Assembly: GCA_020725465.1 (NCBI GenBank)
Contig: DYEY01000068.1
Span: 62,001 to 126,000, forward strand
Direction: 5' to 3'
DNA from: Dethiobacter sp.
GTDB lineage: Bacteria > Bacillota > Dethiobacteria > Dethiobacterales > Dethiobacteraceae
DNA length: 64,000 nt
Part shown: positions 1-64,000 of the stretch, piece by piece
How positions within the stretch are numbered: the first letter of the stretch is position 1
How the letters are laid out: every line of letters starts with the position of its first letter
Made by a program: the position numbers and the translations under genes
The notes under the pieces: model-generated
Database searches by the model: none
Told to the model about the DNA's origin: nothing
The model's input: only the letters and a program-made list of their open reading frames with translations

Positions 1-77
1 TCTCGTAGTCTTATTTTGTGTTACCCATTTGCTGGTTGAATGTTTTCAGGGTAGGGGTAGATTATATAACTTTCGAT

Positions 78-102
78 AAAAAAGCAGGCTCTGCGGGCCT
101 GC
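78..102 (-). terminator. Terminator after the CoA-transferase gene
   Basis: Read on the minus strand, GCAGGC and GCCTGC arms enclose a 7-nt loop and are followed by a T run, 15 nt past the stop of the gene ending at 117. Nothing else is seen in positions 1-116. Confidence 0.8.
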
Positions 103-116
103 CCAACTATCTATTA

Positions 117-1244
117 CTATTTTTCCAGCTCAGCTATTTCCTCTTCCGTATACCCGGCGGCCAGCAACAGTTCTCTGGTATGTTCGCCCAGACCGGGAGC
201 CGGAGCGTGCCTCATCGGACGTCTTCCCGATATTTTAAGCGGAAAAGCCTGCCTCCCTCCTTCTACCAACCCGCGTGCCCTAACCTGGGGGTGTTCAGTC
301 ATTTCCTGCAGGGAGAGCACCGGTTCGCAGCAGGCATCAAATTCGGCAAAGACTTTTTCCCAGCTGGCACGCGTTGCAGCGGCAAATATTTCTCTGCATT
401 CCTTTTTTAAAGATTCCTGGTCGTGCTGGTACTGCCTGTCTATCAGGTCCTTCCTGCCCACAGCCAGGCAAAACTGCGCCCAAAACTTGGGTTCCAGGGC
501 GCCAAGGGACATATATTCCCCATCGGCGGTGCGGTAGACATTGTAACAAGCCAGCCCACCGTTCAGCATAGCCTGGCCTCTGCCGGTGCGGTTACCCGCA
601 AACAGGTCCGCCAGCGGCATGGGCAGCCAGGCTACCAGACCGTCCAGCATGGAGGCGTCTATGTAGCAGCCCTCTCCGCTCCGGGCCCGGGCATATAAAG
701 CTGCCAGGATACCGGTCAGGGCCATGAGCGACCCGCCGCCTACATCACCGATCTGGACGCCGGCAAACACCGGTTCCCGGCCCTCCTGCCCGCTGATACC
801 CAGGATGCCCGCTGTGGCAATATAATTGATGTCATGTCCCGCCCGCAGCCGGAACGGACCGTCCTGCCCGTAACCCGTTATTGAACAGTAAACAATGCCC
901 GGGTTGACCTTTTTTACATCTTCATAGCCAAGCCCCAGGGCAGCCATCACTCCCGGCCGAAAGCCTTCCACCACCACGGCGGCACCGGCTGCCAGCCTCA
1001 GGAAAGCCTCCGCGCCTCCCTGTTTTTTAAGATTTAAAACTATACTTTTTTTGCCGCGGTTAAGGTTTTGAAAATACAGGCTGTATTCCCCAAGCCCCGG
1101 CCCCATGGCGCGCATATAATCGCCTTCTCCCGGGCTCTCCACCTTTATAACCTCCGCACCCATATCCGCCAAAAGCAGGGTGCAGAAAGGTCCGGGGTAA
1201 AGGCGGGTAAGGTCCAGTACACGGACTCCCGCAAGCAGATCCAT
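117..1244 (-). CDS. CaiB/BaiF family CoA-transferase, 2-methylacyl-CoA racemase-like
   Basis: Family III CoA-transferase fold. Three motifs point to the racemase branch rather than to carnitine or formyl-CoA transferases: GHDINY near residue 120, GDVGGG near 150 and GALEPKF near 230. They carry the His, Asp and Glu that act in alpha-methylacyl-CoA racemase, which interconverts 2R- and 2S-methylacyl-CoA. The frame stays open to 1313, but the ATG there has no ribosome site, while the ATG at 1244 follows GGAGGGGGACAGGG. That gives 375 aa, normal for the family. It stands alone and diverges from the next gene. Substrate is inferred from motifs only. Confidence 0.85.
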   Translation of the reverse strand: MDLLAGVRVLDLTRLYPGPFCTLLLADMGAEVIKVESPGEGDYMRAMGPGLGEYSLYFQNLNRGKKSIVLNLKKQGGAEAFLRLAAGAAVVVEGFRPGVMAALGLGYEDVKKVNPGIVYCSITGYGQDGPFRLRAGHDINYIATAGILGISGQEGREPVFAGVQIGDVGGGSLMALTGILAALYARARSGEGCYIDASMLDGLVAWLPMPLADLFAGNRTGRGQAMLNGGLACYNVYRTADGEYMSLGALEPKFWAQFCLAVGRKDLIDRQYQHDQESLKKECREIFAAATRASWEKVFAEFDACCEPVLSLQEMTEHPQVRARGLVEGGRQAFPLKISGRRPMRHAPAPGLGEHTRELLLAAGYTEEEIAELEK

Positions 1245-1424
1245 TTCCCTGTCCCCCTCCGCATTTTTGGCAATGTATTCGCCCCTGTCCACAGGTTTAC
1301 CTGCCTGCGACATATGCCAAAATGCCCACGATACATATTTTTTACTTAAAATAATAAGCTCCCGGTTGCAGGAATTTTCCCTGCTTTGGTGAATATGACT
1401 GTACCAGACCCAGGGGGTGGCGGT

Positions 1425-1754
1425 ATGGCTATTATTGATTTGTCCATCGTACCCATCGGCACCGCTTCAACCGGAGTCAGCGCCTACGTGGCCGCAGTCC
1501 ATAAGGTGTTGGCCGGGGAACCCGGTATCAGGTATACCCTGACACCGATGTCCACCATTATCGAGGGGGATCTTGACAGGATCCTGGCTGTGGTAAGAAA
1601 ACTGCATGAGGTGCCTTTCCAGATGGGAGCGCTCCGGGTTTACACCACGCTGAAAATCGATGACCGTCGGGACCGGCCTGCCACCCTAGAATCCAAAACA
1701 GCTTCGGTGGAGGAGAAACTTTCCCGACGGCCGGAGGAAGGTGTAAGAGAATGA
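1425..1754 (+). CDS. MTH1187/YkoF-type thiamine-binding family protein
   Basis: Small (109 aa) ferredoxin-like-fold protein of the MTH1187 (formerly DUF77) family. It starts with the characteristic strand MAIIDLSIVPIG and has the later motif TPMSTIIEGDLD. Family members bind thiamine or related ligands as oligomers; the role here is not proven. The ATG at 1425 is preceded by AGGGGGTGG and fits the family start better than an ATG 39 nt upstream. The last 30 residues are charged and probably disordered. The stop overlaps the start of the next gene (ATGA), so the two are translationally coupled. Confidence 0.85.
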   Translation: MAIIDLSIVPIGTASTGVSAYVAAVHKVLAGEPGIRYTLTPMSTIIEGDLDRILAVVRKLHEVPFQMGALRVYTTLKIDDRRDRPATLESKTASVEEKLSRRPEEGVRE

Positions 1755-2287
1755 AGCCGTGGACCGTTATGCTGCTGCTGGCTTTCTTTTATCTGGTGGG
1801 CGCTGCCGGTTGTACCACTCCGGTAAAACCCACCGAACCGGTAAAAAAAAATCCCGCGCCCCCGGTAAAGGATGAAACCCTGGTGGAGCTCTATTTCGGT
1901 ACTCCCGGGGCATACCTACGCTCTGAACAGCGTTCTTTGCCCGGTGCTTTTCTGAAAAGCACTGTTCCTTACCAGGCGGAGGCACTGATAAAAGAATTGC
2001 TTAAAGGCAGCATGGCACAGGGGGATACGGTGGAGGTGCTTCCCAACGGGGTGCGCCTGCTTAAGATTGAGTACGTTAAGGAGCAGAAGTCGCTGGTGGT
2101 CACTTTCTCCGCCGAGTTCGCCAACGCCCAGGGCTCAGCGGGCGAGCTGCTGGCAGTTTATTCGGTGGTTAACACCCTGGTGCAGCTGGACGGGGTGGAT
2201 AAGGTGAGCCTCCGTATCGAGGGCGGGGAGATGGGACACATGGATATGCTGGACGACCTGACCTTCAACCGGGAACTGGTACAATAA
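1751..2287 (+). CDS. GerMN-domain lipoprotein
   Basis: 178 aa. Residues 1-21 form a lipoprotein signal ending in the lipobox VGAAGC, followed by a Pro/Lys-rich linker to about residue 38. The rest is one GerMN (spore germination/sporulation) domain with its signatures: LYFGTPGAYLRSEQR, ALIKELLKGS, LPNGVRLL and the late VYSVVNTLVQLDGVDKV. In Bacillus GerM helps spore assembly, but single-domain lipoproteins like this one also occur outside sporulation. GGAGGAAGGTG precedes the start, which overlaps the upstream gene by 4 nt. Confidence 0.9.
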   Translation: MKPWTVMLLLAFFYLVGAAGCTTPVKPTEPVKKNPAPPVKDETLVELYFGTPGAYLRSEQRSLPGAFLKSTVPYQAEALIKELLKGSMAQGDTVEVLPNGVRLLKIEYVKEQKSLVVTFSAEFANAQGSAGELLAVYSVVNTLVQLDGVDKVSLRIEGGEMGHMDMLDDLTFNRELVQ

Positions 2288-2320
2288 AAAGACGGGTACC
2301 CTCACGGGTGCCCGTCTTTA
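2288..2320. terminator. Bidirectional terminator between convergent genes
   Basis: Ten-bp stem (GACGGGTACC with GGTGCCCGTC, one G-U pair) and a 6-nt loop, with A residues on the left and TTTATTTTT on the right. It serves the GerMN gene and can serve the fumarate reductase operon ending at 2330. Confidence 0.85.
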
Positions 2321-2329
2321 TTTTTCTCG

Positions 2330-3940
2330 TTATTCAACACGATGGGTGTAACGCGGCAGCAGCATGGGCGAGACGCGGCCGCCGGTATCAACGCCGGCCG
2401 CCTCCATTTCTTTGTGGTAGGCGTCAACATGGTTCAGGCTGAGTTTCTTCACCTTTATGTCTTTGGCGCGGGCGCCGGCGTGCCTGCCGGCCCGGCGGCC
2501 AAACACCACAATATCCAGCAGCGAGTTGCCCATAAGGCGGTTGCCGCCGTGGATACCTCCGGCTGCTTCTCCGGCCACGTAAAGGTTCTCTACCGCCGTC
2601 ATGCCGTTTTCATCGATAAGCAGTCCGCCGTTCTGGTAGTGGAGACAGGGGTAGATCAGCATGGGTTCCCTGACTATATCCACATTGAAGCGAGCGAACT
2701 GTCGCACCATGGCAGGCAGCTCCTTTTCCACGGTACCGGGTCCGTGAATTATGTCAATCATGGGTGAATCGAGCCACACTCCCACCATGCCGGTGGGAGT
2801 GGTTATACCCTTGCCGCGCTCCTTGATTTCACGGATAATGGCGGCTGAGGCCACGTCCCTTGTCTCCAGGTGGTAGACGAACTGCTCGCCGTCGATGTTG
2901 ACCGGTTCTGCGCCCAAGCCTCGGACTTTCTCGGTAATCAGGAGTCCCAGAATCTGGGGAGGGTAGGCAGCGCCGGTGGGATGGTACTGGATAGTGTGCA
3001 TAAAGGCCATCTTTGCGCCGGCACGGTACCCGATCACCAGGGCGTCGCCGGTGGCGCCATAATGGTTGGTGGTGGGGAAACCCTGGTAATGCAGGCGCCC
3101 GGAGCCGCCGGTGGCCAGGATAACGGTTTTGGCCCGGGCCACTTCATATTCCCCGGTTTCCATGTTGTAGAGGACAGCGCCGCCAGCCTTGCCGTCGGAA
3201 TCCAGCAGAAGCTCCACCACAGCACAGAACTCGATAACACGTATACCACGGTTACGTACTTCGTCCCGCAGGGTACGCATGATTTCAGCGCCGCTGTAGT
3301 CACGGGCCGAGTGCATCCGCTTACGGGAGGTACCGCCGCCATGGATGCTCTTCATGGTGCCGTCGGGGAACTTGTCGAACATGACACCCAGGTCTTCCAG
3401 CCACTTTAGGGCAATGGGGGCATCGTTGGTAAGGGCGCGGGCCAGCTCAGGCACATTCTCAAAACGGCCGCCGCCCATCACATCCAGGTAGTGGATGGCC
3501 GGAGAGTCGTTTTCTTTGTCGGCAGCCTGAATGCCGCCCTGGGCCATGACGGTGTTGGCGTCGCCAAAGCGCAGCTTGGTCACCATCAGTACATCGGCGC
3601 CCTGCTCCTGGGCCAGCAGTGCCGCGGAAGCACCGGCGCCGCCGCCTCCCACCACCAGGACGTCTACGTCGTAAGCTATTTTTTCCAGGTCAAATTTCAG
3701 TCCTTCGATCAGGCTGCGGGCCTCAATCAGGTCAGCCAGCTCATGAGGTATTTTGTCACCCCTGTTGACGCCGAAAGTAAGCTTGCGCATGCTGGCTTCT
3801 ATAAAGTCGGGGTGAAATTTGCTTAATACTTCATCCCGTTCGTCCATGGTCATGCGCCGGAAATTTCCTTTTTTCACCCGGTCGGCACGCGTTGCCTCTA
3901 CTTTTTTAATCAGCTCCCGCAGTTGCGGAGTATATGACAT
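2330..3940 (-). CDS. Fumarate reductase/succinate dehydrogenase flavoprotein subunit
   Basis: 536 aa FAD-dependent subunit interconverting fumarate and succinate. FAD site VVGGGGAGASAALLAQEQ lies near residue 100. The catalytic set of the family is complete: HPTG, the Arg of ETRD, the His of CLHYQNGG and the Arg of HGGNRLMGNS. The residue that bonds FAD covalently in E. coli FrdA (His in SHTVAAEGG) is Asn here (ANTVMAQGG), so FAD should be bound non-covalently. The ATG at 3940 follows AAGGAGGG; the longer frame to 3961 does not. It lies 30 bp after the iron-sulfur subunit gene. No anchor subunit is nearby. Confidence 0.9.
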   Translation of the reverse strand: MSYTPQLRELIKKVEATRADRVKKGNFRRMTMDERDEVLSKFHPDFIEASMRKLTFGVNRGDKIPHELADLIEARSLIEGLKFDLEKIAYDVDVLVVGGGGAGASAALLAQEQGADVLMVTKLRFGDANTVMAQGGIQAADKENDSPAIHYLDVMGGGRFENVPELARALTNDAPIALKWLEDLGVMFDKFPDGTMKSIHGGGTSRKRMHSARDYSGAEIMRTLRDEVRNRGIRVIEFCAVVELLLDSDGKAGGAVLYNMETGEYEVARAKTVILATGGSGRLHYQGFPTTNHYGATGDALVIGYRAGAKMAFMHTIQYHPTGAAYPPQILGLLITEKVRGLGAEPVNIDGEQFVYHLETRDVASAAIIREIKERGKGITTPTGMVGVWLDSPMIDIIHGPGTVEKELPAMVRQFARFNVDIVREPMLIYPCLHYQNGGLLIDENGMTAVENLYVAGEAAGGIHGGNRLMGNSLLDIVVFGRRAGRHAGARAKDIKVKKLSLNHVDAYHKEMEAAGVDTGGRVSPMLLPRYTHRVE

Positions 3941-3970
3941 ACCGTTCTCCCTCCTTGTCATCCCTGACTG

Positions 3971-4648
3971 TTATTCTTCGATATCCCGCTCGGCATAACG
4001 TTTTCTCAGATCCTCTTTGGAAGCTGTCATCAGCTCCTCCAGTTCGGCGTCATATTTCCCCGCCAGAATTTCCTCCACTCTTTTCTGGAGATGGGCGGCG
4101 GGTTTGGCGATATGACGGCTGTAGAGGCGGCGGGCAAGAATCCCAACGTTGTAATGGACTATCTGGGCCGGGCAGCGGGAAGCGCACAGTCCACACATCA
4201 CACAGTCAAAGGACTCATCAGCGCACTTGTCGATCTGGCCGCGCTGGGCATAGCCGATATACTGCATAACCTTCAGGTCCTGCGGGCACACCTTGGTGCA
4301 GGCGTTGCAGCCGATACAGCGGTATATTTCCGGGTAAAAGCGGGCGATTTGCTCGGCATTGGCCTTTAGTTCCTGGATATTGTACTCCTTCTTTTGCGCC
4401 GGGAAGAATGGGATCTGAGTCAGGTACATCTCCGGCTCCACCTTGGTTTGGCAGGCCAGGCCCACTTTCAGCTCATAGTCGCCAGCGATACGGTAAACGG
4501 TGGAGCAGGCGCCGCAGAAGCCGGCCCGGCAGCCGCAGCCCCGCACCAGCTGGTATCCGGCGAATTCAATGGCGTTCATGATAGTCAGCGAATCGGGTAC
4601 CACGTACTTCTTGCCCATGATATAGATGTTTATCATATTAACAGACAC
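3971..4648 (-). CDS. Fumarate reductase/succinate dehydrogenase iron-sulfur subunit
   Basis: 225 aa. The N-terminal plant-type ferredoxin domain has CGCRAGFCGAC plus a later Cys in GLACQTK for a [2Fe-2S] cluster. Two ferredoxin-like motifs follow, CIGCNACTKVCP and CVMCGLCASRCP, each able to hold [4Fe-4S]. This differs from the classical SdhB pattern ([2Fe-2S], [3Fe-4S], [4Fe-4S]) and fits soluble or quinone-independent enzymes. The GTG at 4648 is the best start, with AAAGGGGGAACAG upstream; an ATG 12 nt further in is also possible. It is the first gene of a two-gene operon. Confidence 0.88.
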   Translation of the reverse strand: MSVNMINIYIMGKKYVVPDSLTIMNAIEFAGYQLVRGCGCRAGFCGACSTVYRIAGDYELKVGLACQTKVEPEMYLTQIPFFPAQKKEYNIQELKANAEQIARFYPEIYRCIGCNACTKVCPQDLKVMQYIGYAQRGQIDKCADESFDCVMCGLCASRCPAQIVHYNVGILARRLYSRHIAKPAAHLQKRVEEILAGKYDAELEELMTASKEDLRKRYAERDIEE

Positions 4649-4710
4649 AATTCTGTTCCCCCTTTGTGTAGGCATCCGGCTTTTTTAAAGCCAATGCTTC
4701 CGGCTGTTTA

Positions 4711-4774
4711 TAAAAAGCAAGCCGGCCGCGGCCGGCTGCGCCTGCCGGCGCCCTGAGAGCTCCGGGGCGCCGGC
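4711..4774 (-). terminator. Double stem-loop after malic enzyme
   Basis: Two strong hairpins fill the space after the malic enzyme stop: GCCGGCGCCC/GGGCGCCGGC at 4744-4774, then an 18-nt GC-only palindrome at 4720-4737. Minus-strand TTGCTTTTTAT follows the second, making it an intrinsic terminator. Confidence 0.75.
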
Positions 4775-4802
4775 GACACAGAATTTAAATACGGATCCGC
4801 TT

Positions 4803-6146
4803 TTACTCGGCGGGCGGCGGGACGATAAAGCCCTGATCCATCAGCGTCTGGGCGATATTGCGGCTGCGGTAGATTTCCGCTTCCGCTTTGGCCCGCAGTT
4901 CTTCCCTTGTCAGCACTTTCCGCGCGATACCCAGCTCAATGGCTTTCAGTCCCACTTCCACCGCCTGCCGGATAAATACTTCCACGTTGGCCATGTTGGG
5001 CAGGATGTTTTCCGGGTCTATTTTGCCGTCGATCACGCCCAGGTCAGCGATGGTGTTAGCGGCGGTAATGCACATTTCATCGGTAATGGTCTTGGCCTGG
5101 ACATCCAGCACACCACGGAAGATGCCGGGGAAGCAAACAGAATTGTTTACCTGGTTGGGGAAATCGGAACGGCCGGTGGCCACGATGACGGCGCCCGCTT
5201 CCTTGGCATCCCATGGCCACATTTCCGGGATGGGGTTGGCGCACAGGAAAGCGATGGGGTCCTTGGCCATGCCCTTGATCCACTCTTTACTGATCACATC
5301 CGGGCCGGGCTTGGAGAGAGCGATAACCACGTCACAGCCCTTCATCGCTTCGGCGATGCCGCCGGTGCGGCCTTCAGCGTTGGTCTTCATGGCCAGGTCC
5401 AGCTTTTCCTTGTATTCCGCCTTCAGTTCATCGGCGCGGCCTTTGTGCAGCAGACCTTTGCTGTCGCAGATAAACATCTTGCCGGGGTCAGCTCCGGCGA
5501 ATATTACCAGGTTGGCAAAGCAGACATTGGCGGCGCCGGCGCCAATGAGGGCAATTTTAACATCACTCAGGTTCTTGCCGACATAGCGCAGCGCGTTTAT
5601 CAGGCCGGCCAGGGTGACGGTGGCCGTGCCCTGCTGATCATCGTGCCAGACCGGGATATGACACTCCTCGCGCAGGCGCTCCAGTACGTAGAAACATTTG
5701 GGGTTGGCGATGTCCTCCAGGTTGATACCGCCGAAAGAGGGCTGTAGCATCTTGACAAACTCGATGAGTTTGTCGGGGTCCTTGGTGTCGACACAGATGG
5801 GGAAACCGTCCACACCGCCAAGATATTTAAAAAGCAGCGCCTTGCCTTCCATAACCGGCATGGAAGCCTCAGGTCCTATGTCACCAAGGCCCAACACCCG
5901 GGTGCCGTCAGAGACTACCGCTACAAAGTTAGACTTGTTGGTGTGCTCGTAAACAAGATCCTTATTGGCGTGAATGGCCCGGCAGGGCTCGGCGACGCCG
6001 GGGCTGTACCAGATGGCAAAATCTTTAAAGTCGCGGATGCTGCAGCGGATTCCCACATCAATTTTACCGCGGTAGAAGGGATGGAGGCGCAATGCATCCT
6101 GGGCAGGCTTCTTGGCCTTTGCCAATAGTTCTTCCTTAGAAATCAT
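4803..6146 (-). CDS. NAD(P)-dependent malic enzyme
   Basis: 447 aa. Oxidative decarboxylation of malate to pyruvate. N-terminal malic domain with YSPGVAEPC, VSDGTRVLGLGDIGPEASMP and the EDI/DD metal-binding acidic residues, then a Rossmann domain with IALIGAGAANVC near residue 200. Length matches short bacterial malic enzymes without a phosphotransacetylase extension. GAGGAG lies 7 nt before the ATG. Genes on either side (fumarase, fumarate reductase) act on the same C4 acids, so the block links pyruvate, malate, fumarate and succinate. Cofactor preference cannot be read safely. Confidence 0.93.
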   Translation of the reverse strand: MISKEELLAKAKKPAQDALRLHPFYRGKIDVGIRCSIRDFKDFAIWYSPGVAEPCRAIHANKDLVYEHTNKSNFVAVVSDGTRVLGLGDIGPEASMPVMEGKALLFKYLGGVDGFPICVDTKDPDKLIEFVKMLQPSFGGINLEDIANPKCFYVLERLREECHIPVWHDDQQGTATVTLAGLINALRYVGKNLSDVKIALIGAGAANVCFANLVIFAGADPGKMFICDSKGLLHKGRADELKAEYKEKLDLAMKTNAEGRTGGIAEAMKGCDVVIALSKPGPDVISKEWIKGMAKDPIAFLCANPIPEMWPWDAKEAGAVIVATGRSDFPNQVNNSVCFPGIFRGVLDVQAKTITDEMCITAANTIADLGVIDGKIDPENILPNMANVEVFIRQAVEVGLKAIELGIARKVLTREELRAKAEAEIYRSRNIAQTLMDQGFIVPPPAE

Positions 6147-6173
6147 TTACTTCACTCCTCTTTTATTTATAAA

Positions 6174-6731
6174 CTAGTCCTTAATTTCGTACTGCTTGCG
6201 GCCTTCCTCGTAAATGTCATTGCCGTAAGCATCGTTAATAACAGTGGCAGGGAAATCCTCAACTTCCAGCCGGTAAATCGCCTCGGCGCCCAGCTCGGGA
6301 TAAGCCACCACTTCCGCCTTCTTGATCGTCTTGGCCAGCAGCGCGGCGGCACCGCCGGTGGCCGCCAGGTAAACACCCTTGTATTTGACCAAGGCGTCCT
6401 TGACTGGTTGGTTTCGGCTGCCTTTGCCGATGCAGGCCTTCAGCCCCTTCTCCAGGAGCTGCGGAGTATAAGCGTCCATGCGGCCGCTGGTGGTGGGCCC
6501 GGCGGAACCGATAACCGCTCCCGGCTTGGCGGGAGAGGGGCCGACGTAATAAATCATCTGACCGGTGAGGTCCACCGGCAGGGGTTGACCGGCCTCAATC
6601 AGTTCAACCAGCTTGGCATGGGCGGCATCTCGCCCGGTGTAAATAACGCCGCTGATAAGTACGGTATCGCCTGCTTTAAGCTGCATAACGTCATCATCGC
6701 TAAGCGGAGCAGAAATCTTTTTAAAAGCCAT
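6174..6731 (-). CDS. Class I fumarase, beta (C-terminal) subunit
   Basis: 185 aa. Matches the C-terminal half of two-subunit Fe-S hydro-lyases (fumarase and L-tartrate dehydratase beta type). Recognisable blocks are GDTVLISGVIYTGRDAAH, GPTTSGRMDAYTP and KYKGVYLAATGGAAALLA. With the alpha subunit it hydrates fumarate to malate. It is 30 bp downstream of the alpha gene and 27 bp upstream of malic enzyme, so the three probably share a transcript. Fumarase rather than tartrate dehydratase is inferred from neighbours. Confidence 0.92.
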   Translation of the reverse strand: MAFKKISAPLSDDDVMQLKAGDTVLISGVIYTGRDAAHAKLVELIEAGQPLPVDLTGQMIYYVGPSPAKPGAVIGSAGPTTSGRMDAYTPQLLEKGLKACIGKGSRNQPVKDALVKYKGVYLAATGGAAALLAKTIKKAEVVAYPELGAEAIYRLEVEDFPATVINDAYGNDIYEEGRKQYEIKD

Positions 6732-6761
6732 CTATACTGACCTCCTTTCTCTTCTCCCGTA

Positions 6762-7604
6762 TTAGAGCACGCGCTCTTTATGCCGGGCGGCGTGGCAGTT
6801 AATGTTTACCGCAGCCGGCATGCTGGCAATGTGGGCGGGGAAAGTCTCAATCGCCACGGACAGGGCGGTGGTCCTGCCGCCATACCCCTGGGGCCCGATA
6901 CCGAGTTTATTTACCTTTTCCAGGATTTCTTTTTCCATTTCAGCATAGAACGGGTCGGGGTTGGGCTGGTTTAATTCGCGCAGGAGCGCCTTCTTGGCCA
7001 GGTAAGCCACCTTTTCAAACGTTCCGCCGATGCCAACGCCGATGACAATGGGGGGGCAGGGGTTAGAACCGGCCTTGCTGACGGTATCAACGACAAAGTC
7101 TACCACACCCCTGGCACCGTCAGAGGGGTTGAGCATCTTTACGGCGCTCATGTTCTCGCTGCCCCCACCTTTGGGAGCCACTGTGAGCTTTACTTTGTCT
7201 CCGGGCACAATATCCAGATGTATAATGGCGGGAGTATTATCCTTGGTGTTTACACGTTTAATGGGATCACTGACGATGGACTTACGCAGGTAGCCCTCAC
7301 CGTAACCTTTCCTCACTCCCTCATTAATGGCGTCGTAGAGATTTCCGCCCACCAGCCTGACATCTTGTCCCAGTTCCACGAACACTACGGCGAAGCCGGT
7401 ATCCTGACACATGGGCACCTTCTCATCCCTGGCGATTTCCGCATTGGTAATCAGTTCCTGGAGCACGTTTTTGCCCGTGGGTGAGGGCTCGTTCTCCAGC
7501 GCGCTTTTAAACGCGTTAAGTACGTCTTCCCCTAAGTTGAAGTTGGCGTCCATGCATAATTCGGCTATTGCGCTGGTGATTTCCGACACATTTACTTCAC
7601 GCAT
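6762..7604 (-). CDS. Class I fumarase, alpha (N-terminal, Fe-S) subunit
   Basis: 280 aa. The three cysteines that hold the [4Fe-4S] cluster in this family are visible: VPMCQDTGFAV (about residue 70), SNPCPPIVIGVG (about 180) and NINCHAARH near the C-terminus. GGGSENMS and DTVSKAGSNPCPP are further family blocks. The ATG at 7604 has GGAGGGAG upstream; the frame open to 7712 has no good start and unconserved residues. It is first in the fumarase-malic enzyme operon. An oxygen-labile cluster suits an anaerobe. Confidence 0.93.
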   Translation of the reverse strand: MREVNVSEITSAIAELCMDANFNLGEDVLNAFKSALENEPSPTGKNVLQELITNAEIARDEKVPMCQDTGFAVVFVELGQDVRLVGGNLYDAINEGVRKGYGEGYLRKSIVSDPIKRVNTKDNTPAIIHLDIVPGDKVKLTVAPKGGGSENMSAVKMLNPSDGARGVVDFVVDTVSKAGSNPCPPIVIGVGIGGTFEKVAYLAKKALLRELNQPNPDPFYAEMEKEILEKVNKLGIGPQGYGGRTTALSVAIETFPAHIASMPAAVNINCHAARHKERVL

Positions 7605-7774
7605 CGTTTGTTTCTCCCTCCCTGGTAAATATAATAAAATCCATGGCAAGCCACGCCTGGCCTGGCTACTTAGAACTATATTCTCATCCCCGCCGGAAAA
7701 TCCTGCCCTCATAAAAAAAAAGGCATAAAATTGATTATAAAATTTAAAGTAATTCTAATAATTACACGAGTCAG

Positions 7775-8734
7775 TCATTTGCTACTTTCTTTCACAAGCC
7801 CCACAGTCTCGGGCACCATCAGCCGCCGCTCCTGTCCAAAATAGGTAGTGCCCCAGACACCAAGGATAATCATGGCCGCACCAGCCCCCTGAAACCAGAC
7901 AAAAGCCTCTCCCCGTATCAACACGCCCGCCAGCACCGCCACCACCGTGGTCAGGTTGGCAAAGGTGGCTGTATGTGACGCGGCCAGGCGCGACAACATG
8001 AAGTTGACCAGAAAAAATGCCACCACCGATGACAACACACCCAGGTAAACCACCGCAGGCAGTACACCGGGTTCGGCTAACTGTCGCAGCAGCGCCGCCG
8101 GCCCTCCTCTTCCCAGGCGTCCCCACAGTGCCAGCCCCCCGAAAAGCAAGGCGCCGGTCCACATCATGATATAGGTGATCTCCACCGGAGTATAGCTTAC
8201 AGATGACTTCTTGGACATGATATTATAAAGGGCCGCCGATATCACCGCCCCCAGCAGAAAAAGCGTACCCAGCCGGTTGCCGCCGAACCGGGGGCCTCCC
8301 TGCATCAGCACAATAAACGCCACTCCTGTTACCGAGAGCAGGATACATCCCAGCCGGCGAAGCGACGGAACGGTCCTGAAAAACGGTATCTCCAGCAGCA
8401 CCACCGCCACCGGTATCAGTCCCATCATCAGCCCCGCTTCCGACGCCGTGGTCAGCTTAATCCCGGTAGTCTCAAAAAGGAAATACAACACCGGCTGAAA
8501 AAAGGCCACCACAAGCAGCGGGAGCGGGTTTGCTCTGCGCAAATCAACTTTGATAACCCCCATCAGCCTTAACAGCGTCAGGACAGCAGCCGCCAGCACA
8601 AAGCGAAACCCCAAAAGCTCAACAGGCGCCAGCACCTCCAGCGCATCCTTGGTAAACATGAAAGAGAAACCAAACAGCATTGATACCATAATCCCCGCCA
8701 GGTAGGGCAGGCTTGTACCACGCACAGACATCAC
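7775..8734 (-). CDS. EamA/DMT-family transporter
   Basis: 319 aa, about ten hydrophobic segments in two repeated halves, each resembling an EamA domain (first from GIMVSMLFGFSFMFTKDALE, second from LFLLGAVISAALYNIMSKKS). Members are drug/metabolite or amino-acid exporters; the substrate here cannot be told. The start is a GTG at 8734 or the ATG directly after it, both with a weak site (GCGGAG). It is a single gene divergent from the VapB gene. Confidence 0.85.
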   Translation of the reverse strand: MMSVRGTSLPYLAGIMVSMLFGFSFMFTKDALEVLAPVELLGFRFVLAAAVLTLLRLMGVIKVDLRRANPLPLLVVAFFQPVLYFLFETTGIKLTTASEAGLMMGLIPVAVVLLEIPFFRTVPSLRRLGCILLSVTGVAFIVLMQGGPRFGGNRLGTLFLLGAVISAALYNIMSKKSSVSYTPVEITYIMMWTGALLFGGLALWGRLGRGGPAALLRQLAEPGVLPAVVYLGVLSSVVAFFLVNFMLSRLAASHTATFANLTTVVAVLAGVLIRGEAFVWFQGAGAAMIILGVWGTTYFGQERRLMVPETVGLVKESSK

Positions 8735-8816
8735 TCCGCAATCTTATTGCCAACAAAAGAATTATATCCTATTTGCACTGCCGGCGCCAGATTACTATAT
8801 GATAAGCCTGGAGACA

Positions 8817-8845
8817 TTGACTCCTGCCTGATATCCTGGTAATAT
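8817..8845 (+). promoter_or_regulatory. Sigma-A promoter of vapBC
   Basis: TTGACT, 17-bp spacer, TAATAT, 43 bp before the antitoxin start. A direct repeat of ATATCC (8831 and 8843) overlaps the -10 and could be a VapBC autoregulatory site; that last point is inference. Confidence 0.65.
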
Positions 8846-8887
8846 CCAGTTATACAAGTAATACTGAGTGAGAAAGGAGGGCATAGT

Positions 8888-9148
8888 ATGACCTCCGAAA
8901 TAGTCAGGGTCCGTTATAAAGGTCAGGTTACCATTCCGCAATCCCTGCGCGAGAGACTTGAAATTGGCGAAGGCGATTATCTAAGTTGTGAACTTCACGG
9001 GGACAGCCTGGTAATAAGAAAGATTCCTGCCTTCAGGCAGTCCAGCTATAATGATGGTATCTGGAATCTGATCGGGACGGCGGAAGATAAAGAAGGCTGC
9101 ACGGACATTTCCGAAAACAAGTACAGATACCTGGGTGAAAAATCATGA
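8888..9148 (+). CDS. AbrB-type antitoxin (VapB-like)
   Basis: 86 aa. The N-terminal 50 residues are a SpoVT/AbrB swapped-hairpin DNA-binding domain, recognisable from RVRYKGQVTIPQSLRERLEI and GDYLSCELHGDSLVIRK. The C-terminal part is variable and is expected to wrap the toxin. AAAGGAGGG lies 7 nt before the ATG. Its stop overlaps the VapC start by 4 nt, the usual toxin-antitoxin arrangement. Expected to neutralise VapC and repress its own promoter. Confidence 0.88.
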   Translation: MTSEIVRVRYKGQVTIPQSLRERLEIGEGDYLSCELHGDSLVIRKIPAFRQSSYNDGIWNLIGTAEDKEGCTDISENKYRYLGEKS

Positions 9149-9558
9149 AGGTTTTTGTAGACTCCAGTGCTATCGCAGCTCTGATAATAAAAAATGATAA
9201 AAACCACCTAAAAGCGGTCAGCGTTTTAAAAAAGCTTACAGACTCTCAGGCCGAATTAATACTTTCAAATTTTGTCCTGGCTGAAACATATAATTTAATA
9301 GCCGCGCGGACCTATCCCGTTAAAGCCAGGGAGTGGTTGCTGTCAAATACCTGGTCTGTAGAACGGGTCAGCGCCTCTGATGAAAAAGAAGCACTCGCTA
9401 TTATCCAGAGGTATGCTGATAAAGGTTATTCATATACTGATGCAACGAGCTTCTCGTTTATCAAACGTCTTGATTTTAACATGGCTTTTACTTTTGACCG
9501 CCATTTCAGTCAGTTTGGGATACCAACCCAGGCAGAACGGGACTGGGAACTTTTGTAA
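9145..9558 (+). CDS. PIN-domain ribonuclease toxin (VapC-like)
   Basis: 137 aa. Acidic active-site residues of the PIN fold are present: Asp in FVDSSA (residue 6), Glu in VLAETYN (about 48), Asp in YTDATSF (about 98) and Asp in FTFDRHF (about 118). Proteins of this type are Mg-dependent RNases; several enteric VapC toxins cut initiator tRNA in the anticodon loop. The gene overlaps its antitoxin by 4 nt, and its stop codon abuts the promoter of the initiator tRNA gene. The target here is not known. Confidence 0.87.
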   Translation: MKVFVDSSAIAALIIKNDKNHLKAVSVLKKLTDSQAELILSNFVLAETYNLIAARTYPVKAREWLLSNTWSVERVSASDEKEALAIIQRYADKGYSYTDATSFSFIKRLDFNMAFTFDRHFSQFGIPTQAERDWELL

Positions 9559-9559
9559 T

Positions 9560-9588
9560 TTGACACCCTCAATATATCATGTTATAAT
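9560..9588 (+). promoter_or_regulatory. Consensus sigma-A promoter of the initiator tRNA
   Basis: Perfect TTGACA and TATAAT hexamers with a 17-bp spacer. The -35 begins 2 nt after the vapC stop codon. Transcription should start near 9595, about 5 nt before the mature tRNA. Confidence 0.92.
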
Positions 9589-9599
9589 AAAGTTCCTGT

Positions 9600-9675
9600 C
9601 GCGGGGTGGAGCAGCTGGCAGCTCGTCGGGCTCATAACCCGGAGGTCGCAGGTTCGAATCCTGTCCCCGCAACCA
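9600..9675 (+). tRNA. Initiator tRNA-fMet (CAT)
   Basis: A full cloverleaf can be drawn. Acceptor arms are CGCGGGG and CCCCGCA, D arm GAGC/GCTC, anticodon CAT at 9633-9635, T arm GCAGG TTCGAAT CCTGT, and an encoded CCA end. Two marks make it the initiator: the C1-A72 mismatch at the top of the acceptor stem, and three consecutive G-C pairs (GGG/CCC) closing the anticodon stem. Confidence 0.95.
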
Positions 9676-9684
9676 AGAATAGTT

Positions 9685-9713
9685 ACGCTCCGGCTTTTGG
9701 CCGGAGCGTTTTG
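9685..9713 (+). terminator. Terminator of the initiator tRNA gene
   Basis: ACGCTCCGGC pairs with GCCGGAGCGT around a 5-nt loop and is followed by TTTTGTT. It begins 10 nt after the tRNA 3' end. Nothing further is seen up to the aminotransferase gene. Confidence 0.88.
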
Positions 9714-9851
9714 TTGCAACTTTAAGCAACATTTACTTTACACTGCCGGGAAGCTGCCGGGAGCAGTTGATTTGGTTGCCGGGTAAGACAAGGATTTCAG
9801 TCATGGTTGTAGAATAAAATATAAGAACTTCTGGAAAGCGGGTGGACACAA

Positions 9852-11015
9852 ATGTCACAGGCCAAGGGAGGAACCCGTGCCTGCGGGATATCGCCTTTTT
9901 ATGTAATGGAAGTGCTGGAAAAGGCGCATGAGCTGGAGGCGGCGGGGAGGGATATTATACACCTGGAAATCGGCGAGCCGGATTTTGACACGCCGGGACC
10001 GGTGAAAGAAGCGGCGATCCGTGCGCTGACCGTTAATGACACCCACTATACCCACAGCCTGGGCAAGCCCGAGCTGCGGGAAGAGATAGTGGCCTACTAC
10101 AAGCGGCTATATAATGTGGATATACATCCGGAGCAAATCCTGGTCACCTCCGGCACTTCACCGGCCATGTTACTCATCTTTTCCGCGCTGCTGCGTGCCG
10201 GGGACGAGGTGATTATCTCTGACCCGTATTACGCCTGTTACCCGAATCACATCCAATACGCCGGGGGTTACCCTGTCTGTGTCCCGGTCCGGGAAGAGGA
10301 CGGTTTCAAATACAGGAAAGAAGAGATAGCAAAACGCCTGACGCCTGCGGTAAAAGGCATCATGGTCAACTCGCCGGCCAACCCCACCGGCAACGTTTTC
10401 AGTGCCGGTGATCTTGCCGATTTGGCCGGCCTGGCGGAAGAAGGGCGTTATATCGTATCGGATGAAATTTACCACGGTCTTACCTACGAGGGGCGGGACC
10501 ATTCCATCCTGGAGTTCACCGACCGCGCCTTTGTCATCAACGGCTTTTCCAAGAAATATGCCATGACCGGCTGGCGCCTGGGCTATGTTATTGCTCCCAG
10601 GGAGTTTGTGCGGCCCATGCAGATTTTGCAGCAAAACCTGTTTATCAGTGCCTGCTCATTCAGCCAGGCGGCGGCGGTGGCGGCCCTGCGGGAATGCGAC
10701 AGGCATGTGGCAGACATGGTGGAGCTATATGACCAAAGGAGGCGCTACCTGCTAGGGCGCCTTTCGGAAATGGGCATTGCACCCAAAGTAAAGCCCACCG
10801 GCGCTTTCTACACTCTGGCCAACGTTAAGGAATACACAGGCGACTCCTACAGTTTTGCTTTCGAATGCCTGGAGAAAGCGGGGGTGGCGGTAGCCCCGGG
10901 AATTGATTTCGGCCCCAACTGCGAAGGGTATATCCGGATTTCTTACGCCAATTCCCTGGATAACATCAAAGAAGGACTGAACCGGCTGCAGCGATTCCTG
11001 GAAATGAAAAAATAA
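9852..11015 (+). CDS. Class I/II pyridoxal-phosphate aminotransferase
   Basis: 387 aa, fold-type I aminotransferase of the aspartate aminotransferase Ib group. Seen: HLEIGEPDFDTPGPV near the start, NSPANPTGNVFS, YIVSDEIYHGLTYEG, the PLP-binding Lys in FVINGFSKKYAMTGWRLGY (about residue 236), and the C-terminal IRISYANS whose Arg binds the substrate carboxylate. Substrate is unclear; relatives use aspartate, alanine or aromatic amino acids. It has its own transcription unit between two terminators. Confidence 0.9.
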   Translation: MSQAKGGTRACGISPFYVMEVLEKAHELEAAGRDIIHLEIGEPDFDTPGPVKEAAIRALTVNDTHYTHSLGKPELREEIVAYYKRLYNVDIHPEQILVTSGTSPAMLLIFSALLRAGDEVIISDPYYACYPNHIQYAGGYPVCVPVREEDGFKYRKEEIAKRLTPAVKGIMVNSPANPTGNVFSAGDLADLAGLAEEGRYIVSDEIYHGLTYEGRDHSILEFTDRAFVINGFSKKYAMTGWRLGYVIAPREFVRPMQILQQNLFISACSFSQAAAVAALRECDRHVADMVELYDQRRRYLLGRLSEMGIAPKVKPTGAFYTLANVKEYTGDSYSFAFECLEKAGVAVAPGIDFGPNCEGYIRISYANSLDNIKEGLNRLQRFLEMKK

Positions 11016-11045
11016 AACAAAACGTGACTGCTGTAGTCATTAAAT

Positions 11046-11080
11046 AAAAAGCTTTCAGGGGTTAGTCTGAAAGCTTTTTT
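11046..11080. terminator. Bidirectional terminator between convergent genes
   Basis: AAAAGCTTTCAG and CTGAAAGCTTTT enclose an 8-nt loop, with A residues before and T residues after. It serves the aminotransferase on one strand and the 2-oxoacid oxidoreductase operon on the other. Confidence 0.9.
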
Positions 11081-11090
11081 GGTGTTATGG

Positions 11091-11984
11091 CTAAATTGTT
11101 GCCTCCGCAGCGGCCAGGAGCTTGCGCCATTTGCGGCTGACAAAATCCCGGACCTTTTGCCGGTCGGCTGCAGTCATGGTGGAGAAGCGGCGCTGGCGCA
11201 ACAGGTAGTCTTCCACGGGACGGAGACTGTCGGGACGGTGGGTGATGGTGATGCGCTCGCCGTCTTCTGTCTCGTAAAGCGGGAAGACGCCGGTTTCCAC
11301 CGCCAGGCGGGAGAGTTCCACGGACTCGTCGCTGTCGATACCCCAGCCAGGCGGGCAGGGGCACATCAGATGGAAAAAGCGGAATCCTTTTATGTTTTTT
11401 GCTTTTTCCACCTTGGCCAGCAGGTCACGGGGATAGGCGATGGTAGCGGTGGCAGCGTAGGGTACGGCGTGGGCGGCGATGATGGCCATAATATCCTTCT
11501 TGGGATTCTGCTTGATGCGGGGAGCGGGAGTGGTGTTGGACTGGGAGCCAAAGGGTGAGGCGGAACTGCGCTGCATGCCGGTGTTCATATAGGCTTCGTT
11601 GTCGTAGCAGATAAAAATAATATCCTCGTTGCGCTCGGCGGCGGCGGACAGTCCCTGCAGGCCGATATCGAAGGTGCCGCCGTCCCCGGCCAGGACCACC
11701 ACCTGGGTTTCGCTGTCACCGGCGGCAATCAGGCCGCGTTTCAGCCCGCCGCCAACGGCGGCCGAGCTGGGGAAGGGGCAGTGGAATACGTTCAGGTCAA
11801 ATGTGCGCAGGGGAGGCTGCCCGGCAATGATACTGAAGCAGGAGGCGGTGATGACAAAGACTGTTTTTCTGCCCAGCACCTTGGTCAGGTGCCGGATGGT
11901 CAGGACCGCCGAGCAACCGGGGCAGGCGGTATGGCCGGAGAAAAGATATTCTTTGTGCGGCACACCGGCAGCCAAATTTTTCAT
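11091..11984 (-). CDS. Pyruvate/2-oxoacid:acceptor oxidoreductase, beta subunit
   Basis: 297 aa thiamine-diphosphate subunit of a four-part PFOR-type enzyme. Seen: SGHTACPGC with two cluster cysteines near residue 20, VVVLAGDGGTFDIGLQ with the Mg/TPP-binding GDG, and YDNEAYMNTGMQRS. It oxidatively decarboxylates a 2-oxoacid to acyl-CoA and CO2. Its ATG overlaps the alpha-subunit stop by 4 nt. It is last in the operon and is followed by a terminator. Substrate may be pyruvate or a branched or aromatic 2-oxoacid; an amino-acid dehydrogenase heads the operon. Confidence 0.9.
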   Translation of the reverse strand: MKNLAAGVPHKEYLFSGHTACPGCSAVLTIRHLTKVLGRKTVFVITASCFSIIAGQPPLRTFDLNVFHCPFPSSAAVGGGLKRGLIAAGDSETQVVVLAGDGGTFDIGLQGLSAAAERNEDIIFICYDNEAYMNTGMQRSSASPFGSQSNTTPAPRIKQNPKKDIMAIIAAHAVPYAATATIAYPRDLLAKVEKAKNIKGFRFFHLMCPCPPGWGIDSDESVELSRLAVETGVFPLYETEDGERITITHRPDSLRPVEDYLLRQRRFSTMTAADRQKVRDFVSRKWRKLLAAAEATI

Positions 11985-13123
11985 AGCAGGTTCACCGCCC
12001 AGTTTATTTTTTCGCCCTCGGGGCGTTGGGCTTCCAGGGCTCTCGCCAGCAAATCTGGCGATAGATCCAGGCCTCCGGAAACATTCAGTTCGCTGACTTG
12101 CGGACCTTTCGGCAGGCCTTGCAGCGCCGCTTTAACTTCCTGGGCAAATATGCCGCCTACGCCCATGGAAACATTGCGGTCTATGACCACTACCCTGGCT
12201 ACGTGGGGCGCGCCCAGCACCTTTCTTATCCCGTCTGCCGGAAAAGGCCTGAACAGCCTGATCCTGAGCAGCGCTTCCCCCCTGCCGGGCCCGGAGAGGA
12301 AACTTTTCACCGTCTGGGCCATGCCGCCCGCGGTTACCAGTACCGTCTGGGCCCCGGGCGGTCCGGCATACTCCACCGCCGGCCAGCGGCGGCCGAAACG
12401 GAGGGCGAATTCCCGGTATATTTCTTCGTAAATGGCCAGGACCGCCTCTGTAGCCTGGTAGCGCACGCTGAGCAACCGGTGCATAGCCTCGGAGCCCACC
12501 AGGCCGTGGCGGTTTTCTGGTGCATCCAGGTCGATGGCGGGCCGGTCCGGGGGGGACGGCAGGAACAGGTCCACTTCTTTTTGCTCCGGTATGGCGGCGG
12601 CTTCGTAGGTATGGGAAAGGTAAAAACCGTCGTAGTTGACCATTACGGGCAGGCGTGCTGTCTCCGCCAGGCGGAAGGCCATAATGATGGAGTCCAGGAT
12701 TTCCTGGACGCTTGAGCAATAAAGCTGCAGCCAGCCGGTGTCGCGCTGGGACAGGCTGTCAGTCTGGTCCGATTCGATGCACCAGGGCGCGCCTATCGCC
12801 CGGTTGGCGTTGCTCATAACAATGGGCAGGCGGGCGCCCGCGGCCCAGTGGATCAGCTCATGCATATAGGCCAGGCCGTGGGATGAGGTGGCGGTAAAGG
12901 CGCGCGCACCGGCGTAAGCGGCGCCCACGCAGTAGCCAAGGGCGCTGTATTCGGACTCTACAGCGACGAAATCGCCGCCGAATTCACCGCCGGCCCACAT
13001 TTCAGCCAGCGTTTCCATGACCGTGGTTTGCGGGGTGATGGGGTAGGCTGACACCACCTGCGCCCGGCTCAGCCTGACTCCCTGGGCCACTGCCTGGTTG
13101 CCGGTTATTATCTTCTCAGTCAC
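11981..13123 (-). CDS. Pyruvate/2-oxoacid:acceptor oxidoreductase, alpha subunit
   Basis: 380 aa. Pyrimidine-binding domain with SRAQVVSAYPITPQTTVMET near the N-terminus and VESEYSALGYCVGAAYAGAR carrying the TPP-activating Glu, then a transketolase C-terminal-like domain from about residue 240. The start is a GTG at 13123 with GGAGGTG seven nt upstream. The frame is open further upstream, but that part lies inside the preceding gene. It overlaps the fused flavoprotein gene by 8 nt and the beta gene by 4 nt, so translation of the set is tightly coupled. Confidence 0.9.
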   Translation of the reverse strand: MTEKIITGNQAVAQGVRLSRAQVVSAYPITPQTTVMETLAEMWAGGEFGGDFVAVESEYSALGYCVGAAYAGARAFTATSSHGLAYMHELIHWAAGARLPIVMSNANRAIGAPWCIESDQTDSLSQRDTGWLQLYCSSVQEILDSIIMAFRLAETARLPVMVNYDGFYLSHTYEAAAIPEQKEVDLFLPSPPDRPAIDLDAPENRHGLVGSEAMHRLLSVRYQATEAVLAIYEEIYREFALRFGRRWPAVEYAGPPGAQTVLVTAGGMAQTVKSFLSGPGRGEALLRIRLFRPFPADGIRKVLGAPHVARVVVIDRNVSMGVGGIFAQEVKAALQGLPKGPQVSELNVSGGLDLSPDLLARALEAQRPEGEKINWAVNLL

Positions 13124-14726
13124 TTTGGGCCACCTCCATTTCCAGGACCCCGCCCGGGCATTCCCGGGCACAGATGCCACAGCCCTTGCAGTAGTCCAGC
13201 AGGAAGTTCATTTCTCCTTCCGGTTCCACCGCCAGGTCCGGGCAAAAGAGCCAGCAAATCCCGCAGCGGTTGCAGCGCCCGCAGGACAGGCAGCGGGCAG
13301 CCTCTTCTTCGGGCCTGGCCGCCCGGCCCTGCCTGCCGGCAAGGAAGGGATTGAGGGAATCATAGGCAACCACGGGCGCTTTGGCGTCAAAGGGAGGGGC
13401 TATAACCGGGCCTTCAGCAGTGTGCATATCCAGTTCCAGGTACGAGGCGATGGCGCGGGCTCCTTCCCGGCCGGCGCCGATGGCGGCGGCCACGTTGGCA
13501 GGGCCGGTGGCGGCGTCGCCGCCGCCGAAAACTCCGGGCAGACCGGTCCAGGCTGCATCTGAGGTCAAAACGAACCCCGGGCGGACGAAATCCAGTTCCG
13601 GCTCCTGGCCAATGGCCACCAGTACCAGGTCGAAGGCAAGGTCAAAGGCAGAACCGGACACCAGGGCCAGGTTGTCGCCGCGTTTGGAGGCGTCAGCCCT
13701 GACCAGGCGTACTCCCTCCACCTTTTCTTCGCCCAGGATAGCCTGCGGCACAGTCTGGAAGAGGAACTTAACGCCGGCTTCTTCGGCAGCCTTTACTTCT
13801 TCGGGGTGGGCGGGCATAACTTCACGGGTACGGCGGTAAGCCAGGGTAACGTCCGCGCCCTGCAGGCGGGCCAGGCAGGCGGCATCGACGGCGGCGTTGC
13901 CGCCGCCTATCACCAGAGCATTCCTGGCCTTGGGGGCTTCCCCCTCCAGGTGGATTCGGGCTAAGTAGCGGAGGGCGCCGGATACTCCGGGCAAATCCTC
14001 GCCGGGAATGCCGAGCTTCTTCTCCCGGCCGGCGCCGGTGGCAATAAAGACAGCGGCAAAATCGCGGCGCAGCTCTGTGAAGGCTATGTCCCTGCCAATG
14101 GCTTTGCCCACAATAAATTCCACACCCTGCGCTTTAAGCAGGTCGATTTCTGTATTTAACACGTGGCGGGGCAGGCGGTACTCGGGAATCCCCAGGGCCA
14201 ACAGGCCACCCGGTACGGGGTCGCGCTCGAAAACCGTCACATCCGCTCCCAGCAGGGAAAGATAATAGGCACAGGAGAGACCGGCCGGTCCCGAACCAAT
14301 AACGGCTACTTTATGCCGGTGTCCTGTCTTTGCTGCAGCGGGTGGCGCCTCTTTGCCCTTATACTCCCGGTGGCGCCAGGCCCCCAGCTCTCTTTCCAGG
14401 CTGCCGATAGCCACCGCTTCGTCAAACCGGCCGCGGCTGCATTCTTCCTGACAGAAGCGATAGCACACGTACCCGGTTATGGCGGGAAAAGGGTTGGACC
14501 GGGAGATAGCCTGCCAGGCCCCTCGCCAGTCCCCCTCTGACATTAGGCCTATCCATTCCGCCATGCCACCGTGCAGCGGGCAGGCGGCGGCACAGGGCGC
14601 CGTCTTTTCCCGCCGGACGGGGGTAAGGAAACGCCAGTCACCGGTCTTGTTGAACTGGACCGGCATGGTGCCTGAACTTATCCGGTAAGGAACGTCTCCG
14701 GCCTGTTCCTTAAAGGGCAGCTGCAT
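13116..14726 (-). CDS. GltD-like FAD/NAD(P) oxidoreductase fused to ferredoxin (POR delta) domain
   Basis: 536 aa. Residues 40-120 are an N-terminal iron-sulfur domain as in glutamate synthase small subunit (CAAACP, CYRFCQEECSRGR). FAD site VAVIGSGPAGLSCAYYLSLL is near 140, NAD(P) site ALVIGGGNAAVDAACLARLQ near 270, and GGGDAATGPANVAAAIG closes the FAD domain. The last 70 residues hold CLSCGRCNRCGICWLFCP and CKGCGICARECPGG, a 2x[4Fe-4S] ferredoxin like the POR delta subunit. The fusion would pass electrons from 2-oxoacid oxidation to NAD(P)+, as proposed for phenylglyoxylate oxidoreductase. It overlaps genes on both sides. Confidence 0.88.
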   Translation of the reverse strand: MQLPFKEQAGDVPYRISSGTMPVQFNKTGDWRFLTPVRREKTAPCAAACPLHGGMAEWIGLMSEGDWRGAWQAISRSNPFPAITGYVCYRFCQEECSRGRFDEAVAIGSLERELGAWRHREYKGKEAPPAAAKTGHRHKVAVIGSGPAGLSCAYYLSLLGADVTVFERDPVPGGLLALGIPEYRLPRHVLNTEIDLLKAQGVEFIVGKAIGRDIAFTELRRDFAAVFIATGAGREKKLGIPGEDLPGVSGALRYLARIHLEGEAPKARNALVIGGGNAAVDAACLARLQGADVTLAYRRTREVMPAHPEEVKAAEEAGVKFLFQTVPQAILGEEKVEGVRLVRADASKRGDNLALVSGSAFDLAFDLVLVAIGQEPELDFVRPGFVLTSDAAWTGLPGVFGGGDAATGPANVAAAIGAGREGARAIASYLELDMHTAEGPVIAPPFDAKAPVVAYDSLNPFLAGRQGRAARPEEEAARCLSCGRCNRCGICWLFCPDLAVEPEGEMNFLLDYCKGCGICARECPGGVLEMEVAQSD

Positions 14727-15303
14727 AGCACTCCAGCTCCCTTACTTCCGCAAATCCCGCCTCCGCTGCCATCAGGTTCTGGCCGGTGTTGCGGGGAATC
14801 TTCTCTTTCAGTACGGCAAGCAGGGAATCAAGGGTGGCGACGCCGCTCACCCGCACCAGTGCTCCCAGCATTACGGTATTGATAATGGGGATGCCCACGG
14901 AGCCAAGGCCATGCCGGGCGGCTATGCCGGAGGCGTCCAGTCTCCAGACTTCAAAGCTGCGGCCGTTGCAAAAGCTCCAGGCATCCTTTTCACTGGCACA
15001 GTTTAAAAGCAGCAGGCCGCCTGGCTTCAGGCCTTTTAAAACCTGCTCACGGGGCAGTTTGGCGTCAAAAGCTACCACAATATCAGGACGCTGGATCTGG
15101 CAGCGGGGCATTTCCGGGCGGTCTCCCACCCTGACAAAAGCGGTGACCGGCGCGCCCCGCCTTTCTGCACCGTAAATACCGAAAGACTGGACATACTTCC
15201 CTTCACGGTGGGCAGCCTCCGCTATGGCTGTGCCTGCAAAGACAACGCCCTGGCCGCCGCGGCCATGTAAACGAATTTCCACCAGGCCGTTTGTATTAAC
15301 CAT
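14710..15303 (-). CDS. Pyruvate/2-oxoacid:acceptor oxidoreductase, gamma subunit
   Basis: 197 aa. Typical gamma subunit beginning VEIRLHGRGGQGVVFAGTAI, followed by SFGIYGAERRGAPVTAFVRV and PDIVVAFDAKLP. The glycine-rich start is the family hallmark. It contributes to CoA binding and complex assembly. The gene overlaps the fused flavoprotein gene by 17 nt and lies 14 bp after the amino-acid dehydrogenase gene, so it is second in the sigma-54-dependent operon. Confidence 0.9.
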   Translation of the reverse strand: MVNTNGLVEIRLHGRGGQGVVFAGTAIAEAAHREGKYVQSFGIYGAERRGAPVTAFVRVGDRPEMPRCQIQRPDIVVAFDAKLPREQVLKGLKPGGLLLLNCASEKDAWSFCNGRSFEVWRLDASGIAARHGLGSVGIPIINTVMLGALVRVSGVATLDSLLAVLKEKIPRNTGQNLMAAEAGFAEVRELECYAAAL

Positions 15304-15317
15304 AGTATATCCCTCCT

Positions 15318-16388
15318 CTAAAAATCGGACCTCAGTGCGAGAAGTCCTTTTACGGAATTGATTCTCTCCTCCGCCATCCCGGCCGCCACCCGGCAGGGCG
15401 GCACCTTCTGCAACTCTGAGCGCCTGAAGATTAAAGACAACCGCTCACCGATCCGGCCCACGATACCCATTATCTCCTCCGGCAGGTAGCTGGTGCGTTC
15501 ATGGGCTATGTAAATCAGGCCGCCGGCGTTGATCACATAATCGGGAGCATAGAGGATCCCTTTGGCATGAAGGGTATCTCCCAGCCTTTCATCCGACAGG
15601 ACGTTGTTGGCGGCGCCGGCAACAATACGGCAGTTCAGCTCGTTGACCGTAACCTGGTTAATTACGCCTCCCAGGGCACAGGGAGAAAAGATGTCGCAGC
15701 TGATTTTGTGGATGTCGGCCGGATCCGCCCAGACAGCCTGATATTGGGCGGCGACAGCCTTACCCCTTTTCTCGTCAAGATCACTGACGAAGAGTTTTGC
15801 TCCCTCGCCCGCGAGATGTTGACAAAGCACAGAGCCCACACTGCCAAGGCCCTGCACAGCCACGGTGAGACCGGCTAGCGACCGGGTGCCGTACACCTGC
15901 TCCGCACACGCTTTCATGCCCTGCAGCACTCCGTAGGCGGTGGCGGGAGAAGGACAGCCGCCGCGGCCTCCGGCCGGTGTACCGCCAAGAGCATACGCAG
16001 TCTCCCGGCGTATACAGTCAATGTCATATTCGTTAATGCCTGAATCCACCGCTGTAATGTAACGGCCGCCCAGGCGCTCCACAAAACGGCCGAAGGCGCG
16101 CAGAAGCGCTTCATTTTTATGAACAGCAGGGTCACCGATAATTACCGCCTTGCCGCCACCCAGGTCCAGCCCGGCCGCCGCGGCCTTATAGGACATGGCC
16201 CTGGCCAGCATCACCACGTCGGCATACGCCTCTTCTTCGCATGTGTAGGGTTTCATGCGCACACCGCCCATGGCCGGGCCCAGGGTGGTATCATGAATGG
16301 CAATAATCGCTCTCAGGCCGGTAAAGCGGTCGTGACAAAACACCAGCTCCTCAATACCCAGGCGTTCCATACCCTGTATATAATTCAT
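15318..16388 (-). CDS. Leu/Glu/Phe/Val-type amino-acid dehydrogenase
   Basis: 356 aa. NAD(P)-dependent oxidative deamination of an L-amino acid to its 2-oxoacid. Seen: GPAMGGVRMKPY and AMSYKAAAAGLDLGGGKAVI with the substrate and catalytic lysines near residues 65-80, then a Rossmann domain with VAVQGLGSVGSVLCQHLAGEG. The short form and GGVRM point to the leucine/valine/phenylalanine branch rather than hexameric glutamate dehydrogenases. The ATG at 16388 follows AGGGGG; an upstream ATG at 16427 lacks a site. First gene of the operon, it supplies the 2-oxoacid for the oxidoreductase encoded after it. Confidence 0.88.
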   Translation of the reverse strand: MNYIQGMERLGIEELVFCHDRFTGLRAIIAIHDTTLGPAMGGVRMKPYTCEEEAYADVVMLARAMSYKAAAAGLDLGGGKAVIIGDPAVHKNEALLRAFGRFVERLGGRYITAVDSGINEYDIDCIRRETAYALGGTPAGGRGGCPSPATAYGVLQGMKACAEQVYGTRSLAGLTVAVQGLGSVGSVLCQHLAGEGAKLFVSDLDEKRGKAVAAQYQAVWADPADIHKISCDIFSPCALGGVINQVTVNELNCRIVAGAANNVLSDERLGDTLHAKGILYAPDYVINAGGLIYIAHERTSYLPEEIMGIVGRIGERLSLIFRRSELQKVPPCRVAAGMAEERINSVKGLLALRSDF

Positions 16389-16546
16389 CTCCCCATGCCC
16401 CCTGCCATATTCAGAATTGTTTTGCAAATTACTTCACGATCTGCAATATTTTGCAGGCATTCTCTTGCAGACAACAGGCCTGAAAGTCGGCTTGTTTGCT
16501 GCTTGGGACAGTATTTCCGTCGTGTTATCAGTTTTGCTTATATATT

Positions 16547-16564
16547 ATGCAATATTCTCGCCAA
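16547..16564 (-). promoter_or_regulatory. Sigma-54 (-24/-12) promoter of the amino-acid dehydrogenase operon
   Basis: Minus-strand TTGGCGAGAATATTGCAT, with GG and GC exactly 10 nt apart, matches TTGGCAC-N5-TTGC closely. It lies between the activator's terminator and the dehydrogenase start, about 150 bp upstream of the latter. A CAAC...GTTG interrupted palindrome at 16561-16584 sits just upstream. Confidence 0.85.
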
Positions 16565-16598
16565 CGTAAGCAAATTGCGATGTTGGGAGATATCTGAC

Positions 16599-16634
16599 AA
16601 AAAATAATTCACCCTCCTGGTCTGAAGGAGGGTG
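16599..16634 (-). terminator. Terminator of the sigma-54 activator gene
   Basis: CACCCTCCT pairs with AGGAGGGTG around a 7-nt loop, then minus-strand AATTATTTTTT. It begins a few bases after the activator stop and isolates it from the dehydrogenase operon. Confidence 0.88.
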
Positions 16635-16638
16635 TAAT

Positions 16639-18021
16639 CTATTTGAGCCCGTATTTTTCCAGCTTGTTATAGAGGTTCCGGATGGATATGCCCAGTTTCC
16701 TGGCCGCTTCCGTCTTATTGCCGCCGGTAGCCTGCAATACATCGGCCAGCAGTGTTTTTTCCCACCGTTCATGCAGCTGGGCCAGCGTGCCGCCCTGGTA
16801 GCCGCAGGAGTTCTGTTCCTGTGGCCCCGCACCGTTGCCGAGGGAAATCATCAGGTGCCGCACTTCCACCACTGTCTCGTCGCGTTTCAGGTTTATCAAG
16901 GCCCGGGCTACCACGTTTTTCAGCTCCCGTACGTTACCGGGCCAATCGTATTCCTGCAGCGTAGCCTGGGCGGCGGGGGAAATGCTGACACCGAGCCGGT
17001 TGTAATCCTGTCCCATGCGGTCCAGGTAGTACTGGGCCAGCAGCGGAACGTCCTCCCTTCTCTCCCGGAGAGGGGGCACCACGATGGGCAGCACGTTCAG
17101 CCGGTAGTACAGGTCCTTGCGGAAGCGGCCGGCCAGGATCAGCGCTTCCAGGTCGGCATTGGTGGCGGCAATTACCCTTACATCCACCGGTATGGCCTTT
17201 GCCTCCCCGATGCGGACAATCTCGCCCTCCTGCAATACCCGCAGAATCTTGGCCTGCAGGCTGACATCCATGGAACCGATTTCATCAAGAAAGATGGTAC
17301 CCCCGCTCGCTTCTTCAAACAGCCCTTTTTTACCCCGGCGCCTGGCCCCGGTAAACGCTCCCTCGGTATACCCGAACAGCTCGCTTTCCAGGAGGGTTTC
17401 CGGCAGCGCGCTGCAGTTGACCCGGATGAACGGTTTTTCACAACGTTGGCTCGCCTCGTGGATGGCATGGGCAAAAAGCTCTTTGCCTGTACCGCATTCC
17501 CCCCGCAGAAGCACGTTGGCGGGGGTGGCGGCCGCCACCTTGGCCAAGTTAATAGCCTGTTTCAGAGCGGGGCTTTCGCCGATAATATCTTCAAAGGTGT
17601 ACTTGGACTCCAGCTGGCGCACCTTTTGCCTGGTCCGGTGCAGCTCATCCATAAGCGCCCTTATTTCCGAAACATCATGAATAATACCCACACTGCCTTT
17701 AAGCTCGCCGCGAACAAACAAAGGAGCGCAGGAAACCAGCACGTTGCGCTTGTAAGGTCCCACTTTCATGGGAACGCCTTTGATGGCCTGGCCGGTCTCC
17801 AGTACCTTCATGTGCACGCTTTCACCCTCAGCGATGTCAACCTCGGCCGGTTTGTTCAAAACGTCCGTGTCTTTGAGCCCGGTCAGCCGGCAGTAGGCCT
17901 TGTTAAACAGTATGCCTATGCCATGCTCATCCACAACCGAGATAGCATCCTGGATGGAGTTAATAATAGTCCACAGGATAAGCTCCAGCTCCTCCGGCGG
18001 CCTGTCTCTGCGCATGCCCAT
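16639..18021 (-). CDS. Sigma-54-dependent activator with PAS sensor domain
   Basis: 460 aa. A PAS domain occupies about residues 15-120, starting INSIQDAISVVDEHGIGILF. The AAA+ domain (about 145-380) has Walker A GECGTGKE, the sigma-54 contact loop EGAFTGA, and Walker B GGTIFLDEIG. A Fis-type helix-turn-helix ends the protein (GGNKTEAARKLGISIRNLYN). GGGGGAGGAG precedes the ATG. No response-regulator domain is present, so a small ligand or redox signal is expected at the PAS domain. The nearest -24/-12 promoter is in front of the next operon, its likely target. Confidence 0.93.
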   Translation of the reverse strand: MGMRRDRPPEELELILWTIINSIQDAISVVDEHGIGILFNKAYCRLTGLKDTDVLNKPAEVDIAEGESVHMKVLETGQAIKGVPMKVGPYKRNVLVSCAPLFVRGELKGSVGIIHDVSEIRALMDELHRTRQKVRQLESKYTFEDIIGESPALKQAINLAKVAAATPANVLLRGECGTGKELFAHAIHEASQRCEKPFIRVNCSALPETLLESELFGYTEGAFTGARRRGKKGLFEEASGGTIFLDEIGSMDVSLQAKILRVLQEGEIVRIGEAKAIPVDVRVIAATNADLEALILAGRFRKDLYYRLNVLPIVVPPLRERREDVPLLAQYYLDRMGQDYNRLGVSISPAAQATLQEYDWPGNVRELKNVVARALINLKRDETVVEVRHLMISLGNGAGPQEQNSCGYQGGTLAQLHERWEKTLLADVLQATGGNKTEAARKLGISIRNLYNKLEKYGLK

Positions 18022-18047
18022 AAGGTTTCTCCTCCCCCTCTTTTTCG

Positions 18048-18056
18048 ATTATACCA
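18048..18056 (-). promoter_or_regulatory. Extended -10 promoter of the activator gene
   Basis: Minus-strand TGGTATAAT (extended -10), 27 bp before the activator start; no convincing -35. The same TATGGTATAAT string occurs in front of the thioesterase-gatCAB operon. Confidence 0.6.
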
Positions 18057-18199
18057 TACCCGCAGCAGATTGTGTCATAAATGGGGTAGCCACAGCCGTA
18101 TAGACTTCACCCTCCGGGTGCAATTTAAAACAAGCAGTTTATCAATGGCGCTGTGTTGAAGTGACCGAAAAACTGCCAAAAACCCGGGGGTGCTCTGAA

Positions 18200-19285
18200 G
18201 TGAAAGTAGCTATTATGGGAGCGGGCCTGTCAGGACTAAGCTGTGCCATCACCCTGGAGAAACACGGCATAGAACCGGTTATTTTTGAGAGCAGGAGTCA
18301 GCCCGGAGACCGCTTTGTCAACGGGGAGATACTCCTGTCCATGCTTACCTTTCCGGTTCACGACTGTATCGCTTACTTTGCCGACACTTTCGGCATATTT
18401 CTGAGCCCCCTTGCCAACATCAAAAAGCTGTACATCTTTTCCGAACATGAAAAAGCGGAAATTCACGGCAACCTCGGGTTCACCAACCTGCGGGGACGGG
18501 ACGCCGATTCTTTTGAAAACCAGCTGGCCAGGCAGGTTAGGTCGAAGATACGCTTCAATTCCAGGCATACTTACGAAGAGCTGCTGCTGGATTTCACCCA
18601 CGTGGTCATGGCTACCGGAGACGCCGCTTACGCGGCGAAAGTCCAGGACTTCCGGACTGACCTGACCGTTCGGCTCAAAGGGGCTGTTGTCACCGGAGAT
18701 TTTGACCGTTACACAGTGGCCGCCTGGCTGGATTACAACCTGGCACCCAAAGGCTACTGTTATTTTATCCCGCTTTCCGCCCGGGAGGCCAACATCGTCA
18801 TCGCCTACCCCGAGTACCCCGAAACCAGGGAAACGGACATTCATACACTGTGGGAGAGGTTCCTGGGGCGGGTCCGCCATGACCTGGGACAGGAACCGGA
18901 AATCACCGACACCTTCGAAATTCACAACTATATCTTCGGTATCTGCAATTACCCGCGTATCGGCAACACTTATTTTACCGGCAACTGTTTCGGTTCAATC
19001 ATGCCGTTTCTCGGTTTCGGACAGTTTGTCTCGGTCCTTACCGGCGTATATGCCGCTTACGACCTGTGCGGATTGGGAAAGTACACTGAGCTGACCAAGC
19101 CGCTGAAAGACAGCTACCGGAACTCCCTGGCCCTGCGCCGCGGCCTGGAAAAGCTGGATAACCGCAGCCTTGATCTGCTGGTCAAAGGCTTAAACGGGCG
19201 CCCCGGCGACTGGTTGTTCAACAGCAAACGCTATGACCCGCTCAAAGTGGCTGGCTATCTGCTCAGGCCACTGCTTAAAGCCTAG
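18200..19285 (+). CDS. FAD-dependent oxidoreductase of the geranylgeranyl reductase-like superfamily
   Basis: 361 aa. N-terminal FAD site VKVAIMGAGLSGLSCAITLE followed by the Glu that binds the ribose (IFESRSQPGDR), a mid-domain VVMATGDAAY, and a C-terminal FTGNCFGSIMPFLGFGQFV block where this superfamily places its second FAD contact. I do not recognise a named enzyme; flavin hydroxylases and geranylgeranyl reductases are the nearest shapes. The GTG at 18200 has GGGGGTG upstream; a GTG at 18161 is an alternative with a weaker site. Its stop overlaps that of the convergent tryptophanase gene, with no terminator between. Confidence 0.72.
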   Translation: MKVAIMGAGLSGLSCAITLEKHGIEPVIFESRSQPGDRFVNGEILLSMLTFPVHDCIAYFADTFGIFLSPLANIKKLYIFSEHEKAEIHGNLGFTNLRGRDADSFENQLARQVRSKIRFNSRHTYEELLLDFTHVVMATGDAAYAAKVQDFRTDLTVRLKGAVVTGDFDRYTVAAWLDYNLAPKGYCYFIPLSAREANIVIAYPEYPETRETDIHTLWERFLGRVRHDLGQEPEITDTFEIHNYIFGICNYPRIGNTYFTGNCFGSIMPFLGFGQFVSVLTGVYAAYDLCGLGKYTELTKPLKDSYRNSLALRRGLEKLDNRSLDLLVKGLNGRPGDWLFNSKRYDPLKVAGYLLRPLLKA

Positions 19286-20655
19286 ACCATCTCCAACCTG
19301 GCGGTAAAATGCCTGAGAACAGCTTCCTCCTCCACGATTCTTACACCGCGCACGCTGTCCCGGCGCCGGTAGATGTTCCCCAGAGCCTCCGCCACGTATG
19401 CCATATGATTATCGGTGTAGACACGGCGGGGAATGGCAAGGCGCAGGAATTCCAGCGGCGAAAAGCGTTGCTGGCCTGTTATGGGGTCGCGGCCAAGCAT
19501 GAAGGAGCCTACTTCCACCCCTCTTATCCCCGCCTCCAGGTAAAGCTGGCAGGCCAGCGCCTGGCCGGGAAACTGATGTGGCGGAATCTGGGGCAGAAAT
19601 TTTCCGGCGTCCACAAACACCGCGTGTCCGCCCGCAGGCTGCTGGATCGGCACACCCAGTTCAGCCAGCTTGCCGGCCAGGAAGGCAACCTGCGTAGTCC
19701 TGGCCTCCAGGTAGGACTCGTCCACCACCTCTCGCAGTCCGCGCGCCAGGGCTTCCAGGTCCCTGCCCGCCAGGCCGCCATAGGTGGGAAAGCCCTCCAG
19801 CGGTACCATCCTGGCCCTGACCCGGTTATACAGGTCACGGTCGCTTTTGATCCCAATCAGGCCGCCGATGTTAACCAGGCCGTCTTTCTTGGCGCTCATG
19901 ACAAAACCGTCGGCACAGGCAAACATCTCTCGCACAATCTCTGTTACAGATTTGGCGGCGTACCCTTCTTCCCTTAACTTTATAAACCAGGCGTTTTCGG
20001 CAAAACGGGCAGCGTCCAGAAAGAGGCGCAAACCATACCGGTCGGCCAAACGGCGGGTCTGCCTGATGTTTTCCAGCGCCACCGGCTGGCCGCCCACGCT
20101 GTTGCAGGTAACGGTAAGCAGGATAAAGGCAATCCTGCCTGCTCCCTCCCTCTGGATCATATCTGCCAGCCGGCCGGTGTCGATGTTGCCCTTGAAATCG
20201 TGCTCACGCGCCGTGTCAAAAGCTTCTTCCACCACCAGGTTGACACCAAGTCCTTTTTTCAGCTCAATGTGGGCCTGGGTGGTGTCAAAGTGGTAATTGC
20301 CGATTACCGCCTGGCCAGGTTCAATCAGCAGTGAAAACAGCACATTCTCCGCGCCCCTTCCCTGGTGTACCGGGACAATGTACTCATGGCCGAAGATTTC
20401 ACGGCAGGTTTGCTCCAGCCGGTAGAAGCTGCGGCTGCCAGCGTACGACTCGTCACCCAGCATAATGCCCGCCCACTGACTGTCGCTCATGGCGCCGGTG
20501 CCGCTGTCGGTGAGCAGGTCAATGAAAACATCATCAGATTTCAGGTTAAAAATATTATAGTGGGCTGACTGCAAACGGGCTTCTCTTTGGGAACGGGGTA
20601 TCAGCCGTATCGGTTCCACCATTTTAATTTTATAAGGCTCAGGTTTTGCTTTCAC
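19282..20655 (-). CDS. tnaA: Tryptophanase (L-tryptophan indole-lyase)
   Basis: 457 aa beta-eliminating lyase; splits L-tryptophan into indole, pyruvate and ammonia. The fold is shared with tyrosine phenol-lyase (LLTDSGTGAMSDSQWAGIM, VPVHQGRGAENVLFS, PLP Lys in SAKKDGLVNIGG), so distinguishing residues were checked. The end reads LRHFTARL, with the His found in tryptophanases; tyrosine phenol-lyase has Phe. GVEVGSF has Val where the phenol-lyase has Arg. Both favour tryptophan. The start is a GTG with AAAGGAG 11 nt upstream. I saw no TnaC-like leader peptide. Confidence 0.88.
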   Translation of the reverse strand: MKAKPEPYKIKMVEPIRLIPRSQREARLQSAHYNIFNLKSDDVFIDLLTDSGTGAMSDSQWAGIMLGDESYAGSRSFYRLEQTCREIFGHEYIVPVHQGRGAENVLFSLLIEPGQAVIGNYHFDTTQAHIELKKGLGVNLVVEEAFDTAREHDFKGNIDTGRLADMIQREGAGRIAFILLTVTCNSVGGQPVALENIRQTRRLADRYGLRLFLDAARFAENAWFIKLREEGYAAKSVTEIVREMFACADGFVMSAKKDGLVNIGGLIGIKSDRDLYNRVRARMVPLEGFPTYGGLAGRDLEALARGLREVVDESYLEARTTQVAFLAGKLAELGVPIQQPAGGHAVFVDAGKFLPQIPPHQFPGQALACQLYLEAGIRGVEVGSFMLGRDPITGQQRFSPLEFLRLAIPRRVYTDNHMAYVAEALGNIYRRRDSVRGVRIVEEEAVLRHFTARLEMV

Positions 20656-20745
20656 TGCTGAATCAGCTCCTTTGTATTTTTGAGCACAATATTAAAGTTT
20701 CGGCACAAATCCAGTTAATCCTACCAAATCAAAAAATGCAGAGCA

Positions 20746-20774
20746 AAGAAAACCGCCCGCTGCGTCAGCGGGCG
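20746..20774 (-). terminator. Terminator after the split-barrel flavin protein gene
   Basis: Minus-strand CGCCCGCTG and CAGCGGGCG around a 3-nt loop, then GGTTTTCTTT. It separates this gene from tryptophanase, which must have its own promoter in 20656-20745; none stands out. Confidence 0.85.
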
Positions 20775-20822
20775 ACTGCGGTTTAGTCCTGCCTGCGCCT
20801 GTTGCGGGCACTGTCGCTTCAG

Positions 20823-21296
20823 CTAAATCCGGCCCGGCCCGGAGATTTTGCCCGTCAGGTTGTCCGCCCTGACCCTGTAGATTAGCACCGGTTCCAATTC
20901 GTTTTCATCATAGGTATATTCCCCAGGTTCCCTTTGATACTGCCTGGTAATTACGTTCAGAGCGTAACTTTTTAAGGCAGCATCTTCAACCGTTTCCACG
21001 GTTCCTTCGCAGATGACGGAGAAATACTTTACACTCCACCGGCAGGGCTTATCTTCCCTGATTACTTCCACATCAGTCTCCAGCTCAAGGCAGACATGAG
21101 GGTTTTTTTTAAGAATTTCCACTTTTTTCCCGTTGCGGGCCGAATGCAGGAAAAAATATTCTCCGTCAAAGCCAAAGCACATGGGAACCACGTACGGCTT
21201 TTCTCCCTCCGCCATAGCCAGCCGGCAGGTGACAGCCCTGCCGATTGCCTTATGAATCAAATCCGTTGCGGTAACCAGCTTGTCTTTTCTTCTCAG
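20823..21296 (-). CDS. Pyridoxamine 5'-phosphate oxidase-family flavin-binding protein
   Basis: 157 aa split-barrel protein. Seen: GRAVTCRLAMAEGEKPYVVPMCFGFDGEYFFLHSA and WSVKYFSVICEGTVETVED (blocks only partly quoted by position here). Relatives bind FMN or F420 and many are of unknown function. The family N-terminus is Met-Arg-Arg-Lys-Asp; here the frame reads CTG AGA AGA AAA GAC at 21296 after AAAAGGTGAG, with an in-frame TGA just upstream. A CTG start is therefore likely; the first ordinary start (TTG at 21260) would remove 12 conserved-looking residues. Confidence 0.82.
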   Translation of the reverse strand: MRRKDKLVTATDLIHKAIGRAVTCRLAMAEGEKPYVVPMCFGFDGEYFFLHSARNGKKVEILKKNPHVCLELETDVEVIREDKPCRWSVKYFSVICEGTVETVEDAALKSYALNVITRQYQREPGEYTYDENELEPVLIYRVRADNLTGKISGPGRI

Positions 21297-21320
21297 TACC
21301 GCTCACCTTTTCCCCTGTTT

Positions 21321-21460
21321 TTAGTACTAAAGCGAAATTTAACCTCAATGGGCCATGAGGACGGTTTTCATTTTACCGGAGCGCAGCGGTGGTCCGCAGG
21401 GAAGGCGATGAAACCGCCTCCCTTGGCGCAACGGCTGTCACGCCATAGCAATATTTCGCT
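21321..21460. other. Candidate structured RNA or palindromic repeat element
   Basis: A non-coding stretch bounded by inverted AGCGAAAT (21331-21338) and ATTTCGCT (21453-21460). Inside are several hairpins: CCTCA/TGAGG, CGGT/ACCG, GCGG/CCGC, a long one pairing AGGGAAGGCG with CGCCTCCCT (21399-21423), and GGCG/CGCC. A 10-bp palindrome TTAGTACTAA precedes it. No riboswitch class was recognised on either strand. On the minus strand it would be the leader of the gene starting at 21296. Confidence 0.4.
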
Positions 21461-21466
21461 AAAGTG

Positions 21467-21937
21467 TCAGTCTTTTTTCAAAAATATGTGGACCAGCAGC
21501 GGTTCTTCGTGAAATACAGCGAGAACAAGCTCGCGGTTGCCCACAATAAGGCGCTCTCCCGTCAGGGGAGAAACAAAGAGGCTGATCCTGTCACGGGGTT
21601 CTTCGTCGTGAAAAACTGTATAGACGCCCTCTTCTTTCAGGTAGGGCAGGGAGCCGTCCAGGTGGGGCAGCCCGGGGCCAAAACTGTCGAAAGTGGTGGT
21701 GAGAGGTTTTATCCTGCCGTCTTCCGTAACGGCAAAAGTGCCGGCCACTTCCCGCCCGGTCACAGAGTGGGTATAGCGGAGGGAAAAAACATCACCCTCT
21801 TTTACCGGCAGACTGTGCCGCACCCGGCCGTCACCGGGCGTGGCAACAGTCAGGTGCCACGGTTTTGCCGGCAGAAAAACAGCCGGGGCAAATAAAATAA
21901 GGAGGGCGGGCAGTGCAAACAAAATTCTTTTGTTCAA
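21467..21937 (-). CDS. DUF1850 TRAP-associated protein
   Basis: 156 aa. One N-terminal membrane segment or signal (residues 4-23), then a DUF1850 domain with FSLRYTHSVTGREVAGTF and TFDSFGPGLPH. This domain is found almost only next to TAXI-type TRAP transporters, as here, where it follows the permease gene by 33 bp. Its function is unknown; the predicted location is the outer face of the membrane, so an accessory role in transport is inferred. Confidence 0.85.
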   Translation of the reverse strand: MNKRILFALPALLILFAPAVFLPAKPWHLTVATPGDGRVRHSLPVKEGDVFSLRYTHSVTGREVAGTFAVTEDGRIKPLTTTFDSFGPGLPHLDGSLPYLKEEGVYTVFHDEEPRDRISLFVSPLTGERLIVGNRELVLAVFHEEPLLVHIFLKKD

Positions 21938-21970
21938 CCGCCTGCCTCCCTTCGCTTTAAAGCCTGTTTT

Positions 21971-24001
21971 TTATGCTCCCGCCAGCAAAGCTTCTTTCTT
22001 AACTTCGCTGGCCTTTCTGCGGCGCTGGTTGAGGTAAATAAGGATGAAGACCGTGAGTCCCAGCACATCGCTCAGCACAGTGGGCCAGACCATGGAAACG
22101 GCAATGGCCAGAAGTATCGCCATCTCCCATAACCGCAGCCTGGTAACCAGCCAGCGCTGGATCACCGCGGCGAAACAGTACATGCCAAACAGCGAAGTGG
22201 CAGCCACCAGGATGGCCTTGTACCAGGTGGTATTAAGCAGCAACAGCTGCGGGTTGTAGATGAACATAAACGGCAGCCAGAAAGCGGCCAAATCGAACTT
22301 AAAGCCGAGAAAACCGGTTTTTATGGGATCTGAGCGGGCTATGGCCGCCGCGGCATAGGCGGCGACACCTACCGGGGGCGTGTCGTCGGCCAGGATGGCG
22401 TAGTAAATGATAAACAGGTGAACGGCCATAGTTGTGAGGTTGGGAGCAACAGCAAGGATGGCCGGCGCCACCAGGGTGGCCATCACCACGTACTTGGCGG
22501 TGGTGGGTAGCCCCATGCCCAGGATTATGGACATCCCGGCGGCCATCAGCAGTACCAGGAACAGGTTGTTGGAGGTTAGAACTGAAATGAACATGGTCAT
22601 GCGCATACCCAGGCCGGTCAGGGTAACGATGCCCACGATGATGCCTGCCGCGGCACAGGCCACGGCGATGCCGGCCATACCCTTGGCGGAGCTGTCCAAG
22701 CTCCTGATAAAAAATTCCAGAAATTCCTTCCCCTTGCGGCCAAGGGCTTCGGGCATGGTGGCCTGCCCGGCGCGCACTTCTTTGCAGGCTTCGATAAGTT
22801 TGGTGATGATATTGAGAACTATAATGGTGAGAATGGCGTTGAAAGCGGCAGTCAGCGGCGTAAGCCGGACAATGATCAGGTAGTAGAGTAGGACAAGTAC
22901 GGGGATCCAGTACTGGATGCCCCCGATAAAAGTCTGCCAGAAGGGAGGGATCTCTTCTTTGGGCATGGGCTTCATACCGGTCTTGGCGGCTTCAAGGTGT
23001 ACCACTGCCAGGATAGCCACATAACTGAGGATGGCAGGCAAAGCGGCTGCCGCAATGATGCGTACATAAGGAATGCCGGTGAATTCAGCCATGATGAAGG
23101 CGGCGGCTCCCATCACCGGCGGCATAAATTGGCCGTTGGTAGAAGCTGCCGTCTCCACGGCACCTGCCACTTCCGGCTTGAAACCGGTCCTTTTCATTAC
23201 CGGTATGGTCAGAGAACCGGTGATGGCGGTGTTGGCCACCGAGCTGCCGACGATGCTTCCCAAAAAGCCGCTGGCCATGACCGCTGCCTTAGCCGGCCCG
23301 CCGCGAAAACGTCCCAGCACGGCAAAGGAAAGCCTGACCAGGTAAGTCCCGGCGCCGATTTCCTGTAAAAAACAGCCAAACAGCACAAAGCCGAAAACAA
23401 ATGTTGCCGATACAGCGATAGGGATGCCGAATATACCTTCCCCGGTCAGATACAGGTGGTCGATAACCCTGCTCAGCCTGTAACCGCGATGAGCCAGGGC
23501 GTCAAAAAGATATGGGCCGGCAAAAGCATAGGAGATGAAAACAACGGTAACCGTGGGCAGGACCCAGCCAAAGGCGCGGCGGGCCGCCTCCAGGATAGCC
23601 AGTACAGCAATAATGCCCATGAAAATGTCAAGCCGGGTGGGCTGACCAACCCGCCTGACCAGCTCTTCATAATTGACAAAAATGTAAAATATGGAAACAA
23701 AGCCGGCAACGGCTATGAGGATATCCCAAAACGGCAGTTTGTGATAACTTGCTTCGCTTTTTCGGTTAAAGGGGAAATAGAGGAAACAGAGGGCGAGGCC
23801 AACGGATAAATGGGCGGAGCGGTGAAGGGATGCCGTTGGCGCTCCCTGCCAGAGGGTATAAAAATGGTAGGAAGCCCAAAGCAGGCCGATAATAAAGACC
23901 GCCTTTTCGGGTAGGCCGGAAAGCGTCCTTACCTGGCCCTCGTCGCTGAATTTCGATAAATCGATGTCTTGGTGTCTGGCGGCTGCTTCTTTGCTGTTCA
24001 A
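21971..24001 (-). CDS. TAXI-type TRAP transporter, fused 4TM/12TM permease
   Basis: 676 aa, membrane protein throughout. The first third matches the small DctQ-like subunit fused to a large DctM-like subunit. Large-subunit blocks include ASGFLGSIVGSSVANTAITG, TAASTNGQFMPPVMGAAAF and GMGLPTTAKYVVMA. Couples uptake of a small acid to a sodium or proton gradient. The start is TTG at 24001 with GGAGGTGAT upstream; the longer frame would place that ribosome site inside the gene. It follows the binding-protein gene in the same operon. Confidence 0.93.
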   Translation of the reverse strand: MNSKEAAARHQDIDLSKFSDEGQVRTLSGLPEKAVFIIGLLWASYHFYTLWQGAPTASLHRSAHLSVGLALCFLYFPFNRKSEASYHKLPFWDILIAVAGFVSIFYIFVNYEELVRRVGQPTRLDIFMGIIAVLAILEAARRAFGWVLPTVTVVFISYAFAGPYLFDALAHRGYRLSRVIDHLYLTGEGIFGIPIAVSATFVFGFVLFGCFLQEIGAGTYLVRLSFAVLGRFRGGPAKAAVMASGFLGSIVGSSVANTAITGSLTIPVMKRTGFKPEVAGAVETAASTNGQFMPPVMGAAAFIMAEFTGIPYVRIIAAAALPAILSYVAILAVVHLEAAKTGMKPMPKEEIPPFWQTFIGGIQYWIPVLVLLYYLIIVRLTPLTAAFNAILTIIVLNIITKLIEACKEVRAGQATMPEALGRKGKEFLEFFIRSLDSSAKGMAGIAVACAAAGIIVGIVTLTGLGMRMTMFISVLTSNNLFLVLLMAAGMSIILGMGLPTTAKYVVMATLVAPAILAVAPNLTTMAVHLFIIYYAILADDTPPVGVAAYAAAAIARSDPIKTGFLGFKFDLAAFWLPFMFIYNPQLLLLNTTWYKAILVAATSLFGMYCFAAVIQRWLVTRLRLWEMAILLAIAVSMVWPTVLSDVLGLTVFILIYLNQRRRKASEVKKEALLAGA

Positions 24002-24034
24002 TATATCACCTCCAGTCTCTGGCAATGGGAAGAA

Positions 24035-24067
24035 AGTGCAGGACGCCCGTAAAAGACGCCCTGCACT
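24035..24067 (-). repeat. Intercistronic stem-loop between TRAP binding-protein and permease genes
   Basis: AGTGCAGG and CCTGCACT pair around a 17-nt interior that can pair further (ACG/CG). No T run follows, so it is probably not a terminator. Such hairpins often protect the abundant binding-protein part of a transporter mRNA; that role is inferred. Confidence 0.6.
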
Positions 24068-24079
24068 CCGCTGTATGCA

Positions 24080-25099
24080 TTACATTTTGCCTTTTTCTTT
24101 GAAGTACCTGGCGGCGCCGGGATGCAGCTCCAGGGGCATACCGTCCAGAGCGCTGTCCAGGGTGACTCTCTTGCCCATTTCATGGGCACGGTGGATATCG
24201 TTTAGGTTCTCAAAGATACCCTTGACAAAGTCGTACATAACGTCTTCGTGCAGTTCCGCCCGGGCGGCCACCATGGCCAGCACGGTTACCGTCTGGGTGG
24301 CGGGAACTCCCTTGTACACGCCTTCGGGAATGACGGTCTTGGAATAGAAGGGATATTTGGCGCTGAGCTTGGCGGCATGGGCATCATCAACTGTAAGCAG
24401 GGCGATATCATGGGTGGTAGCCAGGTCAGCTATAACGGCAGCGCCGATGCCCACCGTGAAGAAGGCGGCGTCAATACGGCCGTCTTTCAGGAAGTCAGCC
24501 GACTCCTGGGCAGTGAGTCGCTCTACTTTGATATCGTCGAATTTGATGTCATATGCTTCCAGTATCTGGGCAGCATTGGCTTCGGTACCGCTGCCCAGCG
24601 GGCCTACCGCCACTCTTTTGCCCTTGAGGTCAGCCGGTGAATTAATGCCGGAGTCTTTGCGCACCACCAGCTGGCAGGGTTCCGGGTAGAGCATGAACAG
24701 GCCTCTTATGTTGGGGATAGGCTTATCAAACATCTTTTCGCCGTGGAAAGCATAATAAGCGATGTCGTTTTGCAAAATGGCCAGATCCGCGTCACCGGTA
24801 CCAATCAGTTTGGCATTGGCCACGGAAGCGCCGGAGGACTCAACGGACAGGCTGATGTTGGGCATCTTTTCATAGGCAATCCGGGACATAGCACCGGAGA
24901 TGGGATAGTAGACGCCGGTTACCCAACCGGAGGCCATGGTAAGGCGGGACTTGGCGGGAGCCGCGGGTGGTTCCGGAGCAGGCGCCGGGGCCGGGGCGGG
25001 AGCCGGTGCCGGGGCCGGCTTCTGGCCGCAGCCGGCCAGGGTAAGGGCCGCAATCAAAAGCAACACCAGAACCAGATTGAAACCTCTCATTTTTTTCAA
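24080..25099 (-). CDS. TAXI-family TRAP substrate-binding lipoprotein
   Basis: 339 aa. Lipoprotein signal with lipobox LAGC at about residue 24, then an unusual Pro-Ala repeat linker (about residues 28-47) acting as a spacer. The binding domain has the TAXI marks TMASGWVTGVYYPISGAMS, GTGDADLAILQND and GKRVAVGPLGSGTE. Family ligands are often glutamate or other dicarboxylates, but the ligand here cannot be assigned. The start is TTG with GGAGGGG upstream. First gene of the transporter operon. Confidence 0.92.
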   Translation of the reverse strand: MKKMRGFNLVLVLLLIAALTLAGCGQKPAPAPAPAPAPAPAPEPPAAPAKSRLTMASGWVTGVYYPISGAMSRIAYEKMPNISLSVESSGASVANAKLIGTGDADLAILQNDIAYYAFHGEKMFDKPIPNIRGLFMLYPEPCQLVVRKDSGINSPADLKGKRVAVGPLGSGTEANAAQILEAYDIKFDDIKVERLTAQESADFLKDGRIDAAFFTVGIGAAVIADLATTHDIALLTVDDAHAAKLSAKYPFYSKTVIPEGVYKGVPATQTVTVLAMVAARAELHEDVMYDFVKGIFENLNDIHRAHEMGKRVTLDSALDGMPLELHPGAARYFKEKGKM

Positions 25100-25187
25100 A
25101 ATTACCCCTCCATTTCTGAATTATCAGACTTATAAAAACAGTTTTTGGCTGGCAATTCCCACCTCCCGGAATTTTATGCTGGCACGT

Positions 25188-25220
25188 GGTGCCTGCAAAA
25201 CCCATGATGCAACAGGCACC
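25188..25220. repeat. Inverted repeat upstream of the TRAP operon
   Basis: GGTGCCTG and CAGGCACC, with inner TGCA pairing, around a 10-nt loop. No T run on either strand. It lies between the class III aminotransferase stop and the binding-protein start and could be a leader structure or operator. Confidence 0.4.
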
Positions 25221-25262
25221 CGGTACAATAATAAATTCTACCGGGGATTGCCATTTTCCTTC

Positions 25263-26603
25263 TCAGGTGCAATTAAATGTATCCTGCGCTTTTCTCAGGG
25301 AGGCTTCCAGCATGGCAAGCAGCCGGTCCGTCTCCTCACGGGTGATGACAAAGGGTGGCGCGATTATCAGGTAGTCCCGGGCAACAACATCGGCTGAACC
25401 GCCCACCCCGGTGTAAAGCAGCAGGCCAGCCTCCATGCAGATATTTTTGACTTTTTCCGCCACCTGCTGGGATTTGTCAAATGATTCCTTCGTTTCCCGG
25501 TCCCTGACCAGCTCCAGGCCAAGAAGCAGTCCTTTTCCGCGTACATCCCCGATAATACGGAGTTGTTGTGCCATTGCTTCCAGTCCTGCCGCCAGGTACC
25601 TGCCTTTCTCCACTACCTGCTCAAACAGGCGCTCTCCGCACAGGTACCGGAATACAGCCAGGCCGGCGGCACAACTGACCGGGTTGCCCTGGTAGGTATA
25701 GCCGTGGATAAAGCTACCCCAGTTGTTTTTAAACACTTCAAAAACGCTGCTGTGGGCTATCACTGCCGCCAGCGGCGCATACCCTCCTCCCAGTCCTTTG
25801 CCCAGGGTAACCAGGTCGGGCACCACCTGCCAGTGGTCCAGGGCCAGAAATTTCCCGGTCCGACCATATCCGCACAGGACTTCGTCGGCTATCAGCAAAA
25901 CGTCGTACCTGTCACAGATCTCCCTGACCAGGGGGAAGTAGTCCGGGGGAGGGACGCTGGCCGCGGCGGAAGTACCGATAATTGGCTCCACTATGAAAGC
26001 GGCCACGTTTTCAGGTCCCTCGGCCAGGATGGTCTGTTCCAGGGCCCTGGCGCAGAGAAGCCCGCACCCGGGATAGGTAAGGCCGTACTGGCAACGGTAG
26101 CAATGCGGCGCCGGCACCAGCGGGAAAGGAAGCAACAACGGTGAACACAGCCTTCTCCTGCCCACGTTGGAGGCCGCCGCCAGGGTACCGAGCGAACTGC
26201 CGTGGTAGCTCAAGGTCCTTCCTATTATTTTCCACTTGTTTCTGTTGCCTCTTTGCAGGTGGTACTGGTGAGCCATAGCGAATGCGGTTTCATTGGCTTC
26301 GGTGCCACCGGAGACAAAGTAGACATAGTCCAACCCTTCCGGAGCTGATTGGGCAAGGCACCGCGCCAGCTCCTCCTGGGGGAAGCTGGTAAATGTGCTG
26401 CCGTGCACGTAGCTGGTATTTAATGCTTGCTCCCTGATGGCTTCTGCAACCGAAGGGACCCCATAGCCGATGTTGGCGACCACGCAACCGGAAGCGCCGT
26501 CCAGGTAACTGCGCCCTTCAGTGTCATAGATATATATTCCCTGTGCTTTTGCTGCCACCGGATATTTTCTTGCCGGCGAGCGGTAAAATACATTGCTCTC
26601 CAT
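25263..26603 (-). CDS. Class III pyridoxal-phosphate aminotransferase
   Basis: 446 aa. Fold-type I enzyme of the omega-amino acid/ornithine group. Seen: VSGGTEANETAFAMA, LIADEVLCGYGRTGK, the PLP Lys in VTLGKGLGGGYAPLAAV (about residue 260) and HGYTYQGNPVSCAAGLAV. A Cys-rich insert (CYRCQYGLTYPGCGLLC) occurs in a subgroup of these enzymes. The ATG at 26603 follows GGGAG. It is last in an operon with a 2-oxoacid:ferredoxin oxidoreductase, so it probably makes that enzyme's oxoacid or removes a related amine. Substrate unknown. Confidence 0.9.
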   Translation of the reverse strand: MESNVFYRSPARKYPVAAKAQGIYIYDTEGRSYLDGASGCVVANIGYGVPSVAEAIREQALNTSYVHGSTFTSFPQEELARCLAQSAPEGLDYVYFVSGGTEANETAFAMAHQYHLQRGNRNKWKIIGRTLSYHGSSLGTLAAASNVGRRRLCSPLLLPFPLVPAPHCYRCQYGLTYPGCGLLCARALEQTILAEGPENVAAFIVEPIIGTSAAASVPPPDYFPLVREICDRYDVLLIADEVLCGYGRTGKFLALDHWQVVPDLVTLGKGLGGGYAPLAAVIAHSSVFEVFKNNWGSFIHGYTYQGNPVSCAAGLAVFRYLCGERLFEQVVEKGRYLAAGLEAMAQQLRIIGDVRGKGLLLGLELVRDRETKESFDKSQQVAEKVKNICMEAGLLLYTGVGGSADVVARDYLIIAPPFVITREETDRLLAMLEASLRKAQDTFNCT

Positions 26604-26725
26604 AGTTTTGCACTCCCTAAAATACGTTGCGGACAGATGCACTTGGAGCAGAACCGTCACTTGTTTCCGGCACCGGATCAATTTACCTGCGGAATGCCAG
26701 CCCGTGTCCCTGGCAAGCGCCCAGT

Positions 26726-27313
26726 TTAACCAGGCAGGTTTTTGGCAGCAGGCCCCGGGCGATTAACCTCTTTGCGTTGCGAAACATTGAGTCCCAGGGC
26801 AAATCCCAGTTCCAGCGCCCTGAGGTTTGTGCCCGAGTCTTTTTTAAAACGCCGGGAAACCGCTGCCGCCAGGCAGTCCATATCCACTGCGCCGGTCACG
26901 GCGGCCAGCACACCCAGGCTCAAAATGTTCAGCGGCAGGCTAACCCCTTTCTCCTTCCTGTACTCCCGCACAGTAGCCGAGAGCGGCAGGCCGGTCACAC
27001 CGTCTCCGCTAAAGTTGCCGTCAATGGCGTTGTCGTAGATTAAAAGAGAACCGGGAGCCAGTTTGCCCAGGTACCTGTCCACAGCGCTGCGGGAAAGGGC
27101 CACCACCACATCCGGCTGTTCCACGGCTGGATACTCTATCTCTGTATCGCTTATCACCACTTCCGATTTGGCGAAACCACCGCGGGAAGCAATCCCGTAA
27201 GCCGCCGTCTGTGCGGCGTGCTTACCGGCCAAAACAGCGGCTTCCCCCAGGATTACCCCTGCCAGCACCACGCCCTGTCCGCCTTCTCCTCCGATAACAA
27301 CCTGCCAGCTGAT
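26726..27313 (-). CDS. 2-oxoacid:ferredoxin oxidoreductase, gamma subunit (Kor type)
   Basis: 195 aa. The family glycine motif GGEGGQGVVLAG lies at residues 8-19, so the gene must begin upstream of the first ordinary start (GTG at 27271), which would delete it. The frame is bounded by the beta-subunit stop; the only codon at the expected Met position is ATC at 27313, read ATC-AGC-TGG-CAG, with GGGAGGTG upstream. I infer an ATC start or a local base error. Later blocks (EYPAVEQPDVVVALS, NILSLGVLAAVTG) are normal. Confidence 0.85.
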   Translation of the reverse strand: MSWQVVIGGEGGQGVVLAGVILGEAAVLAGKHAAQTAAYGIASRGGFAKSEVVISDTEIEYPAVEQPDVVVALSRSAVDRYLGKLAPGSLLIYDNAIDGNFSGDGVTGLPLSATVREYRKEKGVSLPLNILSLGVLAAVTGAVDMDCLAAAVSRRFKKDSGTNLRALELGFALGLNVSQRKEVNRPGPAAKNLPG

Positions 27314-28147
27314 TTAAACCACCTCCCGCTCCGCCCTGGCTTTGGCCTGTTGCTGCAGGCGGGCGTACTTGGTATGAAAATCTTCCTTTTCCTCCCGGTG
27401 CAGCCGCCCGGTCAGGAAGCAGCCAGCCTTTTCCGCTGCGGTCAGGGCGTCATATCTTTCCCGGTCAACCGCCCTTTCTTTGAATAAACGCATCATTTCC
27501 ACCGCTGTCACCTTATAATTGTAGCGGGCAAAAAAAGTCGGGCAGCTGCTGATAATCTCCACCACCGAAAAGCCCTTATGTTGGATGGCCTCAGCCAGGA
27601 GCTTATCCATCTGGGTGACGTGGTAAGGTGTGGTCCGGGCCACGTAGGTGGCGCCGGCGGCACGGGCCAGCTCGCAGATGTCAAAGCCCGGTTCGGCCGT
27701 GCCGTAAAGGGAAGTGGTGGAAATTGTGCCCTCGGGCGAACTGGAGGAGTATTGCCCTCCGGTCATGCCGTAGTTGAAGTTGTTGGTGATGACGGCGGTG
27801 ACGTCGATGTTGCGCCGGGCAGTGTGGATGAAATGGTTCCCCCCGATGGTAACCCCGTCCCCGTCGCCCATCAGCACCAGGACCTTTAGCCTGGGGTTGG
27901 CCACCTTTATGCCGGTGGCAAAAGACAAAGCCCGCCCGTGCGTCCCATGAAATGAATGGGTTTTGAAATAGTCGTCCGCTTTGCCCCAGCAGCCGATGCC
28001 GGTGACCACCACCGTTTCCGCCGGATCAAGCTTCAGGGCGGCCATGGCCCGGGCCACGGCTGTAAGAGAAATGCCGTGGCTGCAGCCGGCGCACCACATC
28101 TGCGGGAAAAGTTCTTCTCTCAGGTAATCGCGGTAAGTCAGGCCCAT
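27314..28147 (-). CDS. 2-oxoacid:ferredoxin oxidoreductase, beta subunit (Kor type)
   Basis: 277 aa. TPP-binding subunit with MWCAGCSHGISLTAVARA near residue 17, VVTGIGCWGKADDYF, LVLMGDGDGVTIGGNHFIHT and NNFNYGMTGGQYSSSSP. These are typical of 2-oxoglutarate/2-oxoisovalerate oxidoreductases of the KorB type rather than PorB. It begins 1 nt after the alpha stop, and its own stop codon is immediately followed by the gamma gene. Converts a 2-oxoacid to acyl-CoA with reduction of ferredoxin. Confidence 0.92.
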   Translation of the reverse strand: MGLTYRDYLREELFPQMWCAGCSHGISLTAVARAMAALKLDPAETVVVTGIGCWGKADDYFKTHSFHGTHGRALSFATGIKVANPRLKVLVLMGDGDGVTIGGNHFIHTARRNIDVTAVITNNFNYGMTGGQYSSSSPEGTISTTSLYGTAEPGFDICELARAAGATYVARTTPYHVTQMDKLLAEAIQHKGFSVVEIISSCPTFFARYNYKVTAVEMMRLFKERAVDRERYDALTAAEKAGCFLTGRLHREEKEDFHTKYARLQQQAKARAEREVV

Positions 28148-28148
28148 T

Positions 28149-29282
28149 TCAGCACCCCGCCTCCTTTAAGGCGGCCATAATCTCCCCGGGCAATATATCC
28201 TCGCCGCTCCACTTGTTGACCCGGAGAATTTTTTTGTCTTTAAACAACCGCTCCACTTCCAGCACCAGCTGGCCCATATTCAGCTCAGCCACCAGCAGGC
28301 TGCGGCAGTTTGGGTCCAGCGCCTCCCTGATTTGAGCGTAAGGGAAGGGCCAGAGGGTTAAAAGCTTAACCAGGCCCACCCTGATTCCCCCGGCCCGGGC
28401 CAGGGTAACCGCCCTCCGGGCGGCCCGGGCGGCAATGCCAAAGGCTATGATGACAGTCTCCGCGCCTTCAAGCCGGTAGCCCTCGATTTTACCGATATAA
28501 CTTACATTCTTTTCAATCTTGTCCCAGAGGCGCCTGACCAGGGCAGTGGCATTGGCAGGGGAGTCGTTGAGGAACCCCTCCTCACCGTGCATGGAGCTGT
28601 TTATCCGCAGCAGGTGCCTGTCGCCGTAAGAAGGCAGGGGCGCCACACCGTCGTCATCCGGCGCGCACGATTTGTATTGGGACGGGGCGCAATCCGGTTT
28701 TTTGCGGTCAATCACTTCAATTTCCTCCGGCCCCCTCACCTCGATTCGCTCCCTCAGGTGGCCGATGGTCTTATCCGTCAGCACAATCACCGGGCAGCGG
28801 TATTTCTCCGAAAGGTTAAATGCCCTTACCGTCTGGTCGAAACATTCCTGGACACTGGAGGGGGTAAGCACTATCATGGCATGGTCACCGTGGGTGCCCC
28901 ACCTGGACTGCATCACGTCTCCCTGTGCCTGCTTGGTAGCCAGGCCGGTACTGGGTCCGCCGCGGGAGACGTTGATAATTACGCAGGGTACTTCGCCCAT
29001 TATGGCCATGCCAAGATTCTCCTGCATCAGCGAGAACCCGGGGCCGCTGGTGGCTGTAAACGATTTTAAGCCGGAGAGGGAAGCGCCGATAATGGCAGCC
29101 ATGCTGGCGATTTCGTCTTCCATTTGGATGTAATACCCGCCAAGGGGCGGCAGCTTAACGGAAGCCGCCTGGGCCACTTCCGAAGAGGGGGTGATGGGGT
29201 AGCCGGCAAAAAACCGGGCGCCGGCGGCCACCGCTCCTTCCACGCAGGCCTCGTTACCCTGCAGAAACTTAAACTCAGCCAT
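28149..29282 (-). CDS. 2-oxoacid:ferredoxin oxidoreductase, alpha subunit (Kor type)
   Basis: 377 aa. Begins with FLQGNEACVEGAVAAGARFFAGYPITPSSE. Next comes MEDEIASMAAIIGASLSG with the activating Glu, and TSGPGFSLMQENLGMA. The gamma domain is separate, as in four-subunit KorDABC enzymes. The start overlaps the ferredoxin-subunit stop by 8 nt. Together with the acyl-CoA dehydrogenase upstream, it suggests breakdown of a branched or straight 2-oxoacid to an acyl-CoA that is then dehydrogenated; the exact substrate is inference. Confidence 0.92.
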   Translation of the reverse strand: MAEFKFLQGNEACVEGAVAAGARFFAGYPITPSSEVAQAASVKLPPLGGYYIQMEDEIASMAAIIGASLSGLKSFTATSGPGFSLMQENLGMAIMGEVPCVIINVSRGGPSTGLATKQAQGDVMQSRWGTHGDHAMIVLTPSSVQECFDQTVRAFNLSEKYRCPVIVLTDKTIGHLRERIEVRGPEEIEVIDRKKPDCAPSQYKSCAPDDDGVAPLPSYGDRHLLRINSSMHGEEGFLNDSPANATALVRRLWDKIEKNVSYIGKIEGYRLEGAETVIIAFGIAARAARRAVTLARAGGIRVGLVKLLTLWPFPYAQIREALDPNCRSLLVAELNMGQLVLEVERLFKDKKILRVNKWSGEDILPGEIMAALKEAGC

Positions 29283-29496
29283 GCGTCGCCTCCTCCTTCC
29301 GCTTAACGGTTATGGCCAGGTCAGGGCAGCGGTACTCACACAGGCGGCAGCCGGAGCAGTTCTCAATGTTTTTTACCACCGGTTTGTTGTCATCATTCGC
29401 AGCCAAAACCTGCCTGGGGCAAAACTCCAGGCAGATGGCACATTCCTTGCACCGCTCGCCCAGAATGACAATTTCAGAAATTTTTGCTTTCACCAT
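29275..29496 (-). CDS. 2-oxoacid:ferredoxin oxidoreductase, delta (ferredoxin) subunit
   Basis: 73 aa. Two [4Fe-4S] motifs, CKECAICLEFCP and CSGCRLCEYRCP, with little else. It carries electrons from the TPP subunits to free ferredoxin. Unlike the oxidoreductase at 11-15 kb, it is not fused to a flavoprotein. It overlaps the alpha gene by 8 nt and lies 87 bp after the acyl-CoA dehydrogenase gene, with no terminator between. Confidence 0.93.
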   Translation of the reverse strand: MVKAKISEIVILGERCKECAICLEFCPRQVLAANDDNKPVVKNIENCSGCRLCEYRCPDLAITVKRKEEATHG

Positions 29497-29583
29497 TTGT
29501 GTCCCTCCGTTGTGCCCGCCACAGCTTACAAATAACAGTCTGTGTTAAGTTCACCGGCTCTGTTGTTTTCCCTTTACCGGCTG

Positions 29584-30786
29584 CTAAAAACCTTCCCACT
29601 TCGGCAGAGTCTTGCGGACCGGCTTGTCCTGGCGGTAACCGAGGGCGTAATCCGCCTGTATCAGCTTCTGGATTTCCCTGGTCCCCTCGTATATAACCGC
29701 GCCTTTGCAGTTGCGGTAGTAGCGCTCTACCGGGTACTCGTTGGAGTAGCCATAGGCGCCGTGGATCTCCACCGCATCACCTGCCGCCTTTTCCGATGCC
29801 ACCGTGGCGTACCACTTGGCCAACGCCACTTCCCGGTTGTGGCGCATTCCCTCGTTTTTCATCCAGCCGGCGCGCAGGTAAAGCAGGCGGGAAACATCGT
29901 AGTCTTTCACCATTTCGGCGATCATTTCCTTAACCAATTGGTGCTGGCCAATGGGTTTGCCGAAAGTCTCCCGCTGGTTGCAGTACTTAACCGAAGCTTC
30001 CAGGCAGGCACGTACCAGGCCGGTAGCTCCCGCAGCCACGGTATAACGGCCGTTTTCCAGGGCGCTCATGGCGATTTTAAATCCTTCTCCTTCTTCACCC
30101 ATCATGTTCTCCGCCGGTACCCGCACGTCGCTTAAGGAGATCCAGCCGGTATTGCCGGCCCTGACTCCCAGTTTGCCGTGGATGGTACCGGTTGTTATCC
30201 CCATCTCCCGGGTTACAATAAAGCAGCTGATCCCGCTGTGGTCGCGTTTCTTTTTCTTTTCCATGTCCGTCCAGGCAAAGATGAGGTAATTGTCGGCGAT
30301 GTCGGCCAGGGAAATCCACATTTTTTCACCGTTTAACACGTAAAAACTGCCATCCCTCACCGCCGTGGTCTGAAGGCCCACCACATCACTGCCCGCATTG
30401 GGCTCGGTCAGGCCGAAAGTGGCAATTTTTTCTCCCCTGGCCTGCGGCACCAGGTACTTCTGCTTCTGTTCTTCATTGGCCCAGGTCAGCATGGTCATGC
30501 TGTTCAGTCCCACATGCACCGACATGATAACCCGCAAGGAAGTGTCCACCGCCTCCAGTTCCTCGCAGACCAGTCCCAGTGAAATGTAGTCGAGGCCGGC
30601 GCCACCGTACTGTTCCGGGATGCAGATGCCAAGAAAACCCATCTCGGCCATCTTTTTCAGGATGGAAGTGTCAAAATGCTGCTTCTCATCGTTTTCCGCG
30701 ATAAACGGCGCCACTTCCTTCATTGCAAAATCACGGGCTGTTTTGGCGATCATTTCCTGTTCCTTGGTCAGGGCAAAATTCAACAT
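29584..30786 (-). CDS. Acyl-CoA dehydrogenase
   Basis: 400 aa. Standard three-domain fold: N-terminal helices, a middle beta domain with FGLTEPNAGSDVVGLQTTA and WISLADIADNYLIFAW, and a C-terminal helical domain with the catalytic Glu in AVIYEGTREIQ (about residue 372). It oxidises an acyl-CoA at C2-C3 and passes electrons to ETF. First gene after a sigma-54 promoter at 30833, followed by the Kor genes. Butyryl-, isobutyryl- or methylbutyryl-CoA are all possible; chain length cannot be read. Confidence 0.92.
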   Translation of the reverse strand: MLNFALTKEQEMIAKTARDFAMKEVAPFIAENDEKQHFDTSILKKMAEMGFLGICIPEQYGGAGLDYISLGLVCEELEAVDTSLRVIMSVHVGLNSMTMLTWANEEQKQKYLVPQARGEKIATFGLTEPNAGSDVVGLQTTAVRDGSFYVLNGEKMWISLADIADNYLIFAWTDMEKKKKRDHSGISCFIVTREMGITTGTIHGKLGVRAGNTGWISLSDVRVPAENMMGEEGEGFKIAMSALENGRYTVAAGATGLVRACLEASVKYCNQRETFGKPIGQHQLVKEMIAEMVKDYDVSRLLYLRAGWMKNEGMRHNREVALAKWYATVASEKAAGDAVEIHGAYGYSNEYPVERYYRNCKGAVIYEGTREIQKLIQADYALGYRQDKPVRKTLPKWEGF

Positions 30787-30832
30787 GCCAAATCCTCCTC
30801 GAAAATGCTTTAAAATATCCGAATATTCATTT

Positions 30833-30850
30833 AAGCAATATGCATGCCAG
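30833..30850 (-). promoter_or_regulatory. Sigma-54 (-24/-12) promoter of the acyl-CoA dehydrogenase-Kor operon
   Basis: Minus-strand CTGGCATGCATATTGCTT, with GG and GC exactly 10 nt apart, a near-consensus -24/-12 element. It lies 47 bp before the acyl-CoA dehydrogenase start and downstream of the PrpR-type activator's terminator. Confidence 0.88.
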
Positions 30851-30886
30851 AAAACCGGAAAGGCAAACTAAGCCTGTTTCTTCGCT

Positions 30887-30914
30887 AAAAAACCTCCGGT
30901 CTCTCTCCGGAGGC
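30887..30914 (-). terminator. Terminator of the PrpR-type activator gene
   Basis: Minus-strand CCTCCGG and CCGGAGG around a 7-nt loop followed by TTTTTT. It separates the activator from the sigma-54 promoter. Confidence 0.85.
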
Positions 30915-30955
30915 GCCCAAATATGTTCGGAAATTGAACAGTGCAGTTCATAATT

Positions 30956-32887
30956 TTAACTTACGCTGGTATCAATTTCTTTCAGCTTTTTCCAGACCGT
31001 GGTCCTGCTCAGCCCCAGCTTCCGGGCCAGCTCTACCCGGTCCATGTTACCGCTGCAGGCCAGCTTGCTGATTATGGATGCTTCCATTTCTTTCATGGTG
31101 CCAACCGGTATGGTGATGTTTTCCTCCCGGTGGCCTGAGGCAAAAGTGTTTACCTGCAGGTCAGCAAGCAGTTCTTCCACCAGCTCAAACGAGCTGTCTT
31201 CCCCCATGTTCAGTATCACATATTTCTCCACAAAGCTCTCCAGTTCCCGCACGTTGCCGGGCCATGGGTACTTCTTCAGCCGCTCCAGGTGAGACTGCGC
31301 GAATACCGCGCTTTTTCGGCTCTTATACTTTAACGCGTGCTGTTTCAGGAAAAACTCTGTAAGAAGAGGAATATCTTCACTCCGCTCCCGCAGCGGCGGA
31401 ATGTTCAGGTTAAGTATGTTCAGCCTGAAATAAAGGTCTTCCCTGAACCTCCCCTCCCTTACCGCCTGCCGGAGGTCACGGTTGGCGACAGCAATAATGC
31501 GTACATCCACCGGTATAACCCGGTGTCCGCCCACCCGGCGCACCGCCTTCTCCTGCAGCACCCTGAGCAGCCGGGCCTGCAGGGGCAGCGTCAGCTCCAG
31601 AATTTCATCCAGGAAAAGGGTGCCCCCGTGGGCGATTTCAAACAGGCCGGGATTGCCGCCTTTTTTGGCCCCGGTAAAGGCTCCCTCCTCATAGCCAAAA
31701 AGCTCGCTCTCCAGCAGGTTCTCAGGGATGGCCGCACAGTTGATGGCAACAAAGGGCCCGTTCCTGCGCCTGCTCTCCAGGTGAATGCTCTGGGCAAAAA
31801 GTTCTTTGCCCGTGCCGCTTTCCCCGGTTATCAACACCGTTGCCTCGGCCTGGCTGTATATCCTGGCTTTGGCGATAACCTGCCGTATGGCCGGGGAGAT
31901 ACCGATAATGTCGCTGAAGGTATACCTGGCCAGCAATCCCCTTGTATACAGCTTTTGCCTTATTTTGGCCTCCAGGCGCTGGATTTTGCTGACGTCCTGG
32001 AATGTAATAACTATGCCCGGGTCACCTTCACCCACGCAGAGAGGTACCCTGCTTACGATATACTTTCCGTCTTTAACCGGAATCACATCACCCAAAATGG
32101 GGTCAGCAGCCGCATAAAGCGCCTGCAGTTCTTTCTCGTCGGTCATTTCTCTGATTGACCGGCCTACCACCCTGGCAGCGGGAATCTGCAGAATCTCCTC
32201 CGCCACCGGGTTAAAATGGGTGATGACCCCCGCCTCATCCACGGCGATAATGCCGCCGTAGGAGTGGTTGATGATGGTTTTCAGCCGCTCGGTGGTCCTG
32301 CGGTCTCTCTTTCTGATTTCAAGGGTCTCCTCAGCCCTGGCCAACGCCTCCAGCAGCGCCTCCTTGCTGGAATTGATCATGACCCCTTTCATGCCCCTGT
32401 CTTCCGCCTTGTTGACAATGCAAATGCCCGAGGCTACCACCGCTTCGCAGCCCTCTTTGGCCGCCTGTTCAATCTGCCTGTTCAGTTCGTCTTCATTCCG
32501 GTAGTAAAAAATCCGCAGGTCTTTGAGTCCCAGCATATCCCGGATTTTTGCAAAATCGTACTTGTCTCTGCGGTGCCAGAGGTCAAAAAAGGCTATGCTG
32601 CCGGCCTCTTGCCTTGCCCTGTGCAAAGTATCTATCACATCAAAAGGCGTTATTTCCACCAAAACAACAGGAACTGTTACTGCCGCCTTAATTAAGGCGC
32701 CGGTAGCCCCCCTGCTGACGAATACCCCAACCCCGTCTTTTGCCTCCAGCTCCCGGGCAATCTCAATTCCCCGGTCCAGTACGGCGGTATGAATAATAAT
32801 CTCCTTCTTCTGTTCCTGGCAAATTTTATTGGCCAGTTCAGACAGTTCGGGGTATGGTGAAATCAAAACAATGCTGTCTTTGCCCAT
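30956..32887 (-). CDS. PrpR-type sigma-54-dependent activator
   Basis: 643 aa. Residues 1-180 form a PrpR N-terminal sensor domain, the type that binds 2-methylcitrate or other ligands in propionate and related regulators. A PAS domain follows (about 200-310, TIINHSYGGIIAVDEAG). The AAA+ domain (about 335-570) has GESGTGKE, EGAFTGA and GGTLFLDEI. The C-terminal helix-turn-helix is MDRVELARKLGLSRTTVWKK. The ATG at 32887 follows GAGGTG. It probably switches on the operon directly downstream when an acyl-CoA or oxoacid-derived signal is present; the signal is inferred. Confidence 0.93.
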   Translation of the reverse strand: MGKDSIVLISPYPELSELANKICQEQKKEIIIHTAVLDRGIEIARELEAKDGVGVFVSRGATGALIKAAVTVPVVLVEITPFDVIDTLHRARQEAGSIAFFDLWHRRDKYDFAKIRDMLGLKDLRIFYYRNEDELNRQIEQAAKEGCEAVVASGICIVNKAEDRGMKGVMINSSKEALLEALARAEETLEIRKRDRRTTERLKTIINHSYGGIIAVDEAGVITHFNPVAEEILQIPAARVVGRSIREMTDEKELQALYAAADPILGDVIPVKDGKYIVSRVPLCVGEGDPGIVITFQDVSKIQRLEAKIRQKLYTRGLLARYTFSDIIGISPAIRQVIAKARIYSQAEATVLITGESGTGKELFAQSIHLESRRRNGPFVAINCAAIPENLLESELFGYEEGAFTGAKKGGNPGLFEIAHGGTLFLDEILELTLPLQARLLRVLQEKAVRRVGGHRVIPVDVRIIAVANRDLRQAVREGRFREDLYFRLNILNLNIPPLRERSEDIPLLTEFFLKQHALKYKSRKSAVFAQSHLERLKKYPWPGNVRELESFVEKYVILNMGEDSSFELVEELLADLQVNTFASGHREENITIPVGTMKEMEASIISKLACSGNMDRVELARKLGLSRTTVWKKLKEIDTSVS

Positions 32888-33000
32888 CCCGTACACCTCT
32901 TCAATAACAACTTTCCTGTTTAATTCCTTCTATTCTCAGCATGCTTTTCCTGCCGCTTGGTTTTAAATTTTTGGCTGAAACCATGTCCCATATGGATAAC

Positions 33001-33028
33001 AAAAAAAAAGCTCTTTTTATCTGAGCCA
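33001..33028 (-). terminator. Weak terminator after gatB
   Basis: Minus-strand GGCTC...GAGCT stem (five pairs including one G-U) followed by a run of nine T. It lies 75 bp beyond the gatB stop. The rest of 32888-33102 holds nothing recognisable. Confidence 0.5.
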
Positions 33029-33102
33029 GCATCTCTTCAATATTATCTATATCATATCCAAAATATGGTTAACCTGCAAGCGCGGGGCACGGTCTTCATG
33101 TG

Positions 33103-34533
33103 TTACTGCAATTTTTCACGGAGCAGACGGTTAACCAGTTCTGGGTTGGCCTTGCCCCCGGAGAGTTTCATCACCTGGCCGACCAGGAAACCCAGGGCTT
33201 TTTCCTTGCCGCTGCGGTAATCTGACACGGTGGCAGGGTTGGCGGCGATGGCCTGATCCACCAGGGAGGCGATGACCGGCTCGTGGGAGATCTGGACCAG
33301 GCCTTTCTCCTTTACAATGTCAGCTGCCCGGTGGCCGGTGGCCAGCATCTCCTCAAAAACGGTTTTGGCAATGGTGCCGCTGATGGTGCCGTCAGCCTGC
33401 AGCTTTAACAGTTCCGCCAGGGCGGCGGGAGAAAGCCCGGACTGAGTGATTTCCATGTTGCTGGCGTTAAGGTAGCGCGTAATTTCGCCCATCACCCAGT
33501 TGGAAACCGTCTTGGCATCCGGGTATTCGGCCAGCACCGCCTCGAAAAAGTCAGCCATAGCCCTGGAGGCGGTGATAACTCCGGCATCGTAGGGGGGGAG
33601 GCCCAGTTCATAGATATAGCGGTGGCGCCGGGCGTCCGGCAGTTCCGGGAGGCTTTGGCGGATTGCCGCCACCCAGGTCTCATCCACCATTACCGGCACC
33701 AGGTCGGGGTCGGGAAAATAACGGTAGTCGTGGGCTTCTTCCTTGGAGCGCATGGTGTAAGTTTCACCCTTGTCCTCGTCCCAGCGCCTGGTTTCCTGTA
33801 CCACTTTGCCGCCGGCGTCAAGGAGCTGTGCCTGCCTTTTTACCTCGTATTCCAGACCGCGCTGGACCGCTTTGAACGAGTTTAAGTTCTTAATTTCAGC
33901 GCGGGCGCCAAACCTGGTGCTGCCGGCGGGCATGATGGAGATATTGGCGTCACAGCGCAGGCTCCCCTCCTCCATCTTCACATCAGATACACCGGTGTAC
34001 TGTAGGATGCTTTTTAATTTTTCAAGATAAGCCCTTGCTTCTTCCGGTGAGCGGATGTCGGGCTCAGAGACAATTTCAATTAAGGGCACGCCGGTACGGT
34101 TGTAGTCAGCCAGAGAATATTCACCCGACGGAGCGTGGACCAGCTTTCCTGCGTCTTCCTCCAGGTGAACGCGGGTGATGCCGATGCGTCTGGTTACGCC
34201 GGCCGTTTGAATTTCCAGGTAGCCGCCGGTGGCCAGGGGCAGGTCGTACTGGGATATCTGGTAGGCTTTGGGCAGGTCAGGATAAAAGTAGTTTTTGCGG
34301 TCAAACTTGGCAAAGGAGGATATGTGGCAGTTCAGGGCCAGCGCTGCGCGTAAGGCATACTCCACGGCGCGTTTGTTTAAAACCGGGAGCGTCCCGGGGA
34401 AACCCAGGCAGACCGGGCAGACATGGGTATTGGGCCCGGCGCCGAAGGCGGTGGGGCAGGAACAGAAAATCTTGGACTCGGTAGCCAGTTCCACGTGGAC
34501 TTCCAGCCCGATTACAGTTTCATATTTGCTCAT
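33103..34533 (-). CDS. gatB: Aspartyl/glutamyl-tRNA(Asn/Gln) amidotransferase subunit B
   Basis: 476 aa. Binds and phosphorylates the mischarged tRNA end in the GatCAB complex that makes Gln-tRNA(Gln) and/or Asn-tRNA(Asn). Seen: [20 protein letters not shown] at the start, zinc cysteines in CSCP and [30 protein letters not shown], and a C-terminal YqeY-like domain. The ATG at 34533 follows GGAGGTG and overlaps the gatA stop by 4 nt; the frame is open upstream inside gatA, but that part is not conserved. Confidence 0.97.
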
Positions 34534-35999
34534 GAGAAGGCACCTCCGCGGACGGAAATACGGGGCCTGACATGGTTTGGGCCTCTGTTTTGCTCGTAAG
34601 CGAAGGCGACGCGCAGGATGGTGCCTTCGTCGAAGGGTTTCCCGATCAGCTGCAGACCCACCGGCAAGCCGCCTGAGAAGCCGCATGGCATGGAGAGGGC
34701 GGGCAGGCCGGCCAGGTTTACTGCGATGGTGCAGACGTCGTTCATGTACATGGTCAGGGGGTCGGCGATAGCGCCGATCTTAAAGGCTACTCCCGGCGTG
34801 GTGGGTGTGGCGATACAGTGGTAACTGGCAAAAGCACGATGGAAATCCTGCCTGATCAGGGTTCTGACCTTCAGCGCTTTCAGGTAGTAAGCGTCGTAAT
34901 AACCGGAGCTGAGCGAATAAGTGCCCAGCATTATTCGCCGTTTAACCTCGTCCCCGAAGCCCTGGCTCCTGGTTTTTTTATACATGTCAGTGAGATTGGC
35001 GCTTTCAGCGCGCAGGCCGTACTGTACACCGTCGTAGCGGGCCAGGTTGCTGGAGGCCTCGGCGGTGGCCACCAGGTAGTAGGCGGGGATGCCGTAATCG
35101 GTATGGGGCAGTGATATTTCTTCCACCTCAGCGCCCAGGGAGGCCAGCACTTTAAGAGCTCCAAGAACCGCTTCCTTTACCCCCTCTTCTATACCGGCAG
35201 CCAGGTATTCCCGGGGCACACCAATTCTCATGCCTTTCACTTCACCGTCAAGAAAGGTGGTGTAGTCAGGAGCCGGCATGTGGGCGGAAGTGGAATCCCG
35301 CGGGTCGTGTACGGCGATGGCATTTAGCACCAGGGCACAGTCGCGTACATCTTTGGTAAAGGGACCAATCTGGTCCAGGGACGAGGCAAAGGCTACCAGG
35401 CCAAAACGGGATACGCGGCCGTAGGTGGGTTTCAGGCCCACCACTCCGCAGTAAGCGGCAGGCTGCCGGATGGAGCCGCCGGTGTCGGAACCCAGGGCGA
35501 ACATGGCCTCGCCGGCCGCTACCGCCGCGGCCGAGCCGCCGCTTGAGCCACCGGGCACCCGTTCGGGATCCCAGGGGTTGCGCGTAACGAAAAAGCCGGA
35601 GTTTTCCGTGGAAGAGCCCATAGCGAACTCGTCTAAATTGGTCTTGCCCAGCAGTATTGCGCCTGCCTCTCTCAGCAGCTCTGTCACGGCGGCGTCGTAG
35701 GGCGGCACAAAATTGTAAAGTATCCTGGAACCACAGGTGGTAAGAATGCCCCTGGTGCAAATGTTATCTTTGAGGGCCATGGGTATGCCGGCCAGGGGGT
35801 TTAATTTTTCTCCGCTCCGCCGCCTGGCGTCCACGGCGGCAGCAGCGGCCAGTGCCTGTTCTCTGGTAACGGTGATAAAAGCCCTGAGGCGGCCGTCCAC
35901 TTCTTCTATGCCGGTCAGGGCGGCCTGCGTCAGTTCCAGTGCGCTTATTTCTTTTTTTTCAAGCAGAGCCATAGCCAGGTCCACGGTCAGGTCTGTCAC
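34530..35999 (-). CDS. gatA: Aspartyl/glutamyl-tRNA(Asn/Gln) amidotransferase subunit A
   Basis: 489 aa amidase that releases ammonia from glutamine for GatB. The Ser-Ser-Lys catalytic set is visible: Lys in [10 protein letters not shown] (about residue 78), and Ser in [16 protein letters not shown] and [15 protein letters not shown]. Length is normal for the family. Overlaps of 4 nt with gatC and gatB couple translation of the three subunits. Confidence 0.97.
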
Positions 36000-36301
36000 T
36001 GGCTTGCCTCCTCCGTTTCAAGCACCGGCGGAACCCGGAACATGCCGCCCTCGGCCCTGGGCGCGTTGGCCAAAACCTCGTCAAGGGGCAGGCAGGTTTT
36101 TTTGATGTCTTCCCGGAACACGTTTTTAAGCGGCAGAACATGGGCGGTGGGCTGAATACCGGAGGTATCCAGGCTGTCCAGCCTGGCGGCGTATTCCAGT
36201 ATGGCGTTAAGCTGGTCCGTGTACAGTCTCATCTCTTCTTCAGTTATCTCAAGCCTGGCCAGCTGCGCCACGTGTGCCACTTCCTCAACGGTTATTTTCA
36301 T
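35996..36301 (-). CDS. gatC: Aspartyl/glutamyl-tRNA(Asn/Gln) amidotransferase subunit C
   Basis: 101 aa. Small subunit stabilising GatA. Typical start [19 protein letters not shown] and the central [21 protein letters not shown]. It overlaps the thioesterase gene upstream by 17 nt and gatA downstream by 4 nt. Confidence 0.95.
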
Positions 36302-36752
36302 CTTTGGCTCCCTCCTCTGGTTCCGGACTTATCGTTCCCACCCGCATGAATTTGGCGGTTGCCAGGGCGGCGATTTCCCCACCCGGCAGCACCGCCTGTG
36401 CTTCCATTATGTATATGTTGCGGCGTTGTTCCTTTTGCCAGGCCGTAAAACGGACGGTTACGCCGGTCGGTATGGGTTTTTTATACCGGATTTCCATTGT
36501 GGCGGTGAAAATGCCGATTCCTCTGGTAGTCAGGTGGCGGGCCATCACCTCGTCTAAGATGGTGGAGGTAATGCCGCCGTGCAAAATACCGTTATATCCC
36601 TGGAAACGGCGTTCAGCACGGAAGTCGGTGTAGTAAAACTCACCTTCGCGGGTGAACTGCAGCTGCAGGCCATAGGGGTTGTCCCCGCCGCAAGCGAAAC
36701 AGTAATTGTCATCAGAAAAATCCACTACGTACCATCCCCTTGGCTGATTCAT
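36285..36752 (-). CDS. PaaI-type hotdog-fold thioesterase
   Basis: 155 aa. Single hotdog domain with YNGILHGGITSTILDEVMA, the usual HGG...D/E active region of PaaI-like acyl-CoA thioesterases. An N-terminal CFACGGDNPYGLQLQF block is common in this subgroup. Substrate unknown. There is no ribosome site: the ATG follows a TATAAT by 6 nt, so the message is probably leaderless. It heads the gatCAB operon; a functional link to tRNA amidation is not evident. Confidence 0.87.
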   Translation of the reverse strand: MNQPRGWYVVDFSDDNYCFACGGDNPYGLQLQFTREGEFYYTDFRAERRFQGYNGILHGGITSTILDEVMARHLTTRGIGIFTATMEIRYKKPIPTGVTVRFTAWQKEQRRNIYIMEAQAVLPGGEIAALATAKFMRVGTISPEPEEGAKDENNR

Positions 36753-36758
36753 GGGCAA

Positions 36759-36787
36759 ATTATACCATAAGCCTGCGCGGGCGGCAA
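36759..36787 (-). promoter_or_regulatory. Sigma-A promoter of the thioesterase-gatCAB operon
   Basis: Minus-strand TTGCCG, 17 bp, then extended -10 TGGTATAAT. Only 6 nt separate the -10 from the ATG, implying transcription starts at or next to the start codon. Confidence 0.8.
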
Positions 36788-36812
36788 CTCTGCCGCCAAA
36801 GATCAGGCGTGC

Positions 36813-36850
36813 AAAGGCAAAGGCCTTCAGGCCGTTTGCCTGAAAGCCTT
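36813..36850 (-). terminator. Terminator after the RidA gene
   Basis: Minus-strand AAGGCTTTCAGGC and GCCTGAAGGCCTT pair over 13 positions with one mismatch around a 5-nt loop, followed by the imperfect T tract TGCCTTTGC. Confidence 0.7.
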
Positions 36851-36871
36851 AACGTCTCCATGTTTATCAGG

Positions 36872-37330
36872 TTATTTAACCTCTGCGATGACTTCCACTT
36901 CCACCGCCGCGTTGAGCGGCAGCTCACTGACACCCACCGCTGAACGGGCATGTTCGCCCTTTGCTCCAAATACAGCCGCCAGCAAGTCGGAGGCGCCGTT
37001 GACCACTTTAGGCTGCATGGTAAAGCCCTCCGCGCTGTTGACAAAACCGGTTACCTTAACGATTCTTTCCACTTTGTCCAGGCTGCCGGTGATACTCTTT
37101 ATGGCACTGAGGCAATTAATGGCACAAATTCTGGCCGCCTCGTAGGCTTCTTCTTCGGTTAAATCTTTGCCCACCTTGCCCGCGTACTTTACAGCTCCCT
37201 GCACAAAGGGGATCTGCCCCGCTGTATAAATGTAATTGCCGGTTTTGACAGCAGGGACGTAAGCCGCCAAGGGCTTGGGGGCCTCCGGAATAATAAGACC
37301 CAATTCCTGCAGCCTTTTCTCATAAGACAT
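36872..37330 (-). CDS. RidA (YjgF/YER057c) family imine deaminase
   Basis: 152 aa. Hydrolyses reactive enamine/imine products of PLP enzymes, protecting other PLP enzymes. Seen: YIYTAGQIPF near the N-terminus, VNGASDLLAAVFG, and HARSAVGVSELPLNAAVEVE with the Arg that binds the substrate carboxylate. Slightly longer than the 125-130 aa of E. coli RidA, as in one common subgroup. The neighbouring ilvBN and several PLP enzymes make the protective role plausible. Confidence 0.92.
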   Translation of the reverse strand: MSYEKRLQELGLIIPEAPKPLAAYVPAVKTGNYIYTAGQIPFVQGAVKYAGKVGKDLTEEEAYEAARICAINCLSAIKSITGSLDKVERIVKVTGFVNSAEGFTMQPKVVNGASDLLAAVFGAKGEHARSAVGVSELPLNAAVEVEVIAEVK

Positions 37331-37420
37331 CTAACTCTACTCCCTCCTTATATTACTGACTACAACAATAACTTTTGCATCCGGCAGGTATCTCATACCA
37401 CCATACAGGCCGGACGGATG

Positions 37421-37678
37421 TTAGCGTGACCCAATCAGTACCAGTGTTACTCCCGCTACCAGCATAGTCATTTTGCGGGGGTCCAGTTGGGAACTGAGGC
37501 CGACGAGGCCGATGGTGCTGACCCCAAGAAAAACAAAGGGGCCGATACTGCCCAGGATGGCGTTGATGCGGACCGACTGTGCCACGTCATTCAGGTAGAA
37601 CATGAGTATTCCTCCTGTCAGGCTCAGTAGCCCGAAAATCACCCTGGCCAGAGACATCATAATTATTTTCGGGTCCAT
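37421..37678 (-). CDS. YqhV family (DUF2619) small membrane protein
   Basis: 85 aa with three hydrophobic segments (about residues 8-28, 40-60 and 68-83). The core VRINAILGSIGPFVFLGVSTIGLVGLS follows Bacillus YqhV, which lies beside the spoIIIA locus. Function unknown. Here it lies between ilvN and ridA, all on the minus strand with short gaps. Confidence 0.8.
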   Translation of the reverse strand: MDPKIIMMSLARVIFGLLSLTGGILMFYLNDVAQSVRINAILGSIGPFVFLGVSTIGLVGLSSQLDPRKMTMLVAGVTLVLIGSR

Positions 37679-37701
37679 TACTATTCCCCCTATTTCGGCT
37701 A

Positions 37702-38205
37702 TTAACCTGTTTCTCCGTTTCTGACCGTCTTGCTTCCCCGCATCAGGGATATCTTGCCGGTCCTGACAATTTCCATGATACCATAAACCTGGAGCAGGGA
37801 TATTATCGCTTCAATTTTGTCTTCGCTCCCGGTAACTTCGGCAATGACGGACTGGTGAGAAATATCAATGATATGGGCACGGAACGAGCTCAGAATCTGC
37901 TGGATTTCCGCCCTGTTGTTGGCGTTAGCCTGAACTTTGATCAGGCACAGTTCGCGGTGCACCGAGGGAAATTCTGAAAGGTTGGAGACCTTAAGGACAT
38001 TTATCAGCTTATAAAGCTGCTTGATGACCTGTTCCAGCATCTCGTTGTCTGCATCCACCTCAACGGTGATACGCGACACAGTCTTGTCCACCGTCGTGCC
38101 CACAGCAAGACTTTCTATGTTAAAACCGCGGCGGGCAAAAAGCCCGGCCACTCTTACCAGTACCCCCGGCGTATTGTCGACAAGCACCGCCAGAACTTTT
38201 CTCAT
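37702..38205 (-). CDS. ilvN: Acetolactate synthase small (regulatory) subunit
   Basis: 167 aa. N-terminal ACT domain (LAVLVDNTPGVLVRVAGLFARRGFNIESLAVG) that binds valine for feedback control, then the small-subunit C-terminal domain. It overlaps ilvB by 4 nt (ATGA), as usual. Confidence 0.95.
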   Translation of the reverse strand: MRKVLAVLVDNTPGVLVRVAGLFARRGFNIESLAVGTTVDKTVSRITVEVDADNEMLEQVIKQLYKLINVLKVSNLSEFPSVHRELCLIKVQANANNRAEIQQILSSFRAHIIDISHQSVIAEVTGSEDKIEAIISLLQVYGIMEIVRTGKISLMRGSKTVRNGETG

Positions 38206-39878
38206 TTAAACGCCCCCCTGATCATCTCGCTGATCTGGGCACTTGGTGGCACCATGGGGAAAACGTTTTCATCGTCTTTCACCCTGAAGTCAATCACCAC
38301 AGGCCCATTTATATCCATCGCCCGGCGTATTGCCGGCGCCACATCGCCCGGTTTCTCCACCAGCAGTCCGTGGGCACCAAAAGCTTCAGCCAGTTTGACA
38401 AAGTTGGGACTCTGGATATCCACCGCGATGTAGCGTCTGCGGCAGAAAAACTCCTGCAACTGCCGCACCAGTCCAAGGTAACCGTTATTGATGATCGCCA
38501 CTTTCACCGGGATATTGTATGCCACGGCCGTGGCCAGCTCCTGTGAGTTCATCAGGAAGCTGCCGTCGCCGGCTATACAAAAAACCAGCTCGTCAGGACG
38601 GCCAAGCTGTGCGCCAAGAGACGCCGGAAAACCGTAGCCCATGGTGCCAAGCCCGCCGGAAGAAGCCAGGGAACGGGGACGGCTGAACCGGTAATACTGG
38701 GCTGTCCACATCTGGTGCTGCCCGACCTCGGTGGTAATAATGGCGTTGCCGCCGGTTTGCTGGTAAATCTGTTCAATTACATACTGTGGAGCGATTTTGC
38801 CGTTTTCATCCTGTTTGTAGCAAAGCGGACCCTGCCGTTTCCAATCTTCAATTTGTGAAAGCCATGCCTCCGTTGCCAGGGGCTCCGCTTTTTTCAGCAG
38901 CTCGCCCAGCACCATCCTGGCATCACCCACTATGGGAATATCAACCCTGATGTTTTTGCCGATTTCCGCCGGGTCGATGTCAATGTGGATAATCTTCTTG
39001 TCCCTGACAAAATCATCCACTTTGCCGGTGACTCTTTCGTCAAAGCGCGCACCGATGGCTATAATCACATCGGCATGGCTCATGCTCATGTTGGCCCAGT
39101 AAGTACCGTGCATGCCCAGCATACCCAGAGACAGGCGGTGATTACCGGGAAAACCGGTCAGGCCCATTAATGTCGTGGTGACCGGAATGTTGGTTTTTTC
39201 TGCAAATTCCAGCAAATATTCATGCCCCCCGGAGAAAACAACACCTCCACCGGCATAAATTACAGGCCTCTGGGCCCGGGCGATGAGTTTCGCTGCCCTG
39301 GCAATCTGTCCCTGGTGACCTGCGTAAGTGGGGTTATAGCCAACCATGGACACTTTTTCGGGGTATACAAATTCAGCCTCCGCTGCCTGAGTATCTTTGG
39401 GCAGGTCAATCAGTACCGGGCCGAACCTGCCGGTGGTGGCAATATGAAAAGCCTCCTTGATGACCCTGGGCAACTGGCGGACATCCTTTACCAGGTAGTT
39501 GTGCTTGGTAACAGGATAAGTAATGCCGGTTATATCCGCTTCCTGAAAAGCATCCGTACCTATCAGGGAGGTGGCTACCTGGCCTGTAAAGAGAACCATC
39601 GGCACCGAATCCATGTAGGCCGTGGCGATGCCGGTTACCAGGTTGGTGGCGCCGGGCCCCGACGTGGCAAAAACAACTCCCGGCTTACCTGTAACACGGG
39701 CATAACCGTCCGCAGCGTGAGCGGCTCCCTGCTCATGGCGGGTAAGAATGTGCCGGATATCCGAGTCATAAAGCTGGTCGTACAGGCTAAGTACAGCACC
39801 GCCCGGATAACCGAAGATGATATCAACGCCCTCTTTCTTCAAAGCTTCAATAACCATTCTGGCACCGCTTATTTTCAT
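38202..39878 (-). CDS. ilvB: Acetolactate synthase large (catalytic) subunit
   Basis: 558 aa TPP enzyme; first common step of branched-chain amino-acid synthesis. Seen: FGYPGGAVLSLYDQL, the activating Glu in ILTRHEQGAAHAADGYAR (about residue 47), and the TPP/Mg motif IAGDGSFLMNSQELATA with the later NNGYLG. A strong promoter and a short attenuator-like leader precede it. No other ilv or leu genes are in the window. Confidence 0.96.
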   Translation of the reverse strand: MKISGARMVIEALKKEGVDIIFGYPGGAVLSLYDQLYDSDIRHILTRHEQGAAHAADGYARVTGKPGVVFATSGPGATNLVTGIATAYMDSVPMVLFTGQVATSLIGTDAFQEADITGITYPVTKHNYLVKDVRQLPRVIKEAFHIATTGRFGPVLIDLPKDTQAAEAEFVYPEKVSMVGYNPTYAGHQGQIARAAKLIARAQRPVIYAGGGVVFSGGHEYLLEFAEKTNIPVTTTLMGLTGFPGNHRLSLGMLGMHGTYWANMSMSHADVIIAIGARFDERVTGKVDDFVRDKKIIHIDIDPAEIGKNIRVDIPIVGDARMVLGELLKKAEPLATEAWLSQIEDWKRQGPLCYKQDENGKIAPQYVIEQIYQQTGGNAIITTEVGQHQMWTAQYYRFSRPRSLASSGGLGTMGYGFPASLGAQLGRPDELVFCIAGDGSFLMNSQELATAVAYNIPVKVAIINNGYLGLVRQLQEFFCRRRYIAVDIQSPNFVKLAEAFGAHGLLVEKPGDVAPAIRRAMDINGPVVIDFRVKDDENVFPMVPPSAQISEMIRGAFK

Positions 39879-39953
39879 TCCCTGTCACCTCTGCTTCTTG
39901 GGTAAACCCTTCAGGAAATTACCGCCACAGCTAATCTTGCCAAAAGAGAATAT

Positions 39954-39993
39954 AAAAAAACCTTAGGCCCACATTTTACAGGAACGTAAGGCT
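39954..39993 (-). promoter_or_regulatory. Attenuator-like terminator in the ilvB leader
   Basis: Minus-strand AGCCTTA and TAAGGTT arms (7 bp with one G-U), an inner TCC/GGG pairing, then seven T. It lies between the ilvB promoter and start, so it can only act as a leader terminator. Predicted transcript start is about 25 nt before the stem. Confidence 0.7.
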
Positions 39994-40027
39994 CTTTTTT
40001 CCCCCGGACACTGCAAATATTGGACTT

Positions 40028-40056
40028 ATTATATACAAGGCGCCTATGGTTGTCAA
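40028..40056 (-). promoter_or_regulatory. Consensus sigma-A promoter of ilvBN
   Basis: Minus-strand TTGACA, 17-bp spacer, TATAAT: a perfect consensus, about 150 bp before ilvB. Confidence 0.92.
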
Positions 40057-40092
40057 TAAAACTAAAACTGTGATGCGATTAACCCGGGGAAC

Positions 40093-40130
40093 AAAAAAGA
40101 ACAGACCGCGCCTTAAAAAGCGGGTCTGTT
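40093..40130 (-). terminator. Terminator after the tetraheme cytochrome gene
   Basis: Minus-strand AACAGACC and GGTCTGTT arms with imperfect inner GC pairing, followed by CTTTTTT. Confidence 0.8.
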
Positions 40131-40169
40131 TCAAACCATCATTTCCGGTTGAAGGCAAAATTGCTGTGG

Positions 40170-40523
40170 TTATTGCTGTTCATGGCAGCTCAGGCAGTTA
40201 TCATAGTTGGCAAACATCCGGTCATGGCCTTCCTTTATGTCGCCATGGCACTTCAGACAATCGGCAAATGCTCCTTCCACTCCGTGAGGGGTGGGGCCCG
40301 GATAAGCATGACAGGCAGAACAATCTTCAAAATTGCCAAACCTGGCATGGGTGCCGGTGATATTGGCATGGCAGGTCAGGCAGTTAGCATACGCTCCCCT
40401 GGTTGAATGCGCAACCGCAGGCCTTTCCTCCGGAACCTGCGGCGTACGATCCATACCCGCGCGCACAAAGAAAGCAAAAGCAGTCATTACTATCACAACT
40501 ACAATCAGATAAATTTTCCTCAA
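40170..40523 (-). CDS. Small membrane-anchored tetraheme cytochrome c
   Basis: 117 aa. One N-terminal hydrophobic segment (about residues 4-20), probably an uncleaved anchor, then four CxxCH heme sites: CLTCH, CSACH, CLKCH and CLSCH, plus spare histidines for distal ligands. It belongs with small multiheme electron carriers of the c3/NapC type. The start is probably TTG at 40523, 7 nt after GGGAGG; an ATG 15 nt upstream lies inside that site's leader. It follows a cytochrome c assembly gene. An electron-transfer role at the outer membrane face is inferred. Confidence 0.88.
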   Translation of the reverse strand: MRKIYLIVVVIVMTAFAFFVRAGMDRTPQVPEERPAVAHSTRGAYANCLTCHANITGTHARFGNFEDCSACHAYPGPTPHGVEGAFADCLKCHGDIKEGHDRMFANYDNCLSCHEQQ

Positions 40524-40628
40524 GTCAAATCCTCCCATGCTTTGTGTGGCCATCCGCTTTGACACAAAGCGAACTTCCCCAATTGTAATTAATTCTCTGC
40601 CCGATTAAATTTACCTGTTTAAATTTTT

Positions 40629-41237
40629 CTATACATATTTAGAGTTTATATGGATGGCCTTTTCAACCCGCCCACGGGTGTACTCGGAAACAAAGGCTAC
40701 GGTCACCAGTAAAAGCAAAAGCGGAAAGATCTTCAGCCACAGGTTATCGGCATGCGCAATAGGGTTTTCAGGGTGCATAACCCGTTCCAGGTTATTCCTT
40801 ATTATATACAAAGCCGCGGCAAAGACAGCGTTGGCAATGGCAGTGAATCTCAGGCCGGTACCACGGACAATCAGCTCTTTGCCGCCCGCCAGGAACAGTA
40901 CGGTAATAGCGGCAATGGTCAGCGGTTCAAGCCAGAACATTCCTCCCCATACCACCTGCATGGAAACCAGGGAAAGCAGTACGGATACTGCCCAGACCAG
41001 CAGGGCGGCGCTGCCCAGTTCCCGGGACCAGAGTCCGATAACGGTTTTTGGCCGGATGAGATAAACAAGGCCAAGCAGGCCGGCACCGTAAAAAGCAAAG
41101 AGCCCGGCGTAGCTAAGGGTCACGTGAAAATACACCAGTTTAAGGGCCTGGCCCAGTGTCTGCTCAGCAGGAGCAAAGACCAGCAGTACGGCGACGAGCA
41201 GTGTGAGCAGCAGCAAAGTCATAGAGTTACTTTTCAC
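40629..41237 (-). CDS. CcmC/CcsA-type cytochrome c assembly membrane protein
   Basis: 202 aa, about six membrane segments. A periplasmic Trp-rich loop reads VVWGGMFWLEP, a variant of the WGxxWxWD heme-handling motif, and histidines occur in KLVYFHVTLSY and ERVMHPENPIAH. It is shorter than full CcsA. The start is GTG with GGGAGGC upstream. It lies 105 bp before the tetraheme cytochrome gene on the same strand, fitting a role in heme delivery to it. The motif is divergent, so precise function is uncertain. Confidence 0.78.
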   Translation of the reverse strand: MKSNSMTLLLLTLLVAVLLVFAPAEQTLGQALKLVYFHVTLSYAGLFAFYGAGLLGLVYLIRPKTVIGLWSRELGSAALLVWAVSVLLSLVSMQVVWGGMFWLEPLTIAAITVLFLAGGKELIVRGTGLRFTAIANAVFAAALYIIRNNLERVMHPENPIAHADNLWLKIFPLLLLLVTVAFVSEYTRGRVEKAIHINSKYV

Positions 41238-41318
41238 AAGGTTGCCTCCCGTTTCAAGATTATACCTATATATTCTACATATAGCATCCGATAACCTGCA
41301 CCCCGGAAAAACGTGCCC

Positions 41319-41337
41319 CCGGAAGGAATCATTCCGG
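41319..41337. repeat. Overlapping palindromes before the DUF2284 gene
   Basis: CCGGAA/TTCCGG arms with an internal GGAATCATTCC palindrome, 46 bp before the DUF2284 start. Possible operator; no regulator is obvious. Confidence 0.35.
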
Positions 41338-41382
41338 CACTGTAGAAAACATCATTATTATTTACTGAAGGGGAGTGGTACA

Positions 41383-42018
41383 ATGGAAAAAATAAAACCC
41401 GGCACCCACGGCAAAAAACTTCAGGACGATCTGGAAAAGTACCGGGCTTTTGCAATGGAACTGGGAGCGTCCGGGGCGGTAATCGTGAAGACCGAAGATA
41501 TCCCGGTGGATGAAACGGTTACCCTGAAGTGCCAGGTGCCGCGCTGCTTCGGCTACGGCGCCTGCGCCCACTGCCCCCCGCACACCCTGAAACCGGCCGA
41601 GTTGCGCGAGCATTTAAAGAAGTTCCGCTGGGCTGTATTTTTCACCGTGGAGGTGCCGCCTGATGTAATTGTAAGGAACAAAGGCACCATCAAAGAAAGG
41701 ATCGCCGCCTACCAGGGCATTTACGAGATAGTCAGCGAGCTGGAGTCGGCCGCCTTTTACGATGGCTACTACCTGTCGTTCGGTTTTGGCGCCGGGTCCT
41801 GCCGCCACACTTTCTGCAGCCAAATGGAAAGCTGCGTGGCCCTGGAGGGGAAAAAATGCCGCTTTGCCCTGCGCGCACGTCCCTCCATGGAAGCGGTGGG
41901 GATCGATGTCTTTAAAATGGCCGCCCAAGTCGGCTTTGACATCTACCCCATCGGCAGCAGCGCCAAAGCCGAAGACGTACCCAAGGGTGTGCTGGCCGGC
42001 ATCGTCATCATCGGCTAA
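41383..42018 (+). CDS. DUF2284 metal-binding protein
   Basis: 211 aa. Cysteine-rich predicted metal- or Fe-S-binding protein. Clusters are CQVPRCFGYGACAHCPP at about residues 51-67 and CRHTFCSQMESCVALEGKKC at about 145-164. The second resembles a ferredoxin-like site. Family function is unknown. The ATG at 41383 follows GAAGGGGAG; the frame is open upstream without a good start. It is a lone plus-strand gene. Confidence 0.85.
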   Translation: MEKIKPGTHGKKLQDDLEKYRAFAMELGASGAVIVKTEDIPVDETVTLKCQVPRCFGYGACAHCPPHTLKPAELREHLKKFRWAVFFTVEVPPDVIVRNKGTIKERIAAYQGIYEIVSELESAAFYDGYYLSFGFGAGSCRHTFCSQMESCVALEGKKCRFALRARPSMEAVGIDVFKMAAQVGFDIYPIGSSAKAEDVPKGVLAGIVIIG

Positions 42019-42097
42019 CCTGTGGGGACAGGTTGTGCCAATTACCCTGTTCTGATATTGAACGCCTATAATTACCAACTAAACAGCCTGACAGAAC

Positions 42098-44107
<2,010 letters not shown>

Positions 44108-44111
44108 TCAC

Positions 44112-46268
44112 TTAAAGCTTGCGCAACGGGGCATAGCGGGCTATCACTTTTTTGGGGCCGATGGCAGGGAAATTGATGGTAAGCACAGTGTCACCGTCAC
44201 TTAAAGTATCCACCGCCTGTACCTCCCCCACTCCCCATTTGGCGTGCTCCACCCTGTCCCCCGCCCGCAGTGCCGCTGCTTCTTTGGTCTCCGGGGCACC
44301 TTGGGCTGTGCCTGTACCCGCAAAACCGGAGCCTGCCGCGGCCACAACCGCGGCTTTGGCAGCGACCCGCTCGGTATATTCCCGCGGTATCTCCAGAAGA
44401 AAACGGGACGGCAAATTACACATCACTTCCCCGAACAGGTTACGCCGCCGGGCATAGGACAGGTAGAGGCGGCGCCTGGCCCTGGTGATTCCCACATAAC
44501 AGAGCCGCCGTTCCTCTTCGATGCCGTCTGCTGTTTCGAAGGCACGGACGTGGGGGAGGATGCCTTCTTCCAACCCGGCGATAAAAACCGCGGGAAATTC
44601 CAGCCCCTTGGCGGAGTGCAGGGTCATCAGCACCACCTGGGGCAGGTCTGTATCGGGCAGGGTATCGATATCGCTGATAAGAGCCAGTTGGGTCAGAAAA
44701 GCAGTCAGGCTCTTATCTTCACTCTCTTTTACGAAGTTCTGGGCGGCGGTGACAAACTCCCGCAGGTTTTCCTCGCGACTTTGTGCCTGTTCCGTGCCTT
44801 CGGCCCGCAGCTCAGCCAGGTAGCCGCTTTGCACCAGCACCTCCATGGCCAGTTCATCTACCGCTAAGTATTCCCGCATTTTGCCCAGATTTTCCATCAG
44901 TTCAAAAAAAGCGGTTACCTTTTTCTGCGGGCCGGGCCCCAGGCCCGCCTCCCGGGCCAGGCCCAGTGCCCTGTAAAGGGAAAGGTTTCGCTCCCGGGAG
45001 AAGCTCTGCAGGCGGCTCACCGTAGCGTCGCCGATGCCGCGGCGGGGGACATTGATAGCTCTCTGCAGGCTTACCTCGTCGTCGGGGTTGTCGATAACCC
45101 GGAGATATGCCAGGATGTCTCTGACTTCCCTGCGCTCCCAGAAACGCAGTCCGCCAACCATCTGGTAAGAGATATTCTCCCGTACCATGATTTCCTCGAT
45201 AACCCTGGACTGGGCGTTGGTCCGGTACAAAACGGCGAACTGGTCGCAGCAGTGAGCGTTTTTTCTTATTTCCCCGGCGATAAAGCGGGCCTCTTCGTAC
45301 TCATCACCCGCTTCGTACACCACCACCTGGTCGCCCGGTCCCTGACGCGTCCAGAGCTTCTTATCCCTGCGGCCGCTGTTGTTTCGCACCACGTGCCAGG
45401 CGGCCTCCAGGATATGGCCGGAGGAGCGGTAGTTCTCCTCCAGTTTGACAACCCTGGCCTCGGGCCAGTCCCGCTCGAAATCCAGGATATTGCGCAGGTC
45501 AGCGCCCCGAAACTGATATATGGACTGGTCATCGTCACCCACCACGCAGATATTGCGGTGTTCCCCGGCCAGCAGCCGTATTATCTCGTACTGGGCGCGG
45601 TTGGTATCCTGGTACTCGTCCACCAGGATGTAACGGAACTGCCTCCGGTACCTGGCCAGCACTTCCGGGTAATCGTGAAACAGCTTTACCAGGAGCAGGA
45701 GAAGGTCGTCAAAGTCCATGGCGTTATTGGCCCGCAGGCGCTCCTGGTAGGCGCGGAAAATCCGGGCCAAATTCCTCTGGTAATAGTTGTCTGCCTGCTC
45801 TGCGTAAGCGTCGGCGTCTCCCAGCTCGTTTTTAAACCGGCTGATAGCGGCCAACACCCCGCGCGGTTTGAACCGGGAACCATCTATATCCAGTTCCTTC
45901 ATGGCGTTTTTTATGGTGTTTAACTGGTCCGCGTCGTCATAGATCACAAAAGTGGGACGGTACCCCAAAAGCACCGCGTTTTCCCTGAGCAGGCGCGCCG
46001 CCGCTGAGTGGAAGGTGGTTACCCATATCCCCCTGACTGGTCCCACCAGGTTTTCCACCCGGGACCGCATCTCTGCCGCCGCCTTGTTGGTAAAGGTCAG
46101 GGCCAGAATGGCCCAGGGGCTAACCCCCTTCTCTTTGATAAGGTGGGCGATACGTTGGGTGATGACGCGGGTTTTGCCGCTACCGGCGCCCGCCAGCACC
46201 AGGAGTGGCCCTTCGGTGCAGCGGACGGCCTCCTGCTGTGCTTCGTTTAACCCGTTGTTGTCAAACAT
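44112..46268 (-). CDS. pcrA: ATP-dependent DNA helicase PcrA/UvrD
   Basis: 718 aa superfamily 1A helicase, 3'-5' direction, for repair and replication restart. Walker A AGAGSGKTRVITQR, motif II VDEYQDTNRAQYE, motif III GDDDQSIYQFRGAD, motif V LMTLHSAKGLEFP, motif VI CYVGITRARRRLY. The C-terminal 50 residues form the Tudor-like polymerase-binding part (GDRVEHAKWGVGEV). GGAGGT precedes the start. Confidence 0.96.
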   Translation of the reverse strand: MFDNNGLNEAQQEAVRCTEGPLLVLAGAGSGKTRVITQRIAHLIKEKGVSPWAILALTFTNKAAAEMRSRVENLVGPVRGIWVTTFHSAAARLLRENAVLLGYRPTFVIYDDADQLNTIKNAMKELDIDGSRFKPRGVLAAISRFKNELGDADAYAEQADNYYQRNLARIFRAYQERLRANNAMDFDDLLLLLVKLFHDYPEVLARYRRQFRYILVDEYQDTNRAQYEIIRLLAGEHRNICVVGDDDQSIYQFRGADLRNILDFERDWPEARVVKLEENYRSSGHILEAAWHVVRNNSGRRDKKLWTRQGPGDQVVVYEAGDEYEEARFIAGEIRKNAHCCDQFAVLYRTNAQSRVIEEIMVRENISYQMVGGLRFWERREVRDILAYLRVIDNPDDEVSLQRAINVPRRGIGDATVSRLQSFSRERNLSLYRALGLAREAGLGPGPQKKVTAFFELMENLGKMREYLAVDELAMEVLVQSGYLAELRAEGTEQAQSREENLREFVTAAQNFVKESEDKSLTAFLTQLALISDIDTLPDTDLPQVVLMTLHSAKGLEFPAVFIAGLEEGILPHVRAFETADGIEEERRLCYVGITRARRRLYLSYARRRNLFGEVMCNLPSRFLLEIPREYTERVAAKAAVVAAAGSGFAGTGTAQGAPETKEAAALRAGDRVEHAKWGVGEVQAVDTLSDGDTVLTINFPAIGPKKVIARYAPLRKL

Positions 46269-46316
46269 TTCATACCTCCACAGGCTGTCAGACTGATTGT
46301 CCCCAGGAACAGGCGA

Positions 46317-46343
46317 AGAAAAAAGCAGCCCTGGTCTGCTTTA
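46317..46343 (-). terminator. Terminator overlapping the end of the YerC gene
   Basis: Minus-strand AAAGCAG and CTGCTTT around a 7-nt loop, then six T. The stem starts within the stop codon of the gene ending at 46341. Confidence 0.8.
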
Positions 46344-46655
46344 TTCTTTCCTTTTAGCTGCCTCCGCTTCTGCCAGGCGCTCCAGCACCAGCCCGTAACC
46401 TCCGGGACCATACTGCAGGAAGCGTTTTACCCGGCTGATGGTGGCCGAACTGGCCCCCGTCTCCAGCTCCACCTGCTGGTAAGTCTTTCCCTCTTTCAGC
46501 ATACGGGCCACCTGGAGGCGCTGGGCCAGCGACTTAATTTCGTTTATGGTACAGACATCCTCAAAGAACTGGTAGCATTCCTCTTCATTCCGGAGCAGAA
46601 GTATAGCCCGGAAGAGTTGGTCAACACTGGCATCCTTCAGTTTCGGGTTAGCCAC
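46341..46655 (-). CDS. YerC/YecD family TrpR-like regulator
   Basis: 104 aa. TrpR-fold DNA-binding protein, common upstream of pcrA in Firmicutes. Seen: FFEDVCTINEIKSLAQRLQVA and the helix-turn-helix TYQQVELETGASSATISRVKR. Target unknown. The GTG at 46655 has GGAGG eight nt upstream; the GTG three codons earlier overlaps that site. Confidence 0.88.
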   Translation of the reverse strand: MANPKLKDASVDQLFRAILLLRNEEECYQFFEDVCTINEIKSLAQRLQVARMLKEGKTYQQVELETGASSATISRVKRFLQYGPGGYGLVLERLAEAEAAKRKE

Positions 46656-46760
46656 ACTGCACACCTCCGGCGATCACTGACTTTTATATTCGTTGCCATC
46701 CGGGCAATTCCTTCCTGTAAAGCCTGTTCATGCCCGATTCTCAGCCTTCCCAGCCCACCG

Positions 46761-46772
46761 GCAAAGCTTTGC
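46761..46772. repeat. 12-bp perfect palindrome
   Basis: GCAAAGCTTTGC lies between the divergent YerC and lipoprotein genes; a partly related GCAAAGCATGC follows at once. Possible operator for the adjacent TrpR-like regulator, unproven. Confidence 0.35.
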
Positions 46773-46858
46773 AAAGCATGCAAGGTGGATGCATTCTCCT
46801 GGTGCACATGAGGGTAAAGTATGTTAGAATATACGGAGAAACAGAAGGGGGAACAGAT

Positions 46859-47563
46859 ATGAGGAAATGCCTGTCCATAGCTTTATTGTTTTTACTGGTA
46901 ACAGCCGTCTCCTGCAGCAGGACAGACAAGCCCGCGACACCGGATCCTCCCGCCAAACCTGAGCCGCAAATGACAGCGACGCAGGTGGTGGAAAAGATCG
47001 TGGCCTTCAGTAACAGCCTTAAGACTTTCAGGGGTGTTACAGTGATGACCGCTGAATTTGACGGTCAGACCATCACCGATGAGTATGAAGTGTGGTACGG
47101 CGGGGAGGGTCTTACCCGCCTGGAATGGAATACACCCGAAATAGGGAAATCAATTATCGTTATGGACGGCAGCCAATCCTGGTATTATATCGAAGGGGAC
47201 AACCTGGTATACCTAAGCGACATTGATGAAGAAACCCTGCAGGCAGCCGGCCTTTTTGTGCACCTGCAGGACCCGGCCGCCGGCAACGACTTCACCTATC
47301 TGGGCATGGAAGAAGTGGAAGGACGGATGGCTCACGTATTGGAAGTCAGGCCCAAAGAGATGCCCTCCCTGGCGGTGGTAACCTGGTACGTGGATGCGCA
47401 AACCTGGTTCCCGTTCATTACTGAGTCGGAGATGAGCGGTATCATTACCCGTACGGTTTTCCGCAGCTTTGAAATTAATCCTGTCCTTGACCCGGCGGTT
47501 TTTAGCTTCACCCCGCCCGAAGGCACCGAAGTGCTGCGGGTGGATGACCTGATCGACGCTTAA
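46859..47563 (+). CDS. LolA-like outer-membrane-lipoprotein-sorting-fold lipoprotein
   Basis: 234 aa. Lipoprotein signal with Cys in TAVSC at about residue 19, a Pro-rich linker, then a LolA/RseB-like half-barrel: FSNSLKTFRGVTVMTAEFDG, DGSQSWYYIEGDNLVYL, WYVDAQTWFPF and DPAVFSFTPPEGTEVL. In Firmicutes such proteins sit on the outer face of the cytoplasmic membrane; their function is unclear. AAGGGGG precedes the ATG. An extended -10 (TGTTAGAAT) at 46822-46830 may be its promoter. Confidence 0.8.
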   Translation: MRKCLSIALLFLLVTAVSCSRTDKPATPDPPAKPEPQMTATQVVEKIVAFSNSLKTFRGVTVMTAEFDGQTITDEYEVWYGGEGLTRLEWNTPEIGKSIIVMDGSQSWYYIEGDNLVYLSDIDEETLQAAGLFVHLQDPAAGNDFTYLGMEEVEGRMAHVLEVRPKEMPSLAVVTWYVDAQTWFPFITESEMSGIITRTVFRSFEINPVLDPAVFSFTPPEGTEVLRVDDLIDA

Positions 47564-47574
47564 GCCGGGATTAC

Positions 47575-47612
47575 CCAAAAATAACCGGGGCTTTACACCC
47601 CGGCTTTTTTAT
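47575..47612. terminator. Bidirectional terminator between convergent genes
   Basis: CCGGGG and CCCCGG around a 7-nt loop, flanked by AAAAATAA and TTTTTTATT. It includes the last bases of the convergent nitroreductase gene. Confidence 0.85.
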
Positions 47613-48403
47613 TGGCCTGTTTCCGGCCAGAAGCGTGCAACTGCAGGCGGTGTGAGATGCTCCGTTACCAGTTTAACTCCGGCTGCTGCCGCCCCCAGCT
47701 CAAAATGAAGCATGGCGATGCCGCAGTCCAGACGTTTTGGCACTCTGGGGTAAGGGTCTATCCCGGCTGCCCACAGCGTCACAACTTCCCCTGTCACGTG
47801 AAAACGCCACGGTTGCCTGTTGGTTGCCGACGGCGCCAGGCGCGCAGCCAACAGGCCCGCTTTCACCCAGTGAGGCCACTCCTGTTCCGGCAAACCGGTG
47901 GTGATCTCCCACAGGGGTTTGCGGCGGTCACCCCGGGCCAGGCCACGCATCACCCTGTCCTGCAGGTGTTCCCGGTCCGGGGCATAACCCACCGGTGACA
48001 CTGCCAAAACCTTTTCACCTGTGGCCAGTCTTACCTCTGCCGCCACCACCCGGGGGTTGTAAAAACCTCCCACCCAGCAGGTGGCAAGGCCAAGGGCGGT
48101 CGCCTCAAGGATTATCCCTTCGCCCAGGTACCCGGTCATCTCAAAAACACGGGGATCCTTCATCAGGCCCACCAGCGCTATGTAAGACACCGCACCGGTT
48201 ATGACCCCGTAGCCCAGAAAGCCGGTAAAAATATTATATTTTGTTTCCGGCACCAGTACGGCGCGCACACAGGCGGAAGGCCTGAACTCCCGGCAGGCTG
48301 CTTCAAGAGCGGACATCTCCTCCGGCCCGGGAGGCAACCCGTTGTAAACACGGGTTGACCTTCTTTTAAAAATCGCGGCATGCCATCGTTCCACCGGCAG
48401 CAT
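47609..48403 (-). CDS. Nitroreductase-family protein (TM1586 type)
   Basis: 264 aa. Two half-repeats of the nitroreductase fold, as in the Thermotoga TM1586-type proteins. FMN-contact blocks are FKRRSTRVYNGLPPG near the N-terminus, YLGEGIILEATALGLATCWVGGF, SPVGYAP and LAPSATNRQPWRFH. Substrate unknown. GGGGGAGGA precedes the ATG. Confidence 0.85.
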   Translation of the reverse strand: MLPVERWHAAIFKRRSTRVYNGLPPGPEEMSALEAACREFRPSACVRAVLVPETKYNIFTGFLGYGVITGAVSYIALVGLMKDPRVFEMTGYLGEGIILEATALGLATCWVGGFYNPRVVAAEVRLATGEKVLAVSPVGYAPDREHLQDRVMRGLARGDRRKPLWEITTGLPEQEWPHWVKAGLLAARLAPSATNRQPWRFHVTGEVVTLWAAGIDPYPRVPKRLDCGIAMLHFELGAAAAGVKLVTEHLTPPAVARFWPETGQ

Positions 48404-48563
48404 GGTGTCCTCCCCCGTCTTTTCCTTACGTCATAACTTTGCCGCTTGTCACCGGGAAAGTCAATTAGCTCTACGTTTCCATCAGGATGTCCGGGGTCCC
48501 GTGCTGTTCCATCATTTCGCATGCAATGCAAGTCTTTGTCAGGCCGCCTGCACGGGCTTTTTA

Positions 48564-49100
48564 TTACCTTCCGTAGTTTTCGCTTTTTTCAAAAAACCTC
48601 TGCCCAACGGCACAGGCGGGGCAAACAAAGGGGGCCTCCACTGAAACGGCGGCGTAGCCGCAGTTGCGGCACTTCCAGCCTACTTCCCCATCCTTTTTAA
48701 ATATTTTGCCCTCTTTGAGGTCCTCCAGCAGGGCAAGGAAGCGTTTTTCATGGGCTTCTTCAGCCCTGGCCACGGCCGCGAAGAAGTCTGCAATGTCGTT
48801 GAATCCTTCTTCCCGCGCTTCTTTTTCAAACTGGCGGTACATCTGGGTCCACTCGTAGTTTTCACCGCCCGCGGCTGCCTCCAGGTTTTCCGCCGTCTTT
48901 CCTATCGCTTTCAGGTAGTTAAGCGCCCGGCGGGCGTGAGCTTTTTCGTGGTCGGCCGTTTCCTCAAAGACGGCGGCAATCTGCTCAAAGCCCTCCCTGC
49001 GTGCCGCGTCAGCAAAGTAAGTGTACTTGTTCCGCGCCTGTGACTCGCCGGCAAAAGCAGCTTTCAGGTTTTTCTCGGTCTTGGTTCCTTCCAGGTTCAT
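48564..49100 (-). CDS. Rubrerythrin
   Basis: 178 aa. Di-iron four-helix domain with the two ExxH-type ligand sets (ESQARNKYTYFADAA, EETADHEKAHARRAL, AEEAHEKRFLALLED) and a C-terminal rubredoxin-like domain (CRNCGYA, CPACAVGQ). Peroxide reduction in anaerobes. The ATG at 49100 follows AAGGAG. It begins 49 bp after the DnaE2-like gene on the same strand with no terminator between, so partial co-transcription with the SOS gene is possible. Confidence 0.94.
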   Translation of the reverse strand: MNLEGTKTEKNLKAAFAGESQARNKYTYFADAARREGFEQIAAVFEETADHEKAHARRALNYLKAIGKTAENLEAAAGGENYEWTQMYRQFEKEAREEGFNDIADFFAAVARAEEAHEKRFLALLEDLKEGKIFKKDGEVGWKCRNCGYAAVSVEAPFVCPACAVGQRFFEKSENYGR

Positions 49101-49149
49101 CTTATTTCTCCTTTCTGTCTTGTTCCTATATCTTTTCGCATTTGAGCCA

Positions 49150-52100
49150 TTAAATTCCTGCCTGCTCCAGCAAAGAATTCCCCGCTGCCACAAGAGGCAG
49201 CACTTCTTCCACTATCACCGAATCACCGTCGGCAGAAACCCTGCCTGACACCGCGACCATGCCGTCATGCACCCTGTGGTGGCAACGCCGGTAGACAGCC
49301 GGGTAAAAAAGCGCCTCGGCCAGGCCGCTCTCATCGGAAAGCAGCAGCGTCAGCATAACCCCTCCCCGCTTCAGGCGACGCCGCGAGCGGCTGACCACCA
49401 TCCCGGCCACTGTTACCGCCTGCCCCGGCGGCAGGGTGGGAAGGAGAGAGAGAGGTGTAAACTTTCTCTGTCCGGCAGCGACCAGGCAGGACAGCGGGTG
49501 GGCGGAAAGGGACATGCCCAAATTGGCCATCTCCGCCGACACCGCCTCAACCAGGGTGTAGGGAGCCAGCCCGGGAGCCGGCGGCAGCAGCTCCCCCGGC
49601 AGGAACTCCGCAAGGCTGATTTGTCCGGGAACCCGGGAAGACCACTTCAGTACGTCGTCCAGGGTGGCCAGCACCTGCCTCTGGTTCAGATTAAAACAAC
49701 CAAAAGCGCCCACCTTGGCCAGGTTTACCAGGGCGGTTCGCCTGAGGGCGCTCCGGCCCACCCGGTTGCAGAAGTCGGGTAGGCTATGAAAAGGGCCCGC
49801 CTGTCGTGCATTTAAAATAGCCATTACACCACGCGTACCCAGGTCCCGCACCAGGTGGAGGCCCGCCCGGATGGCCGAACCTTCAGGCATAAACCGGTAA
49901 CAGCTCCGGTTTACATCGGGGGACAGAACCGGTATGCCCCTGGCCCGGGCCTCTTCCACATAGACGGCGGGACCGTAGTAGCCCCCTCCCGCACTGAGCA
50001 GCGCCGCATAAAACTCTACCGGGTAATGCAGCTTCATAAAAGCGGTCCAGTAAGACACCAGCGCGTAGGCGGCGGAGTGGGCCTTGTTGAAGCTGTAGCC
50101 GGCAAAGCGGCAGAGATAGTTAAAAACCTCTTCCGCTTCTTCCCGGCTAAGTCCCCGGACCTCCGCCCCGGCCAGAAATTTGGGGCGATGGTATTCTTTT
50201 AAGGCCGGTGAGCGGCGCGACATTTCACGGCGCAGATCATCCGCCTCACCCGGCGTATAACCTCCTATCTGGCAGGCGGCACGCATCACCTGTTCCTGGT
50301 AGAGCACCACGCCATATGTGTCCGCCAGGATGGGAGCAAGAACAAAGTGAGGACAGGAAGTTTCCTCCCTGCGGTGCCGGCGGGCGATGAACGCCTCCAC
50401 CATCCCGCTCTCCCAGGGGCCGGGCCGGTAGAGAGACAAAAGGTGGACCAGGTCGTAAATATGCTCAGGGGCCAGGCGGCGCAGCACCCGGCGCATACCG
50501 AAGCTCTCCAGCTGGAAACAGCCCAGAGTCTCGCCCCGGCGCAGCAACGCAAAGGTCTCACCGTCATCCAGAGGTATGCTGTCCAGGTTCAGGTTCAGGC
50601 CGTGACGCTCGCGGACGTAAACCAGGGTGTCATGAAGCACCGTCAGGTTGCGCGAGCCCAGGATATCTATCTTTAAAAAGCCCTGCTCCTCCACGTCATC
50701 CTTGTCCCACTGGGTGAGGATCTCACCGGCGGGACCGCGGCAAAGAGGCATCACCGCCGCCAGTTTTTCCCTGCCGATAATAACGCCGCTGGCATGGGTG
50801 GAGAGATGGCGGCAGAGACCTTCGATCTTTTTGGCCGCCGCCAGTACGGCGGCGGCACCCTCTCCCCGCAGGGCGGGGGAGGTAAACTCGGGGAACCGCT
50901 CCATGGCGGCGGCGATACCGCCAGGTCCGCTGTAGTGGGGCAGTGCCTCCGCCACCGCCGCCACCTTTTCCGCCGTCACGTCCAGGATCTTACCCGACTC
51001 ACGGGCGGCAGCCCGGGCGCCCAAGGTGCTGAAAGTGCTTACCTGGGCTACCCTGTCCGCGCCGTAAGCCTCCTTCAGGTAAGTGACAAGTTCGTCGCGG
51101 CGGCGCTGGCAGACATCCAGGTCAATATCAGGGAAGCCAGGACGGTCCTCGCTCAGAAAACGCTCGAAATACAAGCCATGGGCCAGTGGATCCACCCGGG
51201 TGATACCAAGAAGAAAGGCAGCCAGGCTGCCTCCGGCCGAGCCGCGCCCCGGACCAACCGGGATGCCGCTCTGACGGGCGTGGCGGACCAGGTCGTGCAC
51301 AATTAAAAAATAAGAGGCCAGGCCCTTCCCGCAGATTACCGACAGCTCCCGCTCCAGGCGCGCGGCCGCCTCACTTGTGGCCTTTCCCGCCTTCAGGGCT
51401 TCCAGGCATAACCGGCGCAAAGCCCGCTCCGGGCTTTCACCTCCGGGCAAGCTGAGGACGGGCAGGTGAAGTCCCCCGCTTTTTAACTCAAAAGAACAGC
51501 GCTCTGCCACGGCCAGGGTATTGGCACAGGCACCAGGGAAAGCGGAAAAAGTGCTGTGCATATAGCCAGGGTCTTTTAATGAGTAATCTTCACCGGGCAG
51601 AAAGTAACGGTGAGCGCCGGCCAACGGGCGCCCGGCACGGATGGAATTCACCATGCGGTATACCAGGTCGTCCTCCGGCCTGACGTAATGGACGTTGTTG
51701 GCGGCCACCAGCGGCACACCCAGTTTCAGCGCTTCCGCCGCCAGCTGCCGGTTAAAGCGTGCCTCGCCCGGCAGTCCGGCAGCCTCCAGACCAAGATACA
51801 AATCGGCGCCGAACACCGGAAGCAGGTTGGCCAGAGCCGCCGCTGCCGCCTGCAGGCAGGCGGTGCCGTCCAGGCTGGTGTTGTCGCCACGGGTGTGGAG
51901 CACCGCGGTTAACCCCGCCGCGTGCTCCTCCAGGGCAGTAAATTCAACCTGCCCGGGACGGCCGGCCAACTGAGCATCATTAACCAGGGCAAGAAGGCCG
52001 GCCCACCCTTCCCGGTCACGGACCAGGAGGACCAGCGGCAGCCCGGAAGGAAGCCGGAATTCGGCGCCCAGTATGGGCTTTACGCCATGGCGGCGCATTA

Positions 52101-52257
52101 TTTCACTAAAACGGACAGCCCCGTGCAACACTCCGTAGTCGGTGAGGGCAACGGCCGGCATACCCAATTCCGCCGCCCGCTCCGCCAGTTCTTCCAGCCG
52201 GCAGGCACCGCGCAGGAAACTGTACTCGCTGTGGACCCTCAGGTGGACAAAAGACAT
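49150..52257 (-). CDS. DNA polymerase III alpha subunit, DnaE2/ImuC-like
   Basis: 1035 aa. N-terminal PHP domain (FVHLRVHSEYSFLRGACR), polymerase core with GPGRGSAGGSLAAFLLG and catalytic acids in FPDIDLDVCQRRRDEL, helix-hairpin-helix region, and a C-terminal OB fold (AVTVAGMVVSRSRRRL). It is shorter than replicative DnaE (about 1150 aa) and fits error-prone DnaE2/ImuC. A LexA box at 52277 sits on its promoter. ImuA and ImuB genes are absent nearby. The ATG at 52257 follows GAGGGCG; upstream residues in the open frame are not conserved. Confidence 0.88.
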   Translation of the reverse strand: MSFVHLRVHSEYSFLRGACRLEELAERAAELGMPAVALTDYGVLHGAVRFSEIMRRHGVKPILGAEFRLPSGLPLVLLVRDREGWAGLLALVNDAQLAGRPGQVEFTALEEHAAGLTAVLHTRGDNTSLDGTACLQAAAAALANLLPVFGADLYLGLEAAGLPGEARFNRQLAAEALKLGVPLVAANNVHYVRPEDDLVYRMVNSIRAGRPLAGAHRYFLPGEDYSLKDPGYMHSTFSAFPGACANTLAVAERCSFELKSGGLHLPVLSLPGGESPERALRRLCLEALKAGKATSEAAARLERELSVICGKGLASYFLIVHDLVRHARQSGIPVGPGRGSAGGSLAAFLLGITRVDPLAHGLYFERFLSEDRPGFPDIDLDVCQRRRDELVTYLKEAYGADRVAQVSTFSTLGARAAARESGKILDVTAEKVAAVAEALPHYSGPGGIAAAMERFPEFTSPALRGEGAAAVLAAAKKIEGLCRHLSTHASGVIIGREKLAAVMPLCRGPAGEILTQWDKDDVEEQGFLKIDILGSRNLTVLHDTLVYVRERHGLNLNLDSIPLDDGETFALLRRGETLGCFQLESFGMRRVLRRLAPEHIYDLVHLLSLYRPGPWESGMVEAFIARRHRREETSCPHFVLAPILADTYGVVLYQEQVMRAACQIGGYTPGEADDLRREMSRRSPALKEYHRPKFLAGAEVRGLSREEAEEVFNYLCRFAGYSFNKAHSAAYALVSYWTAFMKLHYPVEFYAALLSAGGGYYGPAVYVEEARARGIPVLSPDVNRSCYRFMPEGSAIRAGLHLVRDLGTRGVMAILNARQAGPFHSLPDFCNRVGRSALRRTALVNLAKVGAFGCFNLNQRQVLATLDDVLKWSSRVPGQISLAEFLPGELLPPAPGLAPYTLVEAVSAEMANLGMSLSAHPLSCLVAAGQRKFTPLSLLPTLPPGQAVTVAGMVVSRSRRRLKRGGVMLTLLLSDESGLAEALFYPAVYRRCHHRVHDGMVAVSGRVSADGDSVIVEEVLPLVAAGNSLLEQAGI

Positions 52258-52276
52258 CTCTTGCGCCCTCTTTCTG

Positions 52277-52290
52277 CGAACGTTTGTTCG
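52277..52290 (-). promoter_or_regulatory. LexA (SOS) box of the DnaE2-like gene
   Basis: CGAAC-N4-GTTCG, the Firmicutes LexA operator core, placed just downstream of the -10 at 52298 and 19 bp before the start codon. Bound LexA would block transcription start. Confidence 0.85.
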
Positions 52291-52297
52291 TATATTA

Positions 52298-52325
52298 TTA
52301 TATCCGCGGGCGCAGGGAAAAACAA
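52298..52325 (-). promoter_or_regulatory. Sigma-A promoter of the DnaE2-like gene
   Basis: Minus-strand TTGTTT, 16-bp spacer, TATAAT. The SOS box overlaps the predicted start point. Confidence 0.7.
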
Positions 52326-52365
52326 GTGGAATTAAACAGCCCCGGCAATTATACTGAAGCAAACG

Positions 52366-52389
52366 AAAAGACCGCACTGTAAAGTGCAG
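52366..52389 (-). terminator. Terminator after the selenocysteine-extended CopZ-like gene
   Basis: Minus-strand CTGCACT and AGTGCGG arms (one G-U) around TTAC, then TCTTTTCG. It begins just after the TAA at 52392, i.e. after the extended reading frame rather than right after the TGA. Confidence 0.75.
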
Positions 52390-52391
52390 CC

Positions 52392-52838
52392 TTAAATGCT
52401 TTCCAGAATTCGTGCAATCTCCGATTGCACAGCACCGGCGCATCAGGCGCCGGCGGGGTTTTTGGTGAGGCATTGCCCGCCATCTCCGGCACCGGTGGCC
52501 TTCTTCACTTCAGCCGGAGTTCGGGCGCCTTGCAGTACCGACCGGCGGATATCACCGCGGGTGACACCGGAACAATAGCAGATCAAAACATCATCGCCGG
52601 TCTCCTTGAACCAGACCGGGACGCTTACAGAGTGGCGGCTGAACTGGGTCTGCCTGTTTTCTCCGAAGTAAACTATGGGGCAATGAGACGACCGGCACAG
52701 GAAGAAGCTCTCACTGCGGGCAAGCTGCCGGTAGGCGGGCAGGACCAATGCCGGGACGGTCTCCGCCGGTACTTTCCTGCCCACCGCCCCGCAGCGGGGG
52801 CACCGGAGATCGTCCCGGGTTGAATTGTTACAATACAA
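52392..52838 (-). CDS. CopZ-type [2Fe-2S]/zinc metallochaperone, probable selenoprotein
   Basis: 148 aa with a TGA read as selenocysteine at codon 132 (52443-52445). The N-terminal zinc domain of the CopZ type has CPRCG and CRSSHCPIVYFGE. The C-terminal Fer2/BFD-like domain has CYCSGVTRGDI and, 30-odd residues on, GGQCLTKNPAGA. The frame then reads TGA-TGC and 15 more codons (AGAVQSEIARILESI) to TAA. Relatives, as I recall them, carry Cys-Cys at this point and a similar tail. A perfect 8-bp hairpin follows at SECIS distance. TTG at 52838 with GAGGTG is the likely start. The copper-binding HMA domain of Archaeoglobus CopZ is absent. Confidence 0.8.
52412..52430 (-). promoter_or_regulatory. Candidate bacterial SECIS element of the CopZ-like gene
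   Basis: Minus-strand GTGCAATC-GGA-GATTGCAC: a perfect 8-bp stem with a G-first loop. The loop begins 23 nt after the U of the UGA, inside the 16-37 nt window known for bacterial SECIS elements. It lies within the extended coding frame. Confidence 0.75.
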
Positions 52839-52869
52839 CGCACCCACCTCTTACAAACGGTCAATTTTT

Positions 52870-52888
52870 AAACCTGGGCCCCAGGTTT
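52870..52888 (-). repeat. Near-perfect palindrome after the MBL-fold gene
   Basis: AAACCTGGG and CCCAGGTTT with a single central base. As RNA it forms an 8-bp hairpin with a GGC loop that begins 21 nt after the U of the TGA stop of the upstream gene. No T run follows, so it is not a typical terminator. Confidence 0.6.
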
Positions 52889-52898
52889 ACCGTCCCTG

Positions 52899-53822
52899 TC
52901 AGCTACCGGTGAAACAGGTCTGGCGCTGCTGTATTTTGGTCCAGAGCATTTTGCCTTCGTAAAAGACGAACTGGACTTTGCCGGTCTTTTGCAGGTGGGA
53001 AAGGCAGGCGGTGATGGCGCCGTGGTTCAGCACGTACTGAACCGGATCCAGGGCGCGGTTGTTTTGGATCATGACCGCGGCTAGGACCTCTTCCCGGGTG
53101 CGGCCGCCGTCTTTTAAAATGTCCAGGATTTGGTTCAGTGTTCTTTCGATAACACGGACATTTTGGAGAATGGTTTCGGTAGGCTTCTCCTCGATTTCTC
53201 CGTGGCAGGGCACATACAGGGCAAAAGAACTTTGCCAGAGTACGGTCAGGGTTTCTAAGGCGGCGGTGACGTCGGCGCAGTATGGCATGCCGTATTTTTC
53301 AATAACAGACTGACCGAAATAGGCGTCGGCACAAAAACAGACACCGTCTGCTGTGACAGCACCGATTTGAGCCGGACTGTGGCCCCGGAGGGAAAGGATA
53401 TTGACGGAAAACCCTCCGGTGCTGAAAGGCCCCGCCTCCAGCACTCCGTCCACCGGGCAGGCTTCGGCCATAAGGAAGCGGGTGGCCAGGTGCCGGGTGG
53501 GCGCGGCGGAAAAAAGATAGAACGGCTCCAGGTAAGGGTTCTCGATGATGGCTTTCTCAAAAGCGGAGGCATAGACTTTGGCCCCGGTCTGTTCTTTAAG
53601 GTAGGCGTTGCCACCATAGTGGTCGGCATGGGAATGGGTGTTGATAATGACTTTGGGGGTGAGTCCTTCGCTGTTCAGGCAGCGTAGTATCTGCTTGCCC
53701 GCCTGGCGGTCGATGCCGGTGTCGATGAGCAGACAATCACTGCCGTCAATAACCACACCGGTATTGACGGCGCCTTTGATGACGCCGGTATTTCCGGTAA
53801 GCCTGGTCAGCGTCAGGGACAT
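52899..53822 (-). CDS. MBL-fold metallo-hydrolase
   Basis: 307 aa. Metallo-beta-lactamase fold with metal ligands NTHSHADHYGGN (about residue 65), SLRGHSPAQIG (about 145), the bridging Asp in CFCADAYFG and the last His in YVPCHGEIE. A C-terminal helical winged part follows. Glyoxalase II-like or sulfur-transfer hydrolases are the nearest groups. AGGAGGG precedes the ATG. It lies 60 bp before the CopZ-like selenoprotein gene and diverges from the glutaredoxin gene. Its own stop is TGA with a hairpin behind it. Confidence 0.88.
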   Translation of the reverse strand: MSLTLTRLTGNTGVIKGAVNTGVVIDGSDCLLIDTGIDRQAGKQILRCLNSEGLTPKVIINTHSHADHYGGNAYLKEQTGAKVYASAFEKAIIENPYLEPFYLFSAAPTRHLATRFLMAEACPVDGVLEAGPFSTGGFSVNILSLRGHSPAQIGAVTADGVCFCADAYFGQSVIEKYGMPYCADVTAALETLTVLWQSSFALYVPCHGEIEEKPTETILQNVRVIERTLNQILDILKDGGRTREEVLAAVMIQNNRALDPVQYVLNHGAITACLSHLQKTGKVQFVFYEGKMLWTKIQQRQTCFTGS

Positions 53823-53843
53823 GTTCTTCCCTCCTGAAACAAT

Positions 53844-53891
53844 TTGCATCCTGTACGGAAATATTGTAAACTATATCCAGAATAAGGGCAA
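53844..53891. promoter_or_regulatory. Overlapping divergent promoters
   Basis: Plus strand: TTGCAT at 53844, 17 bp, TAAACT at 53867 toward the glutaredoxin. Minus strand: TTGCCC at 53891, 17 bp, TACAAT at 53868 toward the MBL/CopZ genes. The two -10 elements overlap, so only one direction could fire at a time. Confidence 0.5.
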
Positions 53892-53903
53892 GGAGGTTTT
53901 ATA

Positions 53904-54128
53904 ATGTCAGAAGTAATTATTTACACCAAGACCGGCTGCCCTTACTGCGAGGCGGCCATGGCGGATTTTAAAAAACAGGGTGTCGCTTTTAGGGAAATAA
54001 ACGTAAGCCAGGACCCGGCGGCTAAAAAGCTGATCAAAGAGCAGTACAACGCCGGCAAGGTGCCGGTGATTGTCCGTGACGGCAAGCTGACGGAAATCGG
54101 CTACCGGGGCGGCGGCTGAGGAATCTAG
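53904..54128 (+). CDS. Uxx-star family glutaredoxin-like protein, probable selenoprotein
   Basis: 74 aa with TGA at codon 72 (54117-54119) read as selenocysteine. Thioredoxin fold with the redox motif TGCPYC at residues 10-15, cis-Pro in GKVPVIVRDG, and a glycine-rich end EIGYRGGG. The frame then reads TGA-GGA-ATC-TAG: Sec-Gly-Ile-stop, the C-terminal pattern that names the Uxx-star glutaredoxin-like family. A GC hairpin follows at SECIS distance. AAGGAGG lies 7 nt before the ATG. Role is probably thiol/selenol redox chemistry with the divergently encoded MBL and CopZ-like proteins (inference). Confidence 0.82.
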
Positions 54129-54130
54129 AC

Positions 54131-54144
54131 GGCGCCGTGGCGCC
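54131..54144 (+). promoter_or_regulatory. Candidate bacterial SECIS element of the glutaredoxin gene
   Basis: GGCGC-CGTG-GCGCC: 5-bp GC stem, 4-nt loop with G as second base. The loop begins 19 nt after the U of the UGA. It is separate from the terminator that follows. Confidence 0.65.
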
Positions 54145-54150
54145 AAAGGC

Positions 54151-54185
54151 AACCGGGGCAACAGTTGTTGCCCCGGTTTATTCAT
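54151..54185 (+). terminator. Terminator of the glutaredoxin gene
   Basis: AACCGGGGCAA and TTGCCCCGGTT, an 11-bp stem with a 6-nt loop, followed by TATTCAT. Confidence 0.8.
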
Positions 54186-54446
54186 ATAGCATCGTCAATC
54201 TGGACGCAGGTGATGATCGGCATCTTTAGCCGGTCAGACCAGTATCCCTTCTATGGACGGACCTGAGCATAGAGGTTGACCATCATGCTGGCATAGAAGG
54301 AGCCCTGATAAAGTATTGTCAGTTCAGTATTTCCATTCCTTGCAGTAATTGAGCTTTTTGCTTATGAATTGTGCCATTGTGCTGTTAAGACCATTGCTAT
54401 ATAGCCAGTGGTAGCTGAAAATGCAGGCGTGAACTTTTGTTTTCAA
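54186..54446. other. Non-coding gap with no confident gene
   Basis: About 260 bp of lower GC than the flanks. On the minus strand two short open stretches in different frames (about 40 and 45 codons, broken by stops) hint at an eroded gene, but nothing is recognisable and chance is a fair explanation. Confidence 0.3.
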
Positions 54447-54449
54447 TTT

Positions 54450-56120
54450 TTAGGAAGCTCCTTCGTAAAAATTCTCATACTGCTCGCGAATTATTCTCTT
54501 GGCGAATTTGCCCACACTGGTTTTTGGTATCTGGTCAACAAAGAGGATTTGATCTGGTAGTTGCCACTTGGCAAATTTGGGAGCGATAAATTCCAATATG
54601 TCTTTCTCGGTGACCTTATCCTTAAACTCAGGCCTGATAACAGCTAATGCCAGCGGCCTTTCCTGCCATTTCGGGTGTGGAAGCCCTACAACCGTTGCTT
54701 CCAGGACAGCCGGATGGGCCATTATGGTATTTTCCAGGTCAATGGAAGATATCCACTCCCCGCCACTCTTAATCAGGTCCTTATACCTGTCGGTGATTTT
54801 AACATAACCATTTTCGTCAATGGTAGCAGCGTCAGCACTTTTCCAGTAGCCGTCAACAAAAGCCTCACCTGTCCGGGGGTCATTATAATAGCTGCATGTG
54901 ACCCACGGACCCCTGATAAGTACTTCTCCAACACTCTGGCCGTCATGCTCAACCTCTGTACCATCCGGTTTCACAATCTTCATGTCCACGCCAGAGACGA
55001 TAAGGCCCTGCTTCTTTTTAATGTTCCATTTCTCTTCCATGGACAGGTGGTCCAAAGATGGTTTAAGTAGGTTTATGGTAACTATAGGAGTAGTTTCGGT
55101 TGCACCGTAAGCGTGAATAATCTCGGCTTTACCCATATCCCAGTAAGAGCGCATCATGGAAAGCGGCGGCTCTGTCGCGCCGGATGCCATCCTTAAACCC
55201 GTTAAGTCCGGCTTTTTATCCAGTTTTTTAATGTATTCCAGCATGGGCATGAAAATAGCCGGGGCTCCGGAAGTGACGGTGACTTTCTCAGATATGAGAA
55301 GGTTTACCAGCACTGAAGTATCATCAGCGGTGTACATGCCCGGGAATACCAGCTTAGCCCCGGTCAGCGGTGCGGTAAAGAAAAGCCCCCAGCCCTGGGC
55401 GTGAAACATGGGAACAGTTTGCATCACACAGTCATTTAGAGAAACATTCATTTGTAATGCAAATGCATACGTGTGCAGATAGATGGCACGGTGGGAGTAG
55501 AAAACGCCCTTAGGCTTGCCGGTAGTGCCGGAAGTGTAGCATGCGCTGTAGGCAGACTTTTCATCCACCATTGGCCAATTGTATTCAGGACTGGCGTCAG
55601 CAAGCAGCTGCTCGTAACTGTAAAGGGGAGCCAGCTTGGTCTTAATTTCGCTTACATCCTTATTGGTAATCACAACATAGCCTTTGACGGTTTTTAGTTC
55701 CTCGGCTATAGGTTCCAGAATAGGCAGGAACGTCTCGTTAACAAAAATAAACTTTGCTTCGCTGTGGTTGACAACATAGGATCTCTCCTGCATGGAAATA
55801 CGGGGATTTAACTGTAAGAGCACCGCTCCGATACCCGGTATGGCGTTATACATTTCGAAATAGCGGTGGGTATTCCAGTCTAAAGCGCCAACTCTGTCTC
55901 CGGGCTGAACACCCAGTTTTTCCAAAGCATTGGCGAGCCTTTTTACCCGTTCGTAGCATTGCTTATAATTAAAGCGGACAATGGTGCCGTCCAGTTCCCT
56001 GCTCACAATCTCGCGTTCGGGGAAAGTCCTGGCAGCATACCGGAGAAGATCATTAATGTTCAGCTGGTAGTTATCCCCCATTGTCGATGGAACACCCTTA
56101 ATGATTTGCATGCTTTTCAT
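54450..56120 (-). CDS. AMP-forming acyl-CoA synthetase
   Basis: 556 aa ANL-superfamily ligase: acid + ATP + CoA to acyl-CoA + AMP + PPi. Seen: P-loop YTSGTTGKPKGVFYSH (about residue 195), YGATETTP, the hinge region ITDRYKDLIKSGGEWISS, and the C-terminal catalytic Lys in PKTSVGKFAKR. Closest in pattern to medium/long-chain ligases. GGAGGTTTTTT precedes the ATG. It is separated from the thiolase/OB-fold genes by about 117 bp with an inverted repeat. Confidence 0.93.
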   Translation of the reverse strand: MKSMQIIKGVPSTMGDNYQLNINDLLRYAARTFPEREIVSRELDGTIVRFNYKQCYERVKRLANALEKLGVQPGDRVGALDWNTHRYFEMYNAIPGIGAVLLQLNPRISMQERSYVVNHSEAKFIFVNETFLPILEPIAEELKTVKGYVVITNKDVSEIKTKLAPLYSYEQLLADASPEYNWPMVDEKSAYSACYTSGTTGKPKGVFYSHRAIYLHTYAFALQMNVSLNDCVMQTVPMFHAQGWGLFFTAPLTGAKLVFPGMYTADDTSVLVNLLISEKVTVTSGAPAIFMPMLEYIKKLDKKPDLTGLRMASGATEPPLSMMRSYWDMGKAEIIHAYGATETTPIVTINLLKPSLDHLSMEEKWNIKKKQGLIVSGVDMKIVKPDGTEVEHDGQSVGEVLIRGPWVTCSYYNDPRTGEAFVDGYWKSADAATIDENGYVKITDRYKDLIKSGGEWISSIDLENTIMAHPAVLEATVVGLPHPKWQERPLALAVIRPEFKDKVTEKDILEFIAPKFAKWQLPDQILFVDQIPKTSVGKFAKRIIREQYENFYEGAS

Positions 56121-56153
56121 TAAAAAACCTCCACTGGTATTATTTTTTCTTTA

Positions 56154-56190
56154 CCTCAGGGCCTCGCTGTAAAATATTCAGGCCCAGAGG
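56154..56190. repeat. Inverted repeat upstream of the acyl-CoA synthetase gene
   Basis: CCTCAGGGCC and GGCCCAGAGG, one mismatch, 17-nt loop. No T run on the minus strand, so a leader structure or operator is more likely than a terminator. Confidence 0.45.
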
Positions 56191-56237
56191 TTGTCAATGA
56201 TCATTTAAAAATCCGCCTCTGCTGGTTTATTCGACAG

Positions 56238-56642
56238 CTAATCATCCAGAAAGAACAGAAATGAAACCCTCCTTCCTCCTGAATATTTGTCACTTGGCAG
56301 AGTGACATAACCGATCGATCCTCTTTTCCCAATAATACTCATATCAGGAAACCGGTCGGTTTTAATATTTACCATGATATTGGGACCCTCATGCATCTCC
56401 ACCAAACCCACCACGTATTCTCCCTCAAAACCCTCCGGCGGGACTCTAATTACCGTAAACGTTTTCACCGTACCTTTACCGCTTAGCTGAATAAACTCAT
56501 ATTCTCGAGAGCAGCAATTCGAGCAAACCGCTTTAGGTGGGAAGGTAACCGCTTCGCAGCTCTTGCATTTCATTCCAAGTAACTGCTTATTGTTTTCTAC
56601 TTCTTCCATCAGCTTTTTATATGTCAGGAACTCTACGCTCAT
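56238..56642 (-). CDS. Zn-ribbon/OB-fold (DUF35) thiolase partner protein
   Basis: 134 aa. Rubredoxin-like zinc ribbon at about residues 21-39 (CKSCEAVTFPPKAVCSNC), then an OB fold (GKGTVKTFTVIRVPPEGFEG, YVVGLVEMHEG). Such proteins form complexes with thiolase-like enzymes encoded beside them, here only 4 bp upstream. Probably needed for assembly or substrate channeling of the adjacent thiolase. Confidence 0.9.
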   Translation of the reverse strand: MSVEFLTYKKLMEEVENNKQLLGMKCKSCEAVTFPPKAVCSNCCSREYEFIQLSGKGTVKTFTVIRVPPEGFEGEYVVGLVEMHEGPNIMVNIKTDRFPDMSIIGKRGSIGYVTLPSDKYSGGRRVSFLFFLDD

Positions 56643-56646
56643 ACAC

Positions 56647-57816
56647 CTACCACCCTTTCTGATAAATTATATTGCATACCGTGCACAAATCGCCACCAAG
56701 CGTGTCAGTCATGCCGGTTGTGGCTCCGTCAACCTGCCTTTCGCCGCACTCTCCCCGCAGTTGTTTCACAATTTCATAGGTCTGGGCGGCGCCGGTAGCA
56801 CCAATAGGATGACCTTTGGCTTTCAGTCCGCCGGATGGGTTGACCACCACTTTCCCGGCCGGGCCGGTCAGCCCTTTCTCCACCGCTTTACTTCCCTCAC
56901 CGTAAGGGAAAAACCCCAAAGCTTCAGTAGCTACGATTTCGGCAATGGTAAAACAATCGTGAAGTTCGCAAATGTCTATATCATCAGGTGTTATCCCCGC
57001 CATGGCATAGGCTTCTTTTGCAGATTTTTCCCGGGCTTCTATAACAGTAATATCCTTCTGGTGAGTGATGGAACCATTTGAGCCCTGGCCAAACCCTATT
57101 ACCTTGACAGGCTTGTCAGTAAGTTTTCTGGCTGCCTCGTAAGAGGTAAAGACGATGGCTGCTGCTCCATCGGAGAACGGGCAGCAGTCATATAGCTGCA
57201 ACGGGTCGGCAATCATCATACTGCCAAGAACGTCTTCCACCTTAATTTTTTTGGGGAAATGGGCCAACTGATTCTTTGAGCCAAAGTCATGATTCTTCAC
57301 TGCCACCTGGGCCATCTGTTCTTTCAGCCTAGGTAGCGGAATGTTATATTTACTGGAATACAAGTGGGCTATTAAGGCAAAAACACCGGGGAAAGTAATT
57401 CCCATCGGCCATTCGTAATAGCTGTCGCTGCCCATGCCAAACACCCGGGTCGCAAAACTGGTGCCCATAGTTGAGCAGCGTTCTGTCCCGCCGGCAATTA
57501 CAATGTCATAGTACCCGGACGCAACCCACATAATAGCATCCCTGACAGCTATGGCGCCCGAAGCACATGCCCCCTCAAACCTTATAGCCGGAATATGTGG
57601 TAATCCAATATAAGAAGAAGCAAAAGGAGCCATTACTGCCTGGCCTTCCTCGAAGTCCCCGAAAACATTGCCCAAAAACAGAGCCTGGATATCCCGGATT
57701 TTAATTTTTGCATCATCTATTGCTTCCAGGGCGGCCTGCGCAAACATTTCTACAGAAGTCTTTTCAGAAACACCAAATTTGGTCATACCAACGCCAACTG
57801 CAGCAACCTGTCTCAT
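56647..57816 (-). CDS. Thiolase-family acetyltransferase (SCP2/lipid-transfer type)
   Basis: 389 aa. Nucleophile Cys in FEGACASGAIAVRDA (about residue 85), ELHDCFTIAE with the His/Cys pair region, and NPSGGLKAKGHPIGATGAAQ (about 335). The HDCF form, rather than NEAF, marks the SCP2-thiolase group that works with DUF35 partners. Cleaves or forms a 3-oxoacyl-CoA. It is in an operon with two AMP ligases and an acyl-CoA dehydrogenase. Confidence 0.92.
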   Translation of the reverse strand: MRQVAAVGVGMTKFGVSEKTSVEMFAQAALEAIDDAKIKIRDIQALFLGNVFGDFEEGQAVMAPFASSYIGLPHIPAIRFEGACASGAIAVRDAIMWVASGYYDIVIAGGTERCSTMGTSFATRVFGMGSDSYYEWPMGITFPGVFALIAHLYSSKYNIPLPRLKEQMAQVAVKNHDFGSKNQLAHFPKKIKVEDVLGSMMIADPLQLYDCCPFSDGAAAIVFTSYEAARKLTDKPVKVIGFGQGSNGSITHQKDITVIEAREKSAKEAYAMAGITPDDIDICELHDCFTIAEIVATEALGFFPYGEGSKAVEKGLTGPAGKVVVNPSGGLKAKGHPIGATGAAQTYEIVKQLRGECGERQVDGATTGMTDTLGGDLCTVCNIIYQKGW

Positions 57817-57845
57817 TCGTTCACCCCTCGAAGTATTGTAAGAAT

Positions 57846-58766
57846 TTAAGCCATCGCTTTACAGATTCGTTCCGCTCCCGTAATAATTCCGTCTATTATT
57901 TCTTTGACGCTTTTTATTTCCCTGATTAATCCCACCCCCTGGCCGCAGCTAAACAGGTCATCTTTGTCCGCGAACAGGTCGGATGAAAACATCAGCCTGA
58001 TTAAGTCTTCTTTTTTGATCCCGTTCGCGACGGTATTCTCCAGTTCTTCAAAGCGCCTGTTTTTAATCGCTCTCATGCCCAAAATATTTCTTGCCACAAT
58101 AGCGGTGTCGGCGGCGTCCGCAGCCAAAAGTTGTCGCCGATACGTATCGCCTATTTTCACACATTCCCTGCTGGCCAGAAATGCCGTCCCCATGCTGACA
58201 CCGGCAGCACCAAGAACCCTGGCAGCCAGGTAACCCCGGGCATCACTGATACCTCCGGCGGCAATAACCGGCACTCTAACCGCGTCCACCACCTGGGGCA
58301 CCAGGGCAAAGGTGCCGATCTCCAAAGGCGATGCTTTCCCCCCGGACTCAAATCCTTCGGCAATTACGGCGTCAACACCGGCCTCCTCTGCGGTCATTGC
58401 CATTTTGGGGCTGGGCACGACATGCAGCACCGTGCAGCCGGCATCTTTCAGTTTTTTGGTAAACAGCCTGGGATTTCCGGCAGCGGTGATAACCACCTTA
58501 ACTCCCTCTTTGATTGCCGTGTCCACCAGTTCCCCGCCCCGGACCAGGAGAGGTATATTAACAGCAAAATTCTTTTTGGTGAGACTCCTGGTTTCGGCAA
58601 TCCGGACGGCAAGGGAATCAGGGGTTTCCGTTGCCGCCGCCAGGGTACCCAGCCCCCCCGCCTCCGAAACTGCGGAAACCAAAACCGGGTCTGTTATTCT
58701 CGCCATCGCCCCCAGTAAAATAGGGTACTCAATTCGAAGCAGTTTTTCCAACACCATGTCTTTCAA
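57846..58766 (-). CDS. Nitronate monooxygenase/FabK-superfamily flavoprotein
   Basis: 306 aa FMN-binding TIM barrel. Start region LLRIEYPILLGAMARITDP, then AGGLGTLAAATETPDSL, and phosphate-binding PVIAAGGISDARGYLAARVLGAAGVSMGT (by position near residue 180). The conserved catalytic His of FabK and nitronate monooxygenase (AGGH) is Lys here (GFESGGKASP), so the usual chemistry is doubtful. TTG at 58766 follows GAGG at good spacing; an ATG three codons later is an alternative. Acyl-CoA neighbours suggest an enoyl-type or unknown substrate. Confidence 0.82.
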   Translation of the reverse strand: MKDMVLEKLLRIEYPILLGAMARITDPVLVSAVSEAGGLGTLAAATETPDSLAVRIAETRSLTKKNFAVNIPLLVRGGELVDTAIKEGVKVVITAAGNPRLFTKKLKDAGCTVLHVVPSPKMAMTAEEAGVDAVIAEGFESGGKASPLEIGTFALVPQVVDAVRVPVIAAGGISDARGYLAARVLGAAGVSMGTAFLASRECVKIGDTYRRQLLAADAADTAIVARNILGMRAIKNRRFEELENTVANGIKKEDLIRLMFSSDLFADKDDLFSCGQGVGLIREIKSVKEIIDGIITGAERICKAMA

Positions 58767-58826
58767 ATGTTTGGCCTCTTTTCCCGCCCCTTCGTTCACC
58801 AGGGGCAGTATTATAACCACTATCTA

Positions 58827-60542
58827 TTACGCCAGGTCTTCGGCATATTTGATTTTCATCTCATCTTCCAGCCCCAACTCGGCGGAGTAGATGTCACGGA
58901 TCTCGAACTTTTTGATTTTTCCGCTTCCTGTCATCGGCCAATCCATAGTGCTGACAAATTTAATGTATCTGGGCACTTTGAAATTGGCCAGCTTGCCTTT
59001 GCAAAAAGAGATTATCTCTTCGGCGGTGGCGGTTATGCCTTCTTTCAGCTCAACCCAGGCAGCGCCCACCTCTCCCAGGCGTTGGTCTGGTACGCCAAAC
59101 ACTTGTACCATTTTGATTTTGGGATGGTTATAGAGGAAGTTTTCAATTTCAGTGGGATAAACGTTAAAGCCTCCCGAGATGAACATATCTTTTAACCTGC
59201 CGGTGAAACGCAAATAGCCGTCCTCACCCATTACAGCCAGGTCTCCCATACGCAGCCAGCCGTCTTTGGTAATGGTTTTACTGGTGCTGTAGGGCATCTT
59301 GTAATAGCCTTTCATCACCATTTGCCCACGTACCCAGACCTCCCCCTCTTTACCTACCGGCATATCCTCCAGGGTTTTGGGGTCTACTATCCGTACTTCC
59401 ACTCCTTCTACCGGTTTGCCAAGGGTTGTGCACCTGCGAGTAAGGTCATCGTTCGGGGTTGTCATACTTATAATGGGAGAGGTTTCAGTCTGGCCGAATG
59501 CGATACACATCCCTTTGCATCCCATTTTGTTGATGACACCGCGCATGACTGATTCCGGTACAGGCGCGCCGCCGGTAATCCCTGTCCGAAGCTTCCACCT
59601 GGAGGTGTCATATTCATCCAATTTGGAGCTCTGCAACATCATGACCAGCGTCGCCGGCACTCCCCACAGGCTGGTAACACCTTCCCTGTTAATCAGCTCC
59701 AGGGCTTTATCAGCATCAAAATATTCCATCAAGACCAGCTTTCCGCCGACGCTGATGCAGCCGATGGAAATCATCAGCAAGGCAATGCCGTGAAACAGGG
59801 GAAGAAACATGATATATACTTCTCCGTCCTGTATGCCCATTAACTTGGCACCTACCCAAACATTATTGTGGATAATGTTATGGTGGGTTAGCATCGCCCC
59901 TTTGGGGAATCCGGTGGTGCCAGACGTAAACATGATTTTGGCCACATCATCAGGATCATTGCTGGCTTCACGGGCGGCCAGTTCAGTGTCACTTACATTT
60001 TTTGCGCCAATACCCAGGACCTCGTCGAAAGCAAACATACCGTCATACTTCTTCTGCGTTTTGCTGACACAAATCACGTTGCACAAAAGAGGAAATTTGT
60101 CTGTCTTCAGTTCTCCCGGTGGAAATTCTTTAAGTTCAGGCACAATATCATAAACCATCTCAGTAATGTTGATGCCAAGGAGCTCATCTACAATAAATAT
60201 GGTGTGCACGTCCGCTTTCTGCAGCATGTATTCCAGTTCATGCTGCTTATAGCGGGTATTGGCAGGTACTATCTGCGCACCGATTTTGGCCAGGGAGTAC
60301 TGGATAAACAGAAACTCTGGCAGATTGCTCATCCAAACCGCCACTTTGTCGTCTTTCTTAACGCCAAGTGCCATCAGACCTTTGGCTAGGCTGTTAACTT
60401 TTTGCAGAAACCCGGCATAGGTGATGCGCCGATCCTCGAATACTACTGCTTCCCTGTCCGGGAAATTCTCCGCAGTACGGTTCAACAATTCGCCAATGGT
60501 CATCTTTCTGTAAGGCTGATTATAGAGTAACTCGTTGTTCAT
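58827..60542 (-). CDS. AMP-forming acyl-CoA synthetase
   Basis: 571 aa, second ligase of the block. P-loop MFTSGTTGFPKGAMLTHHN (about residue 205), FGQTETSPI, MGDLAVMGEDGYLRFTGRLKDM and the C-terminal catalytic Lys region MTGSGKIKKFEIRD. It is only distantly similar to the synthetase ending at 54450, so different acids are expected. The ATG at 60542 follows AAAGGGTG; an in-frame GTG lies 9 nt upstream. It is 23 bp after the acyl-CoA dehydrogenase gene. Confidence 0.93.
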   Translation of the reverse strand: MNNELLYNQPYRKMTIGELLNRTAENFPDREAVVFEDRRITYAGFLQKVNSLAKGLMALGVKKDDKVAVWMSNLPEFLFIQYSLAKIGAQIVPANTRYKQHELEYMLQKADVHTIFIVDELLGINITEMVYDIVPELKEFPPGELKTDKFPLLCNVICVSKTQKKYDGMFAFDEVLGIGAKNVSDTELAAREASNDPDDVAKIMFTSGTTGFPKGAMLTHHNIIHNNVWVGAKLMGIQDGEVYIMFLPLFHGIALLMISIGCISVGGKLVLMEYFDADKALELINREGVTSLWGVPATLVMMLQSSKLDEYDTSRWKLRTGITGGAPVPESVMRGVINKMGCKGMCIAFGQTETSPIISMTTPNDDLTRRCTTLGKPVEGVEVRIVDPKTLEDMPVGKEGEVWVRGQMVMKGYYKMPYSTSKTITKDGWLRMGDLAVMGEDGYLRFTGRLKDMFISGGFNVYPTEIENFLYNHPKIKMVQVFGVPDQRLGEVGAAWVELKEGITATAEEIISFCKGKLANFKVPRYIKFVSTMDWPMTGSGKIKKFEIRDIYSAELGLEDEMKIKYAEDLA

Positions 60543-60565
60543 TACAGACACCCTTTCAGATGTTA

Positions 60566-61714
60566 TCAGGCTAACAATTGCCTCGCCACAATAATACGTT
60601 GAATCTGATTGGTGCCTTCAACAATTTGCAATATCTTTGCCGACCTCATATATCTTTCAACCGGGTATTCCCTCATGCAACCGTAACCGCCCAGGATCTG
60701 AACAGCGTCCGTGGTTACTTTCATCGCCGTATCCGTAGTAAATCTTTTAGCCATGGCGGCTGCCAGTGTTACCTCTTGCGCTTTGGCACCGTTGTCCATC
60801 AATCGCGCTGCATTATAGGTAAGCCCCCGACCGGCTTCAATTTCCGTCGCCATGTCAGCCAGCATAAACTGGACCCCCTGGAAAGAGGCAATCGGTTTTC
60901 CGAACTGGACCCTGTTTTTGGCATATTCCAGGGCATAGTCCAATGCCGCCTGTGCCAGGCCAACTGCCATGGCCGCAATGTTTACCCTGCCTAAGTCAAG
61001 AGTCTCCAGTGCATACCTAAAGCCCTCCCCCACTGACCCGACCACAGCATCCTTAGGGACTACGCAGTCAGTCAGGACAAGTTCACCGGTAATTGAAGCA
61101 TTAAACCCCATTTTTTTCTCTTTTTTACCAAACCCTAATCCAGGATTGCCCTTCTCCACCAGGAATGAGGTTATTCCTCTGGCTCCTTTACTTTTATCAG
61201 TTTTGGCCATTACAAAGTAAAGCTCGGCTTCTCCGGCACTTGTAATGAATATCTTATTGCCGTTAAGAACAAAGCCACCGTTGCGACTTTCTGCCCTGGT
61301 TTCCAGAGCGGCAGCGTCTGAGCCGGCGTTGGCTTCAGTCAAAGCAAAAGAACAAAGCATTTCGCCGCTGTTGATCCTGGGCAGGTACTTTTTTTTCATT
61401 TCTTCATTGGCATATTTTTCAATGATATATGCTACCATTGTGTGGACAGACAGTGTGGCAGCCATGGCAACACAGCCTTTGCTCAATTCCTCAAACACCA
61501 TCGCTTTTGTCAGGAAGTCAAGATAAGACCCGCCGTATTCTTCCTGACAGGATAGACCACTTAGGCCGAGTTCACTCATTTTATTAAATACAGGACGGGG
61601 GAATCTTTCCTCCTCATCCCACTCTGCAGCATAAGGCTTGATTTCCTTATCTGTGAATTCCTTTACTATTTTCACAATTTGTTTTTGCTCATCACTTAGA
61701 TTTAATAACCTCAA
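60566..61714 (-). CDS. Acyl-CoA dehydrogenase
   Basis: 382 aa. FAD-binding middle domain with CSFALTEANAGSDAAALETRA and FITSAGEAELYFVMAKTD; the catalytic Glu is in KILQIVEGTNQIQR (about residue 366). Typical short-chain/butyryl-type length. The start is TTG with GAGGTGA upstream. First enzyme gene after the symporter, it would oxidise the acyl-CoA made by the neighbouring ligase. Confidence 0.93.
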   Translation of the reverse strand: MRLLNLSDEQKQIVKIVKEFTDKEIKPYAAEWDEEERFPRPVFNKMSELGLSGLSCQEEYGGSYLDFLTKAMVFEELSKGCVAMAATLSVHTMVAYIIEKYANEEMKKKYLPRINSGEMLCSFALTEANAGSDAAALETRAESRNGGFVLNGNKIFITSAGEAELYFVMAKTDKSKGARGITSFLVEKGNPGLGFGKKEKKMGFNASITGELVLTDCVVPKDAVVGSVGEGFRYALETLDLGRVNIAAMAVGLAQAALDYALEYAKNRVQFGKPIASFQGVQFMLADMATEIEAGRGLTYNAARLMDNGAKAQEVTLAAAMAKRFTTDTAMKVTTDAVQILGGYGCMREYPVERYMRSAKILQIVEGTNQIQRIIVARQLLA

Positions 61715-61742
61715 CTGCTATCACCTCTTTTTTTTTAAAGGG

Positions 61743-61766
61743 GGGAGGCGGAACAATCCGCCTCCC
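61743..61766 (-). terminator. Stem-loop after the symporter gene
   Basis: GGGAGGCGGA and TCCGCCTCCC around ACAA, a 10-bp stem. The minus-strand tail is only CCCTTTAAA, so termination may be partial. A second inverted repeat ATCAGAG/CTCTGAT lies between it and the symporter stop. Confidence 0.5.
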
Positions 61767-61807
61767 GGGAGGAGGATCAGAGGCAAGCTCTGCTTATCTC
61801 TGATTAC

Positions 61808-63232
61808 TTAAGTGTGAAGCCGTTCCACGTATTCTGCCACTACTTCCCTGGGCGGTTTCGGAGTCAATAACGACACAATAATAAAGATGGCCATACCCAC
61901 CGGAGCAACCCAGATTGCAGCATAGATCCCTTTAATAAGTACGAATTTATTAAAATAAATAGCCATGACAGTGCCAACAATCATAGTTACAATAGCCGCT
62001 TCTTTGGTTGCCCTCTTCCAGTAGATACCCAGAAGCAGCGGCGGCAAAAGCGCCGAAGCTGAGATACAATAAGCCCAGGCTGACATATCCACCACTAAGC
62101 CCGGAGGGTTGAAGGTAAGGACCATGCCAATTAAACCGATTACTGCGACAAGTACCCTGGAGAACATTATCTCTTTACCTTTTAAAAATTGCAGCTTAAA
62201 AGTATTGACACCCAAGTCCTGGACCAGCGTTGAAGCGGACAGAACAATTGTACCCGAGGCCGTTGCCATACCGATGGCCAGAATGCCGGCCAGCAGTACC
62301 CCAAGCAAGGGTGTTGCCAGGAATATCTGGGAAATTTCAACGATGACAAAGTCGGGGTCGGTTATGGCAGGAATAAGAATCCTGGCGGCAGCCCCAATAA
62401 AAATCATCGGAGTATAAAATAGAGCACCGCCAAGTGCGCCGAAAGCCGCTCCTTTGGCTGCCGTTTTAATGTCCAGGGCACCGAAGTGTCTGACCAGAAC
62501 ATAGGGGATTGAAATCATCCCCAGGGACCAGACAAAGAAGAAAGACAGTGCAAATCTGGCTGGCAACTCCCCCTCCCAAAACCGGGGAGAAATCTGTTCC
62601 ACCGCATTGACCAGCGGAACCAGCCCCCCATTGTAGGAAATGGCACCGAAGGCACACAGCCAGATTGCCACCAGCATTACCAGGTACTGAAAGGCTGCGG
62701 TATAGCTGGTCGCCGTCATTCCACCCAGCATGGTGTAAATAATGGTAATTACTGAGGCCACTATAACAGCCTGCTTGTAATCAAAATTAAGAATATACAC
62801 CAGTGAGATAGAGGCACCTTTAAGGGAAACCACCAGATAAATAACAGAAGTAATAAGAATCACAACGCTCATCAATGCCCGGATGGTGGTCGGACTGTAA
62901 AAACGGTCCGAGTAAAAATCAGGTATGGAAGGCTTGCCATACTTTCTGATAGGTAGCGCAATCAATACCGAGGCCAGAAAGAGGCCGGAGATTACTCCGA
63001 AAGTCCCCCAGAGGAACGAAGAGCCGAAACGGTAAAGAAAGGCCGGGATGCCCAGAAAGCTGGCGGGACTCAAAGTAATAGCAGCCAGGGCCATACCGTA
63101 CAGGATCGGACTTTTGCTGGTCCTGTCCACATAGTAATTGGTGGTGCTACCTTTGATTACTTTTTGTGTATATATCCCCAAATAGATGAGTACGGCAAAA
63201 TATGCTATGACAATTATCCATACGCTTAACAT
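61808..63232 (-). CDS. Sodium:solute symporter (SSS family)
   Basis: 474 aa, about 13 membrane segments. LeuT-fold family marks include IPDFYSDRFYSPTTIRALMSV, TSYTAAFQYLVMLVAI and a late GMATASGTIVLSASTLVQDLG. The middle block SIPYVLVRHFGALDIKTAAKG resembles acetate/propionate and other monocarboxylate permeases, fitting the acyl-CoA synthetase genes downstream. Its ATG overlaps the stop of the small membrane protein gene by 1 nt (TAATG), so the two are coupled. Confidence 0.9.
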   Translation of the reverse strand: MLSVWIIVIAYFAVLIYLGIYTQKVIKGSTTNYYVDRTSKSPILYGMALAAITLSPASFLGIPAFLYRFGSSFLWGTFGVISGLFLASVLIALPIRKYGKPSIPDFYSDRFYSPTTIRALMSVVILITSVIYLVVSLKGASISLVYILNFDYKQAVIVASVITIIYTMLGGMTATSYTAAFQYLVMLVAIWLCAFGAISYNGGLVPLVNAVEQISPRFWEGELPARFALSFFFVWSLGMISIPYVLVRHFGALDIKTAAKGAAFGALGGALFYTPMIFIGAAARILIPAITDPDFVIVEISQIFLATPLLGVLLAGILAIGMATASGTIVLSASTLVQDLGVNTFKLQFLKGKEIMFSRVLVAVIGLIGMVLTFNPPGLVVDMSAWAYCISASALLPPLLLGIYWKRATKEAAIVTMIVGTVMAIYFNKFVLIKGIYAAIWVAPVGMAIFIIVSLLTPKPPREVVAEYVERLHT

Positions 63233-63495
63233 TACCGGCTAACCTCCTTGCCTGACACCTGGGTGTCTTTTTTTTGCGGTTCCGTCAGTTGTGGCACAAT
63301 AATCCAGGCAAAAACTGCAGCCAGTGCTATCAACATACCGTAATTCAGAAATGTAAGATACCAAACCACAGCAGGAAGACCTAATACTCTGACTTTGGAA
63401 GCTGCGGGGGCATACTTTTCCATCAGCATGAATATGCCCACATACACAATAAACACAGCCAAAATCTTTTTAATACTGCTGGGGATAAAAGACAT
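63232..63495 (-). CDS. Small two-segment membrane partner of the symporter
   Basis: 87 aa with two membrane segments (about residues 9-26 and 45-68) separated by VRVLGLPAVVWYLTFLNYG, then a charged tail. Small proteins of this shape (DUF3311/DUF4212/YhdT types) precede SSS transporters in many genomes. The exact family is uncertain. It is translationally coupled to the symporter. Confidence 0.75.
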   Translation of the reverse strand: MSFIPSSIKKILAVFIVYVGIFMLMEKYAPAASKVRVLGLPAVVWYLTFLNYGMLIALAAVFAWIIVPQLTEPQKKDTQVSGKEVSR

Positions 63496-63594
63496 TTTGA
63501 CACCTCCATTTTAATGCTTTATTTTTTTCTCTGTCGGGAAGGTACTAAAGTTATCTTCCTGGCCTACCACCCCCAACCGGAGAGATAGTATGCA

Positions 63595-64000
63595 CTATTC
63601 ATGAGAAAAAACGGGCTTTCTTTTTTCAATAAAAGCAGACAGCCCCTCTTTGGCGTCCCTGGTCAGTAAAGCATCGTCAAAAAGGTCGGTCTCGATTTTT
63701 AACCCTTCTTTTAAACTGACTTCAAGACCGCGGTCAACAGCTTCCTTGATTAGGCCGATTGCCCTGCTGGGCATTTTTGCCAGCTTTTCCGCCATCTTCA
63801 TTGCTTCCGTAAACAGTTCCGGTTTAGGCACTGTTTTATTGACAAGTCCGATGGCCAAGGCCTGGGAGGCCGTAATATGGTCGCCGAAATACAGCATCTC
63901 AAAAGCGCGTCCTGTTCCGATCAACCTGGGCAGGCGCTGGGTGCCCCCGCCACCCGGAAAAATGCCGAGCTTAATTTCTGGCAACCCCATTATTGAATCT
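63595..64000 (-). CDS. Enoyl-CoA hydratase/isomerase, C-terminal part (gene runs off the window)
   Basis: The frame is open to the window end; residues before GLPEIKLGIFPGGGGTQRLP (DSIM) suggest the gene continues upstream beyond 64000. The motif just quoted is the crotonase-family block around the second catalytic Glu. The C-terminal helix trio (MPSRAIGLIKEAVDRGLE, DAKEGLSAFIEKRKPVF) is normal. Hydrates enoyl-CoA to 3-hydroxyacyl-CoA, the step missing between the acyl-CoA dehydrogenase and thiolase of this block. It is 100 bp before the symporter genes. Confidence 0.92.
   Translation of the reverse strand, partial: DSIMGLPEIKLGIFPGGGGTQRLPRLIGTGRAFEMLYFGDHITASQALAIGLVNKTVPKPELFTEAMKMAEKLAKMPSRAIGLIKEAVDRGLEVSLKEGLKIETDLFDDALLTRDAKEGLSAFIEKRKPVFSHE

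Follow-up and report, generated by a model that had tools for sequence, protein, structure and literature searches.

A divergent CopZ-family [2Fe-2S] protein of Dethiobacter sp. as a predicted selenoprotein with UGA at codon 132

Results

A minus-strand gene of Dethiobacter sp. very probably encodes a CopZ-family [2Fe-2S] selenoprotein, in which the UGA at codon 132 is read as selenocysteine (Sec). The gene lies in a stretch of 64,000 nucleotides (contig DYEY01000068.1, positions 62,001 to 126,000; hereafter the window). A preliminary description of the window had proposed a probable Sec at this TGA, and the proposal is strongly supported by the analysis reported here, since the alignment of relatives, the fit of the downstream hairpin to the bacterial SECIS model, the sel genes of the genome and the TGA- and Cys-type orthologues all favour it.

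The gene (52392..52838, minus strand) comprises 148 codons when read through the TGA, from a TTG start at 52838, preceded at 5 nt by a ribosome-binding site recognised by eye (GAGGTGG), to a TAA at 52394-52392; translation might instead start at the in-frame GTG at 52847. A single TGA (52445-52443, residue 132) interrupts the frame, followed by TGC (Cys133) and 15 further sense codons before the TAA, exactly as previously claimed. These 16 codons form the read-through tail CAGAVQSEIARILESI (52395..52442). The terminator-like hairpin, with 11 pairs and a TTCGTTTGCT tail, is indeed located behind the TAA rather than behind the TGA (52393-52368, minus strand). The TGA itself occupies the loop of a GC-rich palindrome of 7 pairs (CCGGCGC-CTGAT-GCGCCGG; 52435..52453, minus strand), which has no T-run on the minus strand and sits directly upstream of the SECIS hairpin without overlapping it.

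The product is probably a cytoplasmic protein of 148 residues with two Pfam domains, both above cut-off: zf_CopZ (1.2e-16) and Fer2_BFD (9.3e-9). The zinc-binding zf_CopZ domain spans residues 12-71 (52626..52805, minus strand), and its Cys13, Cys16, Cys48 and Cys53 are invariant in our alignment (A1). The Fer2_BFD [2Fe-2S] domain spans residues 85-123 (52470..52586, minus strand), contains C87-Y-C89 and C123 and extends to the U132-C133 pair. Among solved structures, the N-terminal domain of Archaeoglobus fulgidus CopZ (2hu9) is the best sequence match (1.1e-14; 1.4e-29 with the family profile), and both the sequence and the profile alignments place its Cys118-Cys119 opposite U132-C133. An AlphaFold model of the read-through protein, built with 18 sequences, has a mean pLDDT of 92.4, with the part after the TGA modelled as a confident C-terminal helix (134-147); comparison of its fold with 2hu9 gave an E value of 1.5e-9 and TM scores of 0.77/0.87. 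The protein had been called a CopZ-type metallochaperone. This is appropriate for the part that corresponds to the N-terminal portion of CopZ, but Pfam finds no match to the HMA (Atx1-like) Cu(I)-transfer domain in the window protein, so that a direct, CopZ-like transfer of Cu(I) need not be assumed. A separate HMA protein is encoded elsewhere on the contig.

The candidate SECIS hairpin (52411..52431, minus strand) has 8 Watson-Crick pairs (GTGCAATC/GATTGCAC), a closing U-G pair and a GGA loop (52422-52420). The stem begins 15 nt and the loop 23 nt after the U of the TGA, which puts the loop 20 nt past the TGA codon; the perfect 8-bp stem and GGA loop noted earlier are therefore present, but the 23 nt given there for the start of the hairpin is the distance to the loop. 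We compared the hairpin with the bSECIS constraints quoted in PMC13188914, i.e., a loop of 3-9 nt with G in its first two positions, a stem of 4-16 bp, a distance of 16-37 nt from the TGA and a minimum free energy (MFE) of at most -7.5 kcal/mol. The window hairpin fits in loop (GGA), stem (8-9 bp), spacing (20 nt) and energy (-11.4 kcal/mol when the 36 nt from the TGA are folded, -9.7 kcal/mol isolated). An Rfam search at the locus returned nothing credible.

Taken alone, the hairpin is weak evidence for Sec. Model-fitting hairpins at -7.5 kcal/mol or better follow 107 of the 1755 TGAs in the window (6%), and for 47 TGAs (2.7%) the hairpin is no less stable than the candidate SECIS. With such a hairpin at about 1 in 37 TGAs, we rejected the structure as proof by itself. 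It is nevertheless not explained by the protein sequence: when the 16 tail codons were recoded synonymously 20,000 times, only 2 trials gave 8 Watson-Crick pairs at a permitted position.

Relatives were gathered in two ways, by searching 200 relatives for the family and by running a profile against 398 genomes of the phylum. An initial contig scan with the window protein as sole query had given no relatives; a scan with an alignment as query returned 11 relatives, all without TGA at the site, using a search pattern that demanded Cys there. The full collection contains 21 further distinct phylum members with TGA at exactly the codon of the window gene, in the motif NPxGxUC (22 with the window protein), and 29 distinct relatives with Cys-Cys, encoded by TGC or TGT at codon 132. 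The Cys-Cys pair is invariant in the latter and the tail aligns; homologues that end at the TGA position with no conserved Cys or tail were looked for and not seen among these relatives. All 21 other TGA members share a hairpin that is nearly letter-for-letter the same (GTGCAATC-GGT-GATTGC), the loop being GGA in the window gene versus GGU in nearly all others. Its codons are kept among the 22 TGA members (GTG in 22, CAA in 20, TCG in 22, GTG in 20, ATT in 22), while the codons on either side vary. By contrast, the Cys members use other codons at this place and have no such hairpin (mean energy -2.2 kcal/mol, compared to -8.3 kcal/mol for TGA members). The genomes differ accordingly: selA is above cut-off in 21/21 of the other TGA genomes, while 8 of 34 Cys genomes lack a selA match and 1 of 34 has only a partial one. 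As far as sequence can be, we consider this comparative evidence, with 22 aligned TGA members and a conserved hairpin, decisive for Sec.

The genome has the machinery that Sec decoding would use. All four genes looked for (selA, selB, selC and selD) were found: selA, selB and selD are contiguous on contig C70, each above its curated cut-off, and the same contig carries a tRNA-Sec with anticodon TCA (UCA; 72.2 bits versus a gathering score of 47). A genome without selB and tRNA-Sec would have spoken against Sec, and both are present here. The selD of this genome (G000:C70:66588) has an in-frame TGA of its own, in the context GGA-TGA-GCC and followed by a model-fitting hairpin (locus L041, around 1500-1560), which we read as a Sec-type SelD and an internal positive control.

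Two readings without Sec have to be weighed against these data. In one, the TGA acts as an ordinary stop after NPAGA, and the open codons and hairpin behind it arise by chance or as a structure of the transcript end. A 134-codon ORF from a GTG to the TGA does exist, and the 2.7% of window TGAs followed by hairpins as stable show that chance can provide one. Chance does not readily account for the invariant Cys-Cys and aligned tail of the Cys relatives, for the retention of TGA plus the same hairpin nucleotides in 21 other members, or for a terminator placed behind the TAA, and we regard an ordinary stop as very improbable. In the other, a point mutation or sequencing error has turned TGC or TGT of a Cys-type gene into TGA, leaving a pseudogene. 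Only a single base separates these codons, the genome is a draft, and the nearest sampled family relatives are at most 39% identical. An error would not bring a matching hairpin, however, and the one found here is absent from Cys members and nearly letter-for-letter that of the TGA members; this makes chance error an unlikely source of the TGA, and we give this reading even less credence than a plain stop. Together, the exchange of Sec and Cys, the TGA-linked hairpin and the Sec genes leave little room for either.

With Sec as the preferred reading, the hairpin in the coding sequence, its loop 20 nt downstream, would recruit SelB and Sec-tRNA-Sec, and the ribosome would decode the UGA at codon 132 as selenocysteine. 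The resulting protein would have a zinc domain and a BFD-type [2Fe-2S] domain in which the closing Cys-Cys pair has become Sec-Cys. The Sec would then lie at or beside the cluster, serving either in cluster binding or as part of a redox- or metal-active selenol/thiol pair, and the pair or the Sec itself may be used to reduce or pass on soft metal(loid) ions (Cu, Hg, As).

A refinement of this reading, to which we give about even chances, keeps Sec decoding and makes the Sec a free selenol beside the ligand Cys133, acting in thiol/selenol redox chemistry or as a site for a soft metal(loid) ion. The preliminary description had placed the Sec at a cluster-ligand position, but either residue of the U-C pair may be the one that binds the cluster. 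Sec is usually found in redox roles. The motif is U-C, and by the alignment only one of the A. fulgidus residues Cys118 and Cys119 should join the CYC pair and Cys123 in a four-Cys site. Cys119, not Cys118, is probably the cluster ligand in A. fulgidus CopZ, in which case Sec132 would be a non-ligand. That some related genes with the same motif lie in ars or mer-like neighbourhoods fits as well; on the other hand, both columns of the Cys-Cys pair are equally conserved. A text search of the literature for Cys118/Cys119 of CopZ gave nothing relevant.

Discussion

The preliminary description left it unclear whether a Sec-containing CopZ had been described. Such a protein kind is already catalogued: a "(2Fe-2S)-binding protein (copper chaperone CopZ family)" form 1 is listed in Table 1 of PMC13188914, with motif GxUC and WP_245779778.1, and in the table of PMC9312934. 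Both reviews credit Zhang and Gladyshev 2008; the CopZ name is absent from the main text of that GOS paper. The 2026 review identifies form 2 (CU) with the Csac_0668 family. The window protein has the characters of form 1, i.e., zf_CopZ and Fer2_BFD domains and a TGA in G-x-U-C at the place where the CC pair has its first Cys. It is not of the CU type, as its N-terminus (MYCNNST) has Cys and no TGA, and its sole TGA is in GAUC; it scores 111.9 bits against NF045877 (CopZ_Nterm_CU, "Csac_0668 family 2Fe-2S cluster-binding (seleno)protein"), for which the curated cut-off is 190. In phylogenetic trees it forms a long branch outside the form-1 clade (98-99% support), although a tree test did not reject a single clade with form 1 (lnL difference 7.96, p-AU 0.26). 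In the class, of which 98 genomes were covered, the only other GxUC member is in G022. Judged from these sequence features, the window protein is best described as a divergent new form-1 (GxUC) member.

Several related genes deserve mention in their own right. The G022 relative (L030 1450-1926, plus strand; G022:C1:2139683-2140138) contains two in-frame TGAs. The second is at the GKUC site; the first is N-terminal (MNQIKLUGNS), with a 6-bp hairpin (CTTTCC-GGT-GGAAAG, -4.2 kcal/mol) whose loop lies 24 nt after the TGA. This gene possibly encodes a two-Sec CopZ-like protein; the 2026 review gives one Sec per CopZ-family form. A form-2-like gene of G180 (L012 1270-1758, minus strand) has an N-terminal in-frame TGA (CSDU). 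No selA match was found in this genome, a single contig, and no fitting hairpin follows the CSDU TGA, which may therefore act as a stop, with the gene starting later. In G002 (contig C11; L022 1450-1791, plus strand), a zf_CopZ relative carries both an early TAG and a TGA within its zinc domain and is a decayed copy or an assembly error; a form-2 gene is present elsewhere in the same genome. Finally, the window itself contains a small glutaredoxin-like gene (53904-54119, plus strand) of the Uxx-star family (NF041212, 81 bits versus a cut-off of 66), a family that includes known selenoproteins; this gene has Cys at the site (TKTGCPYC).

The window gene lies between an upstream metallo-beta-lactamase-fold gene and a downstream dnaE, neighbours that say little about function, and the genes immediately around it include no recognised metal-resistance gene. 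Of 13 genomes examined (L094-L106), about 6 have form-1 genes beside arsenic- or mercury-type genes: arsD, arsR, arsA and an ArsP-type permease gene in G219; an arsR-type gene, an ArsP-type permease gene and an arsenate-reductase-like gene in G256; ArsP-type permease genes in G429; MerR-type regulators in G321 (above the MerR cut-off) and G100 (just below); and a MerB-domain gene with a SaoP-like ABC permease gene in G185. Form-1 genes of the g61 genus, among others, have no such arsenic/mercury neighbours. These neighbourhoods in other genomes suggest a role of form 1 with soft metal(loid) ions. Copper is a candidate because the Fe-S part of the A. fulgidus protein is reported to reduce Cu(II) (PMC7558416). 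More speculatively, the GxUC CopZ-like proteins would be detoxification proteins for arsenic or mercury, not copper, in which a selenol beside the [2Fe-2S] cluster reduces the ion or passes it on, with the window protein as a separate branch whose Sec was possibly acquired independently or transferred, the SECIS being the same; we consider this combined scenario rather doubtful.

The analysis supports, with independent sequence data, a selenoprotein family that the reviews give only as predicted. The divergent window protein falls under the NCBIfam (seleno)protein cut-off, so annotation may end it at the TGA, and the conserved SECIS (GTGCAATC-GGN-GATTGC) is an aid for finding further members. 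Should the arsenic/mercury neighbourhoods reflect function, they would point to a testable role of selenium in metal(loid) handling.

Among the closest known systems, form 1 shares the CopZ-like Fer2_BFD family and the exact motif G-x-U-C at the same place with the window protein, and the 21 TGA homologues fit it as well. The five aligned form-1 members are 37-42% identical to the window protein and differ from it by a two-residue insertion with Cys-Cys (RQCC, KKCC) that it lacks. The Csac_0668 family (NF045877, form 2) is homologous over nearly the whole length, but has its Sec in the CU motif, N-terminal in the relatives seen, and Cys-Cys at the Sec site of the window protein. Bacterioferritin-associated ferredoxin (Bfd) has a similar [2Fe-2S] module over about 40 residues; it has no zinc domain, and the match ends before the UC/CC pair. 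The N-terminal domain of A. fulgidus CopZ (2hu9) has the same two-module fold (TM 0.77/0.87), but there the pair is Cys-Cys, and the archaeal protein is described as a fusion with a copper-chaperone part like CopZ, whereas the window protein would have Sec-Cys and has no HMA domain.
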